A stretch of 64,000 bases of DNA, taken from positions 1 to 64,000 of the forward strand of contig NZ_LBMG01000015.1 of the NCBI RefSeq assembly GCF_001005315.1. Reading direction: 5' to 3'. This DNA comes from Kordia jejudonensis (GTDB taxonomy: Bacteria > Bacteroidota > Bacteroidia > Flavobacteriales > Flavobacteriaceae). Made by a program: the position numbers and the translations under genes. The notes below the pieces were generated by a model, which did no database searches, was not told the origin of the DNA, and was given only the letters and a program-made list of their open reading frames with translations. Shown here in pieces: positions 1-64,000 of the stretch (the stretch's first letter is position 1; every line of letters begins with the position of its first letter).

Positions 1-1722
1 CCATTTTTCAAGTTTTTCGTTATTATTATGTACTTCGTTAGCGTTTCTAGTGCTTTTGCTCAGACAGATTCATTAGCGAATAAGTCGTATGATGAACTTG
101 TAAAATTGTATCGATCTACAGCAGGAAATAAACCAGCCGCTGCAAAAATCTATATTACAAAAGCGTACGAACTTGTATCAGAAGGAAATGATACGAGAAA
201 AATTGCAAAAACGCTTTACGGAATTTCATATGCTAATTATCTGTTAACCAATAACATAAAAGCACTTGAAGATTTAGAAAATGTGATTCTTTTGTTATTG
301 GGAGAACAAAAAAAAAGTAGCGGATTACTTTTTCAAGCATATAATTTAAAAGGAACTATATTAACGGACATCGGAAAAAATTCGGAAGCGTTAGACGCTT
401 ATCTAAAAGCTAAAATATATGCTAGAGAAGGAAAAAAAATACGAAATGAAATTCTAGCTTCAACAAATATTGCCTTCATCAAAAAAGAACATAAAGATTT
501 TAAAGAAGCCATTCGGATTTTTAAGGAAAACTTAGAATTGCTTAAAAAATTAACTGTACCAGCATCACAAAAAGTGAAAGACGAAGTTTATCAATTGGCA
601 AATATTGCCGATGCGTATTTACGAATGGGAGAAATGACTTCGGAAAACTACACAAAAGAAGCACGTAATTACAATGGTATTGGCTTTAAAAAATGCTCCA
701 AAAAAGATGATACCGTTTCATATGCATTTCTATTGATTAACGAAGTGAGAATTTTATATCAAGAAGGAAAAATTAATGAAAGTATTGCATTGGCTACAGA
801 AACAGAACACTTGGGAATAGCAAATCAAGATGAAAATTTGCTATGTACTGTGTATGTATTTTTGGGTAAAAACTACGCAAAACTAAAAAACTATAAACAG
901 GCAATTGCTTTTTTAGAAAAGGGAAATGAAATTATTCTAACATCAGAGAAAAAATATTACATTGAACGATTGCTTGTGAAGGAATTGTCAAAAAGTTATA
1001 CCGCACTCGGAGACATTGAAAAAGGACAAAAATACTTTGAGAAATATGCCAAACTGGTAGAAACTGAACTGGAAGAAGATATTAAAGTAATCAAAGAAGT
1101 ATATATAAGAAACGATATCGCAGAACTTAGGGAAGAATTGAAAGAATTAAAAGCAATTATGCTGTCTGAAAAAAGACAAAAACAGCGATTATACTACATT
1201 GTAGGAATTCTAGTTTTACTTGCAGTTACTGGAATAATCTGGTATCAGAAAAATGCACAAAAGCTAAAAAAACGCATCACGTCCGTATTGCAAAAAGTTA
1301 ATGAATTGGAAAATGAGCAAGTTTCTAAAAAGCCAAGTAGTAATTCTATTTCTGAAAAAGTTACAGATACTAAAGCTGCATTATTATTGCAAAAGTTGCA
1401 AAAGTTTGAAGAAGAAAAAGTCTATCTGTTGCCAGATTGTAGTTTAAGTTTTGTAGCTGAACACTTAGATTCAAATACTTCGTATGTTTCTAATGTGATC
1501 AATAATTACAAAAACAAAAGTTTCAAAACATACATTACAGAATTGCGTATCAATACCGCATTAATTCAGCTTAAAAACGATGCTAGACTACATTCATACA
1601 CTATAAAAGCGATTGCCGAAGAGTTTGGGTTTAAACGACAAGAAACCTTTTCTAAAGCCTTTAAACAACACACTGGAATTTATCCTTCTCAATATCTTAA
1701 AAAAATAAGAAATCAGGCATAA
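1..1722 (+). CDS. TPR-repeat membrane regulator with C-terminal AraC-type HTH (5' end cut)
   Basis: The reading frame is open to the left edge. The residues before the first ATG (position 28) are hydrophobic and continue into FVSVSSAFAQ, a typical signal-peptide end, so the true start probably lies outside the window. Counting from that ATG, residues 15-350 are helical TPR-like repeats. One membrane segment follows at about 388-408 (YIVGILVLLAVTGIIW), then a short coiled coil. Residues 465-564 form an AraC-family DNA-binding domain ending in FGFKRQETFSKAFKQHTGIY. This layout (periplasmic TPR, single helix, cytoplasmic AraC domain) is common in Flavobacteriia and suggests a transmembrane transcription regulator. 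The ligand and targets are unknown. The small Cys-rich peptide gene just downstream is a possible target by position only. Confidence 0.85.
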   Translation, partial: PFFKFFVIIMYFVSVSSAFAQTDSLANKSYDELVKLYRSTAGNKPAAAKIYITKAYELVSEGNDTRKIAKTLYGISYANYLLTNNIKALEDLENVILLLLGEQKKSSGLLFQAYNLKGTILTDIGKNSEALDAYLKAKIYAREGKKIRNEILASTNIAFIKKEHKDFKEAIRIFKENLELLKKLTVPASQKVKDEVYQLANIADAYLRMGEMTSENYTKEARNYNGIGFKKCSKKDDTVSYAFLLINEVRILYQEGKINESIALATETEHLGIANQDENLLCTVYVFLGKNYAKLKNYKQAIAFLEKGNEIILTSEKKYYIERLLVKELSKSYTALGDIEKGQKYFEKYAKLVETELEEDIKVIKEVYIRNDIAELREELKELKAIMLSEKRQKQRLYYIVGILVLLAVTGIIWYQKNAQKLKKRITSVLQKVNELENEQVSKKPSSNSISEKVTDTKAALLLQKLQKFEEEKVYLLPDCSLSFVAEHLDSNTSYVSNVINNYKNKSFKTYITELRINTALIQLKNDARLHSYTIKAIAEEFGFKRQETFSKAFKQHTGIYPSQYLKKIRNQA

Positions 1723-1815
1723 ACTCTTTGATAGTTCATAAACTATCAACTGTTACGCTTTGTAAACACTGGGTTTTGTCTTTAATTTGTCACATAACAT
1801 TAAAACAAATACATT

Positions 1816-2079
1816 ATGAAAAAACGAAACTTTAAAGTATTATCATTAAAAAAATATAGTATTTCTAATTTGAATCTGTTAACTAATTATGGAGGAAATG
1901 ATGAAGAAACAAATACGGCTTTTACAACTGTTCCTGGTATGCCAACAATGGTTACATGTGATGACACCTATACTTGTCCTACGATTAATCCAGATATTTG
2001 TCAAACAACGAGAACAGCAGCAGATAATACCTTTGAGGAAACTTGCGATTGTGTCGGATTAGCGAGTTTGGGTTGCTAA
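1816..2079 (+). CDS. RiPP-like precursor peptide (class I lanthipeptide-type leader)
   Basis: This is an 87-residue peptide. The N-terminus (MKKRNFKVLSLKKYSISNL) has the lysine-rich LxLKKxxIxxL pattern I recall from Bacteroidota 'class I lanthipeptide' precursors. A double glycine follows (NYGG, about residues 26-27), a possible cleavage site. The remainder is rich in Thr and has six Cys (VTC, YTC, DIC, ETC, CDC, LGC), the residues that would form thioether or disulfide bridges. It stands alone: no LanB/LanC-type enzyme, protease or transporter gene lies in the window. A second peptide with the same leader type is at 32252-32506. Leader recognition is by eye, and the modification and the product's activity are unknown. 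Confidence 0.72.
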   Translation: MKKRNFKVLSLKKYSISNLNLLTNYGGNDEETNTAFTTVPGMPTMVTCDDTYTCPTINPDICQTTRTAADNTFEETCDCVGLASLGC

Positions 2080-2110
2080 TTTTTTAATGTAATTTAAAAA
2101 GTATACATAC

Positions 2111-2146
2111 AAAAAAACATGAATCGTCATGATTCGTGTTTTTTTT
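2111..2146. terminator. Bidirectional intrinsic terminator
   Basis: An 8-bp hairpin (CATGAATC/GATTCGTG with one G-U pair) is flanked by seven A on the left and eight T on the right. It can therefore end transcription of the RiPP-like gene (+) and of the convergent T9SS protein gene (-). Confidence 0.8.
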
Positions 2147-2166
2147 ATGATTTGTTATAAAGTATG

Positions 2167-5100
2167 TTATCGTTTTAGTGTGAAATGTCCTGTGTAACGC
2201 TCATTATTACTTGGTCTTTCTACCATGAACCAATAATCTGTTGAAGGCAATCGTCTTCCGTGATATGTTCCGTCCCAACCTTGTGATTCTGGTTTTAAAA
2301 TTGTCAGTAACTTTCCAAATCGATCAAAAATATGAATCTTTAAATCAGGTTCAAATTCCGAAGAAATAATCTGCCAATAATCATTAAATCCATCATTATT
2401 TGGTGTAAAGAAACTTGGGTAGAAGAGAAGGTTTACGTCTTGTGTTACAACTCCACAACCATTTTTATCGCGTACATACGCAACCATGCTTCCCACTAAT
2501 AAATTTGTAAAAACGGGACTGTCTTGATAGTTAAAACCATCAATAGAATATTCATAATCGCCAATTCCTTCTACAAAAATTTCAATTTGATTGTTGTTTA
2601 GTGTCCAATCTTGAATTTCTACATTGGTAATAATGGCTTCATCAGATTCTATGACACGAATTGTTTGTGTATTGCTACAGCTTACCGCAGGCAATGAATT
2701 GTAATTTGTAATTACAGTAACGGTATATATGCCTGCTTCTGTTACGGTAATTTCTTGTGTGGTTTCTCCTGTGCTCCAAACATATTCGTCATATCCAGCA
2801 TCGGCGCTAATGACTACACTTTCATTGGTACATACATAGGCGATAATTTCGTCCGTATTTACATTTGGTACATCTTTTACTTCAATAAAGAACGAAGTAG
2901 TGTCGTAACAATCGGTTTCTACCGTATTTTCAATTCGCACAAATATTTCTTGCGGATTAGTTTCGTTAGAAAAACTAGCGGTAATTTCATTCGTTCGTGC
3001 ATCTGCATCCGCTTGTGAAGTGTAATATCGAATCGCAAATGAACCTGTTTGTCCATTGGCTACAAAATCATTTTGAACGGCCAAATTGAACACTTCCGTG
3101 CCATCATTTGAAACATCATCACACACAATTAAATCGCCTACCGCATTTGCCGTAAATTGAGTCTGTAAAAATAGTGTGAAGCTTGTTACCGAAAAACAAT
3201 CCGTATTTAGATTGTTTTCTTTACGAGCATAAATTATTTGCGAAGTATTTTGAAGAAAATAATTAGTTAATAATCTATTGGTATCGTTTGCAGCATCTGT
3301 TGGATCTACATAATAAAATACTTCAAAAAGTGTGTCACTTTGCGTTCCTAAAACCTGATCTGTAAACTGTGATAAGTCTATCAATTCCTGAACATCATTT
3401 AAATTATCACAAATATTGATGTCCGCAATAGTTTCCGTTGTTGGACTTTCAAAAACGATCAAATTAAAACTCGTAGTATCATAACAATCAGTTTCTACGG
3501 TATTTTCAATTCGCGCAAATATTTCTTGCGGATTCGTTTCGTTGGCAAAATTTGCGGCAATTTCATTCGTTCGTGCATCTGCATCCGCTTGCGATCTGTA
3601 GTATCGAATTGTAAATGAACCAGTTTGTCCGTTTGTAATCAGGTTGTTTTGTACTGTTAAATCGAATACTTCTGAATCGTCATTAGAAACATCATCACAC
3701 ACAATCAAATCGTTTACAGGATTTGCGGTAAATTGTGTTTGTAACAATACGGTAAAATTGATTATTGAAAAGCAAGTATCATGCAGCATATTTTCTTTTC
3801 TGGCATAAATTGTCTGTGAAGTATTTTGAATTAAATAATTCGTTGGCAATCGATTGATATCCATATCAGCATCTGTTGGATCGTCATAATAAAACACTTC
3901 GAAAACGGTATTGCTTTGTGTTCCTAATACTTGATCTGTTAAGAGTGACAAATCAATCAATTCCTCGCCATCATTCAGGTCATCACAAATATTAATGTCT
4001 GCAATAGTTTCCGTTGTTGGACTTTCAAATACAATCAAATTAAAACTTGTAACAGCATAACAATCAGGATTGTCAGCATGTTCAATTCTCACAAAAACCT
4101 CTTCAGGATTGGCTGCATTTGTATAGGCGGTAGGTAATGGATTGCTGCTGTTATCGGCATCATCTAAATTTATATGATAAGATAAATTAAACACATCTCC
4201 AACAGCTTGCCCAGCTAATACTTCAGGTTCTTTGGTCGTTAAATCGAAAAGTGTAATTCCATCATTTACCGTGTCATCACAAATTAAATAATCAGAAATA
4301 GTATTTACAATTGGGGGATTGCTAATGATTACCGTTGCTGTGTTAGAAGTTGTGGAGGAAGGCGTTGTTAATGTAACCGTTACATCATAACTACCAACTG
4401 TAGCATACGTATGCGAAGGATTTTCTAGCGTAGATGTATTTCCATCGCCAAAATCCCATAGAATTGCCGTAACATCTTCTGAGTTTGTATTCATTACAAA
4501 TTGTGTAGCATCTCCTAAACAAGTGCCTTCAAACTCAATTCCTACTAAAAATAACGATTGTATAAACGGTGGTAATCCTTGTGTGGAAGTTCGTGTACCC
4601 AAATCAACTCCATTATTTACATAGTTAGCGGCTGTTCCTAAAGCTTCTGGATTATTAATAACGCCTAAGAAATTTCGATTTGGTCTGGCAAAATATATTT
4701 TACCATCAATAGCCAATTGTAATGCAGCTCTTTGCTCAACGGCTGAATGCAATTGTACTCTCGTAGCACTAATGTTAGGCGCTGTTAAATCGAACTGATG
4801 TAAATATGTTGTTGTGGTAGAAAATTGCCCAGCAGACACATACATTCTGTCTGAACTAGCAGAAAACTCAGCACAATAGGGAGAATTTATAGTGTTTAGT
4901 TGTGATATTTCAGGACTAACATCTCCTGTAGTAACGTCAAAATTATGCAGACAAACATGTGTTTGTTCCTGATTGCAAATTACAATTTTGGTGCCATCAG
5001 GAGAAATTTTTAAATAACCTCTTCCGTCGTTTGTAGCACAACCACTATAGGTTGATCTAACTGAATTTGTGTCAATCCCAGTACTTGTGATATGATACGC

Positions 5101-5661
5101 GTGAAAAGTATCATACGTACCTGTATTTCCTGTAGGAGAAGCATAGCTAACAACCCAAAATCCGTCGTTTCCATCACTAATAGCGGCAATTTTTTCTGCA
5201 CTTCTAGCAAGGAGTAAAATATTTTTTTGTCCTGGAACGACATCTCCATTTCCTCCATTTAGGGTCAAATCAACGACACTGTAATACAAACCACCATCAC
5301 TTGCGTTGTGATCTACACAAAATATATAGTATTTAGTTGTATCATTTGGAAACGGAACAATGATCCCTGATTGCGAACTCGAAGAATTTCCTTGCAAAAA
5401 CTGCCCATTGGGCATTATATTATGATTCGTGTCCCAAACCGTGATTCCATCAGTGTAAAGTAGTAAATTACCATTTTCATCAGAAATAGTTGCACAACCT
5501 TCATCTGTATCGATTTGTCCATCAAATATAGCGACAGGAGTACCACTGCTAAAGTCAAGACCGGCATTTTCCCCAAAATACCATATGTTCGTTTGTCCTT
5601 GCGAAAAGCAATGAAAAATATTAAATGTTATAAAAACTAGGAGTAAAAATTTTCTTTTCAT
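2167..5661 (-). CDS. Large secreted protein with PKD domain and T9SS type B sorting domain
   Basis: This is a 1164-residue protein. A signal peptide (MKRKFLLLVFITFNIFHCFS) is followed by a propeller-like region (about 25-370). A PKD domain spans about 380-448 (WDFGDGNTSTLENPSHTY). Several related modules of about 90-105 residues then run from 455 to 980, each starting with a motif like ICDDxxNDG and containing a FxxxYYxxxxDA core and a CYxxTSFxL end. The last 85 residues (FTPNNDGFNDYW through GWDGTYHGRRLPSTDYWF to FTLKR) are a clear T9SS type B (gliding-motility-associated) C-terminal sorting domain. The protein is therefore exported by T9SS and attached or released at the cell surface. A role as adhesin or substrate-binding protein is inference. 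The repeated modules are also nearly identical in DNA (compare 3400-3540 with 3960-4070), so array length may vary between strains. Confidence 0.9.
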   Translation of the reverse strand: MKRKFLLLVFITFNIFHCFSQGQTNIWYFGENAGLDFSSGTPVAIFDGQIDTDEGCATISDENGNLLLYTDGITVWDTNHNIMPNGQFLQGNSSSSQSGIIVPFPNDTTKYYIFCVDHNASDGGLYYSVVDLTLNGGNGDVVPGQKNILLLARSAEKIAAISDGNDGFWVVSYASPTGNTGTYDTFHAYHITSTGIDTNSVRSTYSGCATNDGRGYLKISPDGTKIVICNQEQTHVCLHNFDVTTGDVSPEISQLNTINSPYCAEFSASSDRMYVSAGQFSTTTTYLHQFDLTAPNISATRVQLHSAVEQRAALQLAIDGKIYFARPNRNFLGVINNPEALGTAANYVNNGVDLGTRTSTQGLPPFIQSLFLVGIEFEGTCLGDATQFVMNTNSEDVTAILWDFGDGNTSTLENPSHTYATVGSYDVTVTLTTPSSTTSNTATVIISNPPIVNTISDYLICDDTVNDGITLFDLTTKEPEVLAGQAVGDVFNLSYHINLDDADNSSNPLPTAYTNAANPEEVFVRIEHADNPDCYAVTSFNLIVFESPTTETIADINICDDLNDGEELIDLSLLTDQVLGTQSNTVFEVFYYDDPTDADMDINRLPTNYLIQNTSQTIYARKENMLHDTCFSIINFTVLLQTQFTANPVNDLIVCDDVSNDDSEVFDLTVQNNLITNGQTGSFTIRYYRSQADADARTNEIAANFANETNPQEIFARIENTVETDCYDTTSFNLIVFESPTTETIADINICDNLNDVQELIDLSQFTDQVLGTQSDTLFEVFYYVDPTDAANDTNRLLTNYFLQNTSQIIYARKENNLNTDCFSVTSFTLFLQTQFTANAVGDLIVCDDVSNDGTEVFNLAVQNDFVANGQTGSFAIRYYTSQADADARTNEITASFSNETNPQEIFVRIENTVETDCYDTTSFFIEVKDVPNVNTDEIIAYVCTNESVVISADAGYDEYVWSTGETTQEITVTEAGIYTVTVITNYNSLPAVSCSNTQTIRVIESDEAIITNVEIQDWTLNNNQIEIFVEGIGDYEYSIDGFNYQDSPVFTNLLVGSMVAYVRDKNGCGVVTQDVNLLFYPSFFTPNNDGFNDYWQIISSEFEPDLKIHIFDRFGKLLTILKPESQGWDGTYHGRRLPSTDYWFMVERPSNNERYTGHFTLKR

Positions 5662-5825
5662 ACAGTATTATTCAAAAAAGTATATTATGCGGTCATGATT
5701 CAATGTTTATTTAGGGGACGAGATAAAGTTACTATATTTTTATAAGAATTCCTTGTAATGTGTGTCTAGTTTAAGGTAAAATCAGAAACTTTTGCTATCT
5801 TAAACATCTAAAATCATAACAATAC

Positions 5826-6686
5826 ATGTCATATTGGGCAATTGGAATCGTAGTTTTTATTATAATTTATATTATTGCAAATATAGTATTATACTTCCTA
5901 CAAGAACGTTTCATCTTTAAAGCCGAAAAGCTGCCAAGTAATTTTAAATTTGATTATGAAAATCAGATTTTTGATGAATATAATATTGAAGTTGATGAAG
6001 GTGTAAATATTAACGGAATCCATTTTAAAGTACGAAACCCAAAAGGTGTAGTATTGTATTTAAAAGGAAATTCGAGAAGCATTAAAGGTTGGGGAAAGTT
6101 TGCGGTCGATTTTACACGTCACGGTTTTGATGTGTTGATGGTGGATTATCGCGGTTATGGAAAAAGCACGGGAAAGCGCACAGAAGCTGGTATTAAGAAA
6201 GATTTGCAATATGTATACGATCGGCTAAAAGAGCAAGTAGACGAAAAGTTTATTACCTTGTATGGAAGATCGTTAGGTTCGGGTTTTGCGACTAAATTGG
6301 CTTCAAACAACAATCCGCGTTTGTTAATATTAGATGCGCCATATTACAGTGTAAAACACATCACTAAACGTTTTTTACCGATCATGCCAATGTCGTTAAT
6401 TTTACGGTTTCCAGTAAAAACCTATCGTTGGATTGAATATGTAAAATGTCCGATAAAAATAATTCATGGAACCAGCGATAAGCTAATTCCGTTTAAAACA
6501 AGCGTGAAATTATCCAAAATAAATTCAAAATGGACACGATTATATCCAGTAATTGATGGCGGACATAACAATTTGCATACATTTCCTCAATACCATCGTT
6601 TTTTAGAAGAAATTTTATATTCAGAATTGCCAAAAGAAATTGATCCGCAAACTTCAAGTTTAAACTTTAGACGAAAAAAACAGTAA
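5826..6686 (+). CDS. Alpha/beta hydrolase (first of a tandem pair)
   Basis: This is a 286-residue serine-hydrolase-like protein with one N-terminal membrane anchor (about 3-26). It has the fold's strand signature MVDYRGYGKSTGK and a nucleophile elbow GRSLGSG (Ser149). A probable acid sits in HGTSDKLIP and the histidine in DGGHNNL. This resembles the BEM46/YqkD-like family of membrane-anchored hydrolases. Its stop TAA is directly followed by the ATG of a paralogue with the same layout (6687-7487), so the two are surely co-transcribed and arose by tandem duplication. The substrate is unknown. Confidence 0.85.
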   Translation: MSYWAIGIVVFIIIYIIANIVLYFLQERFIFKAEKLPSNFKFDYENQIFDEYNIEVDEGVNINGIHFKVRNPKGVVLYLKGNSRSIKGWGKFAVDFTRHGFDVLMVDYRGYGKSTGKRTEAGIKKDLQYVYDRLKEQVDEKFITLYGRSLGSGFATKLASNNNPRLLILDAPYYSVKHITKRFLPIMPMSLILRFPVKTYRWIEYVKCPIKIIHGTSDKLIPFKTSVKLSKINSKWTRLYPVIDGGHNNLHTFPQYHRFLEEILYSELPKEIDPQTSSLNFRRKKQ

Positions 6687-7487
6687 ATGAAGCGCTTAAA
6701 GACAATAGGTATTGTTATCATTGCATTCTATATAGTAATTTCACTTATGTTACTTAATTTTCAAGAACAACTTATATTTCGAAGCCAAACGTTGCCACAA
6801 AACCATGTGTTTACGTCAGATGTTCCGTTTGAACAATTATTCTTGAAAGCTTCGGATGGCGCTATTTTAAACGGATTACACTACAAACAAGAACATCCAA
6901 AAGGTGTTTTGTTATATTTTCATGGAAATGCACAAACCTTAGAATATTGGGGCAAATGGGCAGAAAAATTATCACAAGATTATCAGTACGATGTGGTCAT
7001 TATGGATTATCGCGGTTATGGAAAAAGTACAGGAAAACGCAGTTATGACAGTATGTTAGCCGATGGAATGCTATTTTATAAATATTGCAAAACTAAATTT
7101 TCAGAAGACAGCATTACCATATTTGGGCGTTCGCTTGGTGGCGCGTTTGCGACACATGTGGCAACCAAAACCAACGCAAAACAGTTATTATTAGAATCTA
7201 CATTTACAAGTGTGTATGATATCGGAAGCAAACGATTCTGGTTTTTACCGCTGAAATGGTTGTTAAAATATCCTTTTCAAAACGATCAAAATATTCAACA
7301 AATTACGATGCCAACATTTATCATTCATGGAACGGAAGATGCCATCGTTCCTTATGAACACGGGCAAAAACTATATAAAAAGTCGGGTAGTGGCAACAAA
7401 AAAATCTATACCATTCAAAATGGACTGCACAATGATTTGATTAGTTATCCTGAATATTTTGAAGCATTGAACGAAATTTTGAAATAG
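6687..7487 (+). CDS. Alpha/beta hydrolase (second of a tandem pair)
   Basis: This 266-residue protein is a paralogue of the preceding gene, sharing the N-terminal anchor (about 5-24), YFHGNAQT, MDYRGYGKSTGKRS and the nucleophile elbow GRSLGGAF (Ser149). The acid is in HGTEDAIVP and the histidine in NGLHNDL. It retains a canonical HGN oxyanion-type motif where the first copy has the less usual LKGNS, so the two copies may differ in activity. Translation starts immediately after the upstream stop codon (TAA-ATG), suggesting translational coupling. Substrate unknown. Confidence 0.87.
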   Translation: MKRLKTIGIVIIAFYIVISLMLLNFQEQLIFRSQTLPQNHVFTSDVPFEQLFLKASDGAILNGLHYKQEHPKGVLLYFHGNAQTLEYWGKWAEKLSQDYQYDVVIMDYRGYGKSTGKRSYDSMLADGMLFYKYCKTKFSEDSITIFGRSLGGAFATHVATKTNAKQLLLESTFTSVYDIGSKRFWFLPLKWLLKYPFQNDQNIQQITMPTFIIHGTEDAIVPYEHGQKLYKKSGSGNKKIYTIQNGLHNDLISYPEYFEALNEILK

Positions 7488-7561
7488 GAATTTAGATTTT
7501 TAGACACACTTCGCTTTAGTATCGCTTCAAAATACTTAATAAAAACTTAATAATCAAAATC

Positions 7562-8359
7562 TTAAGATTGAGTTACTTTTTTCTTTGCCATACGCAAATT
7601 CAAAAATTCTACCATGAGTGAAAAGGCAATGGCAAAGTATAAATATCCTTTAGGAATCGATCCGACACTTTGATTAAACACTTTTAAATGTGATAAATGC
7701 GCCGCTTCTGCAATCAGCATAAAACCTATCAAAATCAAAAATGACAATCCTAAAATCTGAATTGATGGGTTTTTGTTTACAAAACTTCCCACAGGATTTG
7801 CAAATAGCATCATGATAATTACGGAAACCACAACAGCAATAATCATTACGATTAGCGCATCGTTTGGATTTGAAGAAATTCCGTTTGTCATTCCAATCGC
7901 TGTCAAAATAGAATCAAATGAAAACACAATATTAATCATGGTAATTTGCACAATTGCTTTTGTCAATGTTGTAGAGCGATGACTTTTTACTTCGCGTTCA
8001 TCATGTTCACGATCCACAACTTTTTCATGAATTTCTTTCGTGCTTTTATACAAAAGAAAAATTCCTCCAAAGAATAAAATCAAGGCTTGCCAACTGATTC
8101 CGCCAGAAATCCAACTCTTATTAATATGCCAAAAAGGAGCTTTCATCGCCACTAAAAACGAAATTCCGAATAACAAAATAATACGCATTGCCATAGCTAA
8201 TACCAACCCAATATTCGTGGCTTTCTTGCGTAAATTATCGGGTAACTTTCCAGCGGCAATTGAAATAAAAATAATATTGTCTATTCCAAGAACAATCTCT
8301 AACAATGTCAGCGTTATAATTGCTGCCCAAACATCTGGATTTGAAAAAAGTTCAAACAT
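7562..8359 (-). CDS. TerC family integral membrane protein
   Basis: This 265-residue protein has about seven membrane helices and the family signatures LEIVLGIDNIIFISI near the N-terminus and VFSFDSILTAIGM in the middle, each carrying acidic residues inside a helix. TerC/YkoY/YceF-type proteins are linked to metal-ion homeostasis (manganese export or metalation of secreted enzymes in some species) and to tellurite resistance in others. Here there is no tellurite gene cluster, so a metal-related role is the safer guess. It begins 2 bases after the stop of the upstream lipoprotein gene on the same strand and probably shares its transcript. Confidence 0.88.
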   Translation of the reverse strand: MFELFSNPDVWAAIITLTLLEIVLGIDNIIFISIAAGKLPDNLRKKATNIGLVLAMAMRIILLFGISFLVAMKAPFWHINKSWISGGISWQALILFFGGIFLLYKSTKEIHEKVVDREHDEREVKSHRSTTLTKAIVQITMINIVFSFDSILTAIGMTNGISSNPNDALIVMIIAVVVSVIIMMLFANPVGSFVNKNPSIQILGLSFLILIGFMLIAEAAHLSHLKVFNQSVGSIPKGYLYFAIAFSLMVEFLNLRMAKKKVTQS

Positions 8360-8361
8360 AT

Positions 8362-8739
8362 TTATTTAATTTTTGTAACAGTACCACGTTTTTTATTCTT
8401 TTGATCTTCTAGCAATGAATATTCTAGTAAATAGGTGTTTTCTTTGGTGGAAATAATTTTCATCTGAATCGGTTTTCCATCTCTAAAATCAATAGGATGC
8501 AACTTTCTGCCCACAAACTCACAATCATTGACCCAGCGAATCGTAAATGTATCAATTTTATTATCATAATAATCAATGCTCAACGAATCTGTACGAATAG
8601 AACGTCCAGTTTTTGTTTCTCCGTTGATTTCATATGTAAATTCAAAAGTTCCCGTTTGAAAATCTTTGCAATTTCGCTCCACAGAATAACAAGAACTCAA
8701 CAATAAGGCAATACAAGCAATAAGAAAGAAGTTTTTCAC
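8362..8739 (-). CDS. Small lipoprotein of unknown function
   Basis: I place the start at GTG 8739, which gives a textbook lipoprotein signal (MKNFFLIACIALLLSSC). The frame can be extended to a TTG at 8772, but that adds a polar stretch in front of the signal. The mature part (about 108 residues) contains EFTYEINGETKTGRSIRTDS and RWVNDCEFVGRKL, a beta-rich pattern seen in small lipocalin-like or DNA-topoisomerase-IV-annotated Flavobacterial lipoproteins; no catalytic motif is visible. It lies 2 bases upstream of the terC-like gene, so the two are probably one operon. Confidence 0.7.
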   Translation of the reverse strand: MKNFFLIACIALLLSSCYSVERNCKDFQTGTFEFTYEINGETKTGRSIRTDSLSIDYYDNKIDTFTIRWVNDCEFVGRKLHPIDFRDGKPIQMKIISTKENTYLLEYSLLEDQKNKKRGTVTKIK

Positions 8740-8810
8740 TGAAATAGATTTTAAAAGTGAATATGAATACAAAGAAACTAAAAATTTAAGTTGGCTAAAA
8801 AAGAATCCAG

Positions 8811-9230
8811 CTATTTTTGATACGCTTCAAAAGTTCCGTCGGTATAAAAAATTACAATCTTATCAATTTTTTTTCCTTGAGCTGTACTTTTAGAAATGAT
8901 ACTTTCTTCCAAAGGAAATGACTTTGAAGTTTCTTCATGCACAATTTTTGGTGTCGTTATCGGAGTAGAAGTGGCAACATTTTCTGTAACAACTTTTTTA
9001 GGAAAACTTCCTTTTCCGTTCAACAACCAATACAATTCTACCTCTGGAAAAGCGTTCAAAATTTTCATGACAAACTCCAAACTTGGCTTATTTCTACCTG
9101 ATAAAATATGTGAAATACTAGAACGTTGCACGCTCAATTTATCCGCAAAAGCAGAAGCGGAAAGTCCGTAATACTCAAGTATTTTTCGTAGTCTTTTTGT
9201 AAAATCAGAAGTGTTTATCATTGTAAACAA
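8811..9230 (-). CDS. XRE-family helix-turn-helix regulator
   Basis: This is a 139-residue protein. Residues 7-62 form a lambda-repressor-type HTH (LRKILEYYGLSASAFADKL, then SSISHILSGRNKPSLEFV). Residues 85-139 are a linker and a short C-terminal segment ending IVIFYTDGTFEAYQK. It is divergent from the M14-family peptidase gene at 9529. The 298-base space between them holds several TTTAC...GTAAA palindromes, some overlapping the -7 elements of both promoters, which suggests autoregulation and control of the peptidase gene. That link is inference from site placement. Confidence 0.85.
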   Translation of the reverse strand: MFTMINTSDFTKRLRKILEYYGLSASAFADKLSVQRSSISHILSGRNKPSLEFVMKILNAFPEVELYWLLNGKGSFPKKVVTENVATSTPITTPKIVHEETSKSFPLEESIISKSTAQGKKIDKIVIFYTDGTFEAYQK

Positions 9231-9528
9231 TTATTAACAGAGAATTGTGTTTACAAAAGTAAATCGTTCGGTTGATTTATACAAGTAAACAGTGTTAAAT
9301 CGAAAAAATGCGCTATAAATTACTTTAAGTAGTGCTATTTAAATAATTGAAAATTAATGTATTAAATATTGTAAATCATTCAGAGTAAATAAATGCGATT
9401 ATAGGTACGCAACTAATAGCTAGTTCAAATGAATAATGTTTACAATTCTATACAACTTTGCGGATTTACTATGTTTACAATTGTAAAATAAATAGTGTTT
9501 ACATTTGTAACTCGTAACACTATAAATA
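9231..9528. promoter_or_regulatory. Divergent control region with palindromic operators
   Basis: The region is very AT-rich and holds repeated dyads. TTTACAATTGTAAA at 9474-9487 is a perfect 14-bp palindrome. TTACATTTGTAA lies at 9499-9510, TTTACAAAAGTAAA at 9250-9263, and ATTGTAAACAAT overlaps the XRE start. The -7 consensus TAnnTTTG occurs on the minus strand at 9254-9261 (TACTTTTG, with a TTG 20 bases upstream) for the XRE gene, and on the plus strand at 9500-9507 (TACATTTG) for the peptidase. Both overlap a dyad, the layout expected for repression. Confidence 0.65.
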
Positions 9529-10668
9529 ATGCATACACATCACTTAGCGAATTGGTATCGTGAACATTTTGAAGCGTCTTTATATGGACGTTACATTACG
9601 TTGAATCATATTTCTCCTCTGCTGGAAAAATTGCCAAAAAAATTCAATGTCAAACAAATTGGCATTTCGGTTTTAGGAAAAGCAATTCATTCCGTAACCA
9701 TCGGACATGGAGAAAAAAAAATATTGATGTGGTCACAAATGCACGGAAACGAATCGACGACCACAAAAGCAATTTTTGACTTGTTTCACTTTTTACAAAC
9801 ATCTTCGGAGCTTGTAGAAACCATATTAAACGAATGTACACTTTGTATCATTCCAATATTAAATCCTGATGGCGCTGAAGCATATACACGTGTAAATGCG
9901 AACGAAGTCGATCTCAATAGAGATGCACAAGCGTTAACACAACCTGAAAGTGTAGTGTTAAAAAATAGTTATGACGATTTTAAACCTGATTATTGTTTCA
10001 ATTTGCACGGACAACGGACGATATTTAGTGCTGGAAACGTTGATAAATCTTCCATACTGTCGTTTTTGACGCCTTCAGAAGACAAAGAAAGGTCAGTAAC
10101 AGCAAATCGTATGAAAAGCATGGAAATCATTGTGAAAATGAACGAAATGCTACAAAAGCTCATTCCAAATCACGTGAGTCGTTATGATGACGGATTCAAT
10201 ATAAACTGTGTTGGCGATACATTTCAATCACTTGGAACACCGACACTATTATTTGAAGCAGGACACTTTCCTGACGATTATCAACGCGAAAACACACGCG
10301 AGTTGTTATTCTATTCATTAGTGGAAGCAATTCATTACATCGCTACAACAGAAATCACAGGAAAATATACAGACAGCTATTTTGACATTCCTGAAAATGA
10401 AAAACAGCATTATGATGTGATTTTAAAAAATGTGCAAACCGAAGAAAAAGACACTTTTGATATTGGTGTCATGTACAAAGAAATCCTAAAAAATGGTAAA
10501 ATTGACTTTGAAGCGCAAATTGAGGACAAAAAAATGTTAAAAAAATCGTTCGCACATAAAGTAATTGATTTTCAGAACACAATCGCTCAGACTTCTATAT
10601 TTCAATCGTTTTCGTTAGATGTTCAGGTTATGGAATTTTTAAGAAAATTCAATAAAATTGACAATTAG
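9529..10668 (+). CDS. M14-family zinc carboxypeptidase-like protein
   Basis: This 379-residue protein has the metallocarboxypeptidase zinc site HxxE at His72-Glu75 (SQMHGNES) and the third zinc ligand His160 in FNLHGQR. It also has the substrate-binding NRD motif (VDLNRDA, near 128) and the catalytic glutamate in LFEAGHFPDD near 243. There is no signal peptide, so it appears cytoplasmic, like the M14 deacylase/peptidoglycan-peptide group in other Flavobacteriia. The C-terminal 110 residues are specific to this group. It starts 22 bases after a TACATTTG -7 element overlapped by operator-like palindromes shared with the XRE gene. The exact substrate is unknown. Confidence 0.85.
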   Translation: MHTHHLANWYREHFEASLYGRYITLNHISPLLEKLPKKFNVKQIGISVLGKAIHSVTIGHGEKKILMWSQMHGNESTTTKAIFDLFHFLQTSSELVETILNECTLCIIPILNPDGAEAYTRVNANEVDLNRDAQALTQPESVVLKNSYDDFKPDYCFNLHGQRTIFSAGNVDKSSILSFLTPSEDKERSVTANRMKSMEIIVKMNEMLQKLIPNHVSRYDDGFNINCVGDTFQSLGTPTLLFEAGHFPDDYQRENTRELLFYSLVEAIHYIATTEITGKYTDSYFDIPENEKQHYDVILKNVQTEEKDTFDIGVMYKEILKNGKIDFEAQIEDKKMLKKSFAHKVIDFQNTIAQTSIFQSFSLDVQVMEFLRKFNKIDN

Positions 10669-10755
10669 TTAACATATCTTCATGCTTTTTATGCATTATT
10701 ATTCGCTTTTTTTTGTTTTTTTTGCATTATCTTTAATAAATAATATAAGATAATC

Positions 10756-11235
10756 ATGGCAAAATTTAGGTTAGATGAAGTGGATCATCAGATATTAGAC
10801 ATGCTGATAGAGAATACTAGAATACCATTTACAGACATCGCAAAGAAACTTTTAATCTCCGCAGGAACTGTTCACGTACGTGTGAAAAAACTAGAAGAAG
10901 CAGGAATTATTAGAGGTTCTTCTTTAACGTTAGACTATCAAAAACTTGGATACTCTTTTATTGCGTATGTTGGAATATTTTTAGAAAAAACATCGCAAAC
11001 AAAGTTTGTACTCAATAGAATTCACGAAATTCCGTATATTACCGTAGCACATATTACTACAGGGAAATTCAATATTTTCTGTAAAGTGCGTGCAAAAAAT
11101 ACAAAACATGCAAAAGATATCATCTTTATGATTGATGATATTGAAGGTGTATCACGTACAGAAACAATGATTTCATTAGAAGAAAGTATCAACGACAAAA
11201 ACCGTTTGATGCATTCTATTTTTAATGATTTATAG
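10756..11235 (+). CDS. Lrp/AsnC family transcriptional regulator
   Basis: This is a 159-residue protein. Residues 5-60 are the AsnC-type winged HTH (LDEVDHQILDMLIENTRIPF, followed by AGTVHVRVKKLEEAGII). Residues 70-150 are the RAM/AsnC effector-binding beta-alpha domain (YVGIFLEKTSQ, HITTGKFNIFCKV). Family members sense amino acids or related metabolites as oligomers. An intrinsic terminator follows closely, so the gene is likely monocistronic; its regulon cannot be read from this window. Downstream lies the 77-bp tandem repeat array. Confidence 0.92.
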   Translation: MAKFRLDEVDHQILDMLIENTRIPFTDIAKKLLISAGTVHVRVKKLEEAGIIRGSSLTLDYQKLGYSFIAYVGIFLEKTSQTKFVLNRIHEIPYITVAHITTGKFNIFCKVRAKNTKHAKDIIFMIDDIEGVSRTETMISLEESINDKNRLMHSIFNDL

Positions 11236-11259
11236 AAACGAAACGAAAATACAATTCAA

Positions 11260-11289
11260 ACCCTTGCATTTTCCGTGTAAGGGTTTTTT
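11260..11289 (+). terminator. Intrinsic terminator of the Lrp-type gene
   Basis: ACCCTTGCA pairs with TGTAAGGGT (one G-U pair) around a 7-base loop and is followed by six T. It sits 25 bases after the stop codon. Confidence 0.85.
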
Positions 11290-11296
11290 AGTGAAA

Positions 11297-12425
11297 CTCA
11301 ATTTATAGAAGTCTGAAAGACGCACTAAAAATTGTTAGTTGAACTAATCCTGATGAAAATCAGGATCTTATGACTCAATTTATAGAAGTCTGAAAGACGC
11401 ACTAGAAATTATTAGTTGAACTAATCCTGATGAAAATCAGGATCTTATGACTTAATTTATAGAAGTCTTAAAGACACACTAAAAATTGTTAGTTGAACTA
11501 ATCCTGATGAAAATCAGGATCTTATGACTCAATTTATAGAAGTCTGAAAGACGTACTAGAAATTATTAGTTGAACTAATCCTGATGAAAATCAGGATCTT
11601 ATGACTTAATTTATAGAAGTCTTAAAGACGCACTAAAAATTGTTAGTTGAACTAATCCTGATGAAAATCAGGATCTTATGACTCAATTTATAGAAGTCTG
11701 AAAGACGCACTAAAAATTGTTAGTTGAACTAATCCTGATGAAAATCAGGATCTTATGACTCAATTTATAGAAGTCTGAAAGACGCACTAAAAATTGTTAG
11801 TTGAACTAATCCTGATGAAAATCAGGATCTTATGACTCAATTTATAGAAGTCTGAAAGACGCACTAAAAATTGTTAGTTGAACTAATCCTGATGAAAATC
11901 AGGATCTTATGACTCAATTTATAGAAGTCTGAAAGACGCACTAAAAATTGTTAGTTGAACTAATCCTGATGAAAATCAGGATCTTATGACTCAATTTATA
12001 GAAGTCTGAAAGACGCACTAAAAATTGTTAGTTGAACTAATCCTGATGAAAATCAGGATCTTATGACTCAATTTATAGAAGTCTGAAAGACGCACTAAAA
12101 ATTGTTAGTTGAACTAATCCTGATGAAAATCAGGATCTTATGACTCAATTTATAGAAGTCTGAAAGACGCACTAGAAATTATTAGTTGAACTAATCCTGA
12201 TGAAAATCAGGATCTTATGACTTAATTTATAGAAGTCTTAAAGACACACTAAAAATTGTTAGTTGAACTAATCCTGATGAAAATCAGGATCTTATGACTC
12301 AATTTATAGAAGTCTGAAAGACGTACTAAAAATTGTTAGTTGAACTAATCCTGATGAAAATCAGGATCTTATGACTCAATTTATAGAAGTCTAAAAGACG
12401 CACTAAAAATTGTTAGTTGAACTAA
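11297..12425. repeat. 77-bp tandem repeat array, 14 full copies plus 51 bases
   Basis: The period is exactly 77 bases. Unit starts fall at 11297, 11374, 11451, 11528 and so on to 12375, and the last unit is cut after 51 bases. Most copies are identical; a few carry one to five substitutions. Each unit holds a perfect 8-bp hairpin with a GAAA tetraloop (ATCCTGAT/ATCAGGAT), the dyad TTAGTTGAACTAA, and a GTCT/AGAC mini-hairpin whose loop varies (GAA, TAA, AAA) while the stem is constant. Because 77 is not a multiple of 3 and stops occur in every frame, the array is not coding. It fills most of the 1260 bases between the Lrp-type gene and ppc. No flanking transposase or CRISPR-type spacers are present. 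Function unknown. Confidence 0.97.
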
Positions 12426-12495
12426 ATAAAAGTATTGAAATCTGCATATTACATACAGTTTCCATGCATTAACAACCAATAAAAAGACCAAACCC

Positions 12496-15084
12496 ATGTC
12501 TCGCAAGCCAAAATTACAACGTTTTCAAGAAAATGTTTTCTCAAAATATCAAATCTACAACAGTATTTTCATGACCTTGCCCTTCGATGGAATCTCGAAT
12601 ACAGGTGTGTTATTGCCTTTATTTAGTGATACTTGTCAGCAAGGGTACGACTTGGATCGAAATCCAACACAAATCGTAGAAAAGTTTTTTGAACGTTATG
12701 TAAATAAAAACAAAACAGAGAAAGAAAAAGTAGATTTATTATTTCGTTTTATTCAATACATTGAACGACAAGTTGTATTATTTGATGCCGTGGAAGATGC
12801 CGCTTTCTCCATTGTAAACAATATGGAAGGTCGTGGTACGTTGCGAAACATACGAGAAGAAGCACAAGAAAAGAATCAGCTAGAAGCGTTAAAAGCACAT
12901 TTAAAACGTTTCAAAGTGCGTCCTGTATTAACGGCGCATCCAACGCAGTTTTATCCTGGGCAAGTCTTAGGAATCATTACTGATTTGGCGGAAGCCATCA
13001 AAAAAGATGACTTACTTACCATCAAAAAACTATTGGCACAACTTGGAAAAACACCTTTCTTCAAAAAAGAAAAACCAACGCCGTACAATGAAGCGGTAAG
13101 TCTAATTTGGTATTTGCAAAATGTATTCTATCATTCCGCGAGCAAAATTTACAATTACATCAAAGAAAATATATTTGAAGGACAAGAATTTGATAATCAA
13201 GTTATCGATTTAGGTTTTTGGCCTGGTGGCGATCGTGACGGAAACCCGTTTGTTACAACTGAAATTACGTTAAAAGTAGCAGATCGACTCAGAAACACCA
13301 TTTTAGTCAACTATTACCGTGACATACGTGAACTGAAGCGTAGACTCACATTTGATGGCGTAGAGAAGCGCTTGGTGCGTTTAGAACACATGTTGTACAA
13401 CAATGTATACCTGCGCAATGAAGAAGGCATGTTGTCTTTAGTAGATTTTGAAGCTGAATTAAAAGCTATTAGAGACGTTATCATAGCAGATCATCAGTCG
13501 TTATTTGTTGCTGAGTTGGAAGAACTAATTAACAAAGTACAACTTTTTGGATATCACTTTGCCATGTTAGACATTCGACAAGATTCTAGAGTGCATGAAG
13601 GTGTATTTGAAAACATAGTTGATGTGATGAAAGCAAAAGGAAATCCTTTATTTTCAGTTGATTATGTAAATGCTACACCAGAAGAAAAAGTACAATTGCT
13701 AACACATATAACTGAAGTTGTTCAGCCAGAATACTTTACGGAAGAAATCACAAATGCCACAATTTCTTCGATCTACGCGATGAAAACCATACAAGAGCGA
13801 AATGGCGAACGTGGCGCCAATCGTTACATAATTAGCAACAATCAATCGGTAGTACACGTTATGGAAGCCTTTGCAATGTTGCGCTTGTGCGATTGGAAAC
13901 AACCCGATGTTGATGTTTCTCCATTGTTTGAAACGGTTCCTGATTTACAAGCGGCGGAAACTGTAATGAAAACATTATATGAAAATGAAGCATACGCGGC
14001 ACATTTAAAGCGACGAGGAAACAAACAATACATTATGTTAGGATTTTCTGATGGAACAAAAGATGGCGGTTATTTAATGGCAAACTGGAGTATTTTTAAA
14101 GCAAAAGAAGAGCTTACGGCAATTTCTAGAGCCTATGATATCAAAGTGATTTTCTTTGACGGTAGAGGTGGACCACCAGCACGCGGAGGCGGAAAAACAC
14201 ATCAATTTTATGCATCATTGGGAAGTACTGTAGAAGATGAAGAAATTCAGCTAACAGTACAAGGACAAACGATTAGTTCTAACTTTGGTACTGTAGCATC
14301 GTGTCAATACAACTTAGAGCAATTGTTGAGTTCAGGAATCTCAAATGAAATATTTTCAGGAGCTAAAGCAGAATTCTCTACAGATGATAAAAAGACGATG
14401 GAAACATTGGCAAAAGTAAGTTATGATACGTATGTAGCTTTTAAAAAGCATCCGATGTTTTTGCCGTATTTGGAGCGTATGAGTACGTTGAAATATTACG
14501 CCAAAACCAATATTGGAAGTCGTCCATCAAAACGTTCGAAGTCTAAAGAGTTCAATTTCTCAGATTTACGTGCCATTCCATTTGTGGGAAGTTGGAGTCA
14601 GTTGAAGCAAAATGTTCCAGGTTTTTATGGTGTAGGAACAGCACTAGAATTCATGGAGAAAAATGGAGAATTTGATCAAGTAGAAAATTTATACAAAAAC
14701 TCTTCTTTCTTCCGCACATTGCTTGAAAATAGTATGATGAGCTTAACGAAGTCATTCTTTAAGTTAACGGCGTATATGAAAGAAAATGAGGAATATGGCG
14801 AATTTTGGACCATTATATTTGAAGAATATGAACGTACAAAACGAATGCTCTTAAAATTAACGGGTTACGAAACCTTGATGGAAAACGAACAAGCAGGAAA
14901 AGCTTCAATTCACGCACGCGAAAAGATTGTATTACCGTTACTTACGATTCAACAATTTGCTTTGCGTAAAATTCAAGAATTACAAAAAGATCCAAATGCA
15001 GACGAAAACGAACTCAAAACCTATGAAAAAATGGTAACACGTTCGTTATTTGGAAATATAAATGCGAGTCGTAATTCAGCATAG
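12496..15084 (+). CDS. ppc: Phosphoenolpyruvate carboxylase
   Basis: This cytoplasmic enzyme carboxylates phosphoenolpyruvate with bicarbonate to oxaloacetate, replenishing the TCA cycle. It has 862 residues, close to the 883 of the E. coli enzyme. The catalytic histidine is His148 in VLTAHPTQ. The glycine-rich GGDRDGNP loop is near residue 245, and the conserved FDGRGGPPARGGGKTH loop near 555 includes the essential arginines. SCQYNLEQ and FVGSWSQLKQNVPGFYG follow in the expected order. The ATG at 12496 gives a normal N-terminus. The gene begins 70 bases after the end of the tandem array, so its promoter must lie in or just after the repeats. Confidence 0.96.
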   Translation: MSRKPKLQRFQENVFSKYQIYNSIFMTLPFDGISNTGVLLPLFSDTCQQGYDLDRNPTQIVEKFFERYVNKNKTEKEKVDLLFRFIQYIERQVVLFDAVEDAAFSIVNNMEGRGTLRNIREEAQEKNQLEALKAHLKRFKVRPVLTAHPTQFYPGQVLGIITDLAEAIKKDDLLTIKKLLAQLGKTPFFKKEKPTPYNEAVSLIWYLQNVFYHSASKIYNYIKENIFEGQEFDNQVIDLGFWPGGDRDGNPFVTTEITLKVADRLRNTILVNYYRDIRELKRRLTFDGVEKRLVRLEHMLYNNVYLRNEEGMLSLVDFEAELKAIRDVIIADHQSLFVAELEELINKVQLFGYHFAMLDIRQDSRVHEGVFENIVDVMKAKGNPLFSVDYVNATPEEKVQLLTHITEVVQPEYFTEEITNATISSIYAMKTIQERNGERGANRYIISNNQSVVHVMEAFAMLRLCDWKQPDVDVSPLFETVPDLQAAETVMKTLYENEAYAAHLKRRGNKQYIMLGFSDGTKDGGYLMANWSIFKAKEELTAISRAYDIKVIFFDGRGGPPARGGGKTHQFYASLGSTVEDEEIQLTVQGQTISSNFGTVASCQYNLEQLLSSGISNEIFSGAKAEFSTDDKKTMETLAKVSYDTYVAFKKHPMFLPYLERMSTLKYYAKTNIGSRPSKRSKSKEFNFSDLRAIPFVGSWSQLKQNVPGFYGVGTALEFMEKNGEFDQVENLYKNSSFFRTLLENSMMSLTKSFFKLTAYMKENEEYGEFWTIIFEEYERTKRMLLKLTGYETLMENEQAGKASIHAREKIVLPLLTIQQFALRKIQELQKDPNADENELKTYEKMVTRSLFGNINASRNSA

Positions 15085-15371
15085 CTTTGGCTTTGCTTTT
15101 GGGCTTGTTCTCGCGAAGTCGGGAATCTTTTGGGTCGCTTCGCTTTTGGGTCGCTTCGCTTTTGGGTCGCTTTGCGTGAAACCTTAAATTTCTAGGAACG
15201 TCTTTCCTAGTACTTACACGTATAACAGTCTCCGCTAGCACGAGTTTTTACTTGTGCTAGCAACAACTTAGTTTTAATGATTGAATCATGTAATCTTTTC
15301 AGTTTTTAATCAAATAATAGTATCTTCATCCCGAAAATCAAAAAATCATAACTCCTAATTCCGTAATTCCC
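15085..15371. repeat. ppc-DinB spacer with short tandem repeat and two strong hairpins
   Basis: Just after ppc there are three copies of a 16-bp unit reading TTTTGGGTCGCTTCGC (15128-15175, the third with one change). A hairpin at 15192-15210 (CTAGGAA/TTCCTAG) follows, then one at 15234-15261 with 12-bp arms (GCTAGCACGAGT/ACTTGTGCTAGC, one G-U pair, TTTT loop). No T-run follows, so these are not ordinary terminators. The paired palindromes resemble REP-type intergenic elements. Confidence 0.7.
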
Positions 15372-15884
15372 ATGATATCATTTCCTGAAACGATAGAATA
15401 CAATCCTTATTACACGCAATATATACAACATTTACAAGGAAAAGATGTATTGGTTGCACTTGCTAAAGGCGTAGAAGATGTGAATGAATTAATGGCATCT
15501 TTAACAGAAGAAAAGTTACAAAGTGCGTATGCAGAAGGAAAATGGACCATAAAAGAAGTGTTGCAGCACATTATGGATACAGAACGTATTTTTTGCAATA
15601 GAGCGTTACGCTTTGCGCGAAATGACAAAACAGAATTGCCAGGTTTTGAACAAGATGATTATGTGCCGTTTTCTGGAGCAAACGAACGTAATAGTATGGA
15701 AATGCTTCGCGAATACAATGCCATTCGTCAAGCGACCATTACGATGTTTCAAGGGTTTTCAGATGAAATGCTAAGTAGAGTTGGTATTGCTAGTGCAAGT
15801 AATATGTCTGTTCGTGCTATTGCACATGTACTTGCCGGACATGAGCGTCACCACATGAACGTTATCAACGAGCGTTATTTATAA
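15372..15884 (+). CDS. DinB-like family protein
   Basis: This 170-residue protein is a predicted four-helix bundle. It shows the spaced histidines typical of DinB-type metal sites: LQHIMDTE near residue 66 and HERHHMNVI near 158-162. DinB-like proteins bind divalent metal; many act as thiol-dependent transferases or hydrolases, but the activity of this subgroup in Flavobacteriia is not established. It is convergent with the small gene at 15891, with only 6 bases between the two stops and no clear terminator. Confidence 0.85.
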   Translation: MISFPETIEYNPYYTQYIQHLQGKDVLVALAKGVEDVNELMASLTEEKLQSAYAEGKWTIKEVLQHIMDTERIFCNRALRFARNDKTELPGFEQDDYVPFSGANERNSMEMLREYNAIRQATITMFQGFSDEMLSRVGIASASNMSVRAIAHVLAGHERHHMNVINERYL

Positions 15885-15890
15885 GAAAGA

Positions 15891-16166
15891 TCACTCTTCT
15901 GAAAAATCTTCAATAACATCAGGCACAATTTCTTCCAAATCATCAGATTCAGTAGCAATATTTGTCATAGTATAATGCAATTTACTGCTGACTTTTACTA
16001 AATAAATGGTGTCGTTAGTTTTGACTTCTACAGCTTCAATGGTGTTATTTCGGTGATCGTCAAAAATAATAATATCGCGATCTCTGTAGCCGCCTGGATA
16101 GCGTTCTTGTAAAAGTTGAAGAATTTCAGGTGTTACCTTCTTATAGTCTATGATTGCTTTTCTCAT
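15891..16166 (-). CDS. Conserved-looking small protein of unknown function
   Basis: This is a 91-residue soluble protein with no signal or membrane segment. The N-terminal half (MRKAIIDYKKVTPEILQLL, YPGGYRDRDIIIFDDHRN) is followed by a beta-rich stretch (EAVEVKTNDTIYLVKVS) and a very acidic tail (DDLEEIVPDVIEDFSEE). I recall similar proteins beside aroB in Flavobacteriaceae but cannot name a family. It is transcribed in the same direction as aroB, which lies downstream after a 134-base interval holding an inverted repeat near the aroB stop. Confidence 0.7.
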   Translation of the reverse strand: MRKAIIDYKKVTPEILQLLQERYPGGYRDRDIIIFDDHRNNTIEAVEVKTNDTIYLVKVSSKLHYTMTNIATESDDLEEIVPDVIEDFSEE

Positions 16167-16299
16167 AGGAATAATTGTTTAAAATTAATACTACGGTCAT
16201 AGTTAAATAGTGGGAATCTCTTACGAGTTAGATTATACTAAAAGTACAACTATTTTTTTTGAAAAGAAAAATAAAATGCCAGCTTAACGTCTTTTTATG

Positions 16300-17367
16300 T
16301 TAAGAATTATAAAAATTGAACGCGTCAATAATGGTTGCATTTGGCACAATTTTGTCCAAAACTGGCGATCCAATGTCAGTTAATAAAACAAAATTGATAT
16401 TTCCATGAGAATTCTTTTTGTCATACTTCATCAAGTCGATAATATGTTCATAATCAGAATCTTCAAATGTTACCTTTCCATACATGTCTAAAATCACTTT
16501 CTTGATTTCGGTTAATTTTTCCAAAGGAAATTGCGTTTGTTTATTAGAAATGTAAGCAGCTAAGACCATTCCGATAGCAATCGCTTCTCCATGCAAAAGT
16601 GCTTTTTTGGTTTCGTGTGTTAGAAAGTATGATTCAATAGCGTGACCAAGTGTATGTCCAAAATTTAAAATCTTGCGGAGTCCTTTTTCAGTTGGATCTT
16701 CAGTAACAACTTGATTTTTTATTTGAACAGATTCATATATTAAAATATCTAAATCTTCAATAGTAAAATTTGAAAGATCAATCATTTTTTTCCAGTAGGC
16801 TTCATCATAAATTAAACCGTGTTTTAGCATTTCAGCTAATCCACTGCGCATTTCGTTAGCAGGCAACGTATTCAAAAATGCTGTATCAATCAAAACCATT
16901 TCAGGAATGTTAATCACGCCAATTTGATTTTTTAGTGTTCCTAAATCAACTCCCGTTTTTCCACCAACAGAAGCGTCAACCATTGCCAATAAAGAAGTTG
17001 GAACATTTATGTATGAAATTCCGCGTTTAAATGTAGAAGCTACAAATCCACCAAGATCGGTCACTACGCCGCCGCCAACATTGATCATCAAACTTTTGCG
17101 ATCGGCATTTAATTCTGAAAGCACATTCCAAACGCCTGTACAGGTTTCAATATTTTTATGAATTTCTCCTGCATCAATCTGAATCACTTCTATAGGAGTT
17201 TCCGTAGCCAAAACTGCCAAGAAATTCGGCAAGCAATATTCGTGCGTATGCGTATCAACCAAGATAAAAATCTTAGAATAATTAATATCTTGTAAATGCT
17301 CGTGGAGTTTCGTGTAACAATTGGAATTGAAATGAACGAAATAATTCGCTGCTTGAATGGAATTCAT
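16300..17367 (-). CDS. aroB: 3-dehydroquinate synthase
   Basis: This is the second step of the shikimate pathway: NAD-dependent cyclisation of DAHP to 3-dehydroquinate in the cytoplasm. It has 355 residues, the normal length. The NAD-binding GGGVVTDLGGFVASTFKRG motif is at residues 98-116, and PTSLLAMVDASVGGKTGVD follows at 123-141. The zinc ligands appear in order: Glu in SGLAEMLKHG, His in LNFGHTLGHAIES and His in LLHGEAIAIGM. The stop codon overlaps a CTTAAC/GTTAAG inverted repeat (16283-16304) that may serve as a weak terminator. It is divergent from the proline dehydrogenase gene. Confidence 0.96.
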   Translation of the reverse strand: MNSIQAANYFVHFNSNCYTKLHEHLQDINYSKIFILVDTHTHEYCLPNFLAVLATETPIEVIQIDAGEIHKNIETCTGVWNVLSELNADRKSLMINVGGGVVTDLGGFVASTFKRGISYINVPTSLLAMVDASVGGKTGVDLGTLKNQIGVINIPEMVLIDTAFLNTLPANEMRSGLAEMLKHGLIYDEAYWKKMIDLSNFTIEDLDILIYESVQIKNQVVTEDPTEKGLRKILNFGHTLGHAIESYFLTHETKKALLHGEAIAIGMVLAAYISNKQTQFPLEKLTEIKKVILDMYGKVTFEDSDYEHIIDLMKYDKKNSHGNINFVLLTDIGSPVLDKIVPNATIIDAFNFYNS

Positions 17368-17437
17368 AAACTAAAAAAAACTTTAAATCATCACAAAATA
17401 AAGCCTTTTTTACACAAAAAAATAATAATTCAATAAC

Positions 17438-17445
17438 TATATTTG
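17438..17445 (+). promoter_or_regulatory. -7 promoter element of proline dehydrogenase
   Basis: TATATTTG matches the Bacteroidota TAnnTTTG consensus and ends 19 bases before the ATG. No TTG lies at the ideal -33 distance, so the call rests on the -7 box and its position. Confidence 0.5.
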
Positions 17446-17464
17446 TGATCGTAACTATTTACAA

Positions 17465-18631
17465 ATGGATCAAATTTTCAATAATACGGAGAATGCTTTT
17501 GCGCTAAAAACAGATTCTCAACTCGAAAGAGCTTACTTTTTATTCAAACTTATTGCAAACCAACCACTTGTTCGTATCGGAACTGCGGTAACTAACTTCG
17601 CTATTAAAGCACATTTGCCTGTAGAAAGCCTAATTAGAGCTACTGTTTTCGACCATTTTTGTGGTGGAACAACAGAGGAAGAATGTTTGCCAGTTGTAGA
17701 TAAAATGTTTGAAAAAGGTGTTTGTAGCGTATTAGATTATTCTGTAGAAGGAAAAGAAGAAGAAGCACAGTTTGATGCGACGCTGGAGAAAATATTGAAG
17801 ATTTTACATTTCGTTAAAGAAAAACAAGCCATTCCATTTGCAGTTTTTAAACCTACGGGTTTTGGCAGAATTTCATTGTATCAAAAAGTTGGCGAAGGAA
17901 CAGCACTCACTACAGCTGAGCAAGAGGAATGGGCTAGAGTAGTAGAACGTTTTGATGTCGTTTGTAAAAGGGCGCATGAAATGGATGTTGCTTTATTAAT
18001 TGACGGCGAAGAAAGTTGGATGCAAGATGCAGCAGATGAAGTAGTTGCAGATATGATGCGAAAGTATAATAAAGAAAAAGCCATTGTTTATAACACGTTG
18101 CAAATGTATCGTTGGGATCGTCTCGACTATCTAAAGCAATTACATATTGATGCAAAGGCGCAAGGATTTCACATTGGAATGAAGTTAGTGCGCGGCGCGT
18201 ATATGGAAAAAGAAAATACTCGCGCAGAAGAATTAGGATACAAATCGCCAATATGTATATCAAAACAAGCAACGGACGAAAATTTTGATGCGGCTGTTGC
18301 GTATATGTTAGATCATTTGGATTGTATGGCAATTTTTGCAGGAACGCATAATGAGGAAAGTTCATATAAAGTTGCCGAAATTATGAAAGCTAAGCAAATT
18401 GAAAATAGTGATTCACGTGTTTGGTTTGGTCAATTATATGGAATGAGCGATCATATTAGTTTTAATTTAGCTGCTGAAGGATACAATGTTGCTAAATATT
18501 TGCCATTTGGTCCCGTGAGAGATGTAATGCCATATTTGATTCGAAGAGCTGAAGAGAATACTTCTGTAGCTGGTCAGACTTCGAGAGAATTAAGTTTGTT
18601 AAAACAAGAAAAGAAAAGAAGAAAATTGTAA
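17465..18631 (+). CDS. Proline dehydrogenase (monofunctional)
   Basis: This FAD-dependent enzyme oxidises L-proline to pyrroline-5-carboxylate and feeds electrons to quinones. The 388-residue protein is the PRODH beta/alpha barrel alone, without the aldehyde dehydrogenase half of PutA. Signatures are MKLVRGAYMEKE near residue 240, the FGQLYGMSD segment near 320, and the substrate-binding YLPFGPVRDVMPYLIRRAEEN near 345-365, with both arginines of RR that grip the proline carboxylate. The basic tail KQEKKRRKL is unusual but not diagnostic. P5C dehydrogenase is not in the window. Confidence 0.93.
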   Translation: MDQIFNNTENAFALKTDSQLERAYFLFKLIANQPLVRIGTAVTNFAIKAHLPVESLIRATVFDHFCGGTTEEECLPVVDKMFEKGVCSVLDYSVEGKEEEAQFDATLEKILKILHFVKEKQAIPFAVFKPTGFGRISLYQKVGEGTALTTAEQEEWARVVERFDVVCKRAHEMDVALLIDGEESWMQDAADEVVADMMRKYNKEKAIVYNTLQMYRWDRLDYLKQLHIDAKAQGFHIGMKLVRGAYMEKENTRAEELGYKSPICISKQATDENFDAAVAYMLDHLDCMAIFAGTHNEESSYKVAEIMKAKQIENSDSRVWFGQLYGMSDHISFNLAAEGYNVAKYLPFGPVRDVMPYLIRRAEENTSVAGQTSRELSLLKQEKKRRKL

Positions 18632-18650
18632 CGTAAATACGCTACTTTTT

Positions 18651-19037
18651 TTAGTTCACCATTTTAATTTTCTGAATAATGGCTGTTCTATCGCAGTTTA
18701 ACACTGAAAGTTCAATTTCTTTGTTGCGAAGCATTCCTTCAATAATATAAAGCTTACAGCTATCAACTTTTACCTTACTTCTAGAAAAGTCTACATCGCC
18801 ATATTCTAATATATTAGATATTTCTGTAGTGTCAATCTCTTTATTATCAATCAATTGTCTTATTTCAGGAGAAAATTGACGTGCTTTCATTCGTATATTA
18901 CTCAGTGTACGTGCATTTGGAAGATAGTTGAATTCACATTGTACGCCACGTCCACGAATAAGGAACGCAAAAAGAATCATTCCAATGGCAACACCTCCTA
19001 AATAAAATCCTATACGTCTTAAAAGACTACTGTTCAT
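18651..19037 (-). CDS. Membrane-anchored protein of unknown function (possible DUF4258)
   Basis: This is a 128-residue protein with one N-terminal membrane helix (about 8-26, GFYLGGVAIGMILFAFLI), then a soluble domain with CEFNYLPNARTLSNIRMKAR, ILEYGDVDFSRSKVKVDSCKLY and a beta-rich end. I recall this pattern as a DUF4258-type protein encoded next to alanine dehydrogenase in Flavobacteriaceae, but that identification is from memory. It follows the ald gene by 3 bases and is surely co-transcribed with it. Function unknown. Confidence 0.72.
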   Translation of the reverse strand: MNSSLLRRIGFYLGGVAIGMILFAFLIRGRGVQCEFNYLPNARTLSNIRMKARQFSPEIRQLIDNKEIDTTEISNILEYGDVDFSRSKVKVDSCKLYIIEGMLRNKEIELSVLNCDRTAIIQKIKMVN

Positions 19038-19040
19038 ATT

Positions 19041-20240
19041 CTAAAAAATTAGAAAATTAATATCTGTATGTGGAAGATTGAACCAATCTGCTACAGATTT
19101 ATTTGTTAAAACTCCGTGGTAAAAGTACAAACCATTTTTCAATCCTTTATCAAAACGTAGTGAATTTTCTAAACCACCTTCTTCGGCAATTTTTAATAGA
19201 TAAGGAGTAAAAATATTACTGATTGATACTGAAGCAGTTCTGGAATATCTAGCTGGAATATTTGGTACACAATAATGGATTACGCCAAATTTTTCAAACG
19301 TTGGGTGATCGTGCGTAGTAATTTCGCTAGTTTCTATGCAACCGCCCATATCAATGCTGACATCAATAATTACGGCACCTTTTTTCATATGTTCCACCAT
19401 TGCTTCTGTAACCAAAATAGGCGATCTGTTTTTTCCACGAACGGCGCCAATTAAAACATCGCAACGTTTCAAAGCTTTCATTAAATTTTTTGGCTGAATG
19501 GTAGATGTGTAAATAGGTCTGCCTAAATTGGTTTGAATGCAACGCAATTTCGTTATCGAATTGTCAAAAACTTTTACATTTGCACCTAAACCTAAAGCTG
19601 AACGAGCAGCAAATTCTCCAACAGTTCCAGCGCCAACAATGACAACTTCTGCTGGTGGAACGCCGCTGATATTTCCTAGCATCAATCCGTTACCATTATT
19701 GACATTTGCCATCAATTCGGAAGCGATTAACACTGAAGCAGTTCCAGCAATTTCACTCAATGAACGCACTGCTGGATACGTTCCGTCTTCATCACGAATA
19801 TATTCAAAAGCAAGTGCGGTAACTCGCTTGTTGGCTAACATTTCAAAATACTTTTTTGATCGAATTTTGATTTGTAAAGCGGAAATTAATATTGCTTGTG
19901 GATTTAGTAATTCCAGTTCTTTAATCGTTGGCGGTTCAACTTTTAAAACAATAGGGCAGGAGAATACTTTTTGTGTATCATTTGTGATTTCACCACCAGC
20001 TTCGGTATAATCTTTATCGGAAAAATTAGCTTCTTTCCCGGCACAACTTTCAATTAATACACGATGTCCGTGAGCAACAAGCGCGGCAACCGCATCAGGT
20101 GTAAGACATACTCGTTTTTCTTGATACGAAGTTTCTTTTGGAATTCCGATAAACAATTCTTGTTTATGTTTCAGAATTTCAAGCGTTTCCTCTTGTGGAA
20201 GTAATTGTTGTTTGGTAAATGGTGATAAAGATTCCGCCAT
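19041..20240 (-). CDS. ald: Alanine dehydrogenase
   Basis: This enzyme catalyses reversible NAD-dependent oxidative deamination of L-alanine to pyruvate and ammonia. The 399-residue protein has the AlaDh/PNT N-terminal domain beginning GIPKETSYQEKRVCLTPDAV (residues 33-52), and a Rossmann NAD-binding motif VVIVGAGTVGEFAARSALGLG near residues 175-195. GAVIIDVSIDMGGCIETSE, conserved in the family, lies near 290. It is slightly longer than Bacillus Ald (378) because of an N-terminal extension typical of Bacteroidota members. The start at 20240 is followed closely by the DUF4258-like gene. Confidence 0.92.
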   Translation of the reverse strand: MAESLSPFTKQQLLPQEETLEILKHKQELFIGIPKETSYQEKRVCLTPDAVAALVAHGHRVLIESCAGKEANFSDKDYTEAGGEITNDTQKVFSCPIVLKVEPPTIKELELLNPQAILISALQIKIRSKKYFEMLANKRVTALAFEYIRDEDGTYPAVRSLSEIAGTASVLIASELMANVNNGNGLMLGNISGVPPAEVVIVGAGTVGEFAARSALGLGANVKVFDNSITKLRCIQTNLGRPIYTSTIQPKNLMKALKRCDVLIGAVRGKNRSPILVTEAMVEHMKKGAVIIDVSIDMGGCIETSEITTHDHPTFEKFGVIHYCVPNIPARYSRTASVSISNIFTPYLLKIAEEGGLENSLRFDKGLKNGLYFYHGVLTNKSVADWFNLPHTDINFLIF

Positions 20241-20297
20241 GAAGCTTTGTATTGATTAGAATAATGAAGTTACAAATAAATATGAAGTTAAAAAACA

Positions 20298-20849
20298 CTA
20301 TTTATTTTCTTCAAGCATTTCTTGTTCTTTTCGTTCGTATTCGGCGAGTTCTGCATCAATTTTTTCTAAATCGATATTGTAAACATATTTATCAAAAAGT
20401 TTGATTCTTATGAAATATACAATTGGTACTATTATCATCATGATCGGAATTACCCAATAGATTTCTAATTCATCAAAATTTTCTGATTCATCATTAATTG
20501 CTTGTATCAACTGAAATGCAAACATGGCTATTGGTATTAAAAGCACATGATACCACCAATCTCGACAAGTAAAAAACCATAATATAAGTAAAAATAAGGG
20601 TATAATTTTATTCATACAAACCCAACCAACCATTCTTACATTTTCATAATAGTTACTTTCAAAAGTAAAAAAGAAAGTTTCCCAAGTTCTATTTTTAGGG
20701 AAACTTTCGTATAAATAAAATATATATGGTGTTATCGCAATTAAAAAAGCGACTATAGTAGATTTTATTAATTTATTTTTAGTTGTTCCTCGGAAGCTTA
20801 ATTTTGTCTTTTCTGACTCCTTCTTCGGTTTGGTATGGATTGTCTTCAT
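20298..20849 (-). CDS. Four-helix membrane protein, module copy 1
   Basis: This 183-residue protein of unknown function starts at ATG 20849, the only in-frame ATG near the N-terminus (an upstream TTG at 20879 would add ten residues). A lysine-rich head (MKTIHTKPKKESEKT) is followed by four predicted membrane helices (about 30-48, 85-100, 105-125, 140-162) with the conserved WWYH motif before helix three. A charged helix DLEKIDAELAEYERKEQEM ends the protein. Its first 71 bases overlap, in the +1 frame, the end of a small lipoprotein gene (20779-20931). Two paralogues with the same overlap follow upstream. The inner-membrane location is inferred; no enzyme motif is visible. Confidence 0.75.
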   Translation of the reverse strand: MKTIHTKPKKESEKTKLSFRGTTKNKLIKSTIVAFLIAITPYIFYLYESFPKNRTWETFFFTFESNYYENVRMVGWVCMNKIIPLFLLILWFFTCRDWWYHVLLIPIAMFAFQLIQAINDESENFDELEIYWVIPIMMIIVPIVYFIRIKLFDKYVYNIDLEKIDAELAEYERKEQEMLEENK

Positions 20850-20931
20850 CAGCAATACTGTCTGGGTTACAAGATACAAATAATATTGTTGATACGGCTG
20901 CTAAAATGTAAAGGTAGAATTTAGTTTTCAT
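20779..20931 (-). CDS. Small lipoprotein, module copy 1
   Basis: This 50-residue reading frame is too short for usual cut-offs. MKTKFYLYILAAVSTILFVS is a signal sequence ending at Cys21, a lipobox. The mature peptide CNPDSIADEDNPYQTEEG is acidic. Eighteen of the first nineteen mature residues are shared with copy 2, and copy 3 has the same CNPDSIADEDNPY start. The gene begins 34 bases after a TAAGTTTG promoter box and overlaps the downstream membrane-protein frame. The overlapped DNA encodes acidic residues in this frame and basic residues in the other. Probably exported and lipidated; function unknown. Confidence 0.72.
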   Translation of the reverse strand: MKTKFYLYILAAVSTILFVSCNPDSIADEDNPYQTEEGVRKDKIKLPRNN

Positions 20932-20964
20932 TTGATATTAGGTTTATTTAGTTTAACGATGGGT

Positions 20965-20972
20965 CAAACTTA
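20965..20972 (-). promoter_or_regulatory. -7 promoter element of module copy 1
   Basis: TAAGTTTG on the minus strand matches TAnnTTTG. The same box, followed by the shared leader GACCCATCGTTAAACTAAAT, precedes copy 2. Copy 3 has the same box with a diverged leader. Confidence 0.6.
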
Positions 20973-21014
20973 TATAATAAACAACTAATTATCAGAAAAT
21001 TATGTATATAAATT

Positions 21015-21063
21015 TTCTACGTACTTTTGTTGAATTTGGGTTAATCCAACAAAAGTCGTAGAA
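21015..21063. repeat. Long inverted repeat between module copies 1 and 2
   Basis: TTCTACGTACTTTTGTTG (21015-21032) pairs with CAACAAAAGTCGTAGAA (21047-21063) with a one-base bulge, around a 14-base loop. It lies downstream of copy 2 and upstream of the copy 1 promoter. It has no T-run, so it could be a transcript 3' end stabiliser or a weak terminator. Confidence 0.7.
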
Positions 21064-21112
21064 TTTTAGTTTTCTTGTATTTTAGCGTAAGTATTTTCGC
21101 GAATATACAGAT

Positions 21113-21673
21113 TTATTTTAGTTCATTTATGTTTTGAGCTTCTTTTTCTTTACGATCATACTCATCTAGTTCTGCTTCAATTTTCTTTAAATCGATTCCT
21201 AGGACCAGTTTGTCAAATAATTTTATTCTTATGAGGTACACTATCGGCACTACAACCATCATGATTGGTATCATCCAATAAATTTCAACTTCATCTATGT
21301 ATTGCTTGTCATCATTTATTACTGTAAATAATTGAAATGAGTACATAGCAATTGGGATTAAAATAACATGATACCACCAATGCTTACAGGTAATAAACCA
21401 TACAATTAGTAATAATATTGGCACAAGCTTACTTGTAAATAACCAAGCAAAATCATTTAAATTTTTATATCCATAACTTTTAAAAGTAAAAAACCAAGTC
21501 TCCATTGTTTCAGTTTCTGGAAAACTAGTATATAAATAAAATATATACGGAGATATAGCAATTAAAACTGCAGCTATGGATCCATAAAGTAAAGAAGTCT
21601 TTTTATCCGTTTGACGTTCTTGGTAATTTGTCTTTTCTGATTCCTTCTTCTGTTTCGTATGGGTTGTCTTCAT
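21113..21673 (-). CDS. Four-helix membrane protein, module copy 2
   Basis: This 186-residue protein starts at ATG 21673 inside the lipoprotein gene of the same module. It has the same head (MKTTHTKQKKESEKT), four helices, WWYHVILIPIAM and tail DLKKIEAELDEYDRKEKEA as copies 1 and 3. By eye more than half of the residues match copy 1, with the helices and tail most alike. The overlap with the lipoprotein frame (21603-21755) is 71 bases, the same as in copy 1. No known family was recognised. Each copy has its own promoter, so the copies are probably expressed as separate units rather than one long operon. Confidence 0.75.
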   Translation of the reverse strand: MKTTHTKQKKESEKTNYQERQTDKKTSLLYGSIAAVLIAISPYIFYLYTSFPETETMETWFFTFKSYGYKNLNDFAWLFTSKLVPILLLIVWFITCKHWWYHVILIPIAMYSFQLFTVINDDKQYIDEVEIYWMIPIMMVVVPIVYLIRIKLFDKLVLGIDLKKIEAELDEYDRKEKEAQNINELK

Positions 21674-21755
21674 CAGCAATGCTATCTGGATTACAAGATA
21701 CAAATAAAATTGTTGATACAGCAGCTAATAGGTAAAGGTAGAATTTAGTTTTCAT
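21603..21755 (-). CDS. Small lipoprotein, module copy 2
   Basis: This is a 50-residue peptide: signal MKTKFYLYLLAAVSTILFVS, lipidated Cys21, then CNPDSIADEDNPYETEEG and a short basic tail ending LPRTSNG. The signal differs from copy 1 at one residue only. It overlaps the membrane-protein frame by 71 bases. The level of matching across copies in both frames suggests both products are made, but a recent duplication would give the same picture. Confidence 0.72.
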   Translation of the reverse strand: MKTKFYLYLLAAVSTILFVSCNPDSIADEDNPYETEEGIRKDKLPRTSNG

Positions 21756-21790
21756 CTTATTAATTTAGATTATTTAGTTTAACGATGGGT

Positions 21791-21798
21791 CAAACTTA
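21791..21798 (-). promoter_or_regulatory. -7 promoter element of module copy 2
   Basis: TAAGTTTG on the minus strand, 35 bases before the lipoprotein ATG, in the same leader context as copy 1. Confidence 0.6.
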
Positions 21799-21836
21799 TT
21801 GAATAACCAACAGTTACCTTTAAAAATAGCATAATA

Positions 21837-21893
21837 TATTTTCTATGTACTTTTGTTAGTTTTATCTAAACTTAACGCAATACATAGAAAATA
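21837..21893. repeat. Inverted repeat between module copies 2 and 3
   Basis: Perfect 13-bp arms TATTTTCTATGTA (21837-21849) and TACATAGAAAATA (21881-21893) flank 31 bases. The left arm and the ACTTTTGTT that follows resemble the element between copies 1 and 2, so the palindrome was copied with the module but has diverged with its pairing kept. Confidence 0.75.
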
Positions 21894-21922
21894 GTATATC
21901 TTATTTATTTCAATGAACTTAT

Positions 21923-22474
21923 CTATTCCTGTTTGTTAATTAATAGACTTTGTTGTTCTTTTTCTTTTCGCTCATATTCTTCTAATTCTGCCTCTATTTT
22001 TTTGAGATCAATTCCGTGTATAAGTTTATCGAATAATTTTATTCTTATTAAATATACAATAGGAGTTATGATCATCATTATGGGTATGATGTAATATATT
22101 TCAAAAGCATCAAAATATTCAGTATCATCATTTAATAGACTAAATAATTGAAATGAAAGTAGCGCAATAGGTATTAAAATTGCATGATACCACCAATTCC
22201 TACATGTTAAAAACCACAATATAAGTAAAAGTAGTGGTGCTAATTTATTTGTAATATGCCAAATTGCTAATTGAGCACTTTCAAAATAATTACTATTATA
22301 TGTGAAAAACGGAGTTTTCCATATTTTTTCATCAGGTACACCTTCATATAAATAGAATAAATATGGAGATATAACCAGAAGAAGAGCAATGATACTACCC
22401 GTTAGTAGGGATTTTGTTGCTTTTCTCTTTTTTAAGTCCTTCTTCTGTTTGGTATGGGTTGTCTTCGTCTGCAA
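21923..22474 (-). CDS. Four-helix membrane protein, module copy 3
   Basis: This is the third paralogue, with the same four helices, the WWYHAILIPIALLSFQLF segment and the tail DLKKIEAELEEYERKEKEQ. The ATG used by copies 1 and 2 is ACG here, so the start is uncertain. TTG at 22474 (conserved in all copies) or TTG at 22498 are the options, giving 183 or 191 residues. If neither is used, translation would need a +1 shift from the lipoprotein frame. The membrane part is intact, so this does not look like a dead gene. It overlaps the lipoprotein gene at 22395-22550. Confidence 0.7.
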   Translation of the reverse strand: MQTKTTHTKQKKDLKKRKATKSLLTGSIIALLLVISPYLFYLYEGVPDEKIWKTPFFTYNSNYFESAQLAIWHITNKLAPLLLLILWFLTCRNWWYHAILIPIALLSFQLFSLLNDDTEYFDAFEIYYIIPIMMIITPIVYLIRIKLFDKLIHGIDLKKIEAELEEYERKEKEQQSLLINKQE

Positions 22475-22550
22475 TGCTATCTGGGTTACAAGACACAAAT
22501 GTTACCGATGCTAATACTACTGCTGCGAATACATAATTTCTTAATTTCAT
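22395..22550 (-). CDS. Small lipoprotein, module copy 3
   Basis: This is a 51-residue peptide. MKLRNYVFAAVVLASVTFVS is a signal that has diverged strongly from the other copies, yet the mature start CNPDSIADEDNPYQTEEG is identical to copy 1. Strong conservation of the mature part over a diverged signal argues for selection on the lipoprotein itself. It ends with TAG inside the membrane-protein frame. Function unknown. Confidence 0.72.
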   Translation of the reverse strand: MKLRNYVFAAVVLASVTFVSCNPDSIADEDNPYQTEEGLKKEKSNKIPTNG

Positions 22551-22579
22551 TTTGTTTAGGTTTTAGTTTTACGATGATG

Positions 22580-22587
22580 CAAACTTA
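22580..22587 (-). promoter_or_regulatory. -7 promoter element of module copy 3
   Basis: TAAGTTTG on the minus strand, 29 bases before the lipoprotein ATG. The leader after it differs from copies 1 and 2. Confidence 0.55.
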
Positions 22588-22764
22588 TCCATTTAAACAA
22601 GTGATTTTTAAGAAATTACCATATTTTATTTTCTACGTATTTTTACCAGTTTTTCTGTTTTTTATGTATCTATAAGAATTTTCTTCAAGATACTACAAAA
22701 GTCATTTGTTTGTCAGTCTTTTAGTTTATTTTAGGTTAATAGTTCTTGTTTTTCGGTAAAGCGT

Positions 22765-23172
22765 TCAATTTTTTAGGTGAATTGTACGCAATTGCTCATT
22801 TATCTTCTTAATATGTATTTGGGTAATGTCATTTGGTAATAAATTTTCAATGCGTTCTGGCCATTCTATAAAACACCAAGCATCACTATATAAGTAATCC
22901 TCTATACCTATATCATAGGCTTCAACTTCGTCCTCTATCCGATAACAATCAAAATGGTAAATGATATCATTCTGCGTGCGATATTCGTTTACAATGGAAA
23001 ATGTTGGACTGTTAGTAAGTTCATTTACACCTAATTGCTTTGCCAATATTTTTATAAGTGTAGTTTTTCCAACACCCATTTCCCCATGAAAAGCAATTAT
23101 TTTATGTTCAGATTTCGCTAAAATAGCTTCAGCAATCTCTTCAATTTGCGAAAGCGTGTATTCTTTTTGCAC
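22765..23172 (-). CDS. tsaE: tRNA threonylcarbamoyladenosine biosynthesis ATPase TsaE
   Basis: This 135-residue cytoplasmic P-loop protein works with TsaB, TsaC/Sua5 and TsaD to make the t6A modification on ANN-decoding tRNAs. The Walker A motif GEMGVGKTTL lies at about 30-39, followed by the switch-like SPTFSIVNEY at about 55-64. CFIEWPERIENLLP near 105-118 is the family's conserved C-terminal motif. It lies downstream of porX on the same strand (90-base gap), an arrangement I recall from other Flavobacteriia. Confidence 0.93.
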   Translation of the reverse strand: MQKEYTLSQIEEIAEAILAKSEHKIIAFHGEMGVGKTTLIKILAKQLGVNELTNSPTFSIVNEYRTQNDIIYHFDCYRIEDEVEAYDIGIEDYLYSDAWCFIEWPERIENLLPNDITQIHIKKINEQLRTIHLKN

Positions 23173-23262
23173 TAGTATTTTTATTTAAGAGCTTTTCTCC
23201 AAAATTAATAAAAATTCTCCAATTCCTTATAAAATCTATTATTGCGCCTGTTTGTTATGACA

Positions 23263-24810
23263 TTATCTTGGCGATAAAACGGCAAAAGGAATAATCATTT
23301 CTTCCAAAGAAACACCACCATGTTGGTAGGTATTTCTGTAATAACTTACGTAATGATTGTAGTTATTTGGATATGCGAAGAACAAATCGGTCTTAGCAAA
23401 AATAAAGGAACTACTCATGTTTATAGTTGGCAAATGAATGGTTCTTGGATCTTTAGCAGCCAATACATCTTTTTTCTCATAGGTGAGACTTCTTCCTGTT
23501 TTGTAGCGAAGATTCAAACTTGTATTTTTGTCGCCAACTACTTTTGAAGGATGTTTTACGTTGATAGTTCCATGATCAGTTGTGATAATTAATTTGAAAC
23601 CCAAACGTTGCGATTGCTGAATGATATCTAATAAAGGAGAGTTTTTAAACCAACTTTGTGTCAGCGATCTGTACGCTTTGTCATTAGAAGCCAATTCTTT
23701 CACAACTTCCATTTCGGTTTTAGCATGTGAGAGCATGTCTACGAAGTTGTACACCACAACCGTTAAATCATTATCTTTTTGCGATTTAAAGTTGTCAGCA
23801 AGCTTTCGTCCACCTTTTAAGCTAGTAATCTTGTGATATTCATGTTTAATATTGAGTCCTAAACGCTTCAATTGAGCTTTTAAGAAATCATTTTCATGTA
23901 AATTTTTTCCACCTTCTTCCGTATCATTCTTCCAATATTCAGGATGTAGTTTTTCCATGTCAGAAGGCATTAATCCTGAAAAAATAGCATTTCTAGCATA
24001 TTGTGTTGCTGTCGGAAGTATGCTCACAAACGGAACTTCTTTCTCCTTTTTATAATGCGTATTTACAATAGGTTCAAAAGCTTTCCATTGATCGTAACGT
24101 AAATTATCAACGACAACCAATAAAGTAGGTTGCGCTTTGCTAATTTCAGGAACAACCAATTCTCTAAACAACGTGTGCGACATTATCGGCGCATCTTCAT
24201 TGCCAAACCAATCAGGATAATTTTTATCAATAAATTTTCCAAACTGAACATTGGCTTCGTTCTTTTGAGATTCTAGAATTTCAAACATGCCTGTATCTTC
24301 AATATCTTCGAGTTGTAGTTCCCAATAAATCAATTTCTGATACAACTCAATCCATTCTTCAATCGAATTGACCATAGACATTTCCATAGCAATCTTTCGA
24401 AACTCTTGCTGATAGTTTGAAGTCGTTTTTTCCGAAACCAATCGAGAATGATCTAAATTTTTCTTCAAACTCAATAATATCTGGTTCGGATTCACAGGTT
24501 TTATCAAATAATCTGCAATTTTAGAACCAATAGCTTCTTCCATAATATATTCTTCCTCGCTCTTCGTAATCATTACCACAGGAAGATTATTTTGCTTCTC
24601 TTTTAACTCTGCTAAGGTTTCAATTCCCGTCAAACCAGGCATATTTTCATCCAAAAACACAATATCATAACGATCTTCATCAATCATTTCAATCGCTTCT
24701 GTTCCGCTTGTACATGTGGTAACGTCGTAATTTTTTTTCTGTAAAAAGAGAATATGTGGTTTTAATAAATCAATTTCATCATCAACCCAAAGAATCTTGA
24801 ATGCACTCAT
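23263..24810 (-). CDS. porX: T9SS two-component regulator PorX (response regulator plus PglZ domain)
   Basis: This is a 515-residue protein. Residues 5-120 are a CheY-type receiver with phospho-acceptor Asp54 (IVFLDENMPG), acidic pocket Asp10-Asp11 and Lys in LIKPVNP. The rest is an alkaline-phosphatase-like PglZ domain, with TLLVVVDNLRYDQW near 230 and LIITTDHGTINVKHP near 410. In Porphyromonas and Flavobacterium, PorX with the kinase PorY controls expression and function of the type IX secretion system, and its PglZ domain is a metal-dependent phosphodiesterase. This fits the T9SS cargo protein at 2167. PorY is not in the window. Confidence 0.93.
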   Translation of the reverse strand: MSAFKILWVDDEIDLLKPHILFLQKKNYDVTTCTSGTEAIEMIDEDRYDIVFLDENMPGLTGIETLAELKEKQNNLPVVMITKSEEEYIMEEAIGSKIADYLIKPVNPNQILLSLKKNLDHSRLVSEKTTSNYQQEFRKIAMEMSMVNSIEEWIELYQKLIYWELQLEDIEDTGMFEILESQKNEANVQFGKFIDKNYPDWFGNEDAPIMSHTLFRELVVPEISKAQPTLLVVVDNLRYDQWKAFEPIVNTHYKKEKEVPFVSILPTATQYARNAIFSGLMPSDMEKLHPEYWKNDTEEGGKNLHENDFLKAQLKRLGLNIKHEYHKITSLKGGRKLADNFKSQKDNDLTVVVYNFVDMLSHAKTEMEVVKELASNDKAYRSLTQSWFKNSPLLDIIQQSQRLGFKLIITTDHGTINVKHPSKVVGDKNTSLNLRYKTGRSLTYEKKDVLAAKDPRTIHLPTINMSSSFIFAKTDLFFAYPNNYNHYVSYYRNTYQHGGVSLEEMIIPFAVLSPR

Positions 24811-24858
24811 GTATGTCTTTATTTAGTAAATTGTTAGTAAGGTGTCTTGTAATGTACT

Positions 24859-24866
24859 TATATTTG
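24859..24866 (+). promoter_or_regulatory. -7 promoter element of the HD-domain gene
   Basis: TATATTTG matches TAnnTTTG, 33 bases before the TTG start at 24900, in the porX/HD divergent spacer. Confidence 0.45.
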
Positions 24867-24899
24867 TGCTTATTCTAAAAAAGTATAAAAAACTACACA

Positions 24900-26129
24900 T
24901 TGAATACTAGAAATAAGCTTAAAATCTTAAACGACCCAATTTACGGATTTATTACAATTCCCAATCCGCTCATTTTTGATTTAATTGAACATAAATACTT
25001 TCAGCGCTTACGCCGAATTTCACAAATGGGCATGTCATACCTAGTGTATCCTGGTGCGCATCATACACGTTTTCATCATGCGCTAGGATGTATGCATCTG
25101 ATGCAAAAAGCAATTCAAGTGCTTTGTTTTAAAGGAGTTGACATTTCTGAAGATGAAAAACAAGCCTTGCTCATTGCAATATTGTTACATGATATTGGTC
25201 ACGGACCTTTTTCGCACGCTATGGAACACAGTATTGTAAATAGTGTGCATCATGAAGAAATTTCGTTGCTTTTGATGGAACAATTAAATAAAGAATTTAA
25301 CGGAAGTTTAACGCTTGCTATCGAAATATTCAAAGGAAACTATCCTCGAAAGTTTATGTATCAGTTAATATCGGGTCAAATAGATATGGACAGAGCCGAT
25401 TATTTAAAGCGTGATAGTTTTTACACAGGAGTTGCAGAAGGAAACATCAATTCGGAACGCATTATTACCATGCTAAATGTGGTTGATGATGAATTGGTCA
25501 TTGAAGAAAAAGGCATCTATTCGGTTGAAAAATTCCTCGTTGCCAGACGATTAATGTATTGGCAAGTATACTTACACAAAACAAGTTTAGTTGCTGAACA
25601 ATTGCTGATCAGAGTATTAAAAAGAGCCAAAGAACTTACGCTTCAAGGAGCACAATTACAAGCAAGTGGCGCGTTATCATTTTTTATTCAAAATGAAATA
25701 TCAATAGAGGATTTTAACTTTGAAGTTTTGGACACATTTGCAAAACTAGATGATTATGATGTCGTTTCTGCCATGAAAGAATGGATGTATGAAGATGACT
25801 TTATACTATCAAATCTTTGTAAAATGATCATCAATCGTGATTTATTACGAATCAAAGTCAAAAACAAAAAGATTTCTGAGAAAAAACTTCAAAGCGAAAC
25901 ACAATCACTCATGAAAAAACACAACATTATCCAAGAAGAAGCGGCGTATTTTGTGTTCTCAGGGGAAATTTCGAACCAAGCATACAAAACCACAAGTCAG
26001 AACATAAACATCCTCATGAAAACTGGAAAAGTGCAAGATGTTGTCAAAGCTTCAGACCAATTAAACCTAAAAGCGCTCTCAAAACTTGTGACAAAATATT
26101 ATATATGTTACCCAAAACACAAACTTTAG
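24900..26129 (+). CDS. HD-domain phosphohydrolase
   Basis: This is a 409-residue cytoplasmic protein. The HD-domain metal ligands are visible: His in TRFHHALGCMH (near 59-60), the His97-Asp98 pair in LLHDIGHGPFSH, and the later Asp in SGQIDMDRADYL. It resembles the SAMHD1/dGTPase-like YwfO group, whose members hydrolyse deoxynucleotide or related triphosphates; activity here is inferred. Translation appears to start at TTG 24900, because no in-frame ATG precedes the conserved LKILNDPIYGFI segment. It is followed after 24 bases by lpxD, which has its own promoter box. Confidence 0.88.
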   Translation: MNTRNKLKILNDPIYGFITIPNPLIFDLIEHKYFQRLRRISQMGMSYLVYPGAHHTRFHHALGCMHLMQKAIQVLCFKGVDISEDEKQALLIAILLHDIGHGPFSHAMEHSIVNSVHHEEISLLLMEQLNKEFNGSLTLAIEIFKGNYPRKFMYQLISGQIDMDRADYLKRDSFYTGVAEGNINSERIITMLNVVDDELVIEEKGIYSVEKFLVARRLMYWQVYLHKTSLVAEQLLIRVLKRAKELTLQGAQLQASGALSFFIQNEISIEDFNFEVLDTFAKLDDYDVVSAMKEWMYEDDFILSNLCKMIINRDLLRIKVKNKKISEKKLQSETQSLMKKHNIIQEEAAYFVFSGEISNQAYKTTSQNINILMKTGKVQDVVKASDQLNLKALSKLVTKYYICYPKHKL

Positions 26130-26140
26130 GAGTTTTTTTA

Positions 26141-26148
26141 TATTTTTG
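26141..26148 (+). promoter_or_regulatory. -7 promoter element of the lpxD operon
   Basis: TATTTTTG matches TAnnTTTG and ends 5 bases before the lpxD ATG, so the mRNA would have almost no leader. This spacing is common in Bacteroidota. Confidence 0.5.
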
Positions 26149-26153
26149 CGGCA

Positions 26154-27182
26154 ATGAAGTTTACAGCGACACAAATAGCAGGTATTTTAGAAGGAGATAT
26201 CGTAGGTAATCCAAACACCGAAGTATCAAAACTTTCTAAAATAGAAGAAGGTATGGAAGGTTCTCTAACTTTCTTAGCAAATCCGAAATACACACAGTAC
26301 ATCTATAGTACGCGTGCGTCCATTACCATTGTAAATAAAGATTTCAGTGCGGAAGAAGAAATCACAACCACACTCATAAAGGTTGATGATGCATACAAAT
26401 CGTTCTCAAAGCTACTAGAATACTACAATAAGGTAAAACTAAACAAAGTAGGAATAGAGCAACCAGCATTCATTTCAGAATCGGCTACCTATGGAAAAGA
26501 ACTCTACTTTGGAGCGTTTTCATATATGGGCGATAATGTTATAATTGGCGATTACGTAAAAGTATATCCAAACGCATACATTGGCGATAATGTAACTATT
26601 GGGAACAATGTGGTTATCTTCGCTGGCGCTAAAATTTACTCAGAATCAGTCATTGGCGACAATTGTGTTATTCATAGTGGAGCCATTGTAGGTGCAGACG
26701 GTTTTGGCTTTTCGCCGAATGAACATGGAGAATATCAAAAAGTACCACAAACTGGAAATGTAATTCTGGAAGCTAATGTAGACATTGGCGCAGGAACTAC
26801 GATTGATAGAGCAACGCTTGGTTCAACAATCATTCGAAAAGGCGTGAAGCTCGACAATCAAATCCAAATTGCACACAATGTAGAAATTGGTAAAAATACG
26901 GTCATTGCTGCACAAACAGGAATTGCAGGTTCAACCAAAATAGGAGAAAACTGTATGATCGGTGGACAAGTTGGAATTGTAGGGCACATTACCATCGGTG
27001 ACAACGTAAAAATTCAAGCACAATCAGGAATCGGAAGAAACATAAAAGACAACGAAACTTTACAAGGTTCGCCAGCACTAAACTATGGAGATTACAACAA
27101 ATCGTATGTATACTTCAAAAATCTTCCTAAACTTGCAAAATCAATCAATCAACTAGAAAAAAAAATAAACAACAATGAGTGA
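26154..27182 (+). CDS. lpxD: UDP-3-O-(3-hydroxyacyl)glucosamine N-acyltransferase
   Basis: This is the third lipid A step: transfer of a hydroxyacyl chain from acyl-ACP to the 2-amino group of UDP-3-O-acyl-glucosamine. The 342-residue protein has the uridine-binding N-terminal domain (about 1-100), a left-handed beta-helix of hexapeptide repeats (about 105-300; [19 protein letters not shown]) and the catalytic His in [10 protein letters not shown] near 243. A C-terminal helix ([15 protein letters not shown]) completes the trimer. Its last 8 bases overlap lpxC-fabZ, showing tight operon structure. Confidence 0.95.
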
Positions 27183-28596
27183 AATTATTGTTAAACAAAA
27201 AACCATCGCCAAAGAAATATCTCTTAAAGGTGTCGGATTACATACAGGAAAAGAAGTTACACTAACATTCAAACCTGCACCAGAAAACTACGGATACGCT
27301 TTCATGCGAACAGATTTGGAAGGAAATCCTATCATTGAAGCAGATGCTAATTACGTGGTAAACACACAACGTGGAACAGTTTTGGAAAAAAGAGGTGTCA
27401 AAATTCAAACTTGCGAACACGTTTTAGCTGCGTTGGTAGGTTTAGAAATAGACAATGTTCTTATTGAACTAAACGAATCTGAACCTCCAATCATGGACGG
27501 TTCGGCAAAATTTTTCCTAGAAGCCATAGAAGAAGCAGGAATTATTGAGCAAGACAAACCGCGTGAAGAATACATCATCAAAGACGTTATTTCATATATA
27601 GATGAAGAAACAGGAAGCGAAATTACCGTAATTCCTTCTGATGAATACCAGGTAACCACAATGGTAGATTTCGGTACGAAAGTATTAGGAACACAAAACG
27701 CAACTTTAAAACACATTTCTGACTTTAAAAAAGACATTGCAAGTTCTAGAACATTCAGTTTCTTACATGAATTAGAAATGTTATTAGAACATGGTTTAAT
27801 AAAAGGTGGCGACTTAAACAATGCCATTGTATATGTAGATAAAGAATTATCACCAGAAACAATGGACAAACTACGTGTTGCTTTTGGAAAAGACGACATT
27901 GCGGTAAAGCCAAATGGAATCTTAGACAATCTTACCTTACATCATCCAAACGAAGCAGCGCGTCATAAATTACTAGATGTAATCGGTGATTTGGCTTTAG
28001 TGGGTACACGCATTCGCGGAAAAGTAATCGCTAACAAACCAGGACACTTTGTAAACACACAATTTGCTAAAAAACTAGCAAAAATCATCAAAATAGAAAA
28101 GCGTAACAACGTTCCAACATACGATTTGCACAAAACTCCGTTAATGGACATCAATCAAATCATGACGATGTTACCACACAGACCACCGTTTTTATTGGTT
28201 GATAAAATATTAGAAATATCTGACAGTCATGTGGTTGGTGTAAAAAATGTAACGATGAACGAACCATTTTTCGTCGGACATTTCCCAGGCGCACCAGTAA
28301 TGCCAGGTGTTTTACAAGTAGAAGCGATGGCGCAAACAGGAGGAATCTTAGTACTAAGTACGGTTCCAGATCCTGAAAACTACTTAACTTTCTTTATGAA
28401 AATAGACAAAGTAAAATTCAAACAAAAAGTAGTTCCTGGTGACACATTAATATTCAAAGCAGATTTAATTACGCCAATTCGAAGAGGAATTTGTCACATG
28501 CAAGCTTATGCCTATGCAAATGGTAAACTCGTTGCAGAAGCAGAACTCATGGCACAAATCGCACGTAAAAAAGAAGAAGACATTGTAAAAAAATAA
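27175..28596 (+). CDS. lpxC-fabZ: Bifunctional LpxC deacetylase / FabZ dehydratase
   Basis: This is a natural fusion found in Bacteroidota. Residues 1-310 are LpxC, the zinc deacetylase that commits to lipid A: zinc His in [11 protein letters not shown], zinc His/Asp in [12 protein letters not shown], and catalytic His in KPGHFVNTQ. Residues 320-473 are the FabZ hot-dog 3-hydroxyacyl-ACP dehydratase, with [14 protein letters not shown], catalytic His in [20 protein letters not shown] and the helix Glu. The fusion couples lipid A commitment to fatty-acid elongation, which compete for the same hydroxyacyl-ACP. It overlaps lpxD by 8 bases. Confidence 0.96.
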
Positions 28597-28748
28597 CGCT
28601 TCCTATAAAAAGTGTATTTTGTTACAGATAAACTATCTTAGAAGAAATTTCAAGGTATTAAAAAAAGTAAAAATATACAGACGTAAGTGTCAGTGTATTT
28701 AAAACTCGAATAGCGAGTCGAATCATAGAAATAACTAAAAATTAGTAG

Positions 28749-29534
28749 ATGAATCAACCTTTAGCATACGTTCATCCAGGTGCAAAAATTGCCAAGAATG
28801 TGGTCGTAGAACCATTTACAACCATTCACAACAATGTGATCATTGGCGAAGGAACTTGGATTGGTTCCAATGTGACCATCATGGAAGGAGCACGAATCGG
28901 AAAAAATTGTAACATATTTCCAGGAGCTGTCATATCTGCACCACCACAAGATTTAAAATACCAAGGAGAAGATACCATCACTGAAATAGGAGATAATACC
29001 ACCATACGTGAATGTGTTACCATTAACAAAGGAACTTCTGATCGTATGAAAACGAAAATAGGTAAAGACTGTCTAATCATGGCATATTGCCACGTAGCAC
29101 ACGATTGTATAGTTGGTGATAATTGTATATTTTCCAACAATAGTACCTTAGCCGGACATATTACGGTAGGCGATCATGTGATCCTTGCGGGAATGACTGC
29201 CGTACATCAATTTTGCTCTATCGGAAACCATGCCTTCGTTACTGGTGGATCGTTAGTGCGTAAAGATGTTCCGCCTTACGTAAAAGCTGCGCGTGAACCA
29301 TTATCTTACGTCGGAATCAACTCTGTTGGATTGCGTAGACGTGGATTTACAACCGAAAAAATACGCGAGATTCAAAACATTTTTAGAATTCTTTATCAAA
29401 GAAACTACAACAACACACAAGCTGCCGAAATCATAGAAGCAGAAATGGAAGCCACTACAGAGCGCGATGAAATTTTACAATTCATCAAAAACTCACACAG
29501 AGGAATCATGAAAGGATATATTACATCAAATTAA
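28749..29534 (+). CDS. lpxA: UDP-N-acetylglucosamine acyltransferase
   Basis: This is the first lipid A step. The 261-residue beta-helix enzyme has hexapeptide repeats from about 5 to 185 and the catalytic His in YCHVAHDCIVGDNC near 121. The acyl-pocket segment AVHQFCSIGNHAFVTGGS follows, then the C-terminal helical domain (RRRGFTTEKIREIQNIFRIL). It follows lpxC-fabZ after a 152-base spacer in which I see no clear terminator, and efp starts 12 bases after its stop. Confidence 0.96.
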   Translation: MNQPLAYVHPGAKIAKNVVVEPFTTIHNNVIIGEGTWIGSNVTIMEGARIGKNCNIFPGAVISAPPQDLKYQGEDTITEIGDNTTIRECVTINKGTSDRMKTKIGKDCLIMAYCHVAHDCIVGDNCIFSNNSTLAGHITVGDHVILAGMTAVHQFCSIGNHAFVTGGSLVRKDVPPYVKAAREPLSYVGINSVGLRRRGFTTEKIREIQNIFRILYQRNYNNTQAAEIIEAEMEATTERDEILQFIKNSHRGIMKGYITSN

Positions 29535-29546
29535 ACAACTTACAAC

Positions 29547-30113
29547 ATGGCAAGTACTTCAGATATTCGTAAAGGATTGTGCATTCGTTACAACCACGAC
29601 ATCTTTAAAATCATAGAATTTTTACACGTAAAACCAGGAAAAGGTCCTGCATTTGTGCGTACAAAACTAAAAAGTGTAACTACAGGAAAAGTGATAGATA
29701 ATACATTTTCTGCTGGACACAAAATTGACGATGTTCGTGTAGAAACACATACGTTTCAGTACTTATACAATGATGGAGATACATTCCACTTCATGAATAC
29801 AGCGGATTACAATCAAATTACACTTCAAAAATCTGCCTTAGACGCACCAGAATTACTAAAAGAAGGCGAAAATGTAAAAATTCTGATCAATTCGGAAGAC
29901 AACATGCCGTTATCAGTAGACATGCCAGCAAGTGTAATTCTAGAAGTAACGCACACGGAACCAGGTGTAAAAGGAAATACAGCAACAAATGCTACAAAAC
30001 CTGCAACAGTAGAAACAGGTGCACGCGTCAATGTTCCTTTATTCATCAATGAAGGCGACAAAATCAAAATAGAAACAGAAAAAGGTTCCTACATGGAACG
30101 TATAAAAGAATAA
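29547..30113 (+). CDS. efp: Elongation factor P
   Basis: This 188-residue factor binds between the P and E sites and relieves ribosome stalling at polyproline. The three-domain beta-barrel pattern is complete: the N-terminal KOW-like domain with the tip loop KPGKGPAFVRTK (the conserved Lys is the modification site in many bacteria), the OB domain (MNTADYNQITLQ) and the C-terminal NVPLFINEGDKIKIETEKGSY. It is co-directional with lpxA (12 bases) and is followed by a strong terminator. Confidence 0.96.
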   Translation: MASTSDIRKGLCIRYNHDIFKIIEFLHVKPGKGPAFVRTKLKSVTTGKVIDNTFSAGHKIDDVRVETHTFQYLYNDGDTFHFMNTADYNQITLQKSALDAPELLKEGENVKILINSEDNMPLSVDMPASVILEVTHTEPGVKGNTATNATKPATVETGARVNVPLFINEGDKIKIETEKGSYMERIKE

Positions 30114-30121
30114 ACACTACG

Positions 30122-30154
30122 AAAAGCTCAATAGTCAATTATTGAGCTTTTTTT
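30122..30154 (+). terminator. Intrinsic terminator after efp
   Basis: AAAAGCTCAATA pairs perfectly with TATTGAGCTTTT around GTCAAT, followed by more T. It begins 9 bases after the efp stop. Confidence 0.92.
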
Positions 30155-30193
30155 AATTTCAACACAGCTGATTCAATACATAAAAAATCACAG

Positions 30194-31138
30194 ATGAAAT
30201 TCCCAAGAATACACACACTCAAAGAAATTGCTTCAATTATCAATACATCGTATGTTGGAGACGCTTCGTTTCCTGTACATGGAATGAACGAAATACATGT
30301 AGTTGAAGCTGGAGATATCGTTTTTGTAGATCATCCAAAATATTACGACAAAGCGCTAGAGTCAAAGGCGACAATCGTATTAATCAACAAAGAAGTAACT
30401 TGCCCAGAAGGAAAAGCATTATTAATTTCCGACGATCCTTTTAGAGATTTCAATACGCTAACCAATCATTTCAGACCATTTGTAAGTGCTTCGGCATCTA
30501 TTGCGCCAACAGCAACCATCGGAGAAAGAACGGTTATTCAACCCAACTGTTTCATAGGAAATAATGTTACTATTGGAAATGATTGTTTGATTCATGCCAA
30601 TGTTGCCATCTATGACAATGCCGTCATTGGAAACAATGTTACCATTCACTCAGGAACGGTTTTAGGAGCAGATGCTTTCTATTACAAAAAACGTCCTGAA
30701 GGTTTTGACAAATTGCGCTCAGGCGGAAGAGTGATTTTGGAAGACAATGTAGATTTGGGTTCGTTATGTACCATTGATAAAGGTGTTACAGGCGATACGA
30801 CCATAAAAGAAGGAACAAAAATAGACAACCAAGTACATGTTGGACATGATACGGTAATTGGAAGAAAATGTTTAATAGCTTCTCAAACAGGAATTGCTGG
30901 TTGCGTTGTCATTGAAGATGAAGTAACCATTTGGGGACAAGTAGGAATCACAAGCGGAATTACCATAGGAGCAAAGGCGGTAATTTCGGCACAATCTGGC
31001 GTAAGCAAAGGATTAGATGCAGGAAAAAGCTACTTTGGAACTCCAGCAGATGACTTTAGAAAAAAATACAAAGAAATTGCGTCAATTCGCCAAATTCCTG
31101 AATTGATCGAACGAATAGAAAAGCTAGAAAAAAAATAG
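30194..31138 (+). CDS. LpxD-like acyltransferase paralogue
   Basis: This is a 314-residue protein with an LpxD-type N-terminal domain (GMNEIHVVEAGDIVFVDHPK) and a full hexapeptide beta-helix (IGNNVTIGNDCLIHANVAIY). The likely catalytic His is in VHVGHDTVIGRK. The C-terminal helix (IASIRQIPELIERIEKLEKK) is present. It is shorter than the canonical lpxD at 26154 and diverged from it, and it lies outside the lpx operon after the efp terminator. Second LpxD-like genes at this place are, as I recall, frequent in Flavobacteriia. It may use a different acyl chain or sugar nucleotide; its role is unproven. Confidence 0.87.
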   Translation: MKFPRIHTLKEIASIINTSYVGDASFPVHGMNEIHVVEAGDIVFVDHPKYYDKALESKATIVLINKEVTCPEGKALLISDDPFRDFNTLTNHFRPFVSASASIAPTATIGERTVIQPNCFIGNNVTIGNDCLIHANVAIYDNAVIGNNVTIHSGTVLGADAFYYKKRPEGFDKLRSGGRVILEDNVDLGSLCTIDKGVTGDTTIKEGTKIDNQVHVGHDTVIGRKCLIASQTGIAGCVVIEDEVTIWGQVGITSGITIGAKAVISAQSGVSKGLDAGKSYFGTPADDFRKKYKEIASIRQIPELIERIEKLEKK

Positions 31139-31194
31139 TTAGATCAATTATTGATAAAACTCAAAAAATACTTTATAAATAGTAGATAAAAAAC

Positions 31195-31202
31195 TATTTT
31201 TG
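31195..31202 (+). promoter_or_regulatory. -7 promoter element of sucD
   Basis: TATTTTTG matches TAnnTTTG, 23 bases before the sucD ATG. Confidence 0.5.
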
Positions 31203-31225
31203 TTCAGCCAAAAAACAAATATCAA

Positions 31226-32098
31226 ATGAGCGTTTTAGTAAACAAAGATTCAAAAATAATTGTTCAAGGATTTACAGGAAGTGAAGGAACATTTCATGCA
31301 GGTCAAATGATTGAGTACGGAACTAACGTAGTTGGTGGTGTAACTCCAGGAAAAGGTGGACAAACTCACTTAGACAAACCCGTTTTTAATACAGTTTCTG
31401 AAGCTGTTGAAAAAGTAGGAGCAGACACAACTATCATTTTCGTACCGCCAGCATTTGCTGCAGATGCAATTATGGAAGCTGCGGATGCAGGTATCAAAGT
31501 AATTATCACAATTACGGAAGGCATTCCTGTTGCAGATATGACAAAAGTTGCTGCATACATTGCAAACAAAGACTGTCGCTTAGTAGGTCCTAACTGTCCA
31601 GGCGTAATAACACCAGGAGAAGCAAAAGTAGGAATCATGCCAGGATTTGTTTTCAAACAAGGAAAAGTAGGAATTGTTTCTAAATCAGGAACCTTAACAT
31701 ACGAAGCCGCCGATCAAGTAGTAAAACAAGGATTGGGAATCACCACTGCAATTGGTATTGGAGGAGATCCAATTATTGGAACTACAACAAAAGAAGCTGT
31801 TGAATTACTTATCAACGATCCAGCAACAGAATGTGTAGTAATGATCGGAGAAATTGGAGGACAATTAGAAGCAGACGCGGCTAAATGGTACCAAGAAAGT
31901 GGAAGTAAAAAACCAGTTGTAGGTTTCATCGCAGGAGAAACTGCCCCTAAAGGAAGAACAATGGGACATGCCGGAGCAATTGTTGGTGGCGCTGATGATA
32001 CAGCAGAAGCTAAGAAACGAATCATGCGCGAATGTGGAATTCACGTAGTAGATTCGCCAGCAGAAATTGGAAAAAAAGTAGCAGAAGTGATGGGATAA
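31226..32098 (+). CDS. sucD: Succinyl-CoA ligase, alpha subunit
   Basis: This is the TCA-cycle subunit that binds CoA and carries the phosphohistidine. The 290-residue protein has the CoA-binding Rossmann start KIIVQGFTGSEGTFHAGQM, KSGTLTYEAADQVVKQGLG near 155-173 and the active-site His in MGHAGAIVGGADD near 246. The beta subunit gene sucC is not adjacent, as is common in Flavobacteriia. It is monocistronic, with its own promoter box and a strong terminator. Confidence 0.96.
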   Translation: MSVLVNKDSKIIVQGFTGSEGTFHAGQMIEYGTNVVGGVTPGKGGQTHLDKPVFNTVSEAVEKVGADTTIIFVPPAFAADAIMEAADAGIKVIITITEGIPVADMTKVAAYIANKDCRLVGPNCPGVITPGEAKVGIMPGFVFKQGKVGIVSKSGTLTYEAADQVVKQGLGITTAIGIGGDPIIGTTTKEAVELLINDPATECVVMIGEIGGQLEADAAKWYQESGSKKPVVGFIAGETAPKGRTMGHAGAIVGGADDTAEAKKRIMRECGIHVVDSPAEIGKKVAEVMG

Positions 32099-32118
32099 CA
32101 TCATTTTAAAATATATAT

Positions 32119-32156
32119 AAAACGCATTGTCAACGTATTGATAATGCGTTTTTTTA
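32119..32156 (+). terminator. Intrinsic terminator after sucD
   Basis: CGCATTGTCAA pairs with TTGATAATGCG (one G-U) around a CGTA loop, flanked by A on the left and a run of T on the right. Confidence 0.92.
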
Positions 32157-32251
32157 TGCTTATAATTTATGAATTTGAAGTATAGTTTCTTTTAATAAAA
32201 TAATTTCATGTGTAGCTTAGATTCGAAAAATTAATTTAAAATACATTAACC

Positions 32252-32506
32252 ATGAAAAAAAGAAATCTAAACAATCTAACATTAAACAAGAAGTCAATTT
32301 CTAACCTTGCAGCTCAAAATGGAGTTGTTGGTGGATTCAAAACAGAATCTTGTGTACCATTAGGAATTTGTTGTCCAACACACGATGCTGCTTGCCCAAC
32401 ACACGATTGTACTGGTACAGGAACGGGAACTGGTACAGGAAATGAAACCGTAGATTTTCCTTGTGGAGAACGAACAATCTCTTGTCCAGATTTAGGAATT
32501 TGCTAA
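32252..32506 (+). CDS. RiPP-like precursor peptide with TG repeat
   Basis: This 84-residue peptide has the same leader type as the gene at 1816: MKKRNLNNLTLNKKSISNL, followed by VVGG at about 26-29 as a possible cleavage site. The core has eight Cys (ESC, GICC, AAC, HDC, FPC, ISC, GIC). It contains a duplicated CPTHD motif and a Thr-Gly dipeptide repeat (TGTGTGTGTG). It has its own terminator, whose stem-loop recurs at 51505-51528 next to a broken leader-like frame. No modifying enzymes are nearby. The product class is inferred from leader and composition; it could also be a disulfide-rich or metal-binding peptide. Confidence 0.72.
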   Translation: MKKRNLNNLTLNKKSISNLAAQNGVVGGFKTESCVPLGICCPTHDAACPTHDCTGTGTGTGTGNETVDFPCGERTISCPDLGIC

Positions 32507-32529
32507 ATTTCAAAAACTTACAGATCAAT

Positions 32530-32554
32530 AAGCGAACTTCGGTTCGCTTTTTTT
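32530..32554 (+). terminator. Intrinsic terminator with UUCG loop
   Basis: AAGCGAAC/GTTCGCTT is a perfect 8-bp stem closed by a TTCG tetraloop and followed by T. It lies 24 bases after the RiPP-like stop. Confidence 0.93.
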
Positions 32555-32776
32555 ATACACAAACTTTAGAATAGTATTTTCTTTTCAAAAAATAAGTAAA
32601 AGATGGTTAAAAAAAATAGTTTCAAAAATTAACTCTGAATCTGTAACATATAGCCAAAAAATTAGACGTATTGTCCAATGAATTCATTAAATGTTAAAAA
32701 AAGATATAATATCATTCTATATATATAATAATGATACATTTAACGTTTAAACTACTATAAACTAATCTAAATTATA

Positions 32777-35752
32777 ATGAAAAAAATTAATCTGTTACTG
32801 CTGATCGTGTCTACACTTGCGATTTTCAGTTGTAAACAAAAAGATGGCAGTTCTGATGCAAATGTCATCAAAGTAGAACAACAAAAAGACGCAAATGGAC
32901 TCTCCTATGAAACGGTCACCAACGATCCAACAGGATTGCGTTTATATACTTTAGAAAATGGACTAAAAGTATACCTAAGTAAAAATAGTGAAGAACCAAA
33001 AATTCAAACCTACATTGCCGTAAGAGCAGGTTCAAACTATGATCCGAAAGAATCTACAGGATTAGCTCACTACTTAGAACACATGGTATTCAAAGGAACT
33101 GACGAAATTGGAACCATCGATTGGGAAAAAGAAAAAGAATACCTAAAACAAATTTCAGACTTGTACGAAGCGCACAAAGCGGAAACAGATCCTGAAAAAA
33201 AGAATGAACTGTACAAAAAAATTGATGAAGTATCACTAGAAGCTTCTAACTACAGTGTTGCAAATGAATATGATAAAATGACAAGTTCTTTAGGTGCCAC
33301 AGGAACAAATGCATACACATCTTTTGAGCGAACAGTTTACACAAATAAAATACCAACAAACGAATTCAACAAATGGTTAAAGCTTGAAAATGAACGTTTC
33401 AGTCAATTAGTATTGCGTTTATTTCATACTGAATTAGAAGCTGTATTTGAAGAATTCAACAGAAGTCAAGACAATGACGGTTGGAAATCTTACTTTGCCA
33501 CCTTAGATGGTTTATTTCCAAATCATCCTTACGGACAACAATCAACAATTGGAACGGCAGATCACTTAAAAAATCCATCCATGATTTCAATACATAACTA
33601 TTTTGACAAATATTATGTACCAAATAACATGGCAATTATATTAGTGGGTGACTTTGAATTTGATGAAACGATCAAAAGTATAAACAATTCTTTTGGTAAA
33701 ATGGAAAGAAAAGAAGTAACGCATCCAACATTACCAGAAGAAGCACCAATAACGTCGCCAGTAGTTAAAGAAGTGTTTGGACCAACGGCGGAAAACATTG
33801 AAATTTCTTTCCGTTCAGGTGGCGTAAAATCAGAAGATAAAAAAATGGTCACGCTAGCAGATATGATTCTTGCCAATGGAAATGCAGGACTAATCGACTT
33901 AAATCTAAATCAAAAACAAGTTGTACAATATGCAGGCTGTACGCCAAGATTCTTAATTGATTATGGCTACCATACCTTTACAGGATATCCTAAATCTGGA
34001 CAAACACTTGATGAAGTAAAAAACTTATTATTAGAACAAATAGAAAAACTAAAAAAAGGAGAATTTGAAGATTGGATGCTAGAAGCAGTAATCAATGATC
34101 TAAAACTAACACAAACAAAACGATACGAAAGAAGCACAGCACTAGCAAACGCCTATGTAGATGCGTTTATAGAACAACAAGATTGGGCTGAGAAAATAAA
34201 ATTTCTAGACGAACTAAAAACGGTTACAAAACAAGAATTAGTCGATTTTGCAAACAACTTCTACAAAGACAATTATGTAATCACATACAAGCGTAAAGGA
34301 GAAGACAATTCTATCGTAAAAGTTCAAAATCCAGGAATTACACCTGTAAATTTAAACAGAGGAAAAAACTCTAAATTCATTGAAGAATTTAATAAAATTG
34401 AACCAACGCCATTACAACCAAAATACGTTGATTTCAAATCGGCTATCAAAGAAACTCAACTAGACAACGGAATCAAGGTTTCTTACATTGAAAATGAACA
34501 AAACGATTTATTCGATATGAATATCATTTTTGATATGGGAAGCGACAACGACAAAAAACTTGATCTTGGAGTTGGCTACATGGAATACTTAGGAACAGAC
34601 AAATATTCTGCGGAAGAATTAAAGAAAGAATTCTACAAACTTGGAATTAGTTACTATGTAAGTACTGGATCTGAAAAATCATATGTAGGTTTAAATGGTT
34701 TAAAAGAAAACTTGCCAGAAGGACTAGAATTATTATCGCATTTATGGAACAATGCTGTGCCAAACCAAGAAGCATATGACAAATATGTGGCTCAAATTGT
34801 AAAAGAGAGACAAGACAACAAATTGCGAAAAGGAAGCATATTACAAAGAGGCTTGATGAGTTATGCTAAATATGGTGAAAACTCACGTTTACGTAACATA
34901 TACAGCCGATCTGAACTAGAAGGAATGAATCCGCAAGAGCTAGTTGACTTGGTAAAAGACCTTAAAAACTTTGATCAACGTATTTTCTATTACGGAAAAG
35001 ACATTGATGCGGCTGTAGCAGCACTAAATAAAAATCATAAAGTAGCAGACGAACTAAAATCATATCCTGAAGCTACAAAATATACGGAGCTAGAAACTGG
35101 TGGAAATGTATACTTTGTAAACTATGATATGGTACAAGCAGAAATGTTATTCTTAGCGAAAGGAAGTCCTTTTTCTCCTGATAATATGGCGGCTTCACGA
35201 TTATTTAATACCTATTTCGGATCTGGTTTATCTTCAATAGTATTCCAAGAAATTAGAGAATCTAAATCCTTAGCATACTCTGCATATTCATTCTATGCAC
35301 AAGCAGCTGACAAAAATGATTCAAACTACGTAATGGCTTACATTGGAACACAAGCCAACAAAATGCCACAAGCAGTTGATGCCATGATGACACTCATGAA
35401 CAACATGCCAGAAGCGGAAGAACAGTTCAATGCTGCTAAAGAATCAACACTAAAGCAACTTGCGGCACAACGTATCACAAAATCTAATATTTTCTGGACA
35501 AACGAACGACTTAAAAAACTAGGAATTGAAAATGATCACAGAGAAGCAATGTACAAAGCCATTGAGAAAATGACACTTGCAGACTTAAAAGCGTTCTTCG
35601 ATCAAAACATTAAAGGCGAACAATACAACGTAATGGTTATTGGAAACAAAAAAGATGTTGATATGGACGCGCTGTCCAAACTTGGGAAAATTCAAGAAAT
35701 GGACATCGATTACCTTTTCAATTATGAAAAAGCTAAAGAAATAAAACAATAA
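32777..35752 (+). CDS. M16 family zinc metallopeptidase lipoprotein
   Basis: This is a 991-residue protein with a lipoprotein signal ending at Cys19 (STLAIFSCK). The inverted zinc motif HxxEH is at His98-Glu101-His102 (LAHYLEHMVFKG), with a downstream Glu in ELEAVFEEFN. Four M16 (pitrilysin/insulinase-like) half-domains fit the length; the C-terminal half lacks the zinc motif but has the R/Y-containing FQEIRESKSLAYSAYSF segment, as in other two-half members. It probably sits on the periplasmic face of a membrane and degrades peptides. It ends at a strong terminator. Confidence 0.93.
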   Translation: MKKINLLLLIVSTLAIFSCKQKDGSSDANVIKVEQQKDANGLSYETVTNDPTGLRLYTLENGLKVYLSKNSEEPKIQTYIAVRAGSNYDPKESTGLAHYLEHMVFKGTDEIGTIDWEKEKEYLKQISDLYEAHKAETDPEKKNELYKKIDEVSLEASNYSVANEYDKMTSSLGATGTNAYTSFERTVYTNKIPTNEFNKWLKLENERFSQLVLRLFHTELEAVFEEFNRSQDNDGWKSYFATLDGLFPNHPYGQQSTIGTADHLKNPSMISIHNYFDKYYVPNNMAIILVGDFEFDETIKSINNSFGKMERKEVTHPTLPEEAPITSPVVKEVFGPTAENIEISFRSGGVKSEDKKMVTLADMILANGNAGLIDLNLNQKQVVQYAGCTPRFLIDYGYHTFTGYPKSGQTLDEVKNLLLEQIEKLKKGEFEDWMLEAVINDLKLTQTKRYERSTALANAYVDAFIEQQDWAEKIKFLDELKTVTKQELVDFANNFYKDNYVITYKRKGEDNSIVKVQNPGITPVNLNRGKNSKFIEEFNKIEPTPLQPKYVDFKSAIKETQLDNGIKVSYIENEQNDLFDMNIIFDMGSDNDKKLDLGVGYMEYLGTDKYSAEELKKEFYKLGISYYVSTGSEKSYVGLNGLKENLPEGLELLSHLWNNAVPNQEAYDKYVAQIVKERQDNKLRKGSILQRGLMSYAKYGENSRLRNIYSRSELEGMNPQELVDLVKDLKNFDQRIFYYGKDIDAAVAALNKNHKVADELKSYPEATKYTELETGGNVYFVNYDMVQAEMLFLAKGSPFSPDNMAASRLFNTYFGSGLSSIVFQEIRESKSLAYSAYSFYAQAADKNDSNYVMAYIGTQANKMPQAVDAMMTLMNNMPEAEEQFNAAKESTLKQLAAQRITKSNIFWTNERLKKLGIENDHREAMYKAIEKMTLADLKAFFDQNIKGEQYNVMVIGNKKDVDMDALSKLGKIQEMDIDYLFNYEKAKEIKQ

Positions 35753-35757
35753 AAAAC

Positions 35758-35787
35758 GAAAGCGCTTCCTACGAAGCGCTTTTTTTA
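35758..35787 (+). terminator. Intrinsic terminator after the M16 peptidase
   Basis: AGCGCTTC/GAAGCGCT closes a CTAC loop and is followed by at least six T. Confidence 0.93.
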
Positions 35788-35970
35788 TACCAATAGCTTT
35801 CTATCTCGCACTAAAAAAATTATATTTGAAGTATCAACACAATACTGTTCTGTAATTACACTACAAACAGTAAAAAACAAATAACCAATTCAACACATAT
35901 ATGACCAAAAAAGTCATATAAACAATTGCAGAACAATTAATGCAATTGACAAAGACCTAAAAAGAAACAC

Positions 35971-36717
35971 ATGAAATTACTAGAAGGCAAAACAGCCATC
36001 ATCACAGGTGCGAGTAGAGGAATAGGAAAAGGAATAGCACAAGTATTTGCAGCACATGGTGCTAATGTAGCATTTACATACAGCTCGTCAGTAGACGCAG
36101 CAAACGAATTAGAAAAAGAATTAAATGCATTAGGCGTAAAAGCAAAAGGATATCAAAGCAATGCAGCCGATTTTCAACAAGCACAAGACTTAGCTGCTGA
36201 AGTATTAAAAGAATTTGGTTCCATAGATGTCTTAATCAATAACGCAGGAATTACTAAAGACAACCTATTAATGCGTATCTCTGAAGAAGATTTCGATAAA
36301 GTCATTGAAGTCAATCTAAAATCTGTATTCAACATGACAAAAGCGGTACAACGTACGATGTTAAAACAGCGCAAAGGCTCTATCATCAACATGAGTTCTG
36401 TAGTTGGTGTAAAAGGGAATGCGGGACAAACAAATTATGCGGCTTCAAAAGCAGGAATCATCGGATTTTCTAAATCAGTTGCGTTAGAACTCGGTTCAAG
36501 AAATATTCGTAGCAACGTAATTGCACCAGGTTTCATAGAAACTGAAATGACTGGAAAATTAGCAGAAGATGTTGTCAAAAGTTGGCGAGAAGCAATTCCA
36601 TTAAAAAGAGGTGGAACGCCTGAAGATGTAGCAAACGTATGTGTCTTTCTAGCAAGCGATATGTCTGCATACATTACTGGACAAGTATTAAATGTTGACG
36701 GTGGAATGTTGACCTAA
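35971..36717 (+). CDS. fabG: 3-oxoacyl-ACP reductase
   Basis: This 248-residue classical short-chain dehydrogenase performs the NADPH-dependent reduction step of fatty-acid elongation. The cofactor motif is TGASRGIGKG (residues 10-19). NNAG lies near 90, the catalytic Ser is in NMSSVVGVKGN and the Tyr/Lys pair in NYAASKAG near 153-157. GFIETEMT and the GQVLNVDGGM end are typical of FabG rather than other SDRs. It is followed by a secreted-protein gene after 20 bases, likely in the same transcript. Confidence 0.93.
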   Translation: MKLLEGKTAIITGASRGIGKGIAQVFAAHGANVAFTYSSSVDAANELEKELNALGVKAKGYQSNAADFQQAQDLAAEVLKEFGSIDVLINNAGITKDNLLMRISEEDFDKVIEVNLKSVFNMTKAVQRTMLKQRKGSIINMSSVVGVKGNAGQTNYAASKAGIIGFSKSVALELGSRNIRSNVIAPGFIETEMTGKLAEDVVKSWREAIPLKRGGTPEDVANVCVFLASDMSAYITGQVLNVDGGMLT

Positions 36718-36737
36718 CCCAATAACAATAATCACAT

Positions 36738-37280
36738 ATGAAAAAAGCATTTTTAGTAATGACGGTACTTTTTCTGTCATTCAGTGCTGTAAATGCACAA
36801 GATTGGAAAACGTACAAATCTGAAGACCTAGCTTTCATTGCTACCTTTCCTCAAGAACCCAAACGAACAGTTCAAAAAGTAAGTACAGCTGTTGGCGAAT
36901 TAGACATGCACATGATCATGCATGCTCCTGAATCTGGCGACGACAATGCGGTATATTCTGTAATTCGCTCAGACTATCCAGAAGAACAATTCGAAGATGC
37001 AGACGCTGACTACAACAGTAACGTATTAGATGGCGCTGTAGAAGGAGCTGTTAAAAATGTTCAAGGAAAATTAATATTTGATAAAAAAGTCAAATTCAAC
37101 GGATATCCAGGAAGAAGCATCAAAATCCAAATGCAAGGCGGATTTATTTATATTAATGCGTATTTAGTTGAAAATACAATGTTTATTACGCAGGTTATTT
37201 GTTTAACAGCGAATGATAAAAATGCAAGTATTCAACGATTTTTAAACTCATTTGACATTTTAAAAATAAAACAAGACTAA
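36738..37280 (+). CDS. Secreted protein of unknown function
   Basis: This is a 180-residue protein with a signal peptide MKKAFLVMTVLFLSFSAVNA cut before QDWKTYKSEDLAFIATFP. The mature domain (FPQEPKR, VYSVIRSDYPEEQF, FNGYPGRSIKIQMQGGFIYI, QRFLNSFDIL) has the alternating pattern of a PsbP/MOG1-like fold, which is common in small exported Bacteroidota proteins. No catalytic residues are apparent. It is placed between fabG and a VWA-like membrane protein, 3 bases before the latter's start, so it may act with that envelope protein. Confidence 0.75.
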   Translation: MKKAFLVMTVLFLSFSAVNAQDWKTYKSEDLAFIATFPQEPKRTVQKVSTAVGELDMHMIMHAPESGDDNAVYSVIRSDYPEEQFEDADADYNSNVLDGAVEGAVKNVQGKLIFDKKVKFNGYPGRSIKIQMQGGFIYINAYLVENTMFITQVICLTANDKNASIQRFLNSFDILKIKQD

Positions 37281-37283
37281 CGA

Positions 37284-39320
37284 TTGCAAACTACAACGAT
37301 AGTATATATCAGTATAGCAGTAGTAATTTCGGCGCTTGTGGCGCTATTTCATTACTACTACAAAACGAAAAAACGCACTAAAAAATTAGTGCTTTTTTCG
37401 TTTTTGAGATTCTTAAGTGTATTTTCATTACTACTCTTAATCATCAACCCAAAATTCAAACAAAAAAGTTATTACACGGAAAAACCAAACCTTAACATTG
37501 CCGTTGATAACTCTTCTTCAATAGCCGAACTAGGTTACAATACACAAGTACTAAACGTATTGAATGCATTACAAAATTCTAAGGAATTGCAAGGCAAATT
37601 TGATGTTGATACCTATACTTTCTCAAACGAATTAATTGAAAATGATTCAGTTACGTTTAATGGCAAACAAACCAACATCGGAAAAGCCTTAAAAGACCTA
37701 AACAATCTGTACAAAGATGCCATCGCGCCAACAATTCTAATAACAGACGGAAATCAAACCTATGGAAACGATTACCAATTTCTCTCTTCAAAAATAAAAC
37801 AACCGATTTTTCCTGTCATTGCAGGAGATACCACAGCATATATTGATCTAAAAATAAATCAGCTTAACGCGAATAAATATGCGTACCTAAAAAATAAATT
37901 TCCAGTAGAAGTCATTGCAACGTACACAGGAAACGAAACGGTTCAAACCAATTTGATACTTTCTTCAAACGGAAAACGCTTGGCAAGTCAGGAAGTCACC
38001 TTTTCGCCAACGGAAAACTCTAAAGTGATCAATCTCAACATCGCGGCAACAAAAATTGGTGTACAAACTTTACGCGCTACGTTGACACCTTTAAACATTG
38101 AAAAAAACAAACAAAATAATGTACGCTACTTTGCGGTTGAAGTCATCGATCAAAAAGTAAAAATTGCACTCATATCAGATATCATTCATCCAGATTTAGG
38201 CGCGTTGAAAAAGAGTTTGGAAAGTAACGAACTGCGAAGTGTTGAAATTTTAAAACCCACGGAAGCTTCAAGCGAACTCAATGATTATCAATTGATTATT
38301 TTCTATCAACCGACGCGAAAATTTCAACAAGTATTCGAAACAAGCAAGCAATTACAAAAAAATACATTCACAATAACAGGAACACAAACAGATTGGAATT
38401 TCTTAAACGATATACAAACAAGTTTCAAAAAAGTAAGTATTCCTGAAACGGAAGAAGTCCAAGGACGACTGAACACAAATTATAACAACTTCTTAATTGA
38501 AAACATTGACTTTTCAGACTATCCACCTTTAGAAAACACTTTTGGAGATGTGGAATTCAACGTTGCAAATGAAGCAATTCTAATGCAAACCATTTCTGGC
38601 GTTTCTACAGATAGTCCATTACTGGCAACATACACCAACAATAACATTCGTGCGGCAATCTTAGCGGGAGAAAACATTTGGAAATGGCGCGCTCAAAGCT
38701 TCTTAGCACAAGAAAACTTCATTGAATTTGATACATTTCTGGGGAAACTCATACAATATCTGGCATCAAACAAAAAACGAGAACGCTTAACGCTTGGATA
38801 CGAATCTTTCTACTACGGAAATCGAGAAATTCAAATCACAGCGCAATACTTCAATCCTTCCTATGAATTTGATTCAAATGCTAATCTGACAGCAATCATC
38901 AAAAATAAAGACACTGAAATAACAACGACGTATCCAATGCTGTTAAATGCTGGTTTTTACACGGTTGATCTCAATAGTTTGCCACCTGGAACATACGATT
39001 TTACAGTTAGAGCAGAAGGGAAGAACATACGCAAATCGGGCAGTTTCAAAATCTTAGAATTCGACATTGAAAAACAATTCTTAAACGCGGACACACAACG
39101 TTTGCAAGCTATTGCCGAAAAATCGAATGGTAAAACGTTTCATGTAAATGACAATTCGGAACAGCTAATTTTAGCATTAATTAACGATTCACGCTTCAAA
39201 ACCATAGAGAAAAGTAACGAAAAGGTCGTATCTTTGATAGATTGGAAATACTTATTGGCTTTCATCGTAATTTGCCTTGCCTTAGAGTGGTTTTCAAGAA
39301 AATATTACGGACTCATTTAA
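37284..39320 (+). CDS. VWA-like multi-helix membrane protein
   Basis: This is a 678-residue protein starting at TTG 37284, 3 bases after the upstream stop; no nearer ATG exists before the first helix. It has two N-terminal helices (about 5-26 and 38-55) and one near the C-terminus (WKYLLAFIVICLALEW). The segment NIAVDNSSSIAE resembles the DxSxS metal site of von Willebrand A domains, and ILITDGNQTYG the following strand. The middle part is beta-rich. It resembles BatA/BatB-type envelope proteins, but the MoxR ATPase usually found with them is absent. Role unknown. Confidence 0.8.
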   Translation: MQTTTIVYISIAVVISALVALFHYYYKTKKRTKKLVLFSFLRFLSVFSLLLLIINPKFKQKSYYTEKPNLNIAVDNSSSIAELGYNTQVLNVLNALQNSKELQGKFDVDTYTFSNELIENDSVTFNGKQTNIGKALKDLNNLYKDAIAPTILITDGNQTYGNDYQFLSSKIKQPIFPVIAGDTTAYIDLKINQLNANKYAYLKNKFPVEVIATYTGNETVQTNLILSSNGKRLASQEVTFSPTENSKVINLNIAATKIGVQTLRATLTPLNIEKNKQNNVRYFAVEVIDQKVKIALISDIIHPDLGALKKSLESNELRSVEILKPTEASSELNDYQLIIFYQPTRKFQQVFETSKQLQKNTFTITGTQTDWNFLNDIQTSFKKVSIPETEEVQGRLNTNYNNFLIENIDFSDYPPLENTFGDVEFNVANEAILMQTISGVSTDSPLLATYTNNNIRAAILAGENIWKWRAQSFLAQENFIEFDTFLGKLIQYLASNKKRERLTLGYESFYYGNREIQITAQYFNPSYEFDSNANLTAIIKNKDTEITTTYPMLLNAGFYTVDLNSLPPGTYDFTVRAEGKNIRKSGSFKILEFDIEKQFLNADTQRLQAIAEKSNGKTFHVNDNSEQLILALINDSRFKTIEKSNEKVVSLIDWKYLLAFIVICLALEWFSRKYYGLI

Positions 39321-39339
39321 CAAAAAAACAATAAAGAAC

Positions 39340-40155
39340 ATGGATAAAGTACCTAAAATTGGAATACCATTGCTAATACTAGCAATTGCTATTATTGTAT
39401 TAATTGCGAAATCGGCAATTACAATCAACTCTGGTGAAGCAGGAGTATTATACAAAACATTTGACGGCGGAGTTGTAACAGATGAGCCACCACTAGGAGA
39501 AGGATTTCAAATCATAGCACCTTGGAATAAAGTACACATCTATGAAGTAAGACAGCAAGAGCTTTTCGAAAAAATGAAAGTATTATCATCTAATGGATTA
39601 GAAATCCAAATTGATGCTTCTGCTTGGTATAAGCCAGTTCCTGATCAATTAGGAAATCTGCACCAAACACTCGGACAAGATTATTTAGATCGTGTAATAA
39701 AACCAGCGATTCGTAGTGCCGCACGTAGTGTTGTAGGACGTTATACACCAGAACAACTATATTCTAGTAAACGTGATGCCATTCAGGATGAAATATTTAC
39801 AGAAACAAAGAAAATTTTAGAAAATCAATACGTATTTCTAGAAAGAGTATTAGTAAGAGATGTTACATTGCCAGTTCCGATCAAAGAAGCTATTGAACGT
39901 AAACTAAAACAAGAGCAAGAATCATTAGAATATGAATTCAAATTAGTAACAGCTCAAAAACAAGCAGAAGAACGTATCATCCAAGCACAAGGTAAAGCAG
40001 ATGCAAACAAAATATTAAGCGCATCACTTACAGATAAAATTCTACAAGACAAAGGAATTGAAGCAACCATAAAACTTTCAGAATCGTCAAACAGTAAAGT
40101 TATTGTAATTGGCTCTGGAGATAGTGGATTACCAATCATTCTTGGAGATCAATAA
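39340..40155 (+). CDS. Prohibitin-like SPFH domain protein
   Basis: This is a 271-residue protein with an N-terminal membrane helix (about 7-26), the SPFH/Band 7 domain (SGEAGVLYKTFDGGVVTDEP, ERVLVRDVTLPVPIKEAI) and a C-terminal coiled coil (KLKQEQESLEYEFKLVTAQK). Such proteins form large membrane rings or microdomains that scaffold proteases and other complexes; here it probably faces the periplasm or cytoplasm from the inner membrane. It follows the VWA-like gene by 19 bases and ends at a terminator, so fabG, the secreted protein, the VWA-like gene and this gene may form one unit. Confidence 0.92.
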   Translation: MDKVPKIGIPLLILAIAIIVLIAKSAITINSGEAGVLYKTFDGGVVTDEPPLGEGFQIIAPWNKVHIYEVRQQELFEKMKVLSSNGLEIQIDASAWYKPVPDQLGNLHQTLGQDYLDRVIKPAIRSAARSVVGRYTPEQLYSSKRDAIQDEIFTETKKILENQYVFLERVLVRDVTLPVPIKEAIERKLKQEQESLEYEFKLVTAQKQAEERIIQAQGKADANKILSASLTDKILQDKGIEATIKLSESSNSKVIVIGSGDSGLPIILGDQ

Positions 40156-40175
40156 TAAAATACACATAAAATTGA

Positions 40176-40206
40176 AAAAGGGAAACAATTACGTTTCCCT
40201 TTTTTT
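40176..40206 (+). terminator. Intrinsic terminator after the SPFH gene
   Basis: AAAGGGAAAC pairs with GTTTCCCTTT around a 6-base loop and runs into T. Confidence 0.92.
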
Positions 40207-40268
40207 ATGCTGTAAATATATATGTAGTAATCAAAAAACCATTTCTTCCAACAATCCAACAATCCAAA

Positions 40269-40832
40269 TTACCCTTTCGAGCTCAATCGTTTGCTAAAAT
40301 CAGTATCGCCACCTTTTTTCAAAACGGCTGCTTGACCTTTCCAGTCGTCACGTTCAATACGTCCTGGGAAAAAAGAAATCAACTCTGTAACGGTTTGCAT
40401 ATCCTCAGGTGTAAATTTGCTAATTTGATCAAAAGTAAAAATTCCAATCAGATTCAATTTCTCCTCAATAAATGGTCCAACACCTTTAATACGTTTCAAA
40501 TCGTCTTTCTGTGAAGCATCAGCGACACCAAAACTATCAAAATTTAATGGAGAATTTTCAGTATCAATAACGCCTGAATTACCTGAATCTACTGCTTTTC
40601 CAGAACGTTCTCTAGTCTTTCGTGCACGAACACCTTCAGATGGTGCATAATTCGTATTAATAATCTCAGCCTTTTTCGATTCACACTCTTCAAGTAGCTT
40701 TTTGTACTTGCGTTTCGTGCTGCGTTTTGAAAAGATCCAACCAATCAAAAAACATCCAAATCCTAGTAAGAATACGACAAAATATTCCCAACTAGAAACA
40801 GGTGCAAGGTTTTGTAAAAATAAAAGTGTCAT
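40269..40832 (-). CDS. Membrane-anchored protein with helix-hairpin-helix domain
   Basis: This is a 187-residue protein with one N-terminal membrane helix (about 15-33, YFVVFLLGFGCFLIGWIF), a charged linker, and a C-terminal domain RIKGVGPFIEEKLNLIGIFT of the helix-hairpin-helix type (about 115-165). This domain is often annotated 'predicted flap endonuclease-1-like 5' DNA nuclease', but it lacks nuclease residues and is probably a binding module. It is preceded by an OmpA-family gene with 4 bases between them, a pairing I recall from many Bacteroidota, which suggests a joint envelope role. Confidence 0.82.
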   Translation of the reverse strand: MTLLFLQNLAPVSSWEYFVVFLLGFGCFLIGWIFSKRSTKRKYKKLLEECESKKAEIINTNYAPSEGVRARKTRERSGKAVDSGNSGVIDTENSPLNFDSFGVADASQKDDLKRIKGVGPFIEEKLNLIGIFTFDQISKFTPEDMQTVTELISFFPGRIERDDWKGQAAVLKKGGDTDFSKRLSSKG

Positions 40833-40836
40833 ATAC

Positions 40837-41673
40837 TTAATTCGTTATGTTAATTTCAATTCGTCTATTCAATCGTTGTCCTTCCAAAGTCGAATTTGGA
40901 GCTATTGGGGCAGTTTCTCCTTTTGAAGAAATCGTTAATTTAGAAGCGTCAATATCTTGCGAAATAAAATAGTCCATCACACTTTTTGCGCGTTCCTTTC
41001 CAAACCATAAATTAGCTGCTGCATCGCCGTTACTATCTGTATGTCCAATAATTTCAACCTTTTTCGTAGGATGTTTTTCCAAATAACTTTTCAATTCAAG
41101 TGCGTATGCATTCAAGGTATTATCTGGTTTAAATGTTTTTGAACCAAATCCAGCATACAAAATCTTAGAGGAAATTCCTTTATCAATAGCTTGCATGCGC
41201 TCTTTGGACATTTTTTGAAACTCATATGCAAATCCTTTCAAATTGACGTCTTCATCAGAAAATGTCAAATCTGTTTGTTTAGTTTGAAACACAACGCGAT
41301 CGGTATTTACACCAAAATCTGCCAATGCATTCTTTACAGATTCACTACGTGAAAGTGCAATTGTTCCGTTTTCAGCTCTACTAAAAAAAGAAGTAATCAC
41401 TAATTCTTCATCTTGATTTGCATTCAAGCGATCATAAAATGATTGTAACGGATTTAAAGTGCTGTCTATAATCGATACGTTTGCAACGTTTTTTTCTATA
41501 GAAAAAGGTAAAAAAGTAAGTGGTTTTTCTACAGGTTTTGGAGGTATTGCTTTTGGCTCTTCAATAACAACCGTAGTGTCTTCACACAAATTCTTTACCT
41601 TACATTCATAATACTGAAAACCAAAGTAAAGCCATGTGCAAAACAAGACAAAAGCAATAAAAAAATGTTTCAT
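40837..41673 (-). CDS. OmpA family protein
   Basis: This is a 278-residue protein. A membrane-spanning N-terminus (about 3-20) is followed by a variable region with LQSFYDRLNANQDEELVIT, a degenerate OmpA-like half. The C-terminal OmpA domain (about 165-275) has the peptidoglycan-binding motif KKVEIIGHTDSNGDAAANLW followed by GKERAKSVMDYF and LNRRIEINI, so it likely ties the envelope to the cell wall. It is co-transcribed with the HhH-domain gene. It is divergent from the histidine operon. Confidence 0.88.
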   Translation of the reverse strand: MKHFFIAFVLFCTWLYFGFQYYECKVKNLCEDTTVVIEEPKAIPPKPVEKPLTFLPFSIEKNVANVSIIDSTLNPLQSFYDRLNANQDEELVITSFFSRAENGTIALSRSESVKNALADFGVNTDRVVFQTKQTDLTFSDEDVNLKGFAYEFQKMSKERMQAIDKGISSKILYAGFGSKTFKPDNTLNAYALELKSYLEKHPTKKVEIIGHTDSNGDAAANLWFGKERAKSVMDYFISQDIDASKLTISSKGETAPIAPNSTLEGQRLNRRIEINITN

Positions 41674-41836
41674 AGAGTGGGCTAGCTATTAACGTTTCTA
41701 AAAATAGGAATTCATTTTTGATATCACAATCTAAAAAATTAAAAATCAATAAAATCATATCATATTTTCGATAAACTGCATAAAACATTCGAAAAAAATA
41801 TTTCAAAAATAGTTGGAAGCAATAAAAATTATTAAT

Positions 41837-41844
41837 TACATTTG
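41837..41844 (+). promoter_or_regulatory. -7 promoter element of the histidine operon
   Basis: TACATTTG matches TAnnTTTG with a TTG at 41813-41815, 21 bases upstream. It lies 17 bases before the leader peptide ATG. Confidence 0.7.
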
Positions 41845-41861
41845 CATCAAATAACTAAAAA

Positions 41862-41918
41862 ATGACTTTTACACAATTACATCATCATCATTTCCATACT
41901 TGCCATCAAGCGAGCTGA
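41862..41918 (+). CDS. hisL: Histidine operon leader peptide
   Basis: This is an 18-residue frame, MTFTQLHHHHFHTCHQAS, with six His in ten residues, ending TGA. It lies between the operon promoter and a strong terminator hairpin (41952-41983) just before hisG. This is the classic arrangement for ribosome-mediated transcription attenuation: when charged His-tRNA is scarce the ribosome stalls in the His run and the terminator does not form. The frame is too short for standard gene calls. The alternative antiterminator pairing was not worked out. Confidence 0.88.
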   Translation: MTFTQLHHHHFHTCHQAS

Positions 41919-41951
41919 GAATGTATTGAAGTAATTCAAAAAATATATTTA

Positions 41952-41983
41952 AAACCCGTTTGAGTACATCAAGCGGGTTTTTT
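41952..41983 (+). terminator. Attenuator terminator of the histidine operon
   Basis: AAACCCGTTTGA pairs with TCAAGCGGGTTT (one G-U) around a GTACA loop, followed by six T. It lies 33 bases after the leader peptide stop and 37 bases before hisG. Confidence 0.88.
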
Positions 41984-42020
41984 AATGCCCAATTTTTGTA
42001 TTCAAGCACAAAAAAACAAA

Positions 42021-42878
42021 ATGAAGAAGTTAAAAATTGCTATTCAAAAATCGGGACGACTCAATGAAGATTCGCTCAAAATTTTAAAAGACTGCGGAAT
42101 TTCTATCGATAATGGAAAAGATCAACTCAAAGCTGCCGCACGAAACTTTCCACTAGAAGTTTTCTATCTTAGAAATGGAGACATTCCTCAATATTTACGC
42201 GATGGCGTTGTAGATATTGCCATCATTGGAGAAAATGTACTCATCGAAAAAGGAAACAACATTACCGTTGCCGAAAAACTTGGATTCTCCAAATGTAAAG
42301 TCTCACTCGCCATTCCAAAAAACGAAACTTACACTTCGGTAAAAGACTTTGAAGGGAAACGCATTGCGACTTCCTATCCAGAAACGGTAAAAGCATATTT
42401 AAAAGAAAAAGGCGTAACAGCAGATTTGCACATTATCAATGGTTCTGTAGAAATTGCGCCAAATATCGGATTGGCAGACGCCATTTGCGATATCGTTTCT
42501 AGTGGAAGCACATTATTCAAAAATAATCTCAAAGAAGTAGAAGTAATGCTAAAAAGTGAAGCTGTCTTGGCAGTTTCTCCAAAAATTGAAGCAGCAGAAA
42601 AGCAAATACTTCAAAAACTACAATTCCGAATCCAGTCGGTATTAACAGCGCGTTCCTCAAAATACATATTGCTCAATGCGCCAAACGATAAAATTGATGC
42701 CATCAGCAAAATATTACCAGTCTTAAAAAGTCCAACAATACTACCATTGGCGCAAGAAGGCTGGAGTTCATTACACTCTGTAATCAAAAAAGAAGACTTC
42801 TGGGATGTTATTGACGAACTCAAACGAAATGGTGCAGAAGGAATTTTAGTATGTCCAATCGAAAAAATGGTCCTCTAA
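42021..42878 (+). CDS. hisG: ATP phosphoribosyltransferase (long form)
   Basis: This enzyme performs the first step of histidine synthesis, joining ATP and PRPP. I set the start at ATG 42021 (MKKLKIAIQKSGRLNEDSL); the frame also has an ATG at 41985, but that lies in the T-run of the attenuator. The 285-residue product is the long HisG with its own C-terminal regulatory domain, so no HisZ is needed. The PRPP-binding loop DAICDIVSSGSTL is near 160-172, and the C-terminal PTILPLAQEGWSSLHSVI is the feedback domain. Its stop TAA overlaps the hisD ATG by one base. Confidence 0.94.
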   Translation: MKKLKIAIQKSGRLNEDSLKILKDCGISIDNGKDQLKAAARNFPLEVFYLRNGDIPQYLRDGVVDIAIIGENVLIEKGNNITVAEKLGFSKCKVSLAIPKNETYTSVKDFEGKRIATSYPETVKAYLKEKGVTADLHIINGSVEIAPNIGLADAICDIVSSGSTLFKNNLKEVEVMLKSEAVLAVSPKIEAAEKQILQKLQFRIQSVLTARSSKYILLNAPNDKIDAISKILPVLKSPTILPLAQEGWSSLHSVIKKEDFWDVIDELKRNGAEGILVCPIEKMVL

Positions 42879-44164
42879 TGAACAAAATATTCAATCCAAA
42901 ACCATCCACTTGGGCAACCATCTTAGAACGTCCAACGCAAACTGTCGACGATATCGAAGCGACGGTTTCTCAAATCTTTTCGGAAGTACAAAAAAACGGC
43001 GATCAAGCCATCAAAAAATATACATCGTTTTTCGACAATGTAAACTTAGATAATCTGGTTGTCAGTCAAGCTGAAATTGACGCTGCAAGCCTTGAAGTTT
43101 CTGCTGAATTGAAAAATGCAATTGCCGTCGCGAAAGCAAATATTACCAAATTTCATGAAGCACAACAAACTCCAAAAGTTGAACTAGAAACGACAGAAGG
43201 TGTTCGATGCTGGCAAGAAAAAAGAGCCATCCAAAAAGTCGGATTGTACATTCCTGGTGGAACTGCGCCATTATTTTCAACCATTTTAATGTTGGCAGTT
43301 CCTGCAAAAATTGCTGGTTGTAACGAAATTATCTTGTGCACGCCACCAAGCAAAGAAGGCAATGTAAATCCAGCAATACTGTACACGGCACAATTGTGTG
43401 GAATTACCAAAATATACAAAGTTGGAGGAATTCAAGCCATTGCAGGAATGACGTTTGGTACAGAAACCATCGCGAAAGTGTACAAAATATTTGGACCTGG
43501 AAACCAATTTGTAACTGTCGCAAAACAATTGGCAACCAAATACGGAGTTGCTATCGACATGCCTGCCGGACCAAGTGAATTATTGGTAGTCGCAGACGAA
43601 TCGGCCAATGCAGACTTTGTAGCTTCCGACTTACTAAGTCAAGCTGAACACGGAACGGACAGTCAAGTAGTATTGGTGACTACATCCGAGAACTTTCTCA
43701 CGGAAGTGGAAAACGCCATCGCAACACAATTAGCAGCATTACCGAGAAAAGAAATTGCTACAAAAGCAATAGAAAACTCAAAACTAATCTATGTTGAAAA
43801 TGATGAAATCGCACTAGATTTAATCAACGAATACGGTCCTGAACACTTTATTATCTGTGTAAATGATGAAAACTTCTACACAAACGGAATTCAAAACGCA
43901 GGTTCTGTCTTTGTTGGAAATTACACGCCCGAAAGTGCTGGCGATTATGCATCTGGAACCAATCACACCTTGCCAACAAACGGATATGCAAAAGCCTATT
44001 CGGGAGTAAATTTGGCAAGTTTTCAAAAAAGTGTCACGTTTCAAAAAATATCAAAACAAGGAATTCAAAACATTGGAAACGCTATTGAACTCATGGCAGA
44101 AGCCGAAGGTTTACAAGCGCACAAAAACGCAGTTACACTCAGATTAGAAGAACTAAAAAAGTAA
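42878..44164 (+). CDS. hisD: Histidinol dehydrogenase
   Basis: This zinc enzyme performs the last two oxidations, histidinol to histidine. The start at ATG 42878 (MNKIFNPKPSTWATILERP) overlaps the hisG stop by one base and gives 428 residues, the normal length; the longer frame from 42851 would run well into hisG. The signatures VGLYIPGGTAPLFSTILM, DMPAGPSELLVVADESANAD with SQAEHGTDSQ (zinc Gln/His) and GPEHFIICV are all present. Confidence 0.95.
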   Translation: MNKIFNPKPSTWATILERPTQTVDDIEATVSQIFSEVQKNGDQAIKKYTSFFDNVNLDNLVVSQAEIDAASLEVSAELKNAIAVAKANITKFHEAQQTPKVELETTEGVRCWQEKRAIQKVGLYIPGGTAPLFSTILMLAVPAKIAGCNEIILCTPPSKEGNVNPAILYTAQLCGITKIYKVGGIQAIAGMTFGTETIAKVYKIFGPGNQFVTVAKQLATKYGVAIDMPAGPSELLVVADESANADFVASDLLSQAEHGTDSQVVLVTTSENFLTEVENAIATQLAALPRKEIATKAIENSKLIYVENDEIALDLINEYGPEHFIICVNDENFYTNGIQNAGSVFVGNYTPESAGDYASGTNHTLPTNGYAKAYSGVNLASFQKSVTFQKISKQGIQNIGNAIELMAEAEGLQAHKNAVTLRLEELKK

Positions 44165-44180
44165 AACTGTCATTCCTGCG

Positions 44181-44207
44181 TGTCACATCGAGCGCAGTCG
44201 AGATGCA
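44181..44207. repeat. Short palindromic interspersed element before hisC
   Basis: This is a 27-base element centred on ATCGAGCGCAGTCGAGAT, an imperfect palindrome. A copy with a single difference lies inside hisA (48209-48235), and a shorter relative at 51820-51836. It is preceded by GTCATTCCTGCG, the start of another repeat type. Confidence 0.85.
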
Positions 44208-44232
44208 TTCGAAACAACAAAGTAACAATCAA

Positions 44233-45279
44233 ATGGTCAACATAGAAAATCTCATCAGAGAAAACATAAAATCACTCAAACCATATTCATCTGCTAGAGA
44301 CGAATACAAAGCTTCGGGAAGCGATATGGTATTTTTAGACGCTAACGAAAACCCGTATGAAAATGGTGTCAATCGTTATCCAGATCCAAAACAAAAAGAC
44401 GTTAAAATTGCGCTTGGAAATGTAAAAAATTGCAATCCAGAAAACATTGTTTTAGGGAATGGAAGTGATGAAATTCTCGATTTGATTTTCAGAGCGTTTT
44501 GTGAGCCAAAAGAAGACAATATCATCATATTGCCACCAACCTACGGAATGTACAAAGTGTTGGCAGGCATCAACAATATAGACATCAAAGAAGTATTGTT
44601 GACAACATCATTTCAACCCAAAGCTGAGGAAATACTGAACGTAGCAGATGAAAACAGTAAAATCTTGTTTTTATGTTCGCCAAACAATCCAACAGGAAAT
44701 AGTTTTGACAACGCAACGGTTGAAAAATTACTCAAAGAATTTAAAGGAATTATAGTGATAGACGAAGCATATATAGACTTTTCTGGTCATGAAAGTTGGT
44801 TGAATCGACTGGAAGAATTTCCAAATCTTATTGTCACACAAACGCTGTCAAAAGCGTATGGAATGGCTGGTATAAGACTAGGAATCTGTTATGCTTCGCT
44901 CACTATTGTTGACATTTTAAATAGAATAAAACCGCCATATAACGTAAATTTGCTCACACAAGCACACGCTTTAAAACGGATATTAGCTCAAGAAACGGTA
45001 GAACTTGAAATTGCAAAACTCAAACAAAACAAAATACAACTTGAAAATGCGTTAAAAGAAGTAAATTTTATAAAAAAAATATATCCTTCTGACGCAAATT
45101 TTATACTCGTAAAAGTAGATGACGCAAATTTACGATACGAGCAACTCATACAAAAAGGCATTGTAATTCGAAACCGAACGACACAACCTTTATGTGAAAA
45201 TTGTTTACGATTTACGGTTGGGACTGCCATTGAAAATCAAAGATTAATCGAGGAGTTAATTGCTATTAATGTATCATGA
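44233..45279 (+). CDS. hisC: Histidinol-phosphate aminotransferase
   Basis: This PLP enzyme converts imidazole-acetol phosphate to histidinol phosphate. I choose ATG 44233 (MVNIENLIRENIKSLKPYSS); the frame's first ATG at 44203 falls inside the interspersed element and gives an unrelated head. The 348-residue protein has DANENPYENGVNRYPDP, the PLP motifs CSPNNPTGNSF and IVIDEAYIDF, the Schiff-base Lys in TLSKAYGMAGIRLG near 212, and RFTVGTAIENQ near the end. Confidence 0.94.
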   Translation: MVNIENLIRENIKSLKPYSSARDEYKASGSDMVFLDANENPYENGVNRYPDPKQKDVKIALGNVKNCNPENIVLGNGSDEILDLIFRAFCEPKEDNIIILPPTYGMYKVLAGINNIDIKEVLLTTSFQPKAEEILNVADENSKILFLCSPNNPTGNSFDNATVEKLLKEFKGIIVIDEAYIDFSGHESWLNRLEEFPNLIVTQTLSKAYGMAGIRLGICYASLTIVDILNRIKPPYNVNLLTQAHALKRILAQETVELEIAKLKQNKIQLENALKEVNFIKKIYPSDANFILVKVDDANLRYEQLIQKGIVIRNRTTQPLCENCLRFTVGTAIENQRLIEELIAINVS

Positions 45280-45437
45280 ATGTCATTCCTGCGAAAGCAG
45301 GAATTCAAAAAATAAAGAATAGAATGCTGAAACAAGTTCAGTATAAAAACACACAAAATACGTCATACTGAACTTGATTCAGTATCACATAAAAAACTAA
45401 AAATAGATTCCTGTCTTCGCAGGAATAACAAAACATT
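45280..45437. repeat. hisC-hisB spacer packed with four hairpin repeats
   Basis: In order: ATTCCTGC-GAAA-GCAGGAAT (45285-45304), ATGCTGAA...TTCAGTAT (45324-45344), ATACTGAA...TTCAGTAT (45365-45385, a near inverted copy of the previous one) and ATTCCTG...CAGGAAT (45407-45426). The first and last form one family and the middle two another. hisB starts 11 bases later. Confidence 0.85.
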
Positions 45438-46574
45438 ATGAAAAGAAAAGTACTATTCATAGATCGTGATGGAACGATCATCAAAGAACCAGCAGACGAA
45501 CAAATAGACAGTTTTGAAAAACTAGAATTCTACCCGAAAGCGTTGTCTGCATTGCGAAAAATTGCAAAAGAACTTGATTTTGAGTTGGTTATGATTACCA
45601 ATCAAGATGGTTTGGGAACAGACGTATATCCTGAAAATACATTTTGGCCAGTGCATAACTTTATCTTGCAAACGCTTGAAGGCGAAGAAATTGTTTTTGA
45701 TAAAATTGTCATTGATAGAACATTTGCAAAAGATAACGCACCGACACGTAAACCAAACACAGGTTTGCTAACGGAATATTTCTCGGAAACATACGACTTG
45801 AAAAATTCATTCGTAATTGGCGATCGTTTAACAGACATTGAATTGGCAAAAAATCTAGGTTCAAAAGGAATCTATATCAATGATGAAACGTTTTTAGGAA
45901 CAGATGAAATTACGGTAAAACGTTCAGATTTAGATGAATATATAGGTTTAGAATCGAACGATTGGGATGAAATTTACGCGTTTCTAAAAGCAAAAGAACG
46001 TACAGCTTCGTTGACACGTAATACGAACGAAACGAAAATTCAAATCGATTTGAATTTAGACGGAACAGGAAAATCAAACATAGAAACAGGAATTGCGTTC
46101 TTCGATCACATGTTAGACCAAATTGCACGTCACGGGCAATTAGATTTAGACATTACGGTAAAAGGCGATTTAGAAGTTGACGAACATCACACGATTGAAG
46201 ATACAGCAATTGCCTTAGGCGAAGTATTCGCGGAAGCGTTAGGAAACAAATTGGGCATAGAACGTTACGGTTTCTGTTTACCAATGGACGATTGTTTAGC
46301 ACAAGTAGCCATTGACTTCGGCGGAAGAAACTGGTTGGTTTGGGAAGCAGATTTTAAACGTGAAATGATTGGAAAAATGCCAACGGAAATGTTTTATCAC
46401 TTCTTCAAATCGTTTACAGACGGAGCAAAAGCAAACCTAAACATCAAAGCAGAAGGAACAAATGAACATCACAAAATTGAAGCTATTTTCAAATCATTTG
46501 CAAAAGCCATCAAAGCTGCTGTAAAACGCGATGTGGAAAAAATGATATTGCCATCAACCAAAGGAATGCTCTAG
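45438..46574 (+). CDS. hisB: Bifunctional histidinol-phosphatase / imidazoleglycerol-phosphate dehydratase
   Basis: This is a 378-residue fusion. Residues 1-165 are a HAD phosphatase with nucleophile FIDRDGTII (Asp9, Asp11), TNQDG near 54 and [15 protein letters not shown] near 130. Residues 190-378 are the manganese IGPD domain, with the three ligand clusters [31 protein letters not shown] and [14 protein letters not shown]. The phosphatase half lacks the four-residue zinc-binding Cys/His loop of the E. coli enzyme; [15 protein letters not shown] stands at its place, which I believe is normal for Bacteroidota. Confidence 0.95.
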
Positions 46575-46760
46575 GAAATTATAAATGTAGAATACTAAAT
46601 TTTAAATGTAAAAGTGGACTCTGAAACGAATACATGTCAAGATTTAGAAACGTCATTTCGAGTGATTTTCGCAGAAAATTGTATCGAGAAGTACTCGGAA
46701 ACTATAAATGTTGAATAAAAACAACCTAACAGCCAAAACCCAATACCCAAAAGCTAATAA
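46575..46760. repeat. hisB-hisH spacer with interspersed palindrome
   Basis: It contains TATAAATGT(A/T)GAAT-type phrases that recur in the later spacers. A palindromic element lies at about 46652-46692 (GTCATTTCGAG, ATTTTC-GCA-GAAAAT hairpin, ATCGAGAAG). No gene or terminator seen. Confidence 0.7.
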
Positions 46761-47342
46761 ATGAAAACAGTCATCATAAATTACGGCGCAGGAAACATTC
46801 AAAGCATCAAATTTGCATTGCAACGATTGGGCGTGGAAGCAGTTTTGAGTAACAATGTGGAGGAAATTCGAAATGCCGACAAAGTCATCTTTCCAGGTGT
46901 AGGCGAGGCGAGTAGTGCCATGAAGAAACTTCGTGAAAGCAAACTTGATCGCGTAATTCCAACACTTACGCAACCAGTTTTAGGAATCTGTTTAGGAATG
47001 CAACTCATGTGCAATGCTTCAGAAGAAGGAAATACAAAAGGTTTGGGAATATTTGACACAGATGTCGTTCGTTTTTCAGAGAATGTAAAAGTGCCACAAA
47101 TTGGTTGGAATACAATTCAAAATCTAGAAAGTCCTTTGTTTAATGACGTTCGAGAAAATGAATACATGTATTTAGTGCACAGTTATTACGCTGAAAAATC
47201 AAGTGAAATGATCGCAGAAAGTGAATATGACATCAAATATGCATCTGCTTTACAAAAAAATAACTTTTACGGAGTACAATTTCATCCTGAAAAAAGTAGC
47301 AAAGCTGGAAGTAAAATTCTTGAGAACTTTTTGAAACTGTAA
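46761..47342 (+). CDS. hisH: Imidazole glycerol phosphate synthase, glutamine amidotransferase subunit
   Basis: This 193-residue class I amidotransferase supplies ammonia to HisF through a tunnel. The catalytic Cys is in LGICLGMQLMCNAS near 77, with the His/Glu in GVQFHPEKSSKAG near 178-180. The oxyanion-side GAGNIQSIKFALQRLG start is typical. Its partner HisF is encoded 1.1 kb downstream, after hisA, in the usual hisHAF order. The spacer before it is 186 bases and the one after it is 288 bases, both repeat-rich. Confidence 0.95.
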   Translation: MKTVIINYGAGNIQSIKFALQRLGVEAVLSNNVEEIRNADKVIFPGVGEASSAMKKLRESKLDRVIPTLTQPVLGICLGMQLMCNASEEGNTKGLGIFDTDVVRFSENVKVPQIGWNTIQNLESPLFNDVRENEYMYLVHSYYAEKSSEMIAESEYDIKYASALQKNNFYGVQFHPEKSSKAGSKILENFLKL

Positions 47343-47373
47343 TGCGACAATTTAATTAAAAAAGATACTTTTT

Positions 47374-47464
47374 AAGAGCCAAGAGCCAAGAGCCAAGAGC
47401 CAAGAGCCAAGAGCCAAGAGCCAAGAGCCAAGAGCCAAGAGCCAAGAGCCAAGAGCCAAGACCC
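47374..47464. repeat. Heptamer tandem repeat AAGAGCC x12
   Basis: Twelve perfect copies run from 47374 to 47457, and a thirteenth reads AAGACCC. It lies in the hisH-hisA spacer (47343-47630), otherwise filled by TTGAAATTATAAATGTTGAA-type phrases. A heptamer array of this purity is expected to slip during replication. Confidence 0.95.
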
Positions 47465-47522
47465 AAGAATGTTGAAATTATAAATGTTGAATGCTAAATT
47501 TTAAATGTAAAAAAGTAAATTT

Positions 47523-47570
47523 CAACTAAACAACTAAACAACTAAACAACTAAACAACTAAACAACTAAA
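47523..47570. repeat. Octamer tandem repeat CAACTAAA x6
   Basis: Six perfect copies lie 61 bases before hisA. The same octamer recurs after 49433 before hisIE and once at 49263. Confidence 0.93.
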
Positions 47571-47630
47571 CAACAAAGCGAGTAAAACGAGCAATCTAAA
47601 ATCTCAATACTAAAACCTCAATACGATATA

Positions 47631-48386
47631 ATGAGAATAATTCCCGCAATAGATATCATCGATGGAAAATGTGTCCGATTATCCAAAGGCGATTACAACA
47701 CAAAAAAAATATACAACGAAAGTCCTTTAGAAGTGGCTAAACAATTTGAAGATGCTGGAATTCAGTATTTACATATGGTAGATTTGGATGGCGCAAAAGC
47801 AAAACACATTGTCAACTATAAAGTGCTAGAGCAAATGGCTACGCAAACAAATTTACAAATTGATTTTGGTGGCGGATTAAAAACGGATGAAGACTTACAC
47901 GTAGCTTTTGAAAGTGGTGCCAAACAAATTACGGGCGGAAGTATTGCTGTAAAAAATCCAGAAACATTCACAAAATGGATTCAAAAATACGGAAGTCAGA
48001 AAATCATTTTGGGCGCAGATGCAATGGATGAAAAAATCGCCATCAGCGGTTGGCAAGAAGAAAGTACGGAAGAATTGATTCCGTTTATTCAAAAATATCA
48101 GCAAAAAGGAATTCAATACGTTATTTGTACAGACATTGCTAAAGACGGCATGTTAGAAGGTCCATCGTTTGATTTATATGAAAAAATCTTAAAAAACTGT
48201 ACGCAAAATGTCACATCGAGCGCTGTCGAGATGCAATCAAACTCAATAAAACTCATCGCTTCAGGCGGAATCTCAACTTTTGATGAATTGCCAAAACTAA
48301 AAGAATTAGGTTGTGAAGGTGTCATTATCGGAAAAGCTATTTACGAAAACAGAATCTCACTCAAGCAACTTGAAACCTTACTATAA
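47631..48386 (+). CDS. hisA: ProFAR isomerase with an inserted repeat-derived segment
   Basis: This 251-residue TIM-barrel enzyme of histidine synthesis has Asp8 in [14 protein letters not shown] and the second catalytic Asp in [16 protein letters not shown], plus [11 protein letters not shown] and [14 protein letters not shown] at the phosphate sites. Between the sixth strand ([20 protein letters not shown]) and the seventh (KLIASGG) there are about 13 more residues than in E. coli HisA. The extra stretch [15 protein letters not shown] is encoded by the palindromic element found before hisC. The frame is intact and the catalytic parts are present, so the enzyme is probably active. Confidence 0.93.
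48209..48235. repeat. Interspersed palindromic element inside hisA
   Basis: These 27 bases differ at one position from the element at 44181-44207 and are in frame within hisA, encoding VTSSAVEMQ. Confidence 0.9.
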
Positions 48387-48396
48387 TATGTTTGTC

Positions 48397-48416
48397 ATTT
48401 CTGCGTAGGCAGGAAT
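48397..48416. repeat. Hairpin repeat in the hisA-hisF spacer
   Basis: ATTTCTGC-GTAG-GCAGGAAT belongs to the same family as the ATTCCTGC hairpins before hisB. Confidence 0.75.
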
Positions 48417-48455
48417 TCACAATCATTCAATCATTGAATTTTTAAATCAAATAAA

Positions 48456-49211
48456 ATGCTCACAAAAAGAATCATTCCGTGTTTAGATATCAAAAACGGA
48501 CGCACGGTAAAAGGTGTCAACTTTGTCAATCTTCGTGATGCTGGCGATCCTGTAGAATTGGCGAAAATATACGCTGATGAAGGTGCTGACGAACTTGTTT
48601 TTTTGGACATTTCGGCAACAGAGGAACGCAGAAAAACATTGCAAAAGTTGGTTTTAGATGTAGCTTCACAGGTTGACATTCCATTTACAGTTGGTGGCGG
48701 AATTTCAGCAGTAGCAGATGTAGATCGTTTATTAAAAGCGGGCGCAGACAAGGTTTCTATCAATTCGGCCGCCGTAAAACGTCCTGAACTCATCAACGAA
48801 TTGGCGTCAAAATTTGGAAATCAATGTATTGTTGTTGCTATTGATGCAAAACAAATTGATGGCGAATGGATTGTACATTTAGTTGGTGGAAAAATGCCAA
48901 CGGACATCAAACTATTCGATTGGGCAAAAGAAGTGGAACAACGTGGCGCGGGAGAAATTTTATTTACATCGATGGACAATGATGGAACAAAAGACGGATT
49001 TGCCAATGAAGCGTTGGCGAAACTATCAGAAATCGTCAACATTCCAATAATAGCTTCTGGTGGCGCAGGAAATATGCAACACTTTACGGATACTTTCGTA
49101 GCTGGAAAAGCTGATGCAGCATTGGCAGCAAGCGTATTTCATTTCAAAGAAATTGGCATTCCTGAACTCAAACAAAACCTAAAAGAAAACGGAATCAATG
49201 TGAGGTTATAA
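48456..49211 (+). CDS. hisF: Imidazole glycerol phosphate synthase, cyclase subunit
   Basis: This 251-residue TIM barrel is the partner of HisH; it forms imidazole glycerol phosphate and releases AICAR. The catalytic Asp11 is in [15 protein letters not shown] and Asp130 in [13 protein letters not shown]. The phosphate-binding loops [14 protein letters not shown] and [14 protein letters not shown] are present, as is the [16 protein letters not shown] segment conserved in HisF. Length is standard and no insertion is seen, unlike the neighbouring hisA. Confidence 0.96.
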
Positions 49212-49270
49212 ATGCTAAATGTTAATTATAAATGTTGAATTTTAAATGTGAAAGATTAGTTTCAACTAAA

Positions 49271-49354
49271 CATAGAACATAGAACATAGAACATAGAACA
49301 TAGAACATAGAACATAGAACATAGAACATAGAACATAGAACATAGAACATAGAA
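49271..49354. repeat. Heptamer tandem repeat CATAGAA x12
   Basis: Twelve perfect copies lie in the hisF-hisIE spacer (49212-49498), followed by CAAAGA. The rest of the spacer holds TTGAATGTTGAATG phrases and three CAACTAAA units. The copy number equals that of the AAGAGCC array. Confidence 0.95.
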
Positions 49355-49498
49355 CAAAGATTAACGAATGTTGAAATTATAAATGTAAAATGCTAAATGT
49401 TGAATGTTGAATGTTGAATGTAAAAAAATTATTTTCAACTAAACAACTAAACAACTAAACAACTAGCAATCTCAATGCTAAAATCTCAATACTTGAAA

Positions 49499-50098
49499 AT
49501 GAACATCAATTTCAATAAAAATAACGACGGATTAGTGCCTGTCATCATTCAAGACAACGAAACAAAAAATGTGTTAATGTTGGGTTATATGAATGAAGAA
49601 GCACATGCTAAAACATTGGAAACAAATAAAGTAACCTTTTTTAGCAGAACAAAACAGCGTTTGTGGACAAAAGGCGAAGAAAGTGGAAATTTTCTTAATG
49701 TCGTAAGTATTCAAAATGATTGTGATGAAGACACTTTACTCATCAAAGTAACTCCTGTTGGTCCTACATGTCACAAAGGTTCAGACACTTGTTGGAATGA
49801 AGAAAACACAACTTCTTTTGGCTTTTTAGACAAACTTGAAGAAACAATTCAAAACCGCAAAGAAAACAAAGAAGATGAAAAAAGTTATGTCGCTTCACTA
49901 TTCCGAAAAGGCATCAATAAAATTGCACAAAAAGTAGGCGAGGAAGCGGTCGAAGTAGTCATTGAAGCCAAAGATGATAATGATAATTTATTTTTAGACG
50001 AAAGTGCAGATTTACTATTTCATTACCTAATTTTATTGCAAGCAAAAGGCTACAAACTCAATGATATTGTAAATGTTTTGAAATCTCGTGAGAAATAG
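49499..50098 (+). CDS. hisIE: Bifunctional phosphoribosyl-AMP cyclohydrolase / phosphoribosyl-ATP pyrophosphatase
   Basis: These are the second and third steps of histidine synthesis in one 199-residue chain. Start ATG 49499 (MNINFNKNNDGLVPVIIQD) fits the family; the frame's earlier ATG at 49475 adds an atypical head. HisI spans about 1-110, with FFSRTKQRLWTKGEESGNFL and the zinc/magnesium residues in NDCDEDTLL and PTCHKGSDTCW. HisE spans about 115-199, with the helical motif KVGEEAVEVVIEAKDDN and ESADLLFHYLILL. It is the last gene of the operon. Confidence 0.95.
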   Translation: MNINFNKNNDGLVPVIIQDNETKNVLMLGYMNEEAHAKTLETNKVTFFSRTKQRLWTKGEESGNFLNVVSIQNDCDEDTLLIKVTPVGPTCHKGSDTCWNEENTTSFGFLDKLEETIQNRKENKEDEKSYVASLFRKGINKIAQKVGEEAVEVVIEAKDDNDNLFLDESADLLFHYLILLQAKGYKLNDIVNVLKSREK

Positions 50099-50226
50099 TG
50101 AATTGGAAATGTTGCATGTTAAATGTTGAATTTCAATTTCTCATAACTCAAAACAAGCAAACTCACAGCAAAATTACGCGTTTTGTAAATTTTAGCCTAT
50201 TATTGCAAAGTATTCAATAGAAAACC

Positions 50227-50610
50227 ATGTTCGAACAACTATTTTACAAAGCAATTCTTAGCTACAAAGCGCAATCGAAAAAAAGAAAGCATACCAAAAT
50301 TGTTTCGTTGGCAACAGCGTACATTTCCTTCTTAGAATTGAGCATTCTATGTGTGTTAAGTATTGTATTAGTCAGAGCGACGAACAGTAGTTTTTTTCTA
50401 TTTTATGAAGCGTACACACTCATATTTTATATAGCGTTAGCAGGATTTGTGCTATACATATTTAATTCCATGTATTTCAATGGAAAACGCTTACTACAAA
50501 TCAAAAATAGAGCCATCAAAGACAAAGTCACAGCTACTGAAATCTGGAAACTTTGGGCAATTCCTTTGGTCATAGTTGGTTTAGGCTTCATATTACTAAA
50601 AGCAACTTAA
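50227..50610 (+). CDS. Small membrane protein of unknown function
   Basis: This is a 127-residue protein with about three predicted helices (near 28-48, 58-80 and 105-124) and basic ends. It has no recognisable motif. It lies between the histidine operon and the TruA-like gene on the same strand. The spacer before it (50099-50226) is AT-rich with no clear terminator, so read-through from the his operon is possible. Similar small proteins occur beside MsbA-type transporters in other Flavobacteriia, but none is present here. Confidence 0.7.
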   Translation: MFEQLFYKAILSYKAQSKKRKHTKIVSLATAYISFLELSILCVLSIVLVRATNSSFFLFYEAYTLIFYIALAGFVLYIFNSMYFNGKRLLQIKNRAIKDKVTATEIWKLWAIPLVIVGLGFILLKAT

Positions 50611-50689
50611 AAATTAGCTTTGAAATATTTGTAGTTCAAATTAACAAATTCACAACTCAACAAATCCACGAATCCACAAACCAACAATA

Positions 50690-51475
50690 TTGAAACGCAA
50701 ACGTTATTATTACCTGATTACCTTACAATACTTAGGATTTCGCTATCACGGTTGGCAAAAACAACCTGATGTGAATACGGTTCAGCGCATGACAGAACGA
50801 ACGTTGGCATATGTATTTGGTCATAAAAACTTCAAGCTGTTGGCTTCGGGACGTACAGATGCGAAAGTTTCAGCCAATGAAATCGCTATTGAATTATTTT
50901 TGGATAATGAAACACTCAATATTCCTGAGTTTTTACCGCTTTTCAATACCAACTTACCACAAGACATTCGAGCTTTGGCAATTACGGAAACTGATGAGAA
51001 ATTCAACATCATTCAGCATCCTAAAGTAAAAGAATACATCTATTTATTTGCTTATGGAGAAAAATACCATCCGTTTGCAGCACCATATATGACAAACATT
51101 TTGGGCGATTTAGATGTTGAACTCATGAAAGGAGGAGCAAAGCTCTTCGAAGGAAATCATTACTTAAAAACGTATTGTTACAAACCTACGGAACATACGG
51201 TTTTAGAAGGCGAAATTGAATTGTGTGAAATTGTTGAAAATGACGTCTTCACGGCAAATTTCTTTCCAGAGAAAAGTTATGTGCTACGTGTACAAGGCGC
51301 AGGATTCAAACGTCATCAAATTCGAATGATGATGGGAACGCTAATTCTTTTAGGCAAACATGAACTCGATTTAGATTTCATCAAACAATCACTTTTACCA
51401 AACTCTACATTAGAAGTCAACTACATTGCGCCAGCTTCAGGTCTTATGTTGAATAAAATGACGTTTAAAGAATAA
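50690..51475 (+). CDS. truA: TruA-like tRNA pseudouridine synthase
   Basis: This is a 261-residue protein with the TruA start YYLITLQYLGFRYHGWQKQ and the catalytic-Asp segment LASGRTDAKVSANE (canonical TruA has GRTDxGV; here GRTDAKV), plus VQGAGFKRHQIRMMMGTLIL near the end. TruA modifies U38-U40 of tRNA anticodon arms. The variant loop places it in the divergent TruA-like group seen in Bacteroidota, so the exact target is less certain. Translation starts at TTG 50690, since the next ATG is beyond the conserved N-terminus. Confidence 0.85.
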   Translation: MKRKRYYYLITLQYLGFRYHGWQKQPDVNTVQRMTERTLAYVFGHKNFKLLASGRTDAKVSANEIAIELFLDNETLNIPEFLPLFNTNLPQDIRALAITETDEKFNIIQHPKVKEYIYLFAYGEKYHPFAAPYMTNILGDLDVELMKGGAKLFEGNHYLKTYCYKPTEHTVLEGEIELCEIVENDVFTANFFPEKSYVLRVQGAGFKRHQIRMMMGTLILLGKHELDLDFIKQSLLPNSTLEVNYIAPASGLMLNKMTFKE

Positions 51476-51504
51476 AACTTCTTTCCAATTTCTCTCAAAA
51501 ACAT

Positions 51505-51528
51505 AAAAAAGCGAACCGAAGTTCGCTT
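51505..51528 (-). terminator. Minus-strand terminator identical in stem-loop to the one at 32530
   Basis: Read on the minus strand it is AAGCGAAC-TTCG-GTTCGCTT followed by T, the same stem and loop as the terminator of the RiPP-like gene at 32252. It follows the broken leader frame. Confidence 0.85.
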
Positions 51529-51567
51529 AAGGTATATTACTTTAAGAATTGACCATGTGCTAAGTTT

Positions 51568-51594
51568 TTAAAGACTTAATTTTTTCTTTTTCAT
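51568..51594 (-). pseudogene. Possible remnant of a RiPP leader
   Basis: The frame reads MKKKKLSL then TAA; past the stop it continues KLSTWSILKVIY. The lysine-rich LSL start resembles the leaders at 1816 and 32252 (KVLSLKKYSI, NLTLNKKSI). The terminator that follows is the same as that of the 32252 gene. It is eight codons long and could be chance in AT-rich DNA. Confidence 0.35.
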
Positions 51595-51924
51595 AATGGT
51601 AAAGTTCTAAAGTTAATGTGTATCAAATAAATGAAAGAATACCAAAAGAAAAGTTAAATCCGATAAACGTTTACTCTTAAAGTTGTTGAATAAAAGTTAA
51701 TCAAGTATGTTTAAATAATTGATTTATAGTATTTTACATTCTAATTAAAAAATAATTCAATCAAACGAAATAGTTGTGAATTTATAACAAAAATACGTCA
51801 AATGTATCCGAATTGTCAGTTCGAGCGCAGTCGAGAACAACACCTAAAAGCCAAAGCTCTAACACCCAAAACCTAAAAACCCAAGACCCAAGATCAAAAT
51901 CCCCAAAACCCAAGACCAAAACCC

Positions 51925-53232
51925 CTAATTCCTCCGTCTTCGAGCATTCGAACTTTTACGCTTGCTATTTTTACTACTTGAATTAGAATCTGAACTATTT
52001 CTATTTTTTTGACTTCCGCCAGAAGTGTCTCTTTGCGAAGAATTTGATTTCTTTCGAGAGCGTTGTGGACGTTCCTGTTTTGGTGGCGGCGTATAATTTG
52101 GATCTGCCTCAAAACCTTCAACTTCTTCCGAAGAAAGTTTTTCGCCTAATAACTTTTCAATACCTCGAACATACTCGTATTCTTCCGCAGAAACCAACGA
52201 AATTGCTTCTCCACTTGCGCCAGCTCTACCTGTACGACCAATTCTGTGGACATAATCTTCAGGAACATTTGGCAACTCATAATTAATCACATACGGTAAC
52301 AACGGAATATCCAAACCACGCGCTGCAATATCTGTAGCCACTAAAATTCTGATGGTTCCTTTCTTAAAACCATCCAATGCTTTGGTACGTGCATTCTGTG
52401 TTTTATTTCCATGAATTGCCGCAGCACTAATATTTTTTGCAATCAACTTCTTTGTCAATCGGTTCGCGCCATGTTTTGTTCGTGTAAACACTAAAACTTG
52501 ACTCCAATTACCTTCTGAAATCATTTTAATCAACAATTCGGTTTTACGCGGTTTATCAACCTTATAAACTGTTTGATTTACTTTTTCAGCGGTTGTATTC
52601 TCTGGAGTTGCTTCCACAGAAACAGGATTGTTCAAAATATTTTGAGCTAACTTTTTAATATCTTTTGAAAATGTTGCCGAAAACAACAAATTCTGTCTGC
52701 GTTTTGGAACGAGCTCAATTACACGTTTAATATCGCGTAAAAAGCCCATATCGAGCATTCTATCAGCTTCATCGAGCACTAACATTTCCACTTTAGCCAA
52801 TGACAATGCATTCTGACTTTGCAAATCGAGCAATCTTCCAGGTGTTGCAACCAAAATATCGACACCATTTCGCAAGGTTGCTATTTGTGGTTTTGCATTT
52901 ACACCACCAAAAATAACGGTAGATCTAATATCTAAAAACGTACTGTATTCTTTTACGTTTGCGTATACCTGAGCTGCCAATTCGCGTGTAGGCGTTAAAA
53001 TCAACGCTCTAATTGGTCTTCTACGTAAAGGTGGTTGTTGTGATAACAATTGCAACATTGGCAAGGTAAAACCTGCTGTTTTTCCAGTTCCTGTTTGTGC
53101 AGATGCTAACACATCTTTACGTTCTAAAACTAATGGAATTGCTTTTGCTTGAATGGGAGAAGGCGTTGTATAGCCTTTTTTACTGATAGCACGTAATAAT
53201 GCATCAGATAATCCTAATGACTTGAATGACAT
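51925..53232 (-). CDS. DEAD-box ATP-dependent RNA helicase
   Basis: This is a 435-residue protein from ATG 53232 ([16 protein letters not shown]), preferred over a start at 53274 that adds a non-conserved head. In order: the Q motif [14 protein letters not shown], Walker [54 protein letters not shown] and [10 protein letters not shown]. The last 60 residues are basic and Ser/Asn-rich ([21 protein letters not shown]), an RNA-binding tail. It resembles the RhlE group, involved in ribosome assembly and cold adaptation. Confidence 0.94.
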
Positions 53233-53472
53233 AAAAATTGTTTGTGAAATGACAATCTCTATGTAAAACCTCATTTCTGGTTAAGTCCGCAATGTACAAC
53301 CATTTTTTAGATAACAACTACAATTAACAGTTTAGTATTTACAATCATCAGAAATGGCTAACAAAGCACAAAATTATGGTATATCAAAAATCACGTACTA
53401 TCACGTATTGCTTATCTTACAAAATCCTATTAATTTACGAGCTTTAAAATCAACAAATACCCAAAACCTTCT

Positions 53473-56139
53473 ATGAATCATTCCTATAATTTCTCAGGAC
53501 AAGACTATCAAACAGACAATCAATTAAATACAAATGACTTTCAAAATTCTGATTTTACACTACAATGTTGGATAAAAACCGAAAAAAATGGCGAAATTCT
53601 CTCCAAATACACGAATCAATCCTCATTTTCATTACACATAAATCCTCAAGGAAACATTGAATTTACCGTATTTGAAAAAGAACATGCACAAAAAATTACA
53701 GCTACAAATATTTCGGTACTTGATAATGAATGGTATCATATAACAGCCGTAAAAACGGATCGATTTTTATATCTATATATAAATGATTTTGATCTAAATA
53801 TTGAAAGTAGCACGAATGACTTATACAACAAACAAATTCAAGATACTTTCAAAATTGGAGAATTTTTCACTGGAAATATCAGTCAAGTAGCCGTATGGAA
53901 TAAAGCGTTGCTTGCACATGAAATAACGGCTATTGCTACAAATGAGGAAATTTCAGATAGTGAAGGACTGATTACCATTGTCGATTTCACAGATAAATTA
54001 TTAGATACTGTGTTGCCCGATAACTTAGGTTTATCAGTCACAATAAAGATTAGAAATACTTCATTTGAGACGCTTCACTTAAAAAATCCAGAAAATTATC
54101 CAAAACACATTCCAACAAAAATTCCTGTACATGAAGAAACAACTATATGTCTAACAAACGGACTACTTTCTGTTATCAACCGTGAATTTTGTTATGAAAA
54201 TAAAAGCGGAAGCACGACAATTAAAGTCATTAAAAATCTAAACAGATTTAATACTGTACTTACAGCAATCTCTGAAAAAGACCTTGTTGACGATTTATCC
54301 ATCAAGGAAAACGTAGCATTAACAACGAAAGCCGAACTAGTAATTGGAGAAAATAATGTTGTTGTAAACATGCGAAATGTATATAATTTCCTCAACGGAT
54401 TGCGTGGTTATCTCAACTGTGACCAAATTCAAACACCAGAAGGAAATCTAATCGATCAAATAGCATACAACAAAGCAAGTCAGGTGTTCAATCGAAGATT
54501 TCAGTTAAAACCTTTTGCAATTATTTTTTGTGAATCTACAGAAGATGTGCAACGTGTATACAAAGATGCAATTGCGAATAACTTACCAATCAGAGTTCGA
54601 TCTGGCGGACACGATCATGAAGCAGAATGCTCAGGAACAGATGTTATTTTATTAGACATGACACGAATCAATCATGTACATGTAAGTCATGATAAAAAAT
54701 ATGCTCGCATCGGACCTGGAATTCGTTTCAAAGACTTAACGCCACAACTTGCTTTCAACGATGTCATGATTCCGCACGGAACCTGCGCAACTGTTGGTGT
54801 CGCAGGATTTACCTTTGGTGGCGGTTGGGGACCTTGGACGCGTAAACACGGAATGAATTGTGAAGGATTAGTAGGCGCAACTGTTGTGTTAGGAAATGGA
54901 GAAATAGTACAAATTTATGCAGAAGATAGCGATAAAAAAGACCTGCTTTGGGCATTAAAAGGCGGTGGCGGAATGAGTTACGGAATAGTAACCGAATTGG
55001 AGCTAAAAGTATTCCGATTGCCTAAAAAACTCATCAAATTTGAACTCGAATGGAATCCGTATGCAGATCATGATCCTTGCGTACTAAGAGGAAACAAACG
55101 CACAAAAGAAGTATTACAAGCTTGGGAAAATGTAATAATGAACAAGGTGCAAAAATCTCCAGAAGATAAATTTACAAACGATCAGCTGATAGGAACAAAT
55201 CTTAAAGTTTCTGGTAAACATTTACAGGGAAATTTAGAAGATTTTAATCCTGAAGAAGAAATTCACAACTGTATTATGTACGGATATTGGGACGGTTCTG
55301 AAGAAAGTTTAATTCCTTTTGTAAAAACATCCTATAAAAATGTACTGCCAGAAGAATTACGTGTCATTGGTAAAGGCGGACAGCGTTTAGACTATGCAGA
55401 TGATGGTTTAATGAGCGAATGGGATCGAATGTCTTACAGCGCAATTAGCAGAAGTATCCGTTTTGATGAAGTTGATACAATAGCAGAAAATGATACAAAT
55501 ACAAACGCAGAAACCTATGATAGAATCTACAAAATAGGAGAGAATTTTGCTAAAAATAGTGAAATGGACACCGTTTCAAATCAATTTGAACTTTCATCCA
55601 CAAAAAAACCATTACCACCAGACCTTGATGCGCCAGCACCACACAAAATAACGTCACGTTTGGCTGCAAAAAACGGATTAGGAAGCAAAGGTGCTGATCA
55701 ACTTATAACTTCTTTAACATCAAAATTGATTTTAGACGACAATCGTAAATATGGTTTATTTACGTATATTACTTTGGGCGCTATTGCTGGAGAATTCTAT
55801 GATAATATGTCAGAAGAAGCAAAGAAAAGAAGTGCTTTTCCTTACAAAAACAACGCATATACCATTCAATATCAAACATGGTGGAATACGGAATTGCTTC
55901 AAAAAGAGCAGGAGCAAGACAATGTAGTTTACAACAGAACTAACCGAGCTTTAGACTGGATGCAAGTATGTCGCGACTTTACCATAGAAAATTCTGGAGG
56001 CGCATTTATCAGTTTCAAGGATGCATCAATCCCGACAAAAACGTACTTTGGAGAGAATTATGAAGATTTAATTCAAATTAAAAAGGACTATTCCAAAGAT
56101 CCATTAAATCATTTCAGAACTAGAAAAACCATTATATAA
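53473..56139 (+). CDS. LamG domain fused to a berberine-bridge-type FAD oxidase
   Basis: This is an 888-residue protein without a signal peptide. Residues 1-170 form a LamG/concanavalin-like domain (FTLQCWIKTEKNGEILS, NEWYHITAVKTDRFLYLYIN, FTGNISQVAVWNKALL). Residues 340-530 are a PCMH-type FAD domain with His380 (RSGGHDHE) and Cys438 (HGTCATVGVAGFTFGGG), the pair that in BBE/GOOX enzymes binds FAD at two points. The C-terminal BBE motif (YFGENYEDLIQIKKDY) is intact. It probably oxidises a sugar, phenol or amine, producing peroxide. It is followed by lodA- and lodB-like genes, so it likely belongs to the same oxidase system. Confidence 0.87.
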   Translation: MNHSYNFSGQDYQTDNQLNTNDFQNSDFTLQCWIKTEKNGEILSKYTNQSSFSLHINPQGNIEFTVFEKEHAQKITATNISVLDNEWYHITAVKTDRFLYLYINDFDLNIESSTNDLYNKQIQDTFKIGEFFTGNISQVAVWNKALLAHEITAIATNEEISDSEGLITIVDFTDKLLDTVLPDNLGLSVTIKIRNTSFETLHLKNPENYPKHIPTKIPVHEETTICLTNGLLSVINREFCYENKSGSTTIKVIKNLNRFNTVLTAISEKDLVDDLSIKENVALTTKAELVIGENNVVVNMRNVYNFLNGLRGYLNCDQIQTPEGNLIDQIAYNKASQVFNRRFQLKPFAIIFCESTEDVQRVYKDAIANNLPIRVRSGGHDHEAECSGTDVILLDMTRINHVHVSHDKKYARIGPGIRFKDLTPQLAFNDVMIPHGTCATVGVAGFTFGGGWGPWTRKHGMNCEGLVGATVVLGNGEIVQIYAEDSDKKDLLWALKGGGGMSYGIVTELELKVFRLPKKLIKFELEWNPYADHDPCVLRGNKRTKEVLQAWENVIMNKVQKSPEDKFTNDQLIGTNLKVSGKHLQGNLEDFNPEEEIHNCIMYGYWDGSEESLIPFVKTSYKNVLPEELRVIGKGGQRLDYADDGLMSEWDRMSYSAISRSIRFDEVDTIAENDTNTNAETYDRIYKIGENFAKNSEMDTVSNQFELSSTKKPLPPDLDAPAPHKITSRLAAKNGLGSKGADQLITSLTSKLILDDNRKYGLFTYITLGAIAGEFYDNMSEEAKKRSAFPYKNNAYTIQYQTWWNTELLQKEQEQDNVVYNRTNRALDWMQVCRDFTIENSGGAFISFKDASIPTKTYFGENYEDLIQIKKDYSKDPLNHFRTRKTII

Positions 56140-56153
56140 ATTAACCCAAAACC

Positions 56154-58127
56154 ATGAATACAAAAGAAATTAGCAGTGTTGCAATTTATCCGCCAATCGG
56201 AATTGCACGTATTGGAAACTCAAAAAAATACTTTTTTGCTCCTGACATTCCAGGTGTAGAACTCGCTCCAAAAGGCGGTTATAAAGACAAAAAAGGACGT
56301 GTAAAAAAACAAGTTGCACGGTTTAGAATCTATGCTTTTGACAAAAACGGAAAAGTGTTAGGCGAAATCACAGAAACGAAAGACAGCAATATTCATTGGC
56401 GTTTGCAAGTTGCCAATGTAAAATCGGCTTGGTATATGTTTAACAATGCTTTGGATTTATCTGGCGCTGGAATTCCGTCTAAATATCGTAATTCAGATGT
56501 GTCCGATAGAGATCAATTGGCTATTTTGCCTAGTCCAGTAGCAATCACAGGAAAAAATACCAAAGGAAAAAAATATGATTTCGATGATGGAAAATTCTTT
56601 GGTAAAAAAGTAAAACTTGGTCATGTAGAAACTGATGAAGAAGGACGATTGTTATTTTTTGGTGGCGATGGCGATTCGGCTTCAAAAGATAATGAACCTG
56701 CAATTACATTTGCAAACAACGAAGGTTGGCATGATGATACGTGCGATGGAGTAATACGCGCAACAGTAAACATTGATGGAAAAGAGTTTCAGGCAGAACC
56801 GGCAAATGTAGCCGTAACGCCGCCAAATTTCGGACCTGGATTGTACGGAGTTGTTACCATGAATGATGTCGTACAAGATCTATTTATTCGTGAAATGAAT
56901 TATCCTGATCCTGCGGCAAAAGGAGTTGTGTTTTATGAACATATTTATCCAATGTTAGCACGCATGACGGACACACAATGGGTAAACTCAGGATTCTTTA
57001 TGTTATTTGGGAAAAATTCTCCGTCAGACTTTTCAAATCCTGCATTTGTAAAGCAACTTTCTGATCCTTCAGATGCAAGTAAGACGTTACGTGAACGTGT
57101 ATTTGAATGGTTTAGAAATCCAGATGCCAACGAATATGCGCCTGATAAAGTGCCACCATTTTATGGAGATGGTTTTGGAGAATATGAAGAAATTGCCATT
57201 GTAGACTTACCAATTACACGAACACAATATGGACGTTTGAAAAAATGGGCAAAAGGAGAATTTACGACAGGAAAACCTCAAAAATATGTGCCTTTTGAAC
57301 AATTATCGCCAGCAGAACAAATCAATGCGCTAAATCAGGCACCAATGGAAGAATGTTTGGGCGGACCATTTCACCCAGGAATTGAATTGACTTGGCCAAT
57401 GCGCGTGAAAGAAATGTGGAAAAAACCGTATCGTTTAAATGTCGTAGACGAAGGCGAACCAACCGATTTAGATTTTGGTCCTTTATTATCGCCAGCGATC
57501 GTTCTTGGAAAAGTAAAACTTCAAGACAAAGATGGTAACGAAAAGTTAGGACCATTACAACAAAGCGGTCCAGGTTCGTTAACACGTTGGCTAGGAGTTC
57601 CTTGGCAAACGGATGAAGCAAGTTGTTTATCAGGTTATGATGTTACAACATACTTGCCATTGCCTTCATTTTGGGCGGCACGTGTACCAAATCAGGTATT
57701 AAGTGAAGACAGTTACCAACGTAGTATTGAAGCTGGAAAACTAAACATTGCACAGCGTTTAAAGCATTTTGATTACCGTCAAGATTGGTTGCGCGATTTA
57801 GGAACGGTGTATCAAAGTAAAATAAATCATATGATTGCTGAATGGCATGAACTTGGAATTATAGCAAAAACGGAAACTAAAGCTGCAAACAACAAAGAAG
57901 GATTTTTGCCAGATACCGTTTGGAAAGAAACTGGACGAAAATTTGGCGAACATGATCCAACTTTTGCCCAAGTGGTTCGCGCTGAAACTATTTCGGACGA
58001 TTTAGCTCCAAAAGCTAAAAAAGCAGGATTGTTGGCAACAGAAAACATATTAGACGAAACAACAGCGGCTTCCCATTCAGAAAGTAGTAATAGAAAACGT
58101 AGAAGACTTTCTCGTGGCGAACGATAA
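56154..58127 (+). CDS. lodA: LodA-like quinoprotein oxidase
   Basis: This 657-residue protein begins with the family signature YPPIGIARIGNSKKYFFAPD. Marinomonas LodA is a lysine epsilon-oxidase with a cysteine tryptophylquinone made from its own Cys and Trp, and relatives oxidise glycine or other amino acids. Here PWQTDEASCLSGY supplies Cys491 with an Asp four residues earlier (Asp487), matching the Asp-Cys spacing I recall. The partner Trp cannot be fixed by eye; W507, W545 and W564 are candidates. There is no signal peptide, as in other LodA proteins. The substrate is unknown; activity would release hydrogen peroxide and ammonia. Confidence 0.88.
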   Translation: MNTKEISSVAIYPPIGIARIGNSKKYFFAPDIPGVELAPKGGYKDKKGRVKKQVARFRIYAFDKNGKVLGEITETKDSNIHWRLQVANVKSAWYMFNNALDLSGAGIPSKYRNSDVSDRDQLAILPSPVAITGKNTKGKKYDFDDGKFFGKKVKLGHVETDEEGRLLFFGGDGDSASKDNEPAITFANNEGWHDDTCDGVIRATVNIDGKEFQAEPANVAVTPPNFGPGLYGVVTMNDVVQDLFIREMNYPDPAAKGVVFYEHIYPMLARMTDTQWVNSGFFMLFGKNSPSDFSNPAFVKQLSDPSDASKTLRERVFEWFRNPDANEYAPDKVPPFYGDGFGEYEEIAIVDLPITRTQYGRLKKWAKGEFTTGKPQKYVPFEQLSPAEQINALNQAPMEECLGGPFHPGIELTWPMRVKEMWKKPYRLNVVDEGEPTDLDFGPLLSPAIVLGKVKLQDKDGNEKLGPLQQSGPGSLTRWLGVPWQTDEASCLSGYDVTTYLPLPSFWAARVPNQVLSEDSYQRSIEAGKLNIAQRLKHFDYRQDWLRDLGTVYQSKINHMIAEWHELGIIAKTETKAANNKEGFLPDTVWKETGRKFGEHDPTFAQVVRAETISDDLAPKAKKAGLLATENILDETTAASHSESSNRKRRRLSRGER

Positions 58128-59223
58128 ACAAACATGTCAAGTACTTATAATCGGTGGCGGTCCAGCAGGAATCGCCACCGCTATAACGTTGCACGCTAGA
58201 GGAATTCGTTGTTGCGTTGTAGAAGCACATGCATCTCCTGTTCGGAAATCTGGAGAAGCCATTCCACCAAATGCAAAGCCTTTGCTAAAACAACTTGGGA
58301 TAGAAACCTTGGTACAACATGAAAAGCACAAAGTATATTATGGAAACAAAAGTTGTTGGGGAAGCAATCAGTTGGAACAAAAAGAATTCATTTCCGATCG
58401 TTTGGGACATGGTTTTTTGTTAGATCGATTGTACTTTGAAACACAATTGCAAGCACTGTATCAAGCTACAAACCAAGATTTTTATAAAGGTTTTAAGTTA
58501 AAAAAAGTAGTTTCAGATAATGACAAAATCGTAGCAACTATTGAAAACGATTCAGAAACTATAACCTTGCAAAGTCAATTTATCATTGATGCTTCTGGTA
58601 GAAAAGCTTCCGTTTGCAGACATTTAGACGTACAAAAAGAAAATTTAGATTCACAATTTGCCATTACGTTCAACACAAAACTTTCAGGTAAAATTCCGCA
58701 TGAAATTAGTGTGGAAGCTACTGAAAATGGTTGGTGGTATGTAGCACCCTTTGCTAAAAATGAAGTCACTATGATGTTTTTTACACTCAAAGTGTTACTT
58801 CCCGCTAAGGAAAACATGGAAACATTTCTGCAAAATGAATTACAACAGACCGTTCATCTTTCTAAAACAATTCAAAATATAAAAATTGATACTGTAAAAA
58901 TTATGCCTGCTGGCACAAGTTGTTTGCAAATTCCTTATGGAAAAAATTGGTTAGCTGTTGGCGATGCTGCCTATTCTTTTGATCCGATATCTTCATACGG
59001 AATCACATCTGCGTTGGCTTCAGGATTTTATGGCGGTCATGCTGTAGCTGATTATTTAAACGGAAAAGATGAAGCGTTAAATGTATATCGATATGTGGTG
59101 GAAAATGCATTTCAAGCCTATTTGCATAAACTGATCGCACATTATGAATTGGAAAAACGATGGGAGGAAAGCTATTATTGGACACATCGTTTGGCAGTAT
59201 TTCCCTCTGAAACTGCTTTGTAA
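58114..59223 (+). CDS. lodB: LodB-like flavoprotein (quinone cofactor maturation)
   Basis: This is a 369-residue FAD-dependent monooxygenase-like protein with VLIIGGGPAGIATAITLHARG at 10-30, KSGEAIPPNAKPLL near 45 and the second FAD motif VGDAAYSFDPISSYGITSAL near 285-305, like tryptophan-halogenase relatives. In Marinomonas LodB is needed to form the CTQ cofactor of LodA and is not itself the oxidase. The start is GTG 58114, overlapping the lodA-like stop by 14 bases, so the two are translationally coupled. Confidence 0.87.
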   Translation: MANDKQTCQVLIIGGGPAGIATAITLHARGIRCCVVEAHASPVRKSGEAIPPNAKPLLKQLGIETLVQHEKHKVYYGNKSCWGSNQLEQKEFISDRLGHGFLLDRLYFETQLQALYQATNQDFYKGFKLKKVVSDNDKIVATIENDSETITLQSQFIIDASGRKASVCRHLDVQKENLDSQFAITFNTKLSGKIPHEISVEATENGWWYVAPFAKNEVTMMFFTLKVLLPAKENMETFLQNELQQTVHLSKTIQNIKIDTVKIMPAGTSCLQIPYGKNWLAVGDAAYSFDPISSYGITSALASGFYGGHAVADYLNGKDEALNVYRYVVENAFQAYLHKLIAHYELEKRWEESYYWTHRLAVFPSETAL

Positions 59224-59248
59224 AACTCTCTTTTTTAAATTTTCACAA

Positions 59249-59923
59249 CTAGAAATTACTTAAAACAGATTTTCTCAATCGTATACTTATTGGAATTTCA
59301 GTAGTGCCAATTATAATTTTATTGTCAATAATTTTATCAACTTTATATTTGGCTACAATGTATGATTTATGTGTTTGAATGAATTGATCTTCAGGCAATT
59401 GATCTTTAAAACTTTTCAAAGACATTTGAGTAATAATCGTTTCTTTTTGAGTGACTACTTTGATGTAATTTTGCATAGCTTCTGCAAATAGAATCGCATT
59501 CAAGTGTATTTTTTTGAGTTGTTTTTCACTTTTTAGAAATAATACTTCACGGTCATTTTTATGCAAATGATACGCTTTAACTTTATCAACGGCTTTTTGG
59601 AATCGTTCAAATGATATCGGTTTTACTAAATAATCCAACACATTGTATTCAAAACTTTCCAACGCATAAGATTCATACGCTGTTGTCATTATAATTGAAG
59701 GTGCATTTTTTAGTTTTTTTAACCAATCGATTCCAGAGAGTATCGGCATATTAATATCTAAGAAAATCAAATCGACATGTTGCGTTTCTAGGTAATGATT
59801 TGCTTGTAGTACATTTTTACACAAAGCAACAATATGTATAAAAGGAATATTGTTGCAATAATCTGCAATACCTTGTCTTGCAATAGGTTGGTCGTCAATA
59901 ATTAAACAAGTAAGTGGTTTCAT
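59249..59923 (-). CDS. LytTR-type response regulator
   Basis: This is a 224-residue protein: receiver domain (2-115) with phospho-acceptor Asp56 (DLIFLDINMPI), acidic Asp10/Asp11 and Lys in DYLVKPISF. A LytTR DNA-binding domain follows (about 125-224; ILFAEAMQNYIKVVTQ, FIQTHKSYIVAKYKVDKI). It lies 7 bases downstream of its sensor kinase, and convergent with the lodB-like gene. A link to the oxidase cluster is possible but rests on position only. Confidence 0.92.
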   Translation of the reverse strand: MKPLTCLIIDDQPIARQGIADYCNNIPFIHIVALCKNVLQANHYLETQHVDLIFLDINMPILSGIDWLKKLKNAPSIIMTTAYESYALESFEYNVLDYLVKPISFERFQKAVDKVKAYHLHKNDREVLFLKSEKQLKKIHLNAILFAEAMQNYIKVVTQKETIITQMSLKSFKDQLPEDQFIQTHKSYIVAKYKVDKIIDNKIIIGTTEIPISIRLRKSVLSNF

Positions 59924-59930
59924 ATTGCAT

Positions 59931-60950
59931 TTATAAACTGATGATTAAATGTACGTTGTGTATATTTTTGTCTTTTGTAATAGTGAGTTGATGTCTGTTT
60001 TTATAGAGTATTGATAAACGTTTTTTGACATTCGCTAACCCAATTCCGCCTGCAACATCTTCATTTAAAAATTCATCGTAACTATTGGTAATGTGTAATT
60101 GCACTTTTCTGTCTACTTCTTCAATTTTTATGTTAATCATATTGGCATCATTATCTATATGATTGCTGCAATGTTTGAAAGCATTTTCGACAAAAGGAAT
60201 TAGTAGTAAGGGTGCAATTTTCAATGTTGGATTTTCAGATGAAATGATATATTCCAAGCGAATATCGTCGCCTCTGTTTGTCTTTTCAATTTGAATGTAT
60301 TTTGAAATATAATCGAGCTCTTTTTCCAATAAAATATGTGCATTACTTTCATACAATTGATATCGTAATAAATCGGAAAATTGATGCAATGTTTCTTTGG
60401 CAAGCGCATTATCTTTTCCAATTAAATGATAAATATTATTCATACCATTGAACAAAAAATGCGGGTTTAGCTGTGCTTTTAAATATTTCAATTCGGTTTT
60501 ATACGTTTCTTCTAAAAGTTGTTGCTTAAGTTTCTCCGACTTTTTAAACGCAACTTGAATCGCATAATAAAAACCTGCAATTACATAGATACAATGCACC
60601 ATTATATTACTTATAAAACCACATAAATACGGTTTGTTAATGGCAAACATTTCATACACAAAACGATCTCCGTAGGACTCTATTATTGAAACTCCAACAA
60701 CAATGATGATACTTAAAATATAAAAAAGTATCTTTTTTTGTTGCTGATATATTTTCGGAAATAGCCAAAAAACTTGTGTATAAAACAACATGGCATTAAA
60801 AAGTAAACTATACGAATACGCATACACTAAACTTCCATCACCAGCAGAAAATCCATTCCAGTTCAAATCGGAACCGAAAGCCACCAACCAATAATTGAAT
60901 GCCCAAAAAAGTAGATGTCCAGCTATCGTGACTATTCTAGATGTATACAT
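59931..60950 (-). CDS. LytS/YpdA-type sensor histidine kinase
   Basis: This is a 339-residue protein with four membrane helices (about 8-25, 42-64, 74-91, 111-134), a short coiled coil, the His_kinase motif LKAQLNPHFLFNGMNNIYHL (His164) and an ATP-binding domain with LLLIPFVENAFKHC and GGIGLANVKKRLSILY. It lacks a periplasmic sensor domain, so the stimulus is probably sensed in the membrane. It pairs with the LytTR regulator directly downstream. Confidence 0.93.
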   Translation of the reverse strand: MYTSRIVTIAGHLLFWAFNYWLVAFGSDLNWNGFSAGDGSLVYAYSYSLLFNAMLFYTQVFWLFPKIYQQQKKILFYILSIIIVVGVSIIESYGDRFVYEMFAINKPYLCGFISNIMVHCIYVIAGFYYAIQVAFKKSEKLKQQLLEETYKTELKYLKAQLNPHFLFNGMNNIYHLIGKDNALAKETLHQFSDLLRYQLYESNAHILLEKELDYISKYIQIEKTNRGDDIRLEYIISSENPTLKIAPLLLIPFVENAFKHCSNHIDNDANMINIKIEEVDRKVQLHITNSYDEFLNEDVAGGIGLANVKKRLSILYKNRHQLTITKDKNIHNVHLIISL

Positions 60951-61089
60951 GTTAAAGATTTAACACAAATAAACGCATAATTTATCTATTTCAAAGGCAT
61001 TACTAACGTTGGTCAGCAGATATGCAACGCTTGTCAAGTTATTATTTTTCAAAACGTCTTTTTCTGTTGTTTTGTTAGAAATACATCAC

Positions 61090-61797
61090 ATGAAAAAATA
61101 CATTTTTGCTTTGGTATGCTTCTATACTATTGCACTTACTGCGCAAGACGAAGTCATTACGGAACAAAAAAATCAATTCGAATTTTCCACAGGATATACG
61201 TTTGGAGCTTTAAAAAACCTATCATTTGCGCCAGTTGCTCAATATGATTATAACGGATTGCACTACGAACTAGGATTTACGCGAAAAACGAAACGAAATA
61301 AGTTGTTTGAAGTTCAACTTGTATATATAAACACTGCTTTAATGTCCGATATAATTCCTGAGCCAGCTCCTGAGTATTCAAAAATTGTATTAAATTTTTC
61401 TTCTTTAAAGCGAATATACACTCACAACCGATTTACCATTCATTTAGGATTGCAATCGCAAACAAATGTATCATCTTTTTACCAATGGAAACTGTATGAT
61501 GTTCAGCAAAAATTAGGAATTGCATCACGTGTTACGTTTCAAATAGACACAAAACAAGCCATTTCATCCAAATTGACGCTTCCATTTTTTATGTGGCGAA
61601 CCTCCACATTTGAAGAAAATGCTTATGGACTCGGAAGATATCAAAGTGTATTTTGGACGACCGCATATACATACGAATTTTCCAAACATTTCGATTTGAA
61701 AGCTATGTATAATTTCAATTATGATAGAATTCAAATTTCAAATGCTTACCGAGAAGTTCAACATCAAATTAATCTAGGAATTCACTATAAATTTTAA
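61090..61797 (+). CDS. Probable outer-membrane beta-barrel protein
   Basis: This is a 235-residue protein from ATG 61090, where a clear signal peptide begins (MKKYIFALVCFYTIALTAQ); the longer frame from 61009 has no such start. The mature part is rich in alternating aromatic strands (FEFSTGYTF, HYELGFTRK, FDLKAMYNFNYDRIQIS) and ends HQINLGIHYKF, a terminal aromatic typical of barrel proteins. Function unknown. It starts divergent from the sensor kinase and is 5 bases upstream of the M23 peptidase gene. Confidence 0.8.
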   Translation: MKKYIFALVCFYTIALTAQDEVITEQKNQFEFSTGYTFGALKNLSFAPVAQYDYNGLHYELGFTRKTKRNKLFEVQLVYINTALMSDIIPEPAPEYSKIVLNFSSLKRIYTHNRFTIHLGLQSQTNVSSFYQWKLYDVQQKLGIASRVTFQIDTKQAISSKLTLPFFMWRTSTFEENAYGLGRYQSVFWTTAYTYEFSKHFDLKAMYNFNYDRIQISNAYREVQHQINLGIHYKF

Positions 61798-61802
61798 TCA
61801 AT

Positions 61803-62537
61803 ATGAAACAAACAACACGATTTATATATTCACTTTGTATTTTGCTCAGTCTAGTGTTTACAGCATGTACAGACATTTTAATGGGCGATCAAGGAAAATT
61901 AGATGAGGATATTTATACCAATTATCAAACCATTACAAACCTAGAATTACCGTTTGAAGAAGAATGGTTTGTTGTAAACGGAGGAAAAACGCACAGGGAA
62001 GGCGCACATCATTTTACGAGTCGCGGGGCAGGAGAACGCTATGCTATTGATTTTTTGATGGTAAAAGATACAATACTAGAGAATGGAGTTGTACGAAAGA
62101 TTCATTATTCAGGCGATTGGCGACAAAATGAAAATCATTATTGTTTCGGGAAACGTTTAAATGCTCCAGCAAGTGGAAAAATAGTAAAAGTAGTAAATGA
62201 CGTTGAGGACAATATACCAAGTAACATCAACAGCGATCAACCTGGAGGAAATTATATTCAGATTGATCACATAAATGGAGAAACGTCCATACTAGCACAT
62301 TTGAAAAAAGGTTCTATCATCGTTGCAGAAGGCGATTTTGTGGTACAAGGTCAAGAAATTGGACAAGTTGGAAACAGCGGCGCTTCTGATACGCCACATT
62401 TGCATTACCAGTTACAAGGAACTTCAGGCAATTTGGAAGGTTTAGGACTTCCTGCTCAATTTCTCAATTATTATGAAAATGACACTTTTGTAGCTCGTGG
62501 AGAACCAATTAAAAATCAAGAAGTTCGAAAAAACTAA
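61803..62537 (+). CDS. M23 family metallopeptidase lipoprotein
   Basis: This is a 244-residue protein with a lipobox (LVFTAC, Cys22) and a C-terminal LytM-like fold. The region AIDFLMVKDT (about 80) carries the zinc Asp of the family, ILAHLKKGSI a further His, and TPHLHYQLQ the HxH zinc motif near 200. GNYIQIDHINGETS and GQEIGQVGNSGAS are typical M23 strand motifs. M23 enzymes cleave peptidoglycan cross-links or act as non-catalytic activators. It follows the barrel-protein gene closely and is probably co-transcribed with it. Confidence 0.9.
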   Translation: MKQTTRFIYSLCILLSLVFTACTDILMGDQGKLDEDIYTNYQTITNLELPFEEEWFVVNGGKTHREGAHHFTSRGAGERYAIDFLMVKDTILENGVVRKIHYSGDWRQNENHYCFGKRLNAPASGKIVKVVNDVEDNIPSNINSDQPGGNYIQIDHINGETSILAHLKKGSIIVAEGDFVVQGQEIGQVGNSGASDTPHLHYQLQGTSGNLEGLGLPAQFLNYYENDTFVARGEPIKNQEVRKN

Positions 62538-62607
62538 ACACGTACTAAAAATACGCTATACGTAACAATACCTAAATTATTTCGTCATCACTATAGACAA
62601 CATACAT

Positions 62608-63255
62608 ATGGAATCAAAAAGATTACAAAAAATCGGTGGAATTTGCGCCATTACAGAAGGAATCATCTACATTTTTGCTTTTATCGTATATGGCGGATTG
62701 TTAGTGTATCCAAGTGAAAATGCCAGCACAGTAGAAGAATTGACATTTTTAGCCACCAATTATACGCTATTAGCAATAGTAAACTTTATCAGTTATGTGC
62801 TTTTCGGAATTTTATTGGCAGTTTTAGTATTAGCGATTCACAATCGTTTCAAGCAACATTCGCCAAACCTATCAAAACTGACATTTATTTTTGGAATTAT
62901 TTGGGTTGGATTTGTCATAGCGAGTGGAATGATCAGCAATATTGGACTCAATTCAGTATTGAATATCGGAAGTACGGATCCTGAAAATGCAATGCAAATT
63001 TGGTCAAGTATCAGTATTGTTGCAGAAGGACTTGGTGGTGGAAATGAAATTGTCGGTGGAATTTGGGTTTTACTCATAAGCATACTGGCATTTAAAGCGG
63101 AACAATTTTCAAAACCCTTAATTTTTCTCGGAATCATTGTAGGTATTGCAGGAATTGTAACGGTATTTCCATTGGATATTTTTACAGAAATTTTTGGATT
63201 GAGTCAGATACTTTGGTTTCTATGGATCGGAATTTCCATGATTCGCAGACCATAA
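62608..63255 (+). CDS. Multi-helix membrane protein (DUF4386-like)
   Basis: This is a 215-residue protein with six or so predicted membrane segments (about 8-32, 48-72, 88-110, 125-160, 163-185, 190-212) and few polar loops. The pattern (start RLQKIGGICAITEGIIYIF, end WFLWIGISMIRRP) recalls DUF4386-type proteins, but that is from memory. No transport or catalytic motif was seen. It lies upstream of a truncated alpha/beta hydrolase in the same direction (61-base gap). Confidence 0.75.
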   Translation: MESKRLQKIGGICAITEGIIYIFAFIVYGGLLVYPSENASTVEELTFLATNYTLLAIVNFISYVLFGILLAVLVLAIHNRFKQHSPNLSKLTFIFGIIWVGFVIASGMISNIGLNSVLNIGSTDPENAMQIWSSISIVAEGLGGGNEIVGGIWVLLISILAFKAEQFSKPLIFLGIIVGIAGIVTVFPLDIFTEIFGLSQILWFLWIGISMIRRP

Positions 63256-63316
63256 ATTATATTAAAAAACGGCTAAAAGAAACTATTTTCTTGGCAAGTG
63301 CATTAAAACAAAAGCA

Positions 63317-64000
63317 ATGACATCACTTTTCAAAACTGTAGAAGGAAAGCAGGAAATTTTAAATTTATACAATCAAAAACTAGAGGAATTAGACATTGGA
63401 TATGAATATCTAAAAGTTCAAACTTCTTTTGGCGAAACGACGATTATTACGGCTGGAAACACCTCAAATCCGCCAATTATTCTAGTGCACGGTTCTAATG
63501 GTTGTGCGCCAATTGCTTTAGAAACGTATCGTAATTTGCACAAAAACTTTAGCGTATACGCAGTAGATGTTTTGGCGCAACCGAATAAAAGTGCTGAAAC
63601 ACGACTGTCAATGAAAGATGATTCGTATGGCAAATGGATGACAGAACTCATCAATGCGTTGCAACTAAAAAATGTAGTGATGGCAGGTTTTTCATTTGGC
63701 GGATTGATCATATTAAAAACACTTGAATTCAACGAAAAAAACATCAAAGAAGTGTACTTAACAGCGCCAGCTTATATTGTAAATGGAAATCCTTTGCGCG
63801 CATTATTCAGTATATTTATTCCGATGAAAAGGTTTATAAAGACTCAGAACATTAAATATATAGACAAGTTTTTATTCAAAGTCTTTACCGAACGTGATGA
63901 ATTTGCCGTCAAATTTTTGTCAAAAGTATTTTTACATTTTCACATGGATTTCACGCCAGTTCCTGTGATTCACAGTAAAATGGCAAATTTAATCACAACA
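63317..64000 (+). CDS. Alpha/beta hydrolase (3' end cut)
   Basis: The frame starts at ATG 63317 and stays open to the right edge (228 codons). Visible features are MTSLFKTVEGKQEILNLY, the oxyanion segment ILVHGSNGCAP near 56, the strand VYAVDVLAQPNKS near 77 and the nucleophile elbow MAGFSFGGLI (Ser near 123). The His and the acid of the triad would lie near or past the window end. It is unrelated in detail to the tandem hydrolases at 5826-7487. The substrate cannot be inferred. Confidence 0.85.
   Translation, partial: MTSLFKTVEGKQEILNLYNQKLEELDIGYEYLKVQTSFGETTIITAGNTSNPPIILVHGSNGCAPIALETYRNLHKNFSVYAVDVLAQPNKSAETRLSMKDDSYGKWMTELINALQLKNVVMAGFSFGGLIILKTLEFNEKNIKEVYLTAPAYIVNGNPLRALFSIFIPMKRFIKTQNIKYIDKFLFKVFTERDEFAVKFLSKVFLHFHMDFTPVPVIHSKMANLITT

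Follow-up and report, generated by a model that had tools for sequence, protein, structure and literature searches.

A small signal-peptide ORF paired with a four-helix membrane protein gene across the Flavobacteriaceae and in phages: a possible peptide-signaling cassette

What is encoded by three tandem copies of a two-gene module in which a very short predicted lipoprotein gene runs into the gene of a membrane protein? The module lies in a 64,000-nt stretch of a Kordia jejudonensis contig (here, the window). A sequence-only reading had interpreted it as a cognate envelope pair, expanded by duplication and belonging to no recognized family. ORF coordinates confirmed the triplicated array on the minus strand, the lengths of the small ORFs (50, 50, and 51 aa), and the 71-nt overlap in the +1 frame reported for copies 1 and 2. 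We refer to the small ORF as the precursor and to its partner as the 4TM protein. The features, with three flanking genes that lie outside the system, are as follows.

19041..20240, minus strand: downstream flanking gene, presumably alanine dehydrogenase-like; the same neighbor occurs in several relatives
20298..20849, minus strand: copy 1 4TM membrane protein gene; 183 aa, ATG start, +1 frame of the precursor, 71-nt overlap
20779..20931, minus strand: copy 1 small lipoprotein/peptide precursor; 50 aa, C-terminal core VRKDKIKLPRNN at 20782-20817; E = 4.4e-25 to the precursor profile, of which it is a member
20947..20972, minus strand: copy 1 promoter-like box TAAGTTTG at 20965-20972 and conserved 5' element ATCGTTAAACTAAA at 20947-20960
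21113..21673, minus strand: copy 2 4TM membrane protein gene; 186 aa, ATG start, +1 frame, 71-nt overlap
21603..21755, minus strand: copy 2 small lipoprotein/peptide precursor; 50 aa, C-terminus KDKLPRTSNG
21773..21798, minus strand: copy 2 promoter-like box at 21791-21798 and 5' element at 21773-21786
21923..22474, minus strand: copy 3 4TM membrane protein gene; no ATG, candidate start TTG at 22474
22395..22550, minus strand: copy 3 small lipoprotein/peptide precursor; 51 aa, C-terminus KEKSNKIPTNG
22562..22587, minus strand: copy 3 promoter-like box at 22580-22587 and 5' element ATCGTAAAACTAAA at 22562-22575
22765..23172, minus strand: tsaE (Pfam TsaE, E = 1.3e-38), a marker of the conserved chromosomal site
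23263..24810, minus strand: flanking gene with Pfam Response_reg and PglZ domains, which we take to be PorX-like

The array is stable within the genus. All 10 of the other same-genus genomes sampled carry the three copies within one array. The earlier reading of a cognate lipoprotein/membrane pair expanded by duplication is upheld. Each window copy has its own promoter-like box, as had been noted; the same box recurs in 32 of 33 same-genus copies (the remaining one has TATGTTTG), the 5' element ATCGT[TA]AAACTAAA in 33 of 33, and CNPDSIADEDNPY in 32 of 33. The precursor gene of the Cellulophaga phage Ingeline is preceded by the same 5' element as window copy 1. In the same-genus genomes, the ATG that starts the 4TM genes of copies 1 and 2 was present in 22 of 22 cases. 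For copy 3, the codon matching this ATG is ACG in all 11 same-genus genomes, none of which has an ATG ahead of the first helix. Our best guess for the copy 3 start is the TTG at 22474, giving a protein of 183 aa and an overlap of 80 nt.

Neither protein matched a known family above cut-off in the databases searched, in keeping with the earlier reading. Pfam and NCBIfam gave only subthreshold matches for the window proteins, which we attribute to nonspecific resemblance to signal peptides or helices, and neither database identified an AgrB-type membrane peptidase above cut-off among the three 4TM proteins of the window. Of the eight proteins submitted to PADLOC, which included four window proteins, seven had no match and a paralogue (L037) had a marginal one (E = 0.0087); PHROGs returned nothing for the copy 1 4TM protein or its precursor. 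The AlphaFold2 model of the copy 1 4TM protein (mean pLDDT, 81.5) has helices at residues 11-49, 71-94, 100-118, 129-155, and 161-182. Foldseek against the PDB gave a best E value of 3.4, and searching PDB sequences with a profile yielded no match (best E = 0.17). A second structure comparison reached Z = 7.7 to a three-helix complex I subunit (rmsd of 5.7 over 89 residues), a score within the range in which the tool is uninformative for helical bundles. A receptor role is thus without structural support, since the fold has no informative match.

Profile searches extended the pair well beyond the source genome. The 4TM profile found a match in 213 of the 299 family genomes sampled, and a small signal-peptide ORF lay upstream of 193 of the 198 4TM genes examined. 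Across much of the family there is mostly one pair, at a single fixed chromosomal site. None of the listed genomes of the heavily sampled genus g147 had a 4TM match, and this genus contributed none of the 18 matching genomes in an order-level draw. In plasmid records, nothing matched copy 1.

The overlap accompanied this spread in part: 153 of the 193 precursor ORFs extend into the 4TM ORF and 40 do not, with precursor and 4TM gene separated by roughly 70 to 400 nt in some other clades. Because the pair is found separated in these clades, the overlap is widespread without being essential. The 4TM genes of the nonoverlapping clades start cleanly, an observation that the earlier reading had named as refuting, and dual coding is therefore not the essence of the system. 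Nor did the proposal that the shared DNA is constrained in both frames gain support, with pN/pS at 0.66 in the peptide frame and 0.91 in the 4TM frame, against 0.77 in the gene-free frame. Selection on the lipoprotein frame was clear; on the 4TM frame it was not. Outside the overlap, precursor pN/pS was 0.28. We also drew synonymous null sequences, keeping the 4TM protein fixed and redrawing its codons, and then read the small frame. It ran to the observed stop in 7% of the redrawn sequences and ended in P-x-x-G in 0.09%, compared with 59.6% of 141 overlapping pairs (84 of 140 once L200, a wrongly picked ORF, is corrected for). Among control open frames, 0 of 516 had an upstream small ORF ending in P-x-x-G, compared with 97 of 193 at 4TM loci. 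By both the null draws and the control frames, the small ORF exceeds chance, and selection on the peptide, as the earlier reading had argued, is borne out.

From its sequence, this ORF looks like a peptide precursor. It combines a signal peptide with a conserved C-terminus whose core is close to [IV]-[DE]-[KR]-x-K-I-K-V-P-x-x-G, and this core, not only the mature start emphasized previously, carries the information. Most precursors have a single core, and in some (L026, L027, and L029) the core is degenerate. In several lineages, the core occurs in two to six tandem copies, with the maximum of six at L190. Internal repeats were present in 14 of 56 precursors of a diverse set, compared with about 0.2 of 56 after shuffling; four of these loci had been fetched because repeats were seen, and without them the count is 10 of 52. 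Elsewhere they were found in 1 of 80 precursors from the closest relatives, 0 of 33 from the same genus including the window, 1 of 24 in a third set (L031, from the same genome as L203), and two of five viral precursors. One genome (G031) has six tandem precursor genes with no 4TM copies in between. Tandem cores make a peptide precursor more likely than a structural lipoprotein, although they could alternatively provide avidity on an anchored protein. In partial Mantel tests that controlled for TsaE and for the flanking alanine dehydrogenase-like gene, core distance followed 4TM distance (partial r = 0.457, n = 18), as did signal peptide distance (partial r = 0.388). Because the signal peptide tracks the 4TM protein too, the core is not singled out and we claim no core-specific coevolution.

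What accompanies the pair differs among loci. Most loci at the main chromosomal site, that of the window among them, have no linked output gene: 103 of 137 have neither a secondary 4TM gene nor a helix-turn-helix (HTH) gene. These two partners occur together in 22 loci, with 8 and 4 loci having only one of them (Fisher P = 4e-15); 20 of these 22 loci have the HTH gene tail to tail with a 4TM gene, their ends no more than 120 nt apart. In all five viral contigs that we identified, a precursor and an overlapping 4TM gene are accompanied by a small third ORF and by a repressor-like HTH gene in convergent orientation. One belongs to the isolated phage Ingeline, which has an integrase; an integrase adjoins the cassette in two of the five. 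The viral HTH proteins (130 to 171 aa) are all matched by the HTH profile built from chromosomal loci and match repressor or regulator families in PHROGs, and none has a Pfam TPR match at E = 0.01. Further IMG/VR scans returned only these contigs, while matches in phage records were confined to nine Ingeline records, with none for L038. The core peptide sequence for Ingeline is PIDKGVPPPTNG, and the divergent region of this phage lies at about 7103-7220 of its locus (L261). A 12-residue core, IDKDKYEIPPNG, is identical between one viral contig (L265) and a chromosomal locus (L251), an identity that could permit phage-host cross-talk if the core is a signal. At one further locus (L039), the 4TM domain is fused to a His_kinase/HATPase module, and a 4TM profile built without L039 matches it (E = 7.2e-22). 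It is the sole such case; 11 other same-genus kinases, one of them in the window, had no 4TM match, ten having been picked because they matched L039 as far as its membrane part or were located in the window's genome.

The pair is widespread and adjoins a repressor-like gene in several phages, and it may therefore constitute a hitherto unrecognized peptide communication system. We propose that each pair is a secreted-peptide cassette whose peptide is sensed by the 4TM protein and whose phage and mobile versions feed a repressor-like HTH protein, a reading that we place just short of probable. We infer its steps of secretion, processing, binding, and signaling and its role in lysogeny. The small gene would yield a Sec-exported precursor, lipid-anchored in the window copies, that presents or releases a C-terminal core of about 12 residues; we found neither a protease that would process it nor a cleavage site. 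The downstream gene would yield an inner-membrane four-helix protein that recognizes the peptide, most simply as a sensor. In phage and mobile versions, the signal might pass through the small third protein to the convergent HTH protein at a presumed lysogeny-control site, such that the cassette would report other copies or host density. At the window site, which has no linked output gene, the three pairs would be paralogues with diverged cores.

Could the precursor instead remain anchored and act as a subunit or modulator of the 4TM protein, its tandem cores raising avidity? This interpretation, close to that of the sequence-only reading, seems unlikely to us. It draws on the FVSC lipobox cysteine in all three window precursors, the stable gene order and pairing, and the tracking of the 4TM protein by the whole precursor, signal peptide included. 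However, the lipobox pattern is present in just 77 of 193 precursors family-wide, and the set of closest relatives has an AxA-type, nonlipoprotein signal peptide; the lipoprotein assignment holds for the window copies and not for every precursor of the family. Amplification of precursor genes alone and the position of phage versions at a repressor-like gene also speak against anchoring. The earlier interpretation is, overall, partly supported. The colony-spreading lipoprotein Csl of Flavobacterium johnsoniae was considered as well, and no link was found in the account available (PMC7807042).

It is comparably improbable that the cassette is antimicrobial or exclusionary, with a toxin-like or exclusion peptide and the 4TM protein as immunity, serving superinfection exclusion in phages. 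Location in a phage integrase/repressor region would suit such a function, as would the arrays of extra 4TM genes seen at some loci, which resemble orphan immunity genes, and the small peptides adjoining L245 and L250, which we take to have double-glycine-like leaders. The predominance, in much of the family, of a single pair at a fixed chromosomal position argues otherwise, as does the PADLOC result for the proteins tested, marginal match aside, and the 4TM-histidine kinase fusion fits sensing better. Far less probable is a leader peptide that controls 4TM translation in cis, like secretion-monitoring arrest peptides. A signal peptide, a conserved C-terminus at the stop codon, and overlap with the next start are features that it would explain, and the missing ATG of copy 3 suggests coupled translation. 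We dropped this idea because of the tandem cores and the six stand-alone gene copies, and nonoverlapping loci with long gaps also oppose it. That only the 4TM protein matters, the small ORF being a by-product of its early start, has a negligible chance of being correct, since precursor pN/pS outside the overlap and the synonymous null contradict it and no supporting point survived testing.

If the secreted-peptide reading is true, a peptide signal would operate in the majority of genomes sampled from a large bacterial family, and phages would have a second, unrelated communication system in a phylum whose lysogeny cues are poorly known. The proposal is directly testable: Ingeline is a phage isolate whose host, Cellulophaga sp. 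HaHaR_3_176, is in culture; it has the whole cassette, and the cores are of a length that permits synthesis. In searches of open-licence papers, we found no description of peptide signaling in Bacteroidota or of the precursor/4TM pair.

Among Gram-positive bacteria and the phages that infect them, peptide signaling is well established. In Agr-type systems (AgrD/AgrB/AgrC), a short peptide gene lies beside that of a multihelix membrane protein, an arrangement that recurs here together with one kinase fusion. Unlike those systems, our loci combine a peptide with a Sec signal, a 4TM protein without a Pfam match above cut-off, and no kinase at the locus. The pheromone cAD1 derives from the signal peptide of a lipoprotein precursor, whereas the conserved core here is at the C-terminus. 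According to the available account of this enterococcal pheromone, a lipoprotein gene is the origin of a signaling peptide (PMC7074142), a source that our window copies would share. Rap-Phr and other RRNPPA systems, as far as the cited text describes them, include tandemly duplicated pheromones and also occur in phages (PMC11343458). The likeness lies in an exported propeptide with several pheromone copies and in phage occurrence; the partner here is an integral membrane protein rather than a TPR receptor, and we saw no sequence relation. Arbitrium (AimP-AimR-AimX) is a Bacillus phage system in which, in the account consulted, AimR is a cytoplasmic, RRNPP-type receptor (PMC10075063). Like arbitrium, the viral cassettes place a small gene for a predicted Sec-exported propeptide adjacent to its partner and beside a regulator, at what may be a lysis-lysogeny site; the evidence for this is one of location, with an integrase beside two and a repressor-like gene beside all of the five cassettes. 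They differ from it in their four-helix membrane partner, their separate short HTH protein, and their occurrence in a Gram-negative phylum. It is conceivable, if on the doubtful side, that Bacteroidota possess a form of peptide communication unrelated to RRNPPA or Agr, distinguished by a secreted repeat-core peptide, a four-helix membrane receptor that senses it, carriage by temperate phages as a means of setting their lysogeny repressor, and cores that phage and chromosome can share.

On its minus strand the window carries a two-gene unit in three tandem copies (20298-22550; copies 1, 2 and 3), flanked by a TsaE gene (Pfam) and a dehydrogenase gene that we take to be alanine dehydrogenase-like. 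Each unit consists of a lipoprotein open reading frame (ORF) of 50 to 51 residues, here the precursor, and an ORF in the +1 frame for a four-helix membrane protein (4TM). As the sequence-only reading had described, the two ORFs overlap by 71 nt in copies 1 and 2, where the 4TM ORF starts with ATG. In copy 3 that position reads ACG, and no ATG precedes the first helix; the same held for copy 3 in all 11 genomes of the genus, and the ATG was present in all 22 of copies 1 and 2. We chose TTG at 22474 as the candidate start of the copy 3 4TM protein, whose initiation may instead be coupled. ACG also occurs at this position in two Bizionia assemblies (L058 and L059). The triplication is old, since each of the 10 further genomes sampled from the genus carries the three copies as a single array. 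As old paralogues, the pairs of the window differ in their precursor C-termini. The same genome has a fourth, diverged pair on a separate contig (G000:C4). The promoter box reported for each copy held up across the genus, with a TAAGTTTG-type box at 33 of 33 copies when TATGTTTG was allowed, and the 5' element ATCGT[TA]AAACTAAA was found at all 33. This element is common to the genus and Cellulophaga phage Ingeline. Another conserved leader, near ATTAATTAATTAAATCCCTT, lies ahead of the precursor gene in the loci inspected from the L046-L125 set.

Neither protein matched a Pfam or NCBIfam family above cut-off, in agreement with the earlier statement that no family was recognised for either. In an AlphaFold2 model of the copy 1 4TM protein (93 sequences, mean pLDDT 81.5, pTM 0.64), the four long helices are followed by a helix at the C-terminus, and a pair of short strands separates the first long helix from the second; a search with the model found no informative fold match. 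Searches of open-licence papers listed no description of this system. Of 299 genomes sampled from the family, 213, representing 170 of 236 genera, matched a 4TM profile; in an order-wide draw 18 of 296 genomes did so, two of the 18 from other families. The usual site in several genera runs from a response regulator/PglZ gene through tsaE and the pair to a dehydrogenase-like gene.

Among 198 4TM genes (profile score of at least 140, double-domain genes excluded), 193 had a small signal-like ORF upstream by a rule so permissive that 91 of 516 control open frames (200 codons or longer, none of them 4TM-like) also passed; the five without one were all secondary copies. The upstream ORF ended in P-x-x-G at 97 of the 193 versus 0 of 516 controls, and it overlapped in the +1 frame, counted against the 4TM open frame, at 153 versus 4.

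In precursors, a variable linker joins the signal peptide to a C-terminal core of about 12 residues near [IV]-[DE]-[KR]-x-K-I-K-V-P-x-x-G. A lipobox pattern is present in 77 of 193, and the closest-relative set has an AxA-type signal. Several lineages repeat the core, examples being L190 (six cores), L202, L203 and L184 (four each), L173, L169, L200, L201 and L181 (three each), L158, L163 and L177 (two each), and, within the overlapping clade, L103 (three). By a single rule, internal repeats occurred in 14 of 56 diverse-set precursors versus about 0.2 of 56 shuffled ones, or in 10 of 52 without four loci fetched because repeats had already been seen there. The same rule detected them in 1 of 80 closest relatives, 0 of 30 genus precursors, 0 of 3 in the window, 1 of 24 in a further set (L031, from the same genome as L203), and 2 of 5 viral loci. 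One genome (G031) has six tandem precursor genes followed by a single 4TM gene. Repeated cores and tandem precursor genes are what a peptide precursor would be expected to look like. Pheromones duplicated in tandem are described for the Rap-Phr propeptides of phages in a 2024 study (PMC11343458).

Beyond the window's own genome, the overlap proved conserved in one group, where typically 59 nt are shared and where all 80 loci named by the closest-relative search (the best 80 of 542) have it, but in a second group the ORFs lie roughly 70-400 nt apart. Because this separate-ORF group exists, the overlap is conserved but not required. Across 58 precursors that are 47 residues long, pN/pS was 0.28 ahead of the overlap. 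Within it, the selection argued earlier for the peptide was seen in the peptide frame (0.66), but the 4TM frame (0.91) exceeded a gene-free +1 frame used for comparison (0.77). When codons were redrawn with the 4TM protein fixed, the small frame reached its observed stop in 7% of draws and ended in P-x-x-G in 0.09%, versus 59.6% of 141 overlapping pairs observed (84 of 140 leaving out L200, a misassigned ORF). In the reverse null, the 4TM frame stayed open in 35%. Of the two products of the shared DNA, the peptide is the constrained one. The acidic and lysine-rich contrast between frames can be explained without a second selected frame.

The module also occurs in phages. Nine records of phage Ingeline matched copy 1 (E = 6e-7), and ORFs of its locus matched the 4TM profile, built without this phage (E = 5e-43), and a helix-turn-helix (HTH) profile (E = 6e-25). 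The order is integrase, small HTH-like gene, precursor, 4TM, a small ORF with no Pfam family, and a convergent HTH gene, from which genes including a LuxR-type gene and a primase diverge. The Ingeline precursor has 49 aa and ends ...PPIDKGVPPPTNG. Because the precursor profile gave an E value of just 0.12, the case for its homology is made by its position, signal peptide, core and overlap. Scanning IMG/VR yielded five contigs (L262-L266), one of them Ingeline. All five carry a precursor, an overlapping 4TM gene (overlap of 41-134 nt, measured to the first ATG in its frame), a small third ORF and a convergent HTH gene matched by the HTH profile; the precursors of L264 and L265 contain two cores. 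The HTH proteins matched only broad PHROGs regulator families, those of the viral contigs matching transcription regulator/repressor families (best E 2.8e-8 to 3.8e-4) with no Pfam TPR match in any of the five. L262 and L266 have an integrase close to the precursor, L264 and L265 showed none within about 2.2 kb upstream, and the L263 contig starts at the precursor. In the 4TM tree, L262-L264 grouped nearest chromosomal L250, L265 fell nearest L250 and secondary chromosomal loci, and L266 stood apart, its nearest tips being sequences from the main locus; the smallest clade containing all five was weakly supported (0.54). The core IDKDKYEIPPNG is identical between viral L265 and chromosomal L251.

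On chromosomes, secondary 4TM genes, both single and double ones, were linked to the HTH gene. Among the 137 loci that measured 6 kb or more, 22 had both, 8 the secondary 4TM gene only, 4 the HTH gene only (one of them, L118, of an unlinked generic type), and 103 neither (Fisher P = 4e-15, related genomes being non-independent). In 20 of the 22, the HTH gene stands tail to tail with a 4TM gene, the ends at most 120 nt apart. Three exceptions (L156, L159 and L192) gain the missing partner in longer stretches (L257, L255 and L258, respectively), where arrays of several secondary 4TM genes end at the convergent HTH gene; that of L255 has four double-domain genes. Full modules with a third ORF occur at L250, L044 (own genome) and L038. 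The HTH profile matched L250 and had no match in L044 or L038, whose HTH genes were named by eye; PHROGs weakly supported that of L044. An HTH-profile search of the window found no regulator linked to its pairs. Its sole match, an HTH/XRE gene at 8811-9230 (E = 2e-18) resembling that of L118, has no 4TM or precursor match beside it.

Nearby ORFs at L250 (G129:C8:179500-184600) resemble Ingeline early genes by eye, so the region is perhaps a prophage remnant. Beside its module lies a bacteriocin-like peptide with a leader presumably of the GG type. In the window's own genome, L245 (C150:58600-63800) has a similar layout of small lipoprotein, seemingly unrelated 276-aa membrane protein, 63-aa ORF and convergent HTH gene, and it adjoins two small peptides with double-glycine-like leaders; L246 and L249 resemble it without the HTH gene.

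One genome of the genus encodes a fusion protein that joins a 4TM domain to His_kinase and HATPase domains (Pfam; L039:1973-3079). It was matched from copy 1 (E = 3.1e-7) and by a 4TM profile built without it (E = 7.2e-22); no second fusion was found among 11 other kinases of the genus, including one at about 59.9-61.0 kb of the window.

On balance, the data point to a peptide that is secreted or displayed at the surface and has a membrane partner of its own. Among roles for 4TM we rate sensing highest, given the kinase fusion, the HTH-gene linkage and, in phages, the position at a repressor-like gene. Two readings are serious rivals, an anchored envelope pair and a cassette for immunity or exclusion. 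A test of coevolution with 4TM did not set the core apart from the signal peptide (partial r = 0.457 versus 0.388, n = 18). If a peptide-sensing function were confirmed, the cassette would work similarly to peptide quorum sensing and to arbitrium, although by the features tested here it lies outside both.
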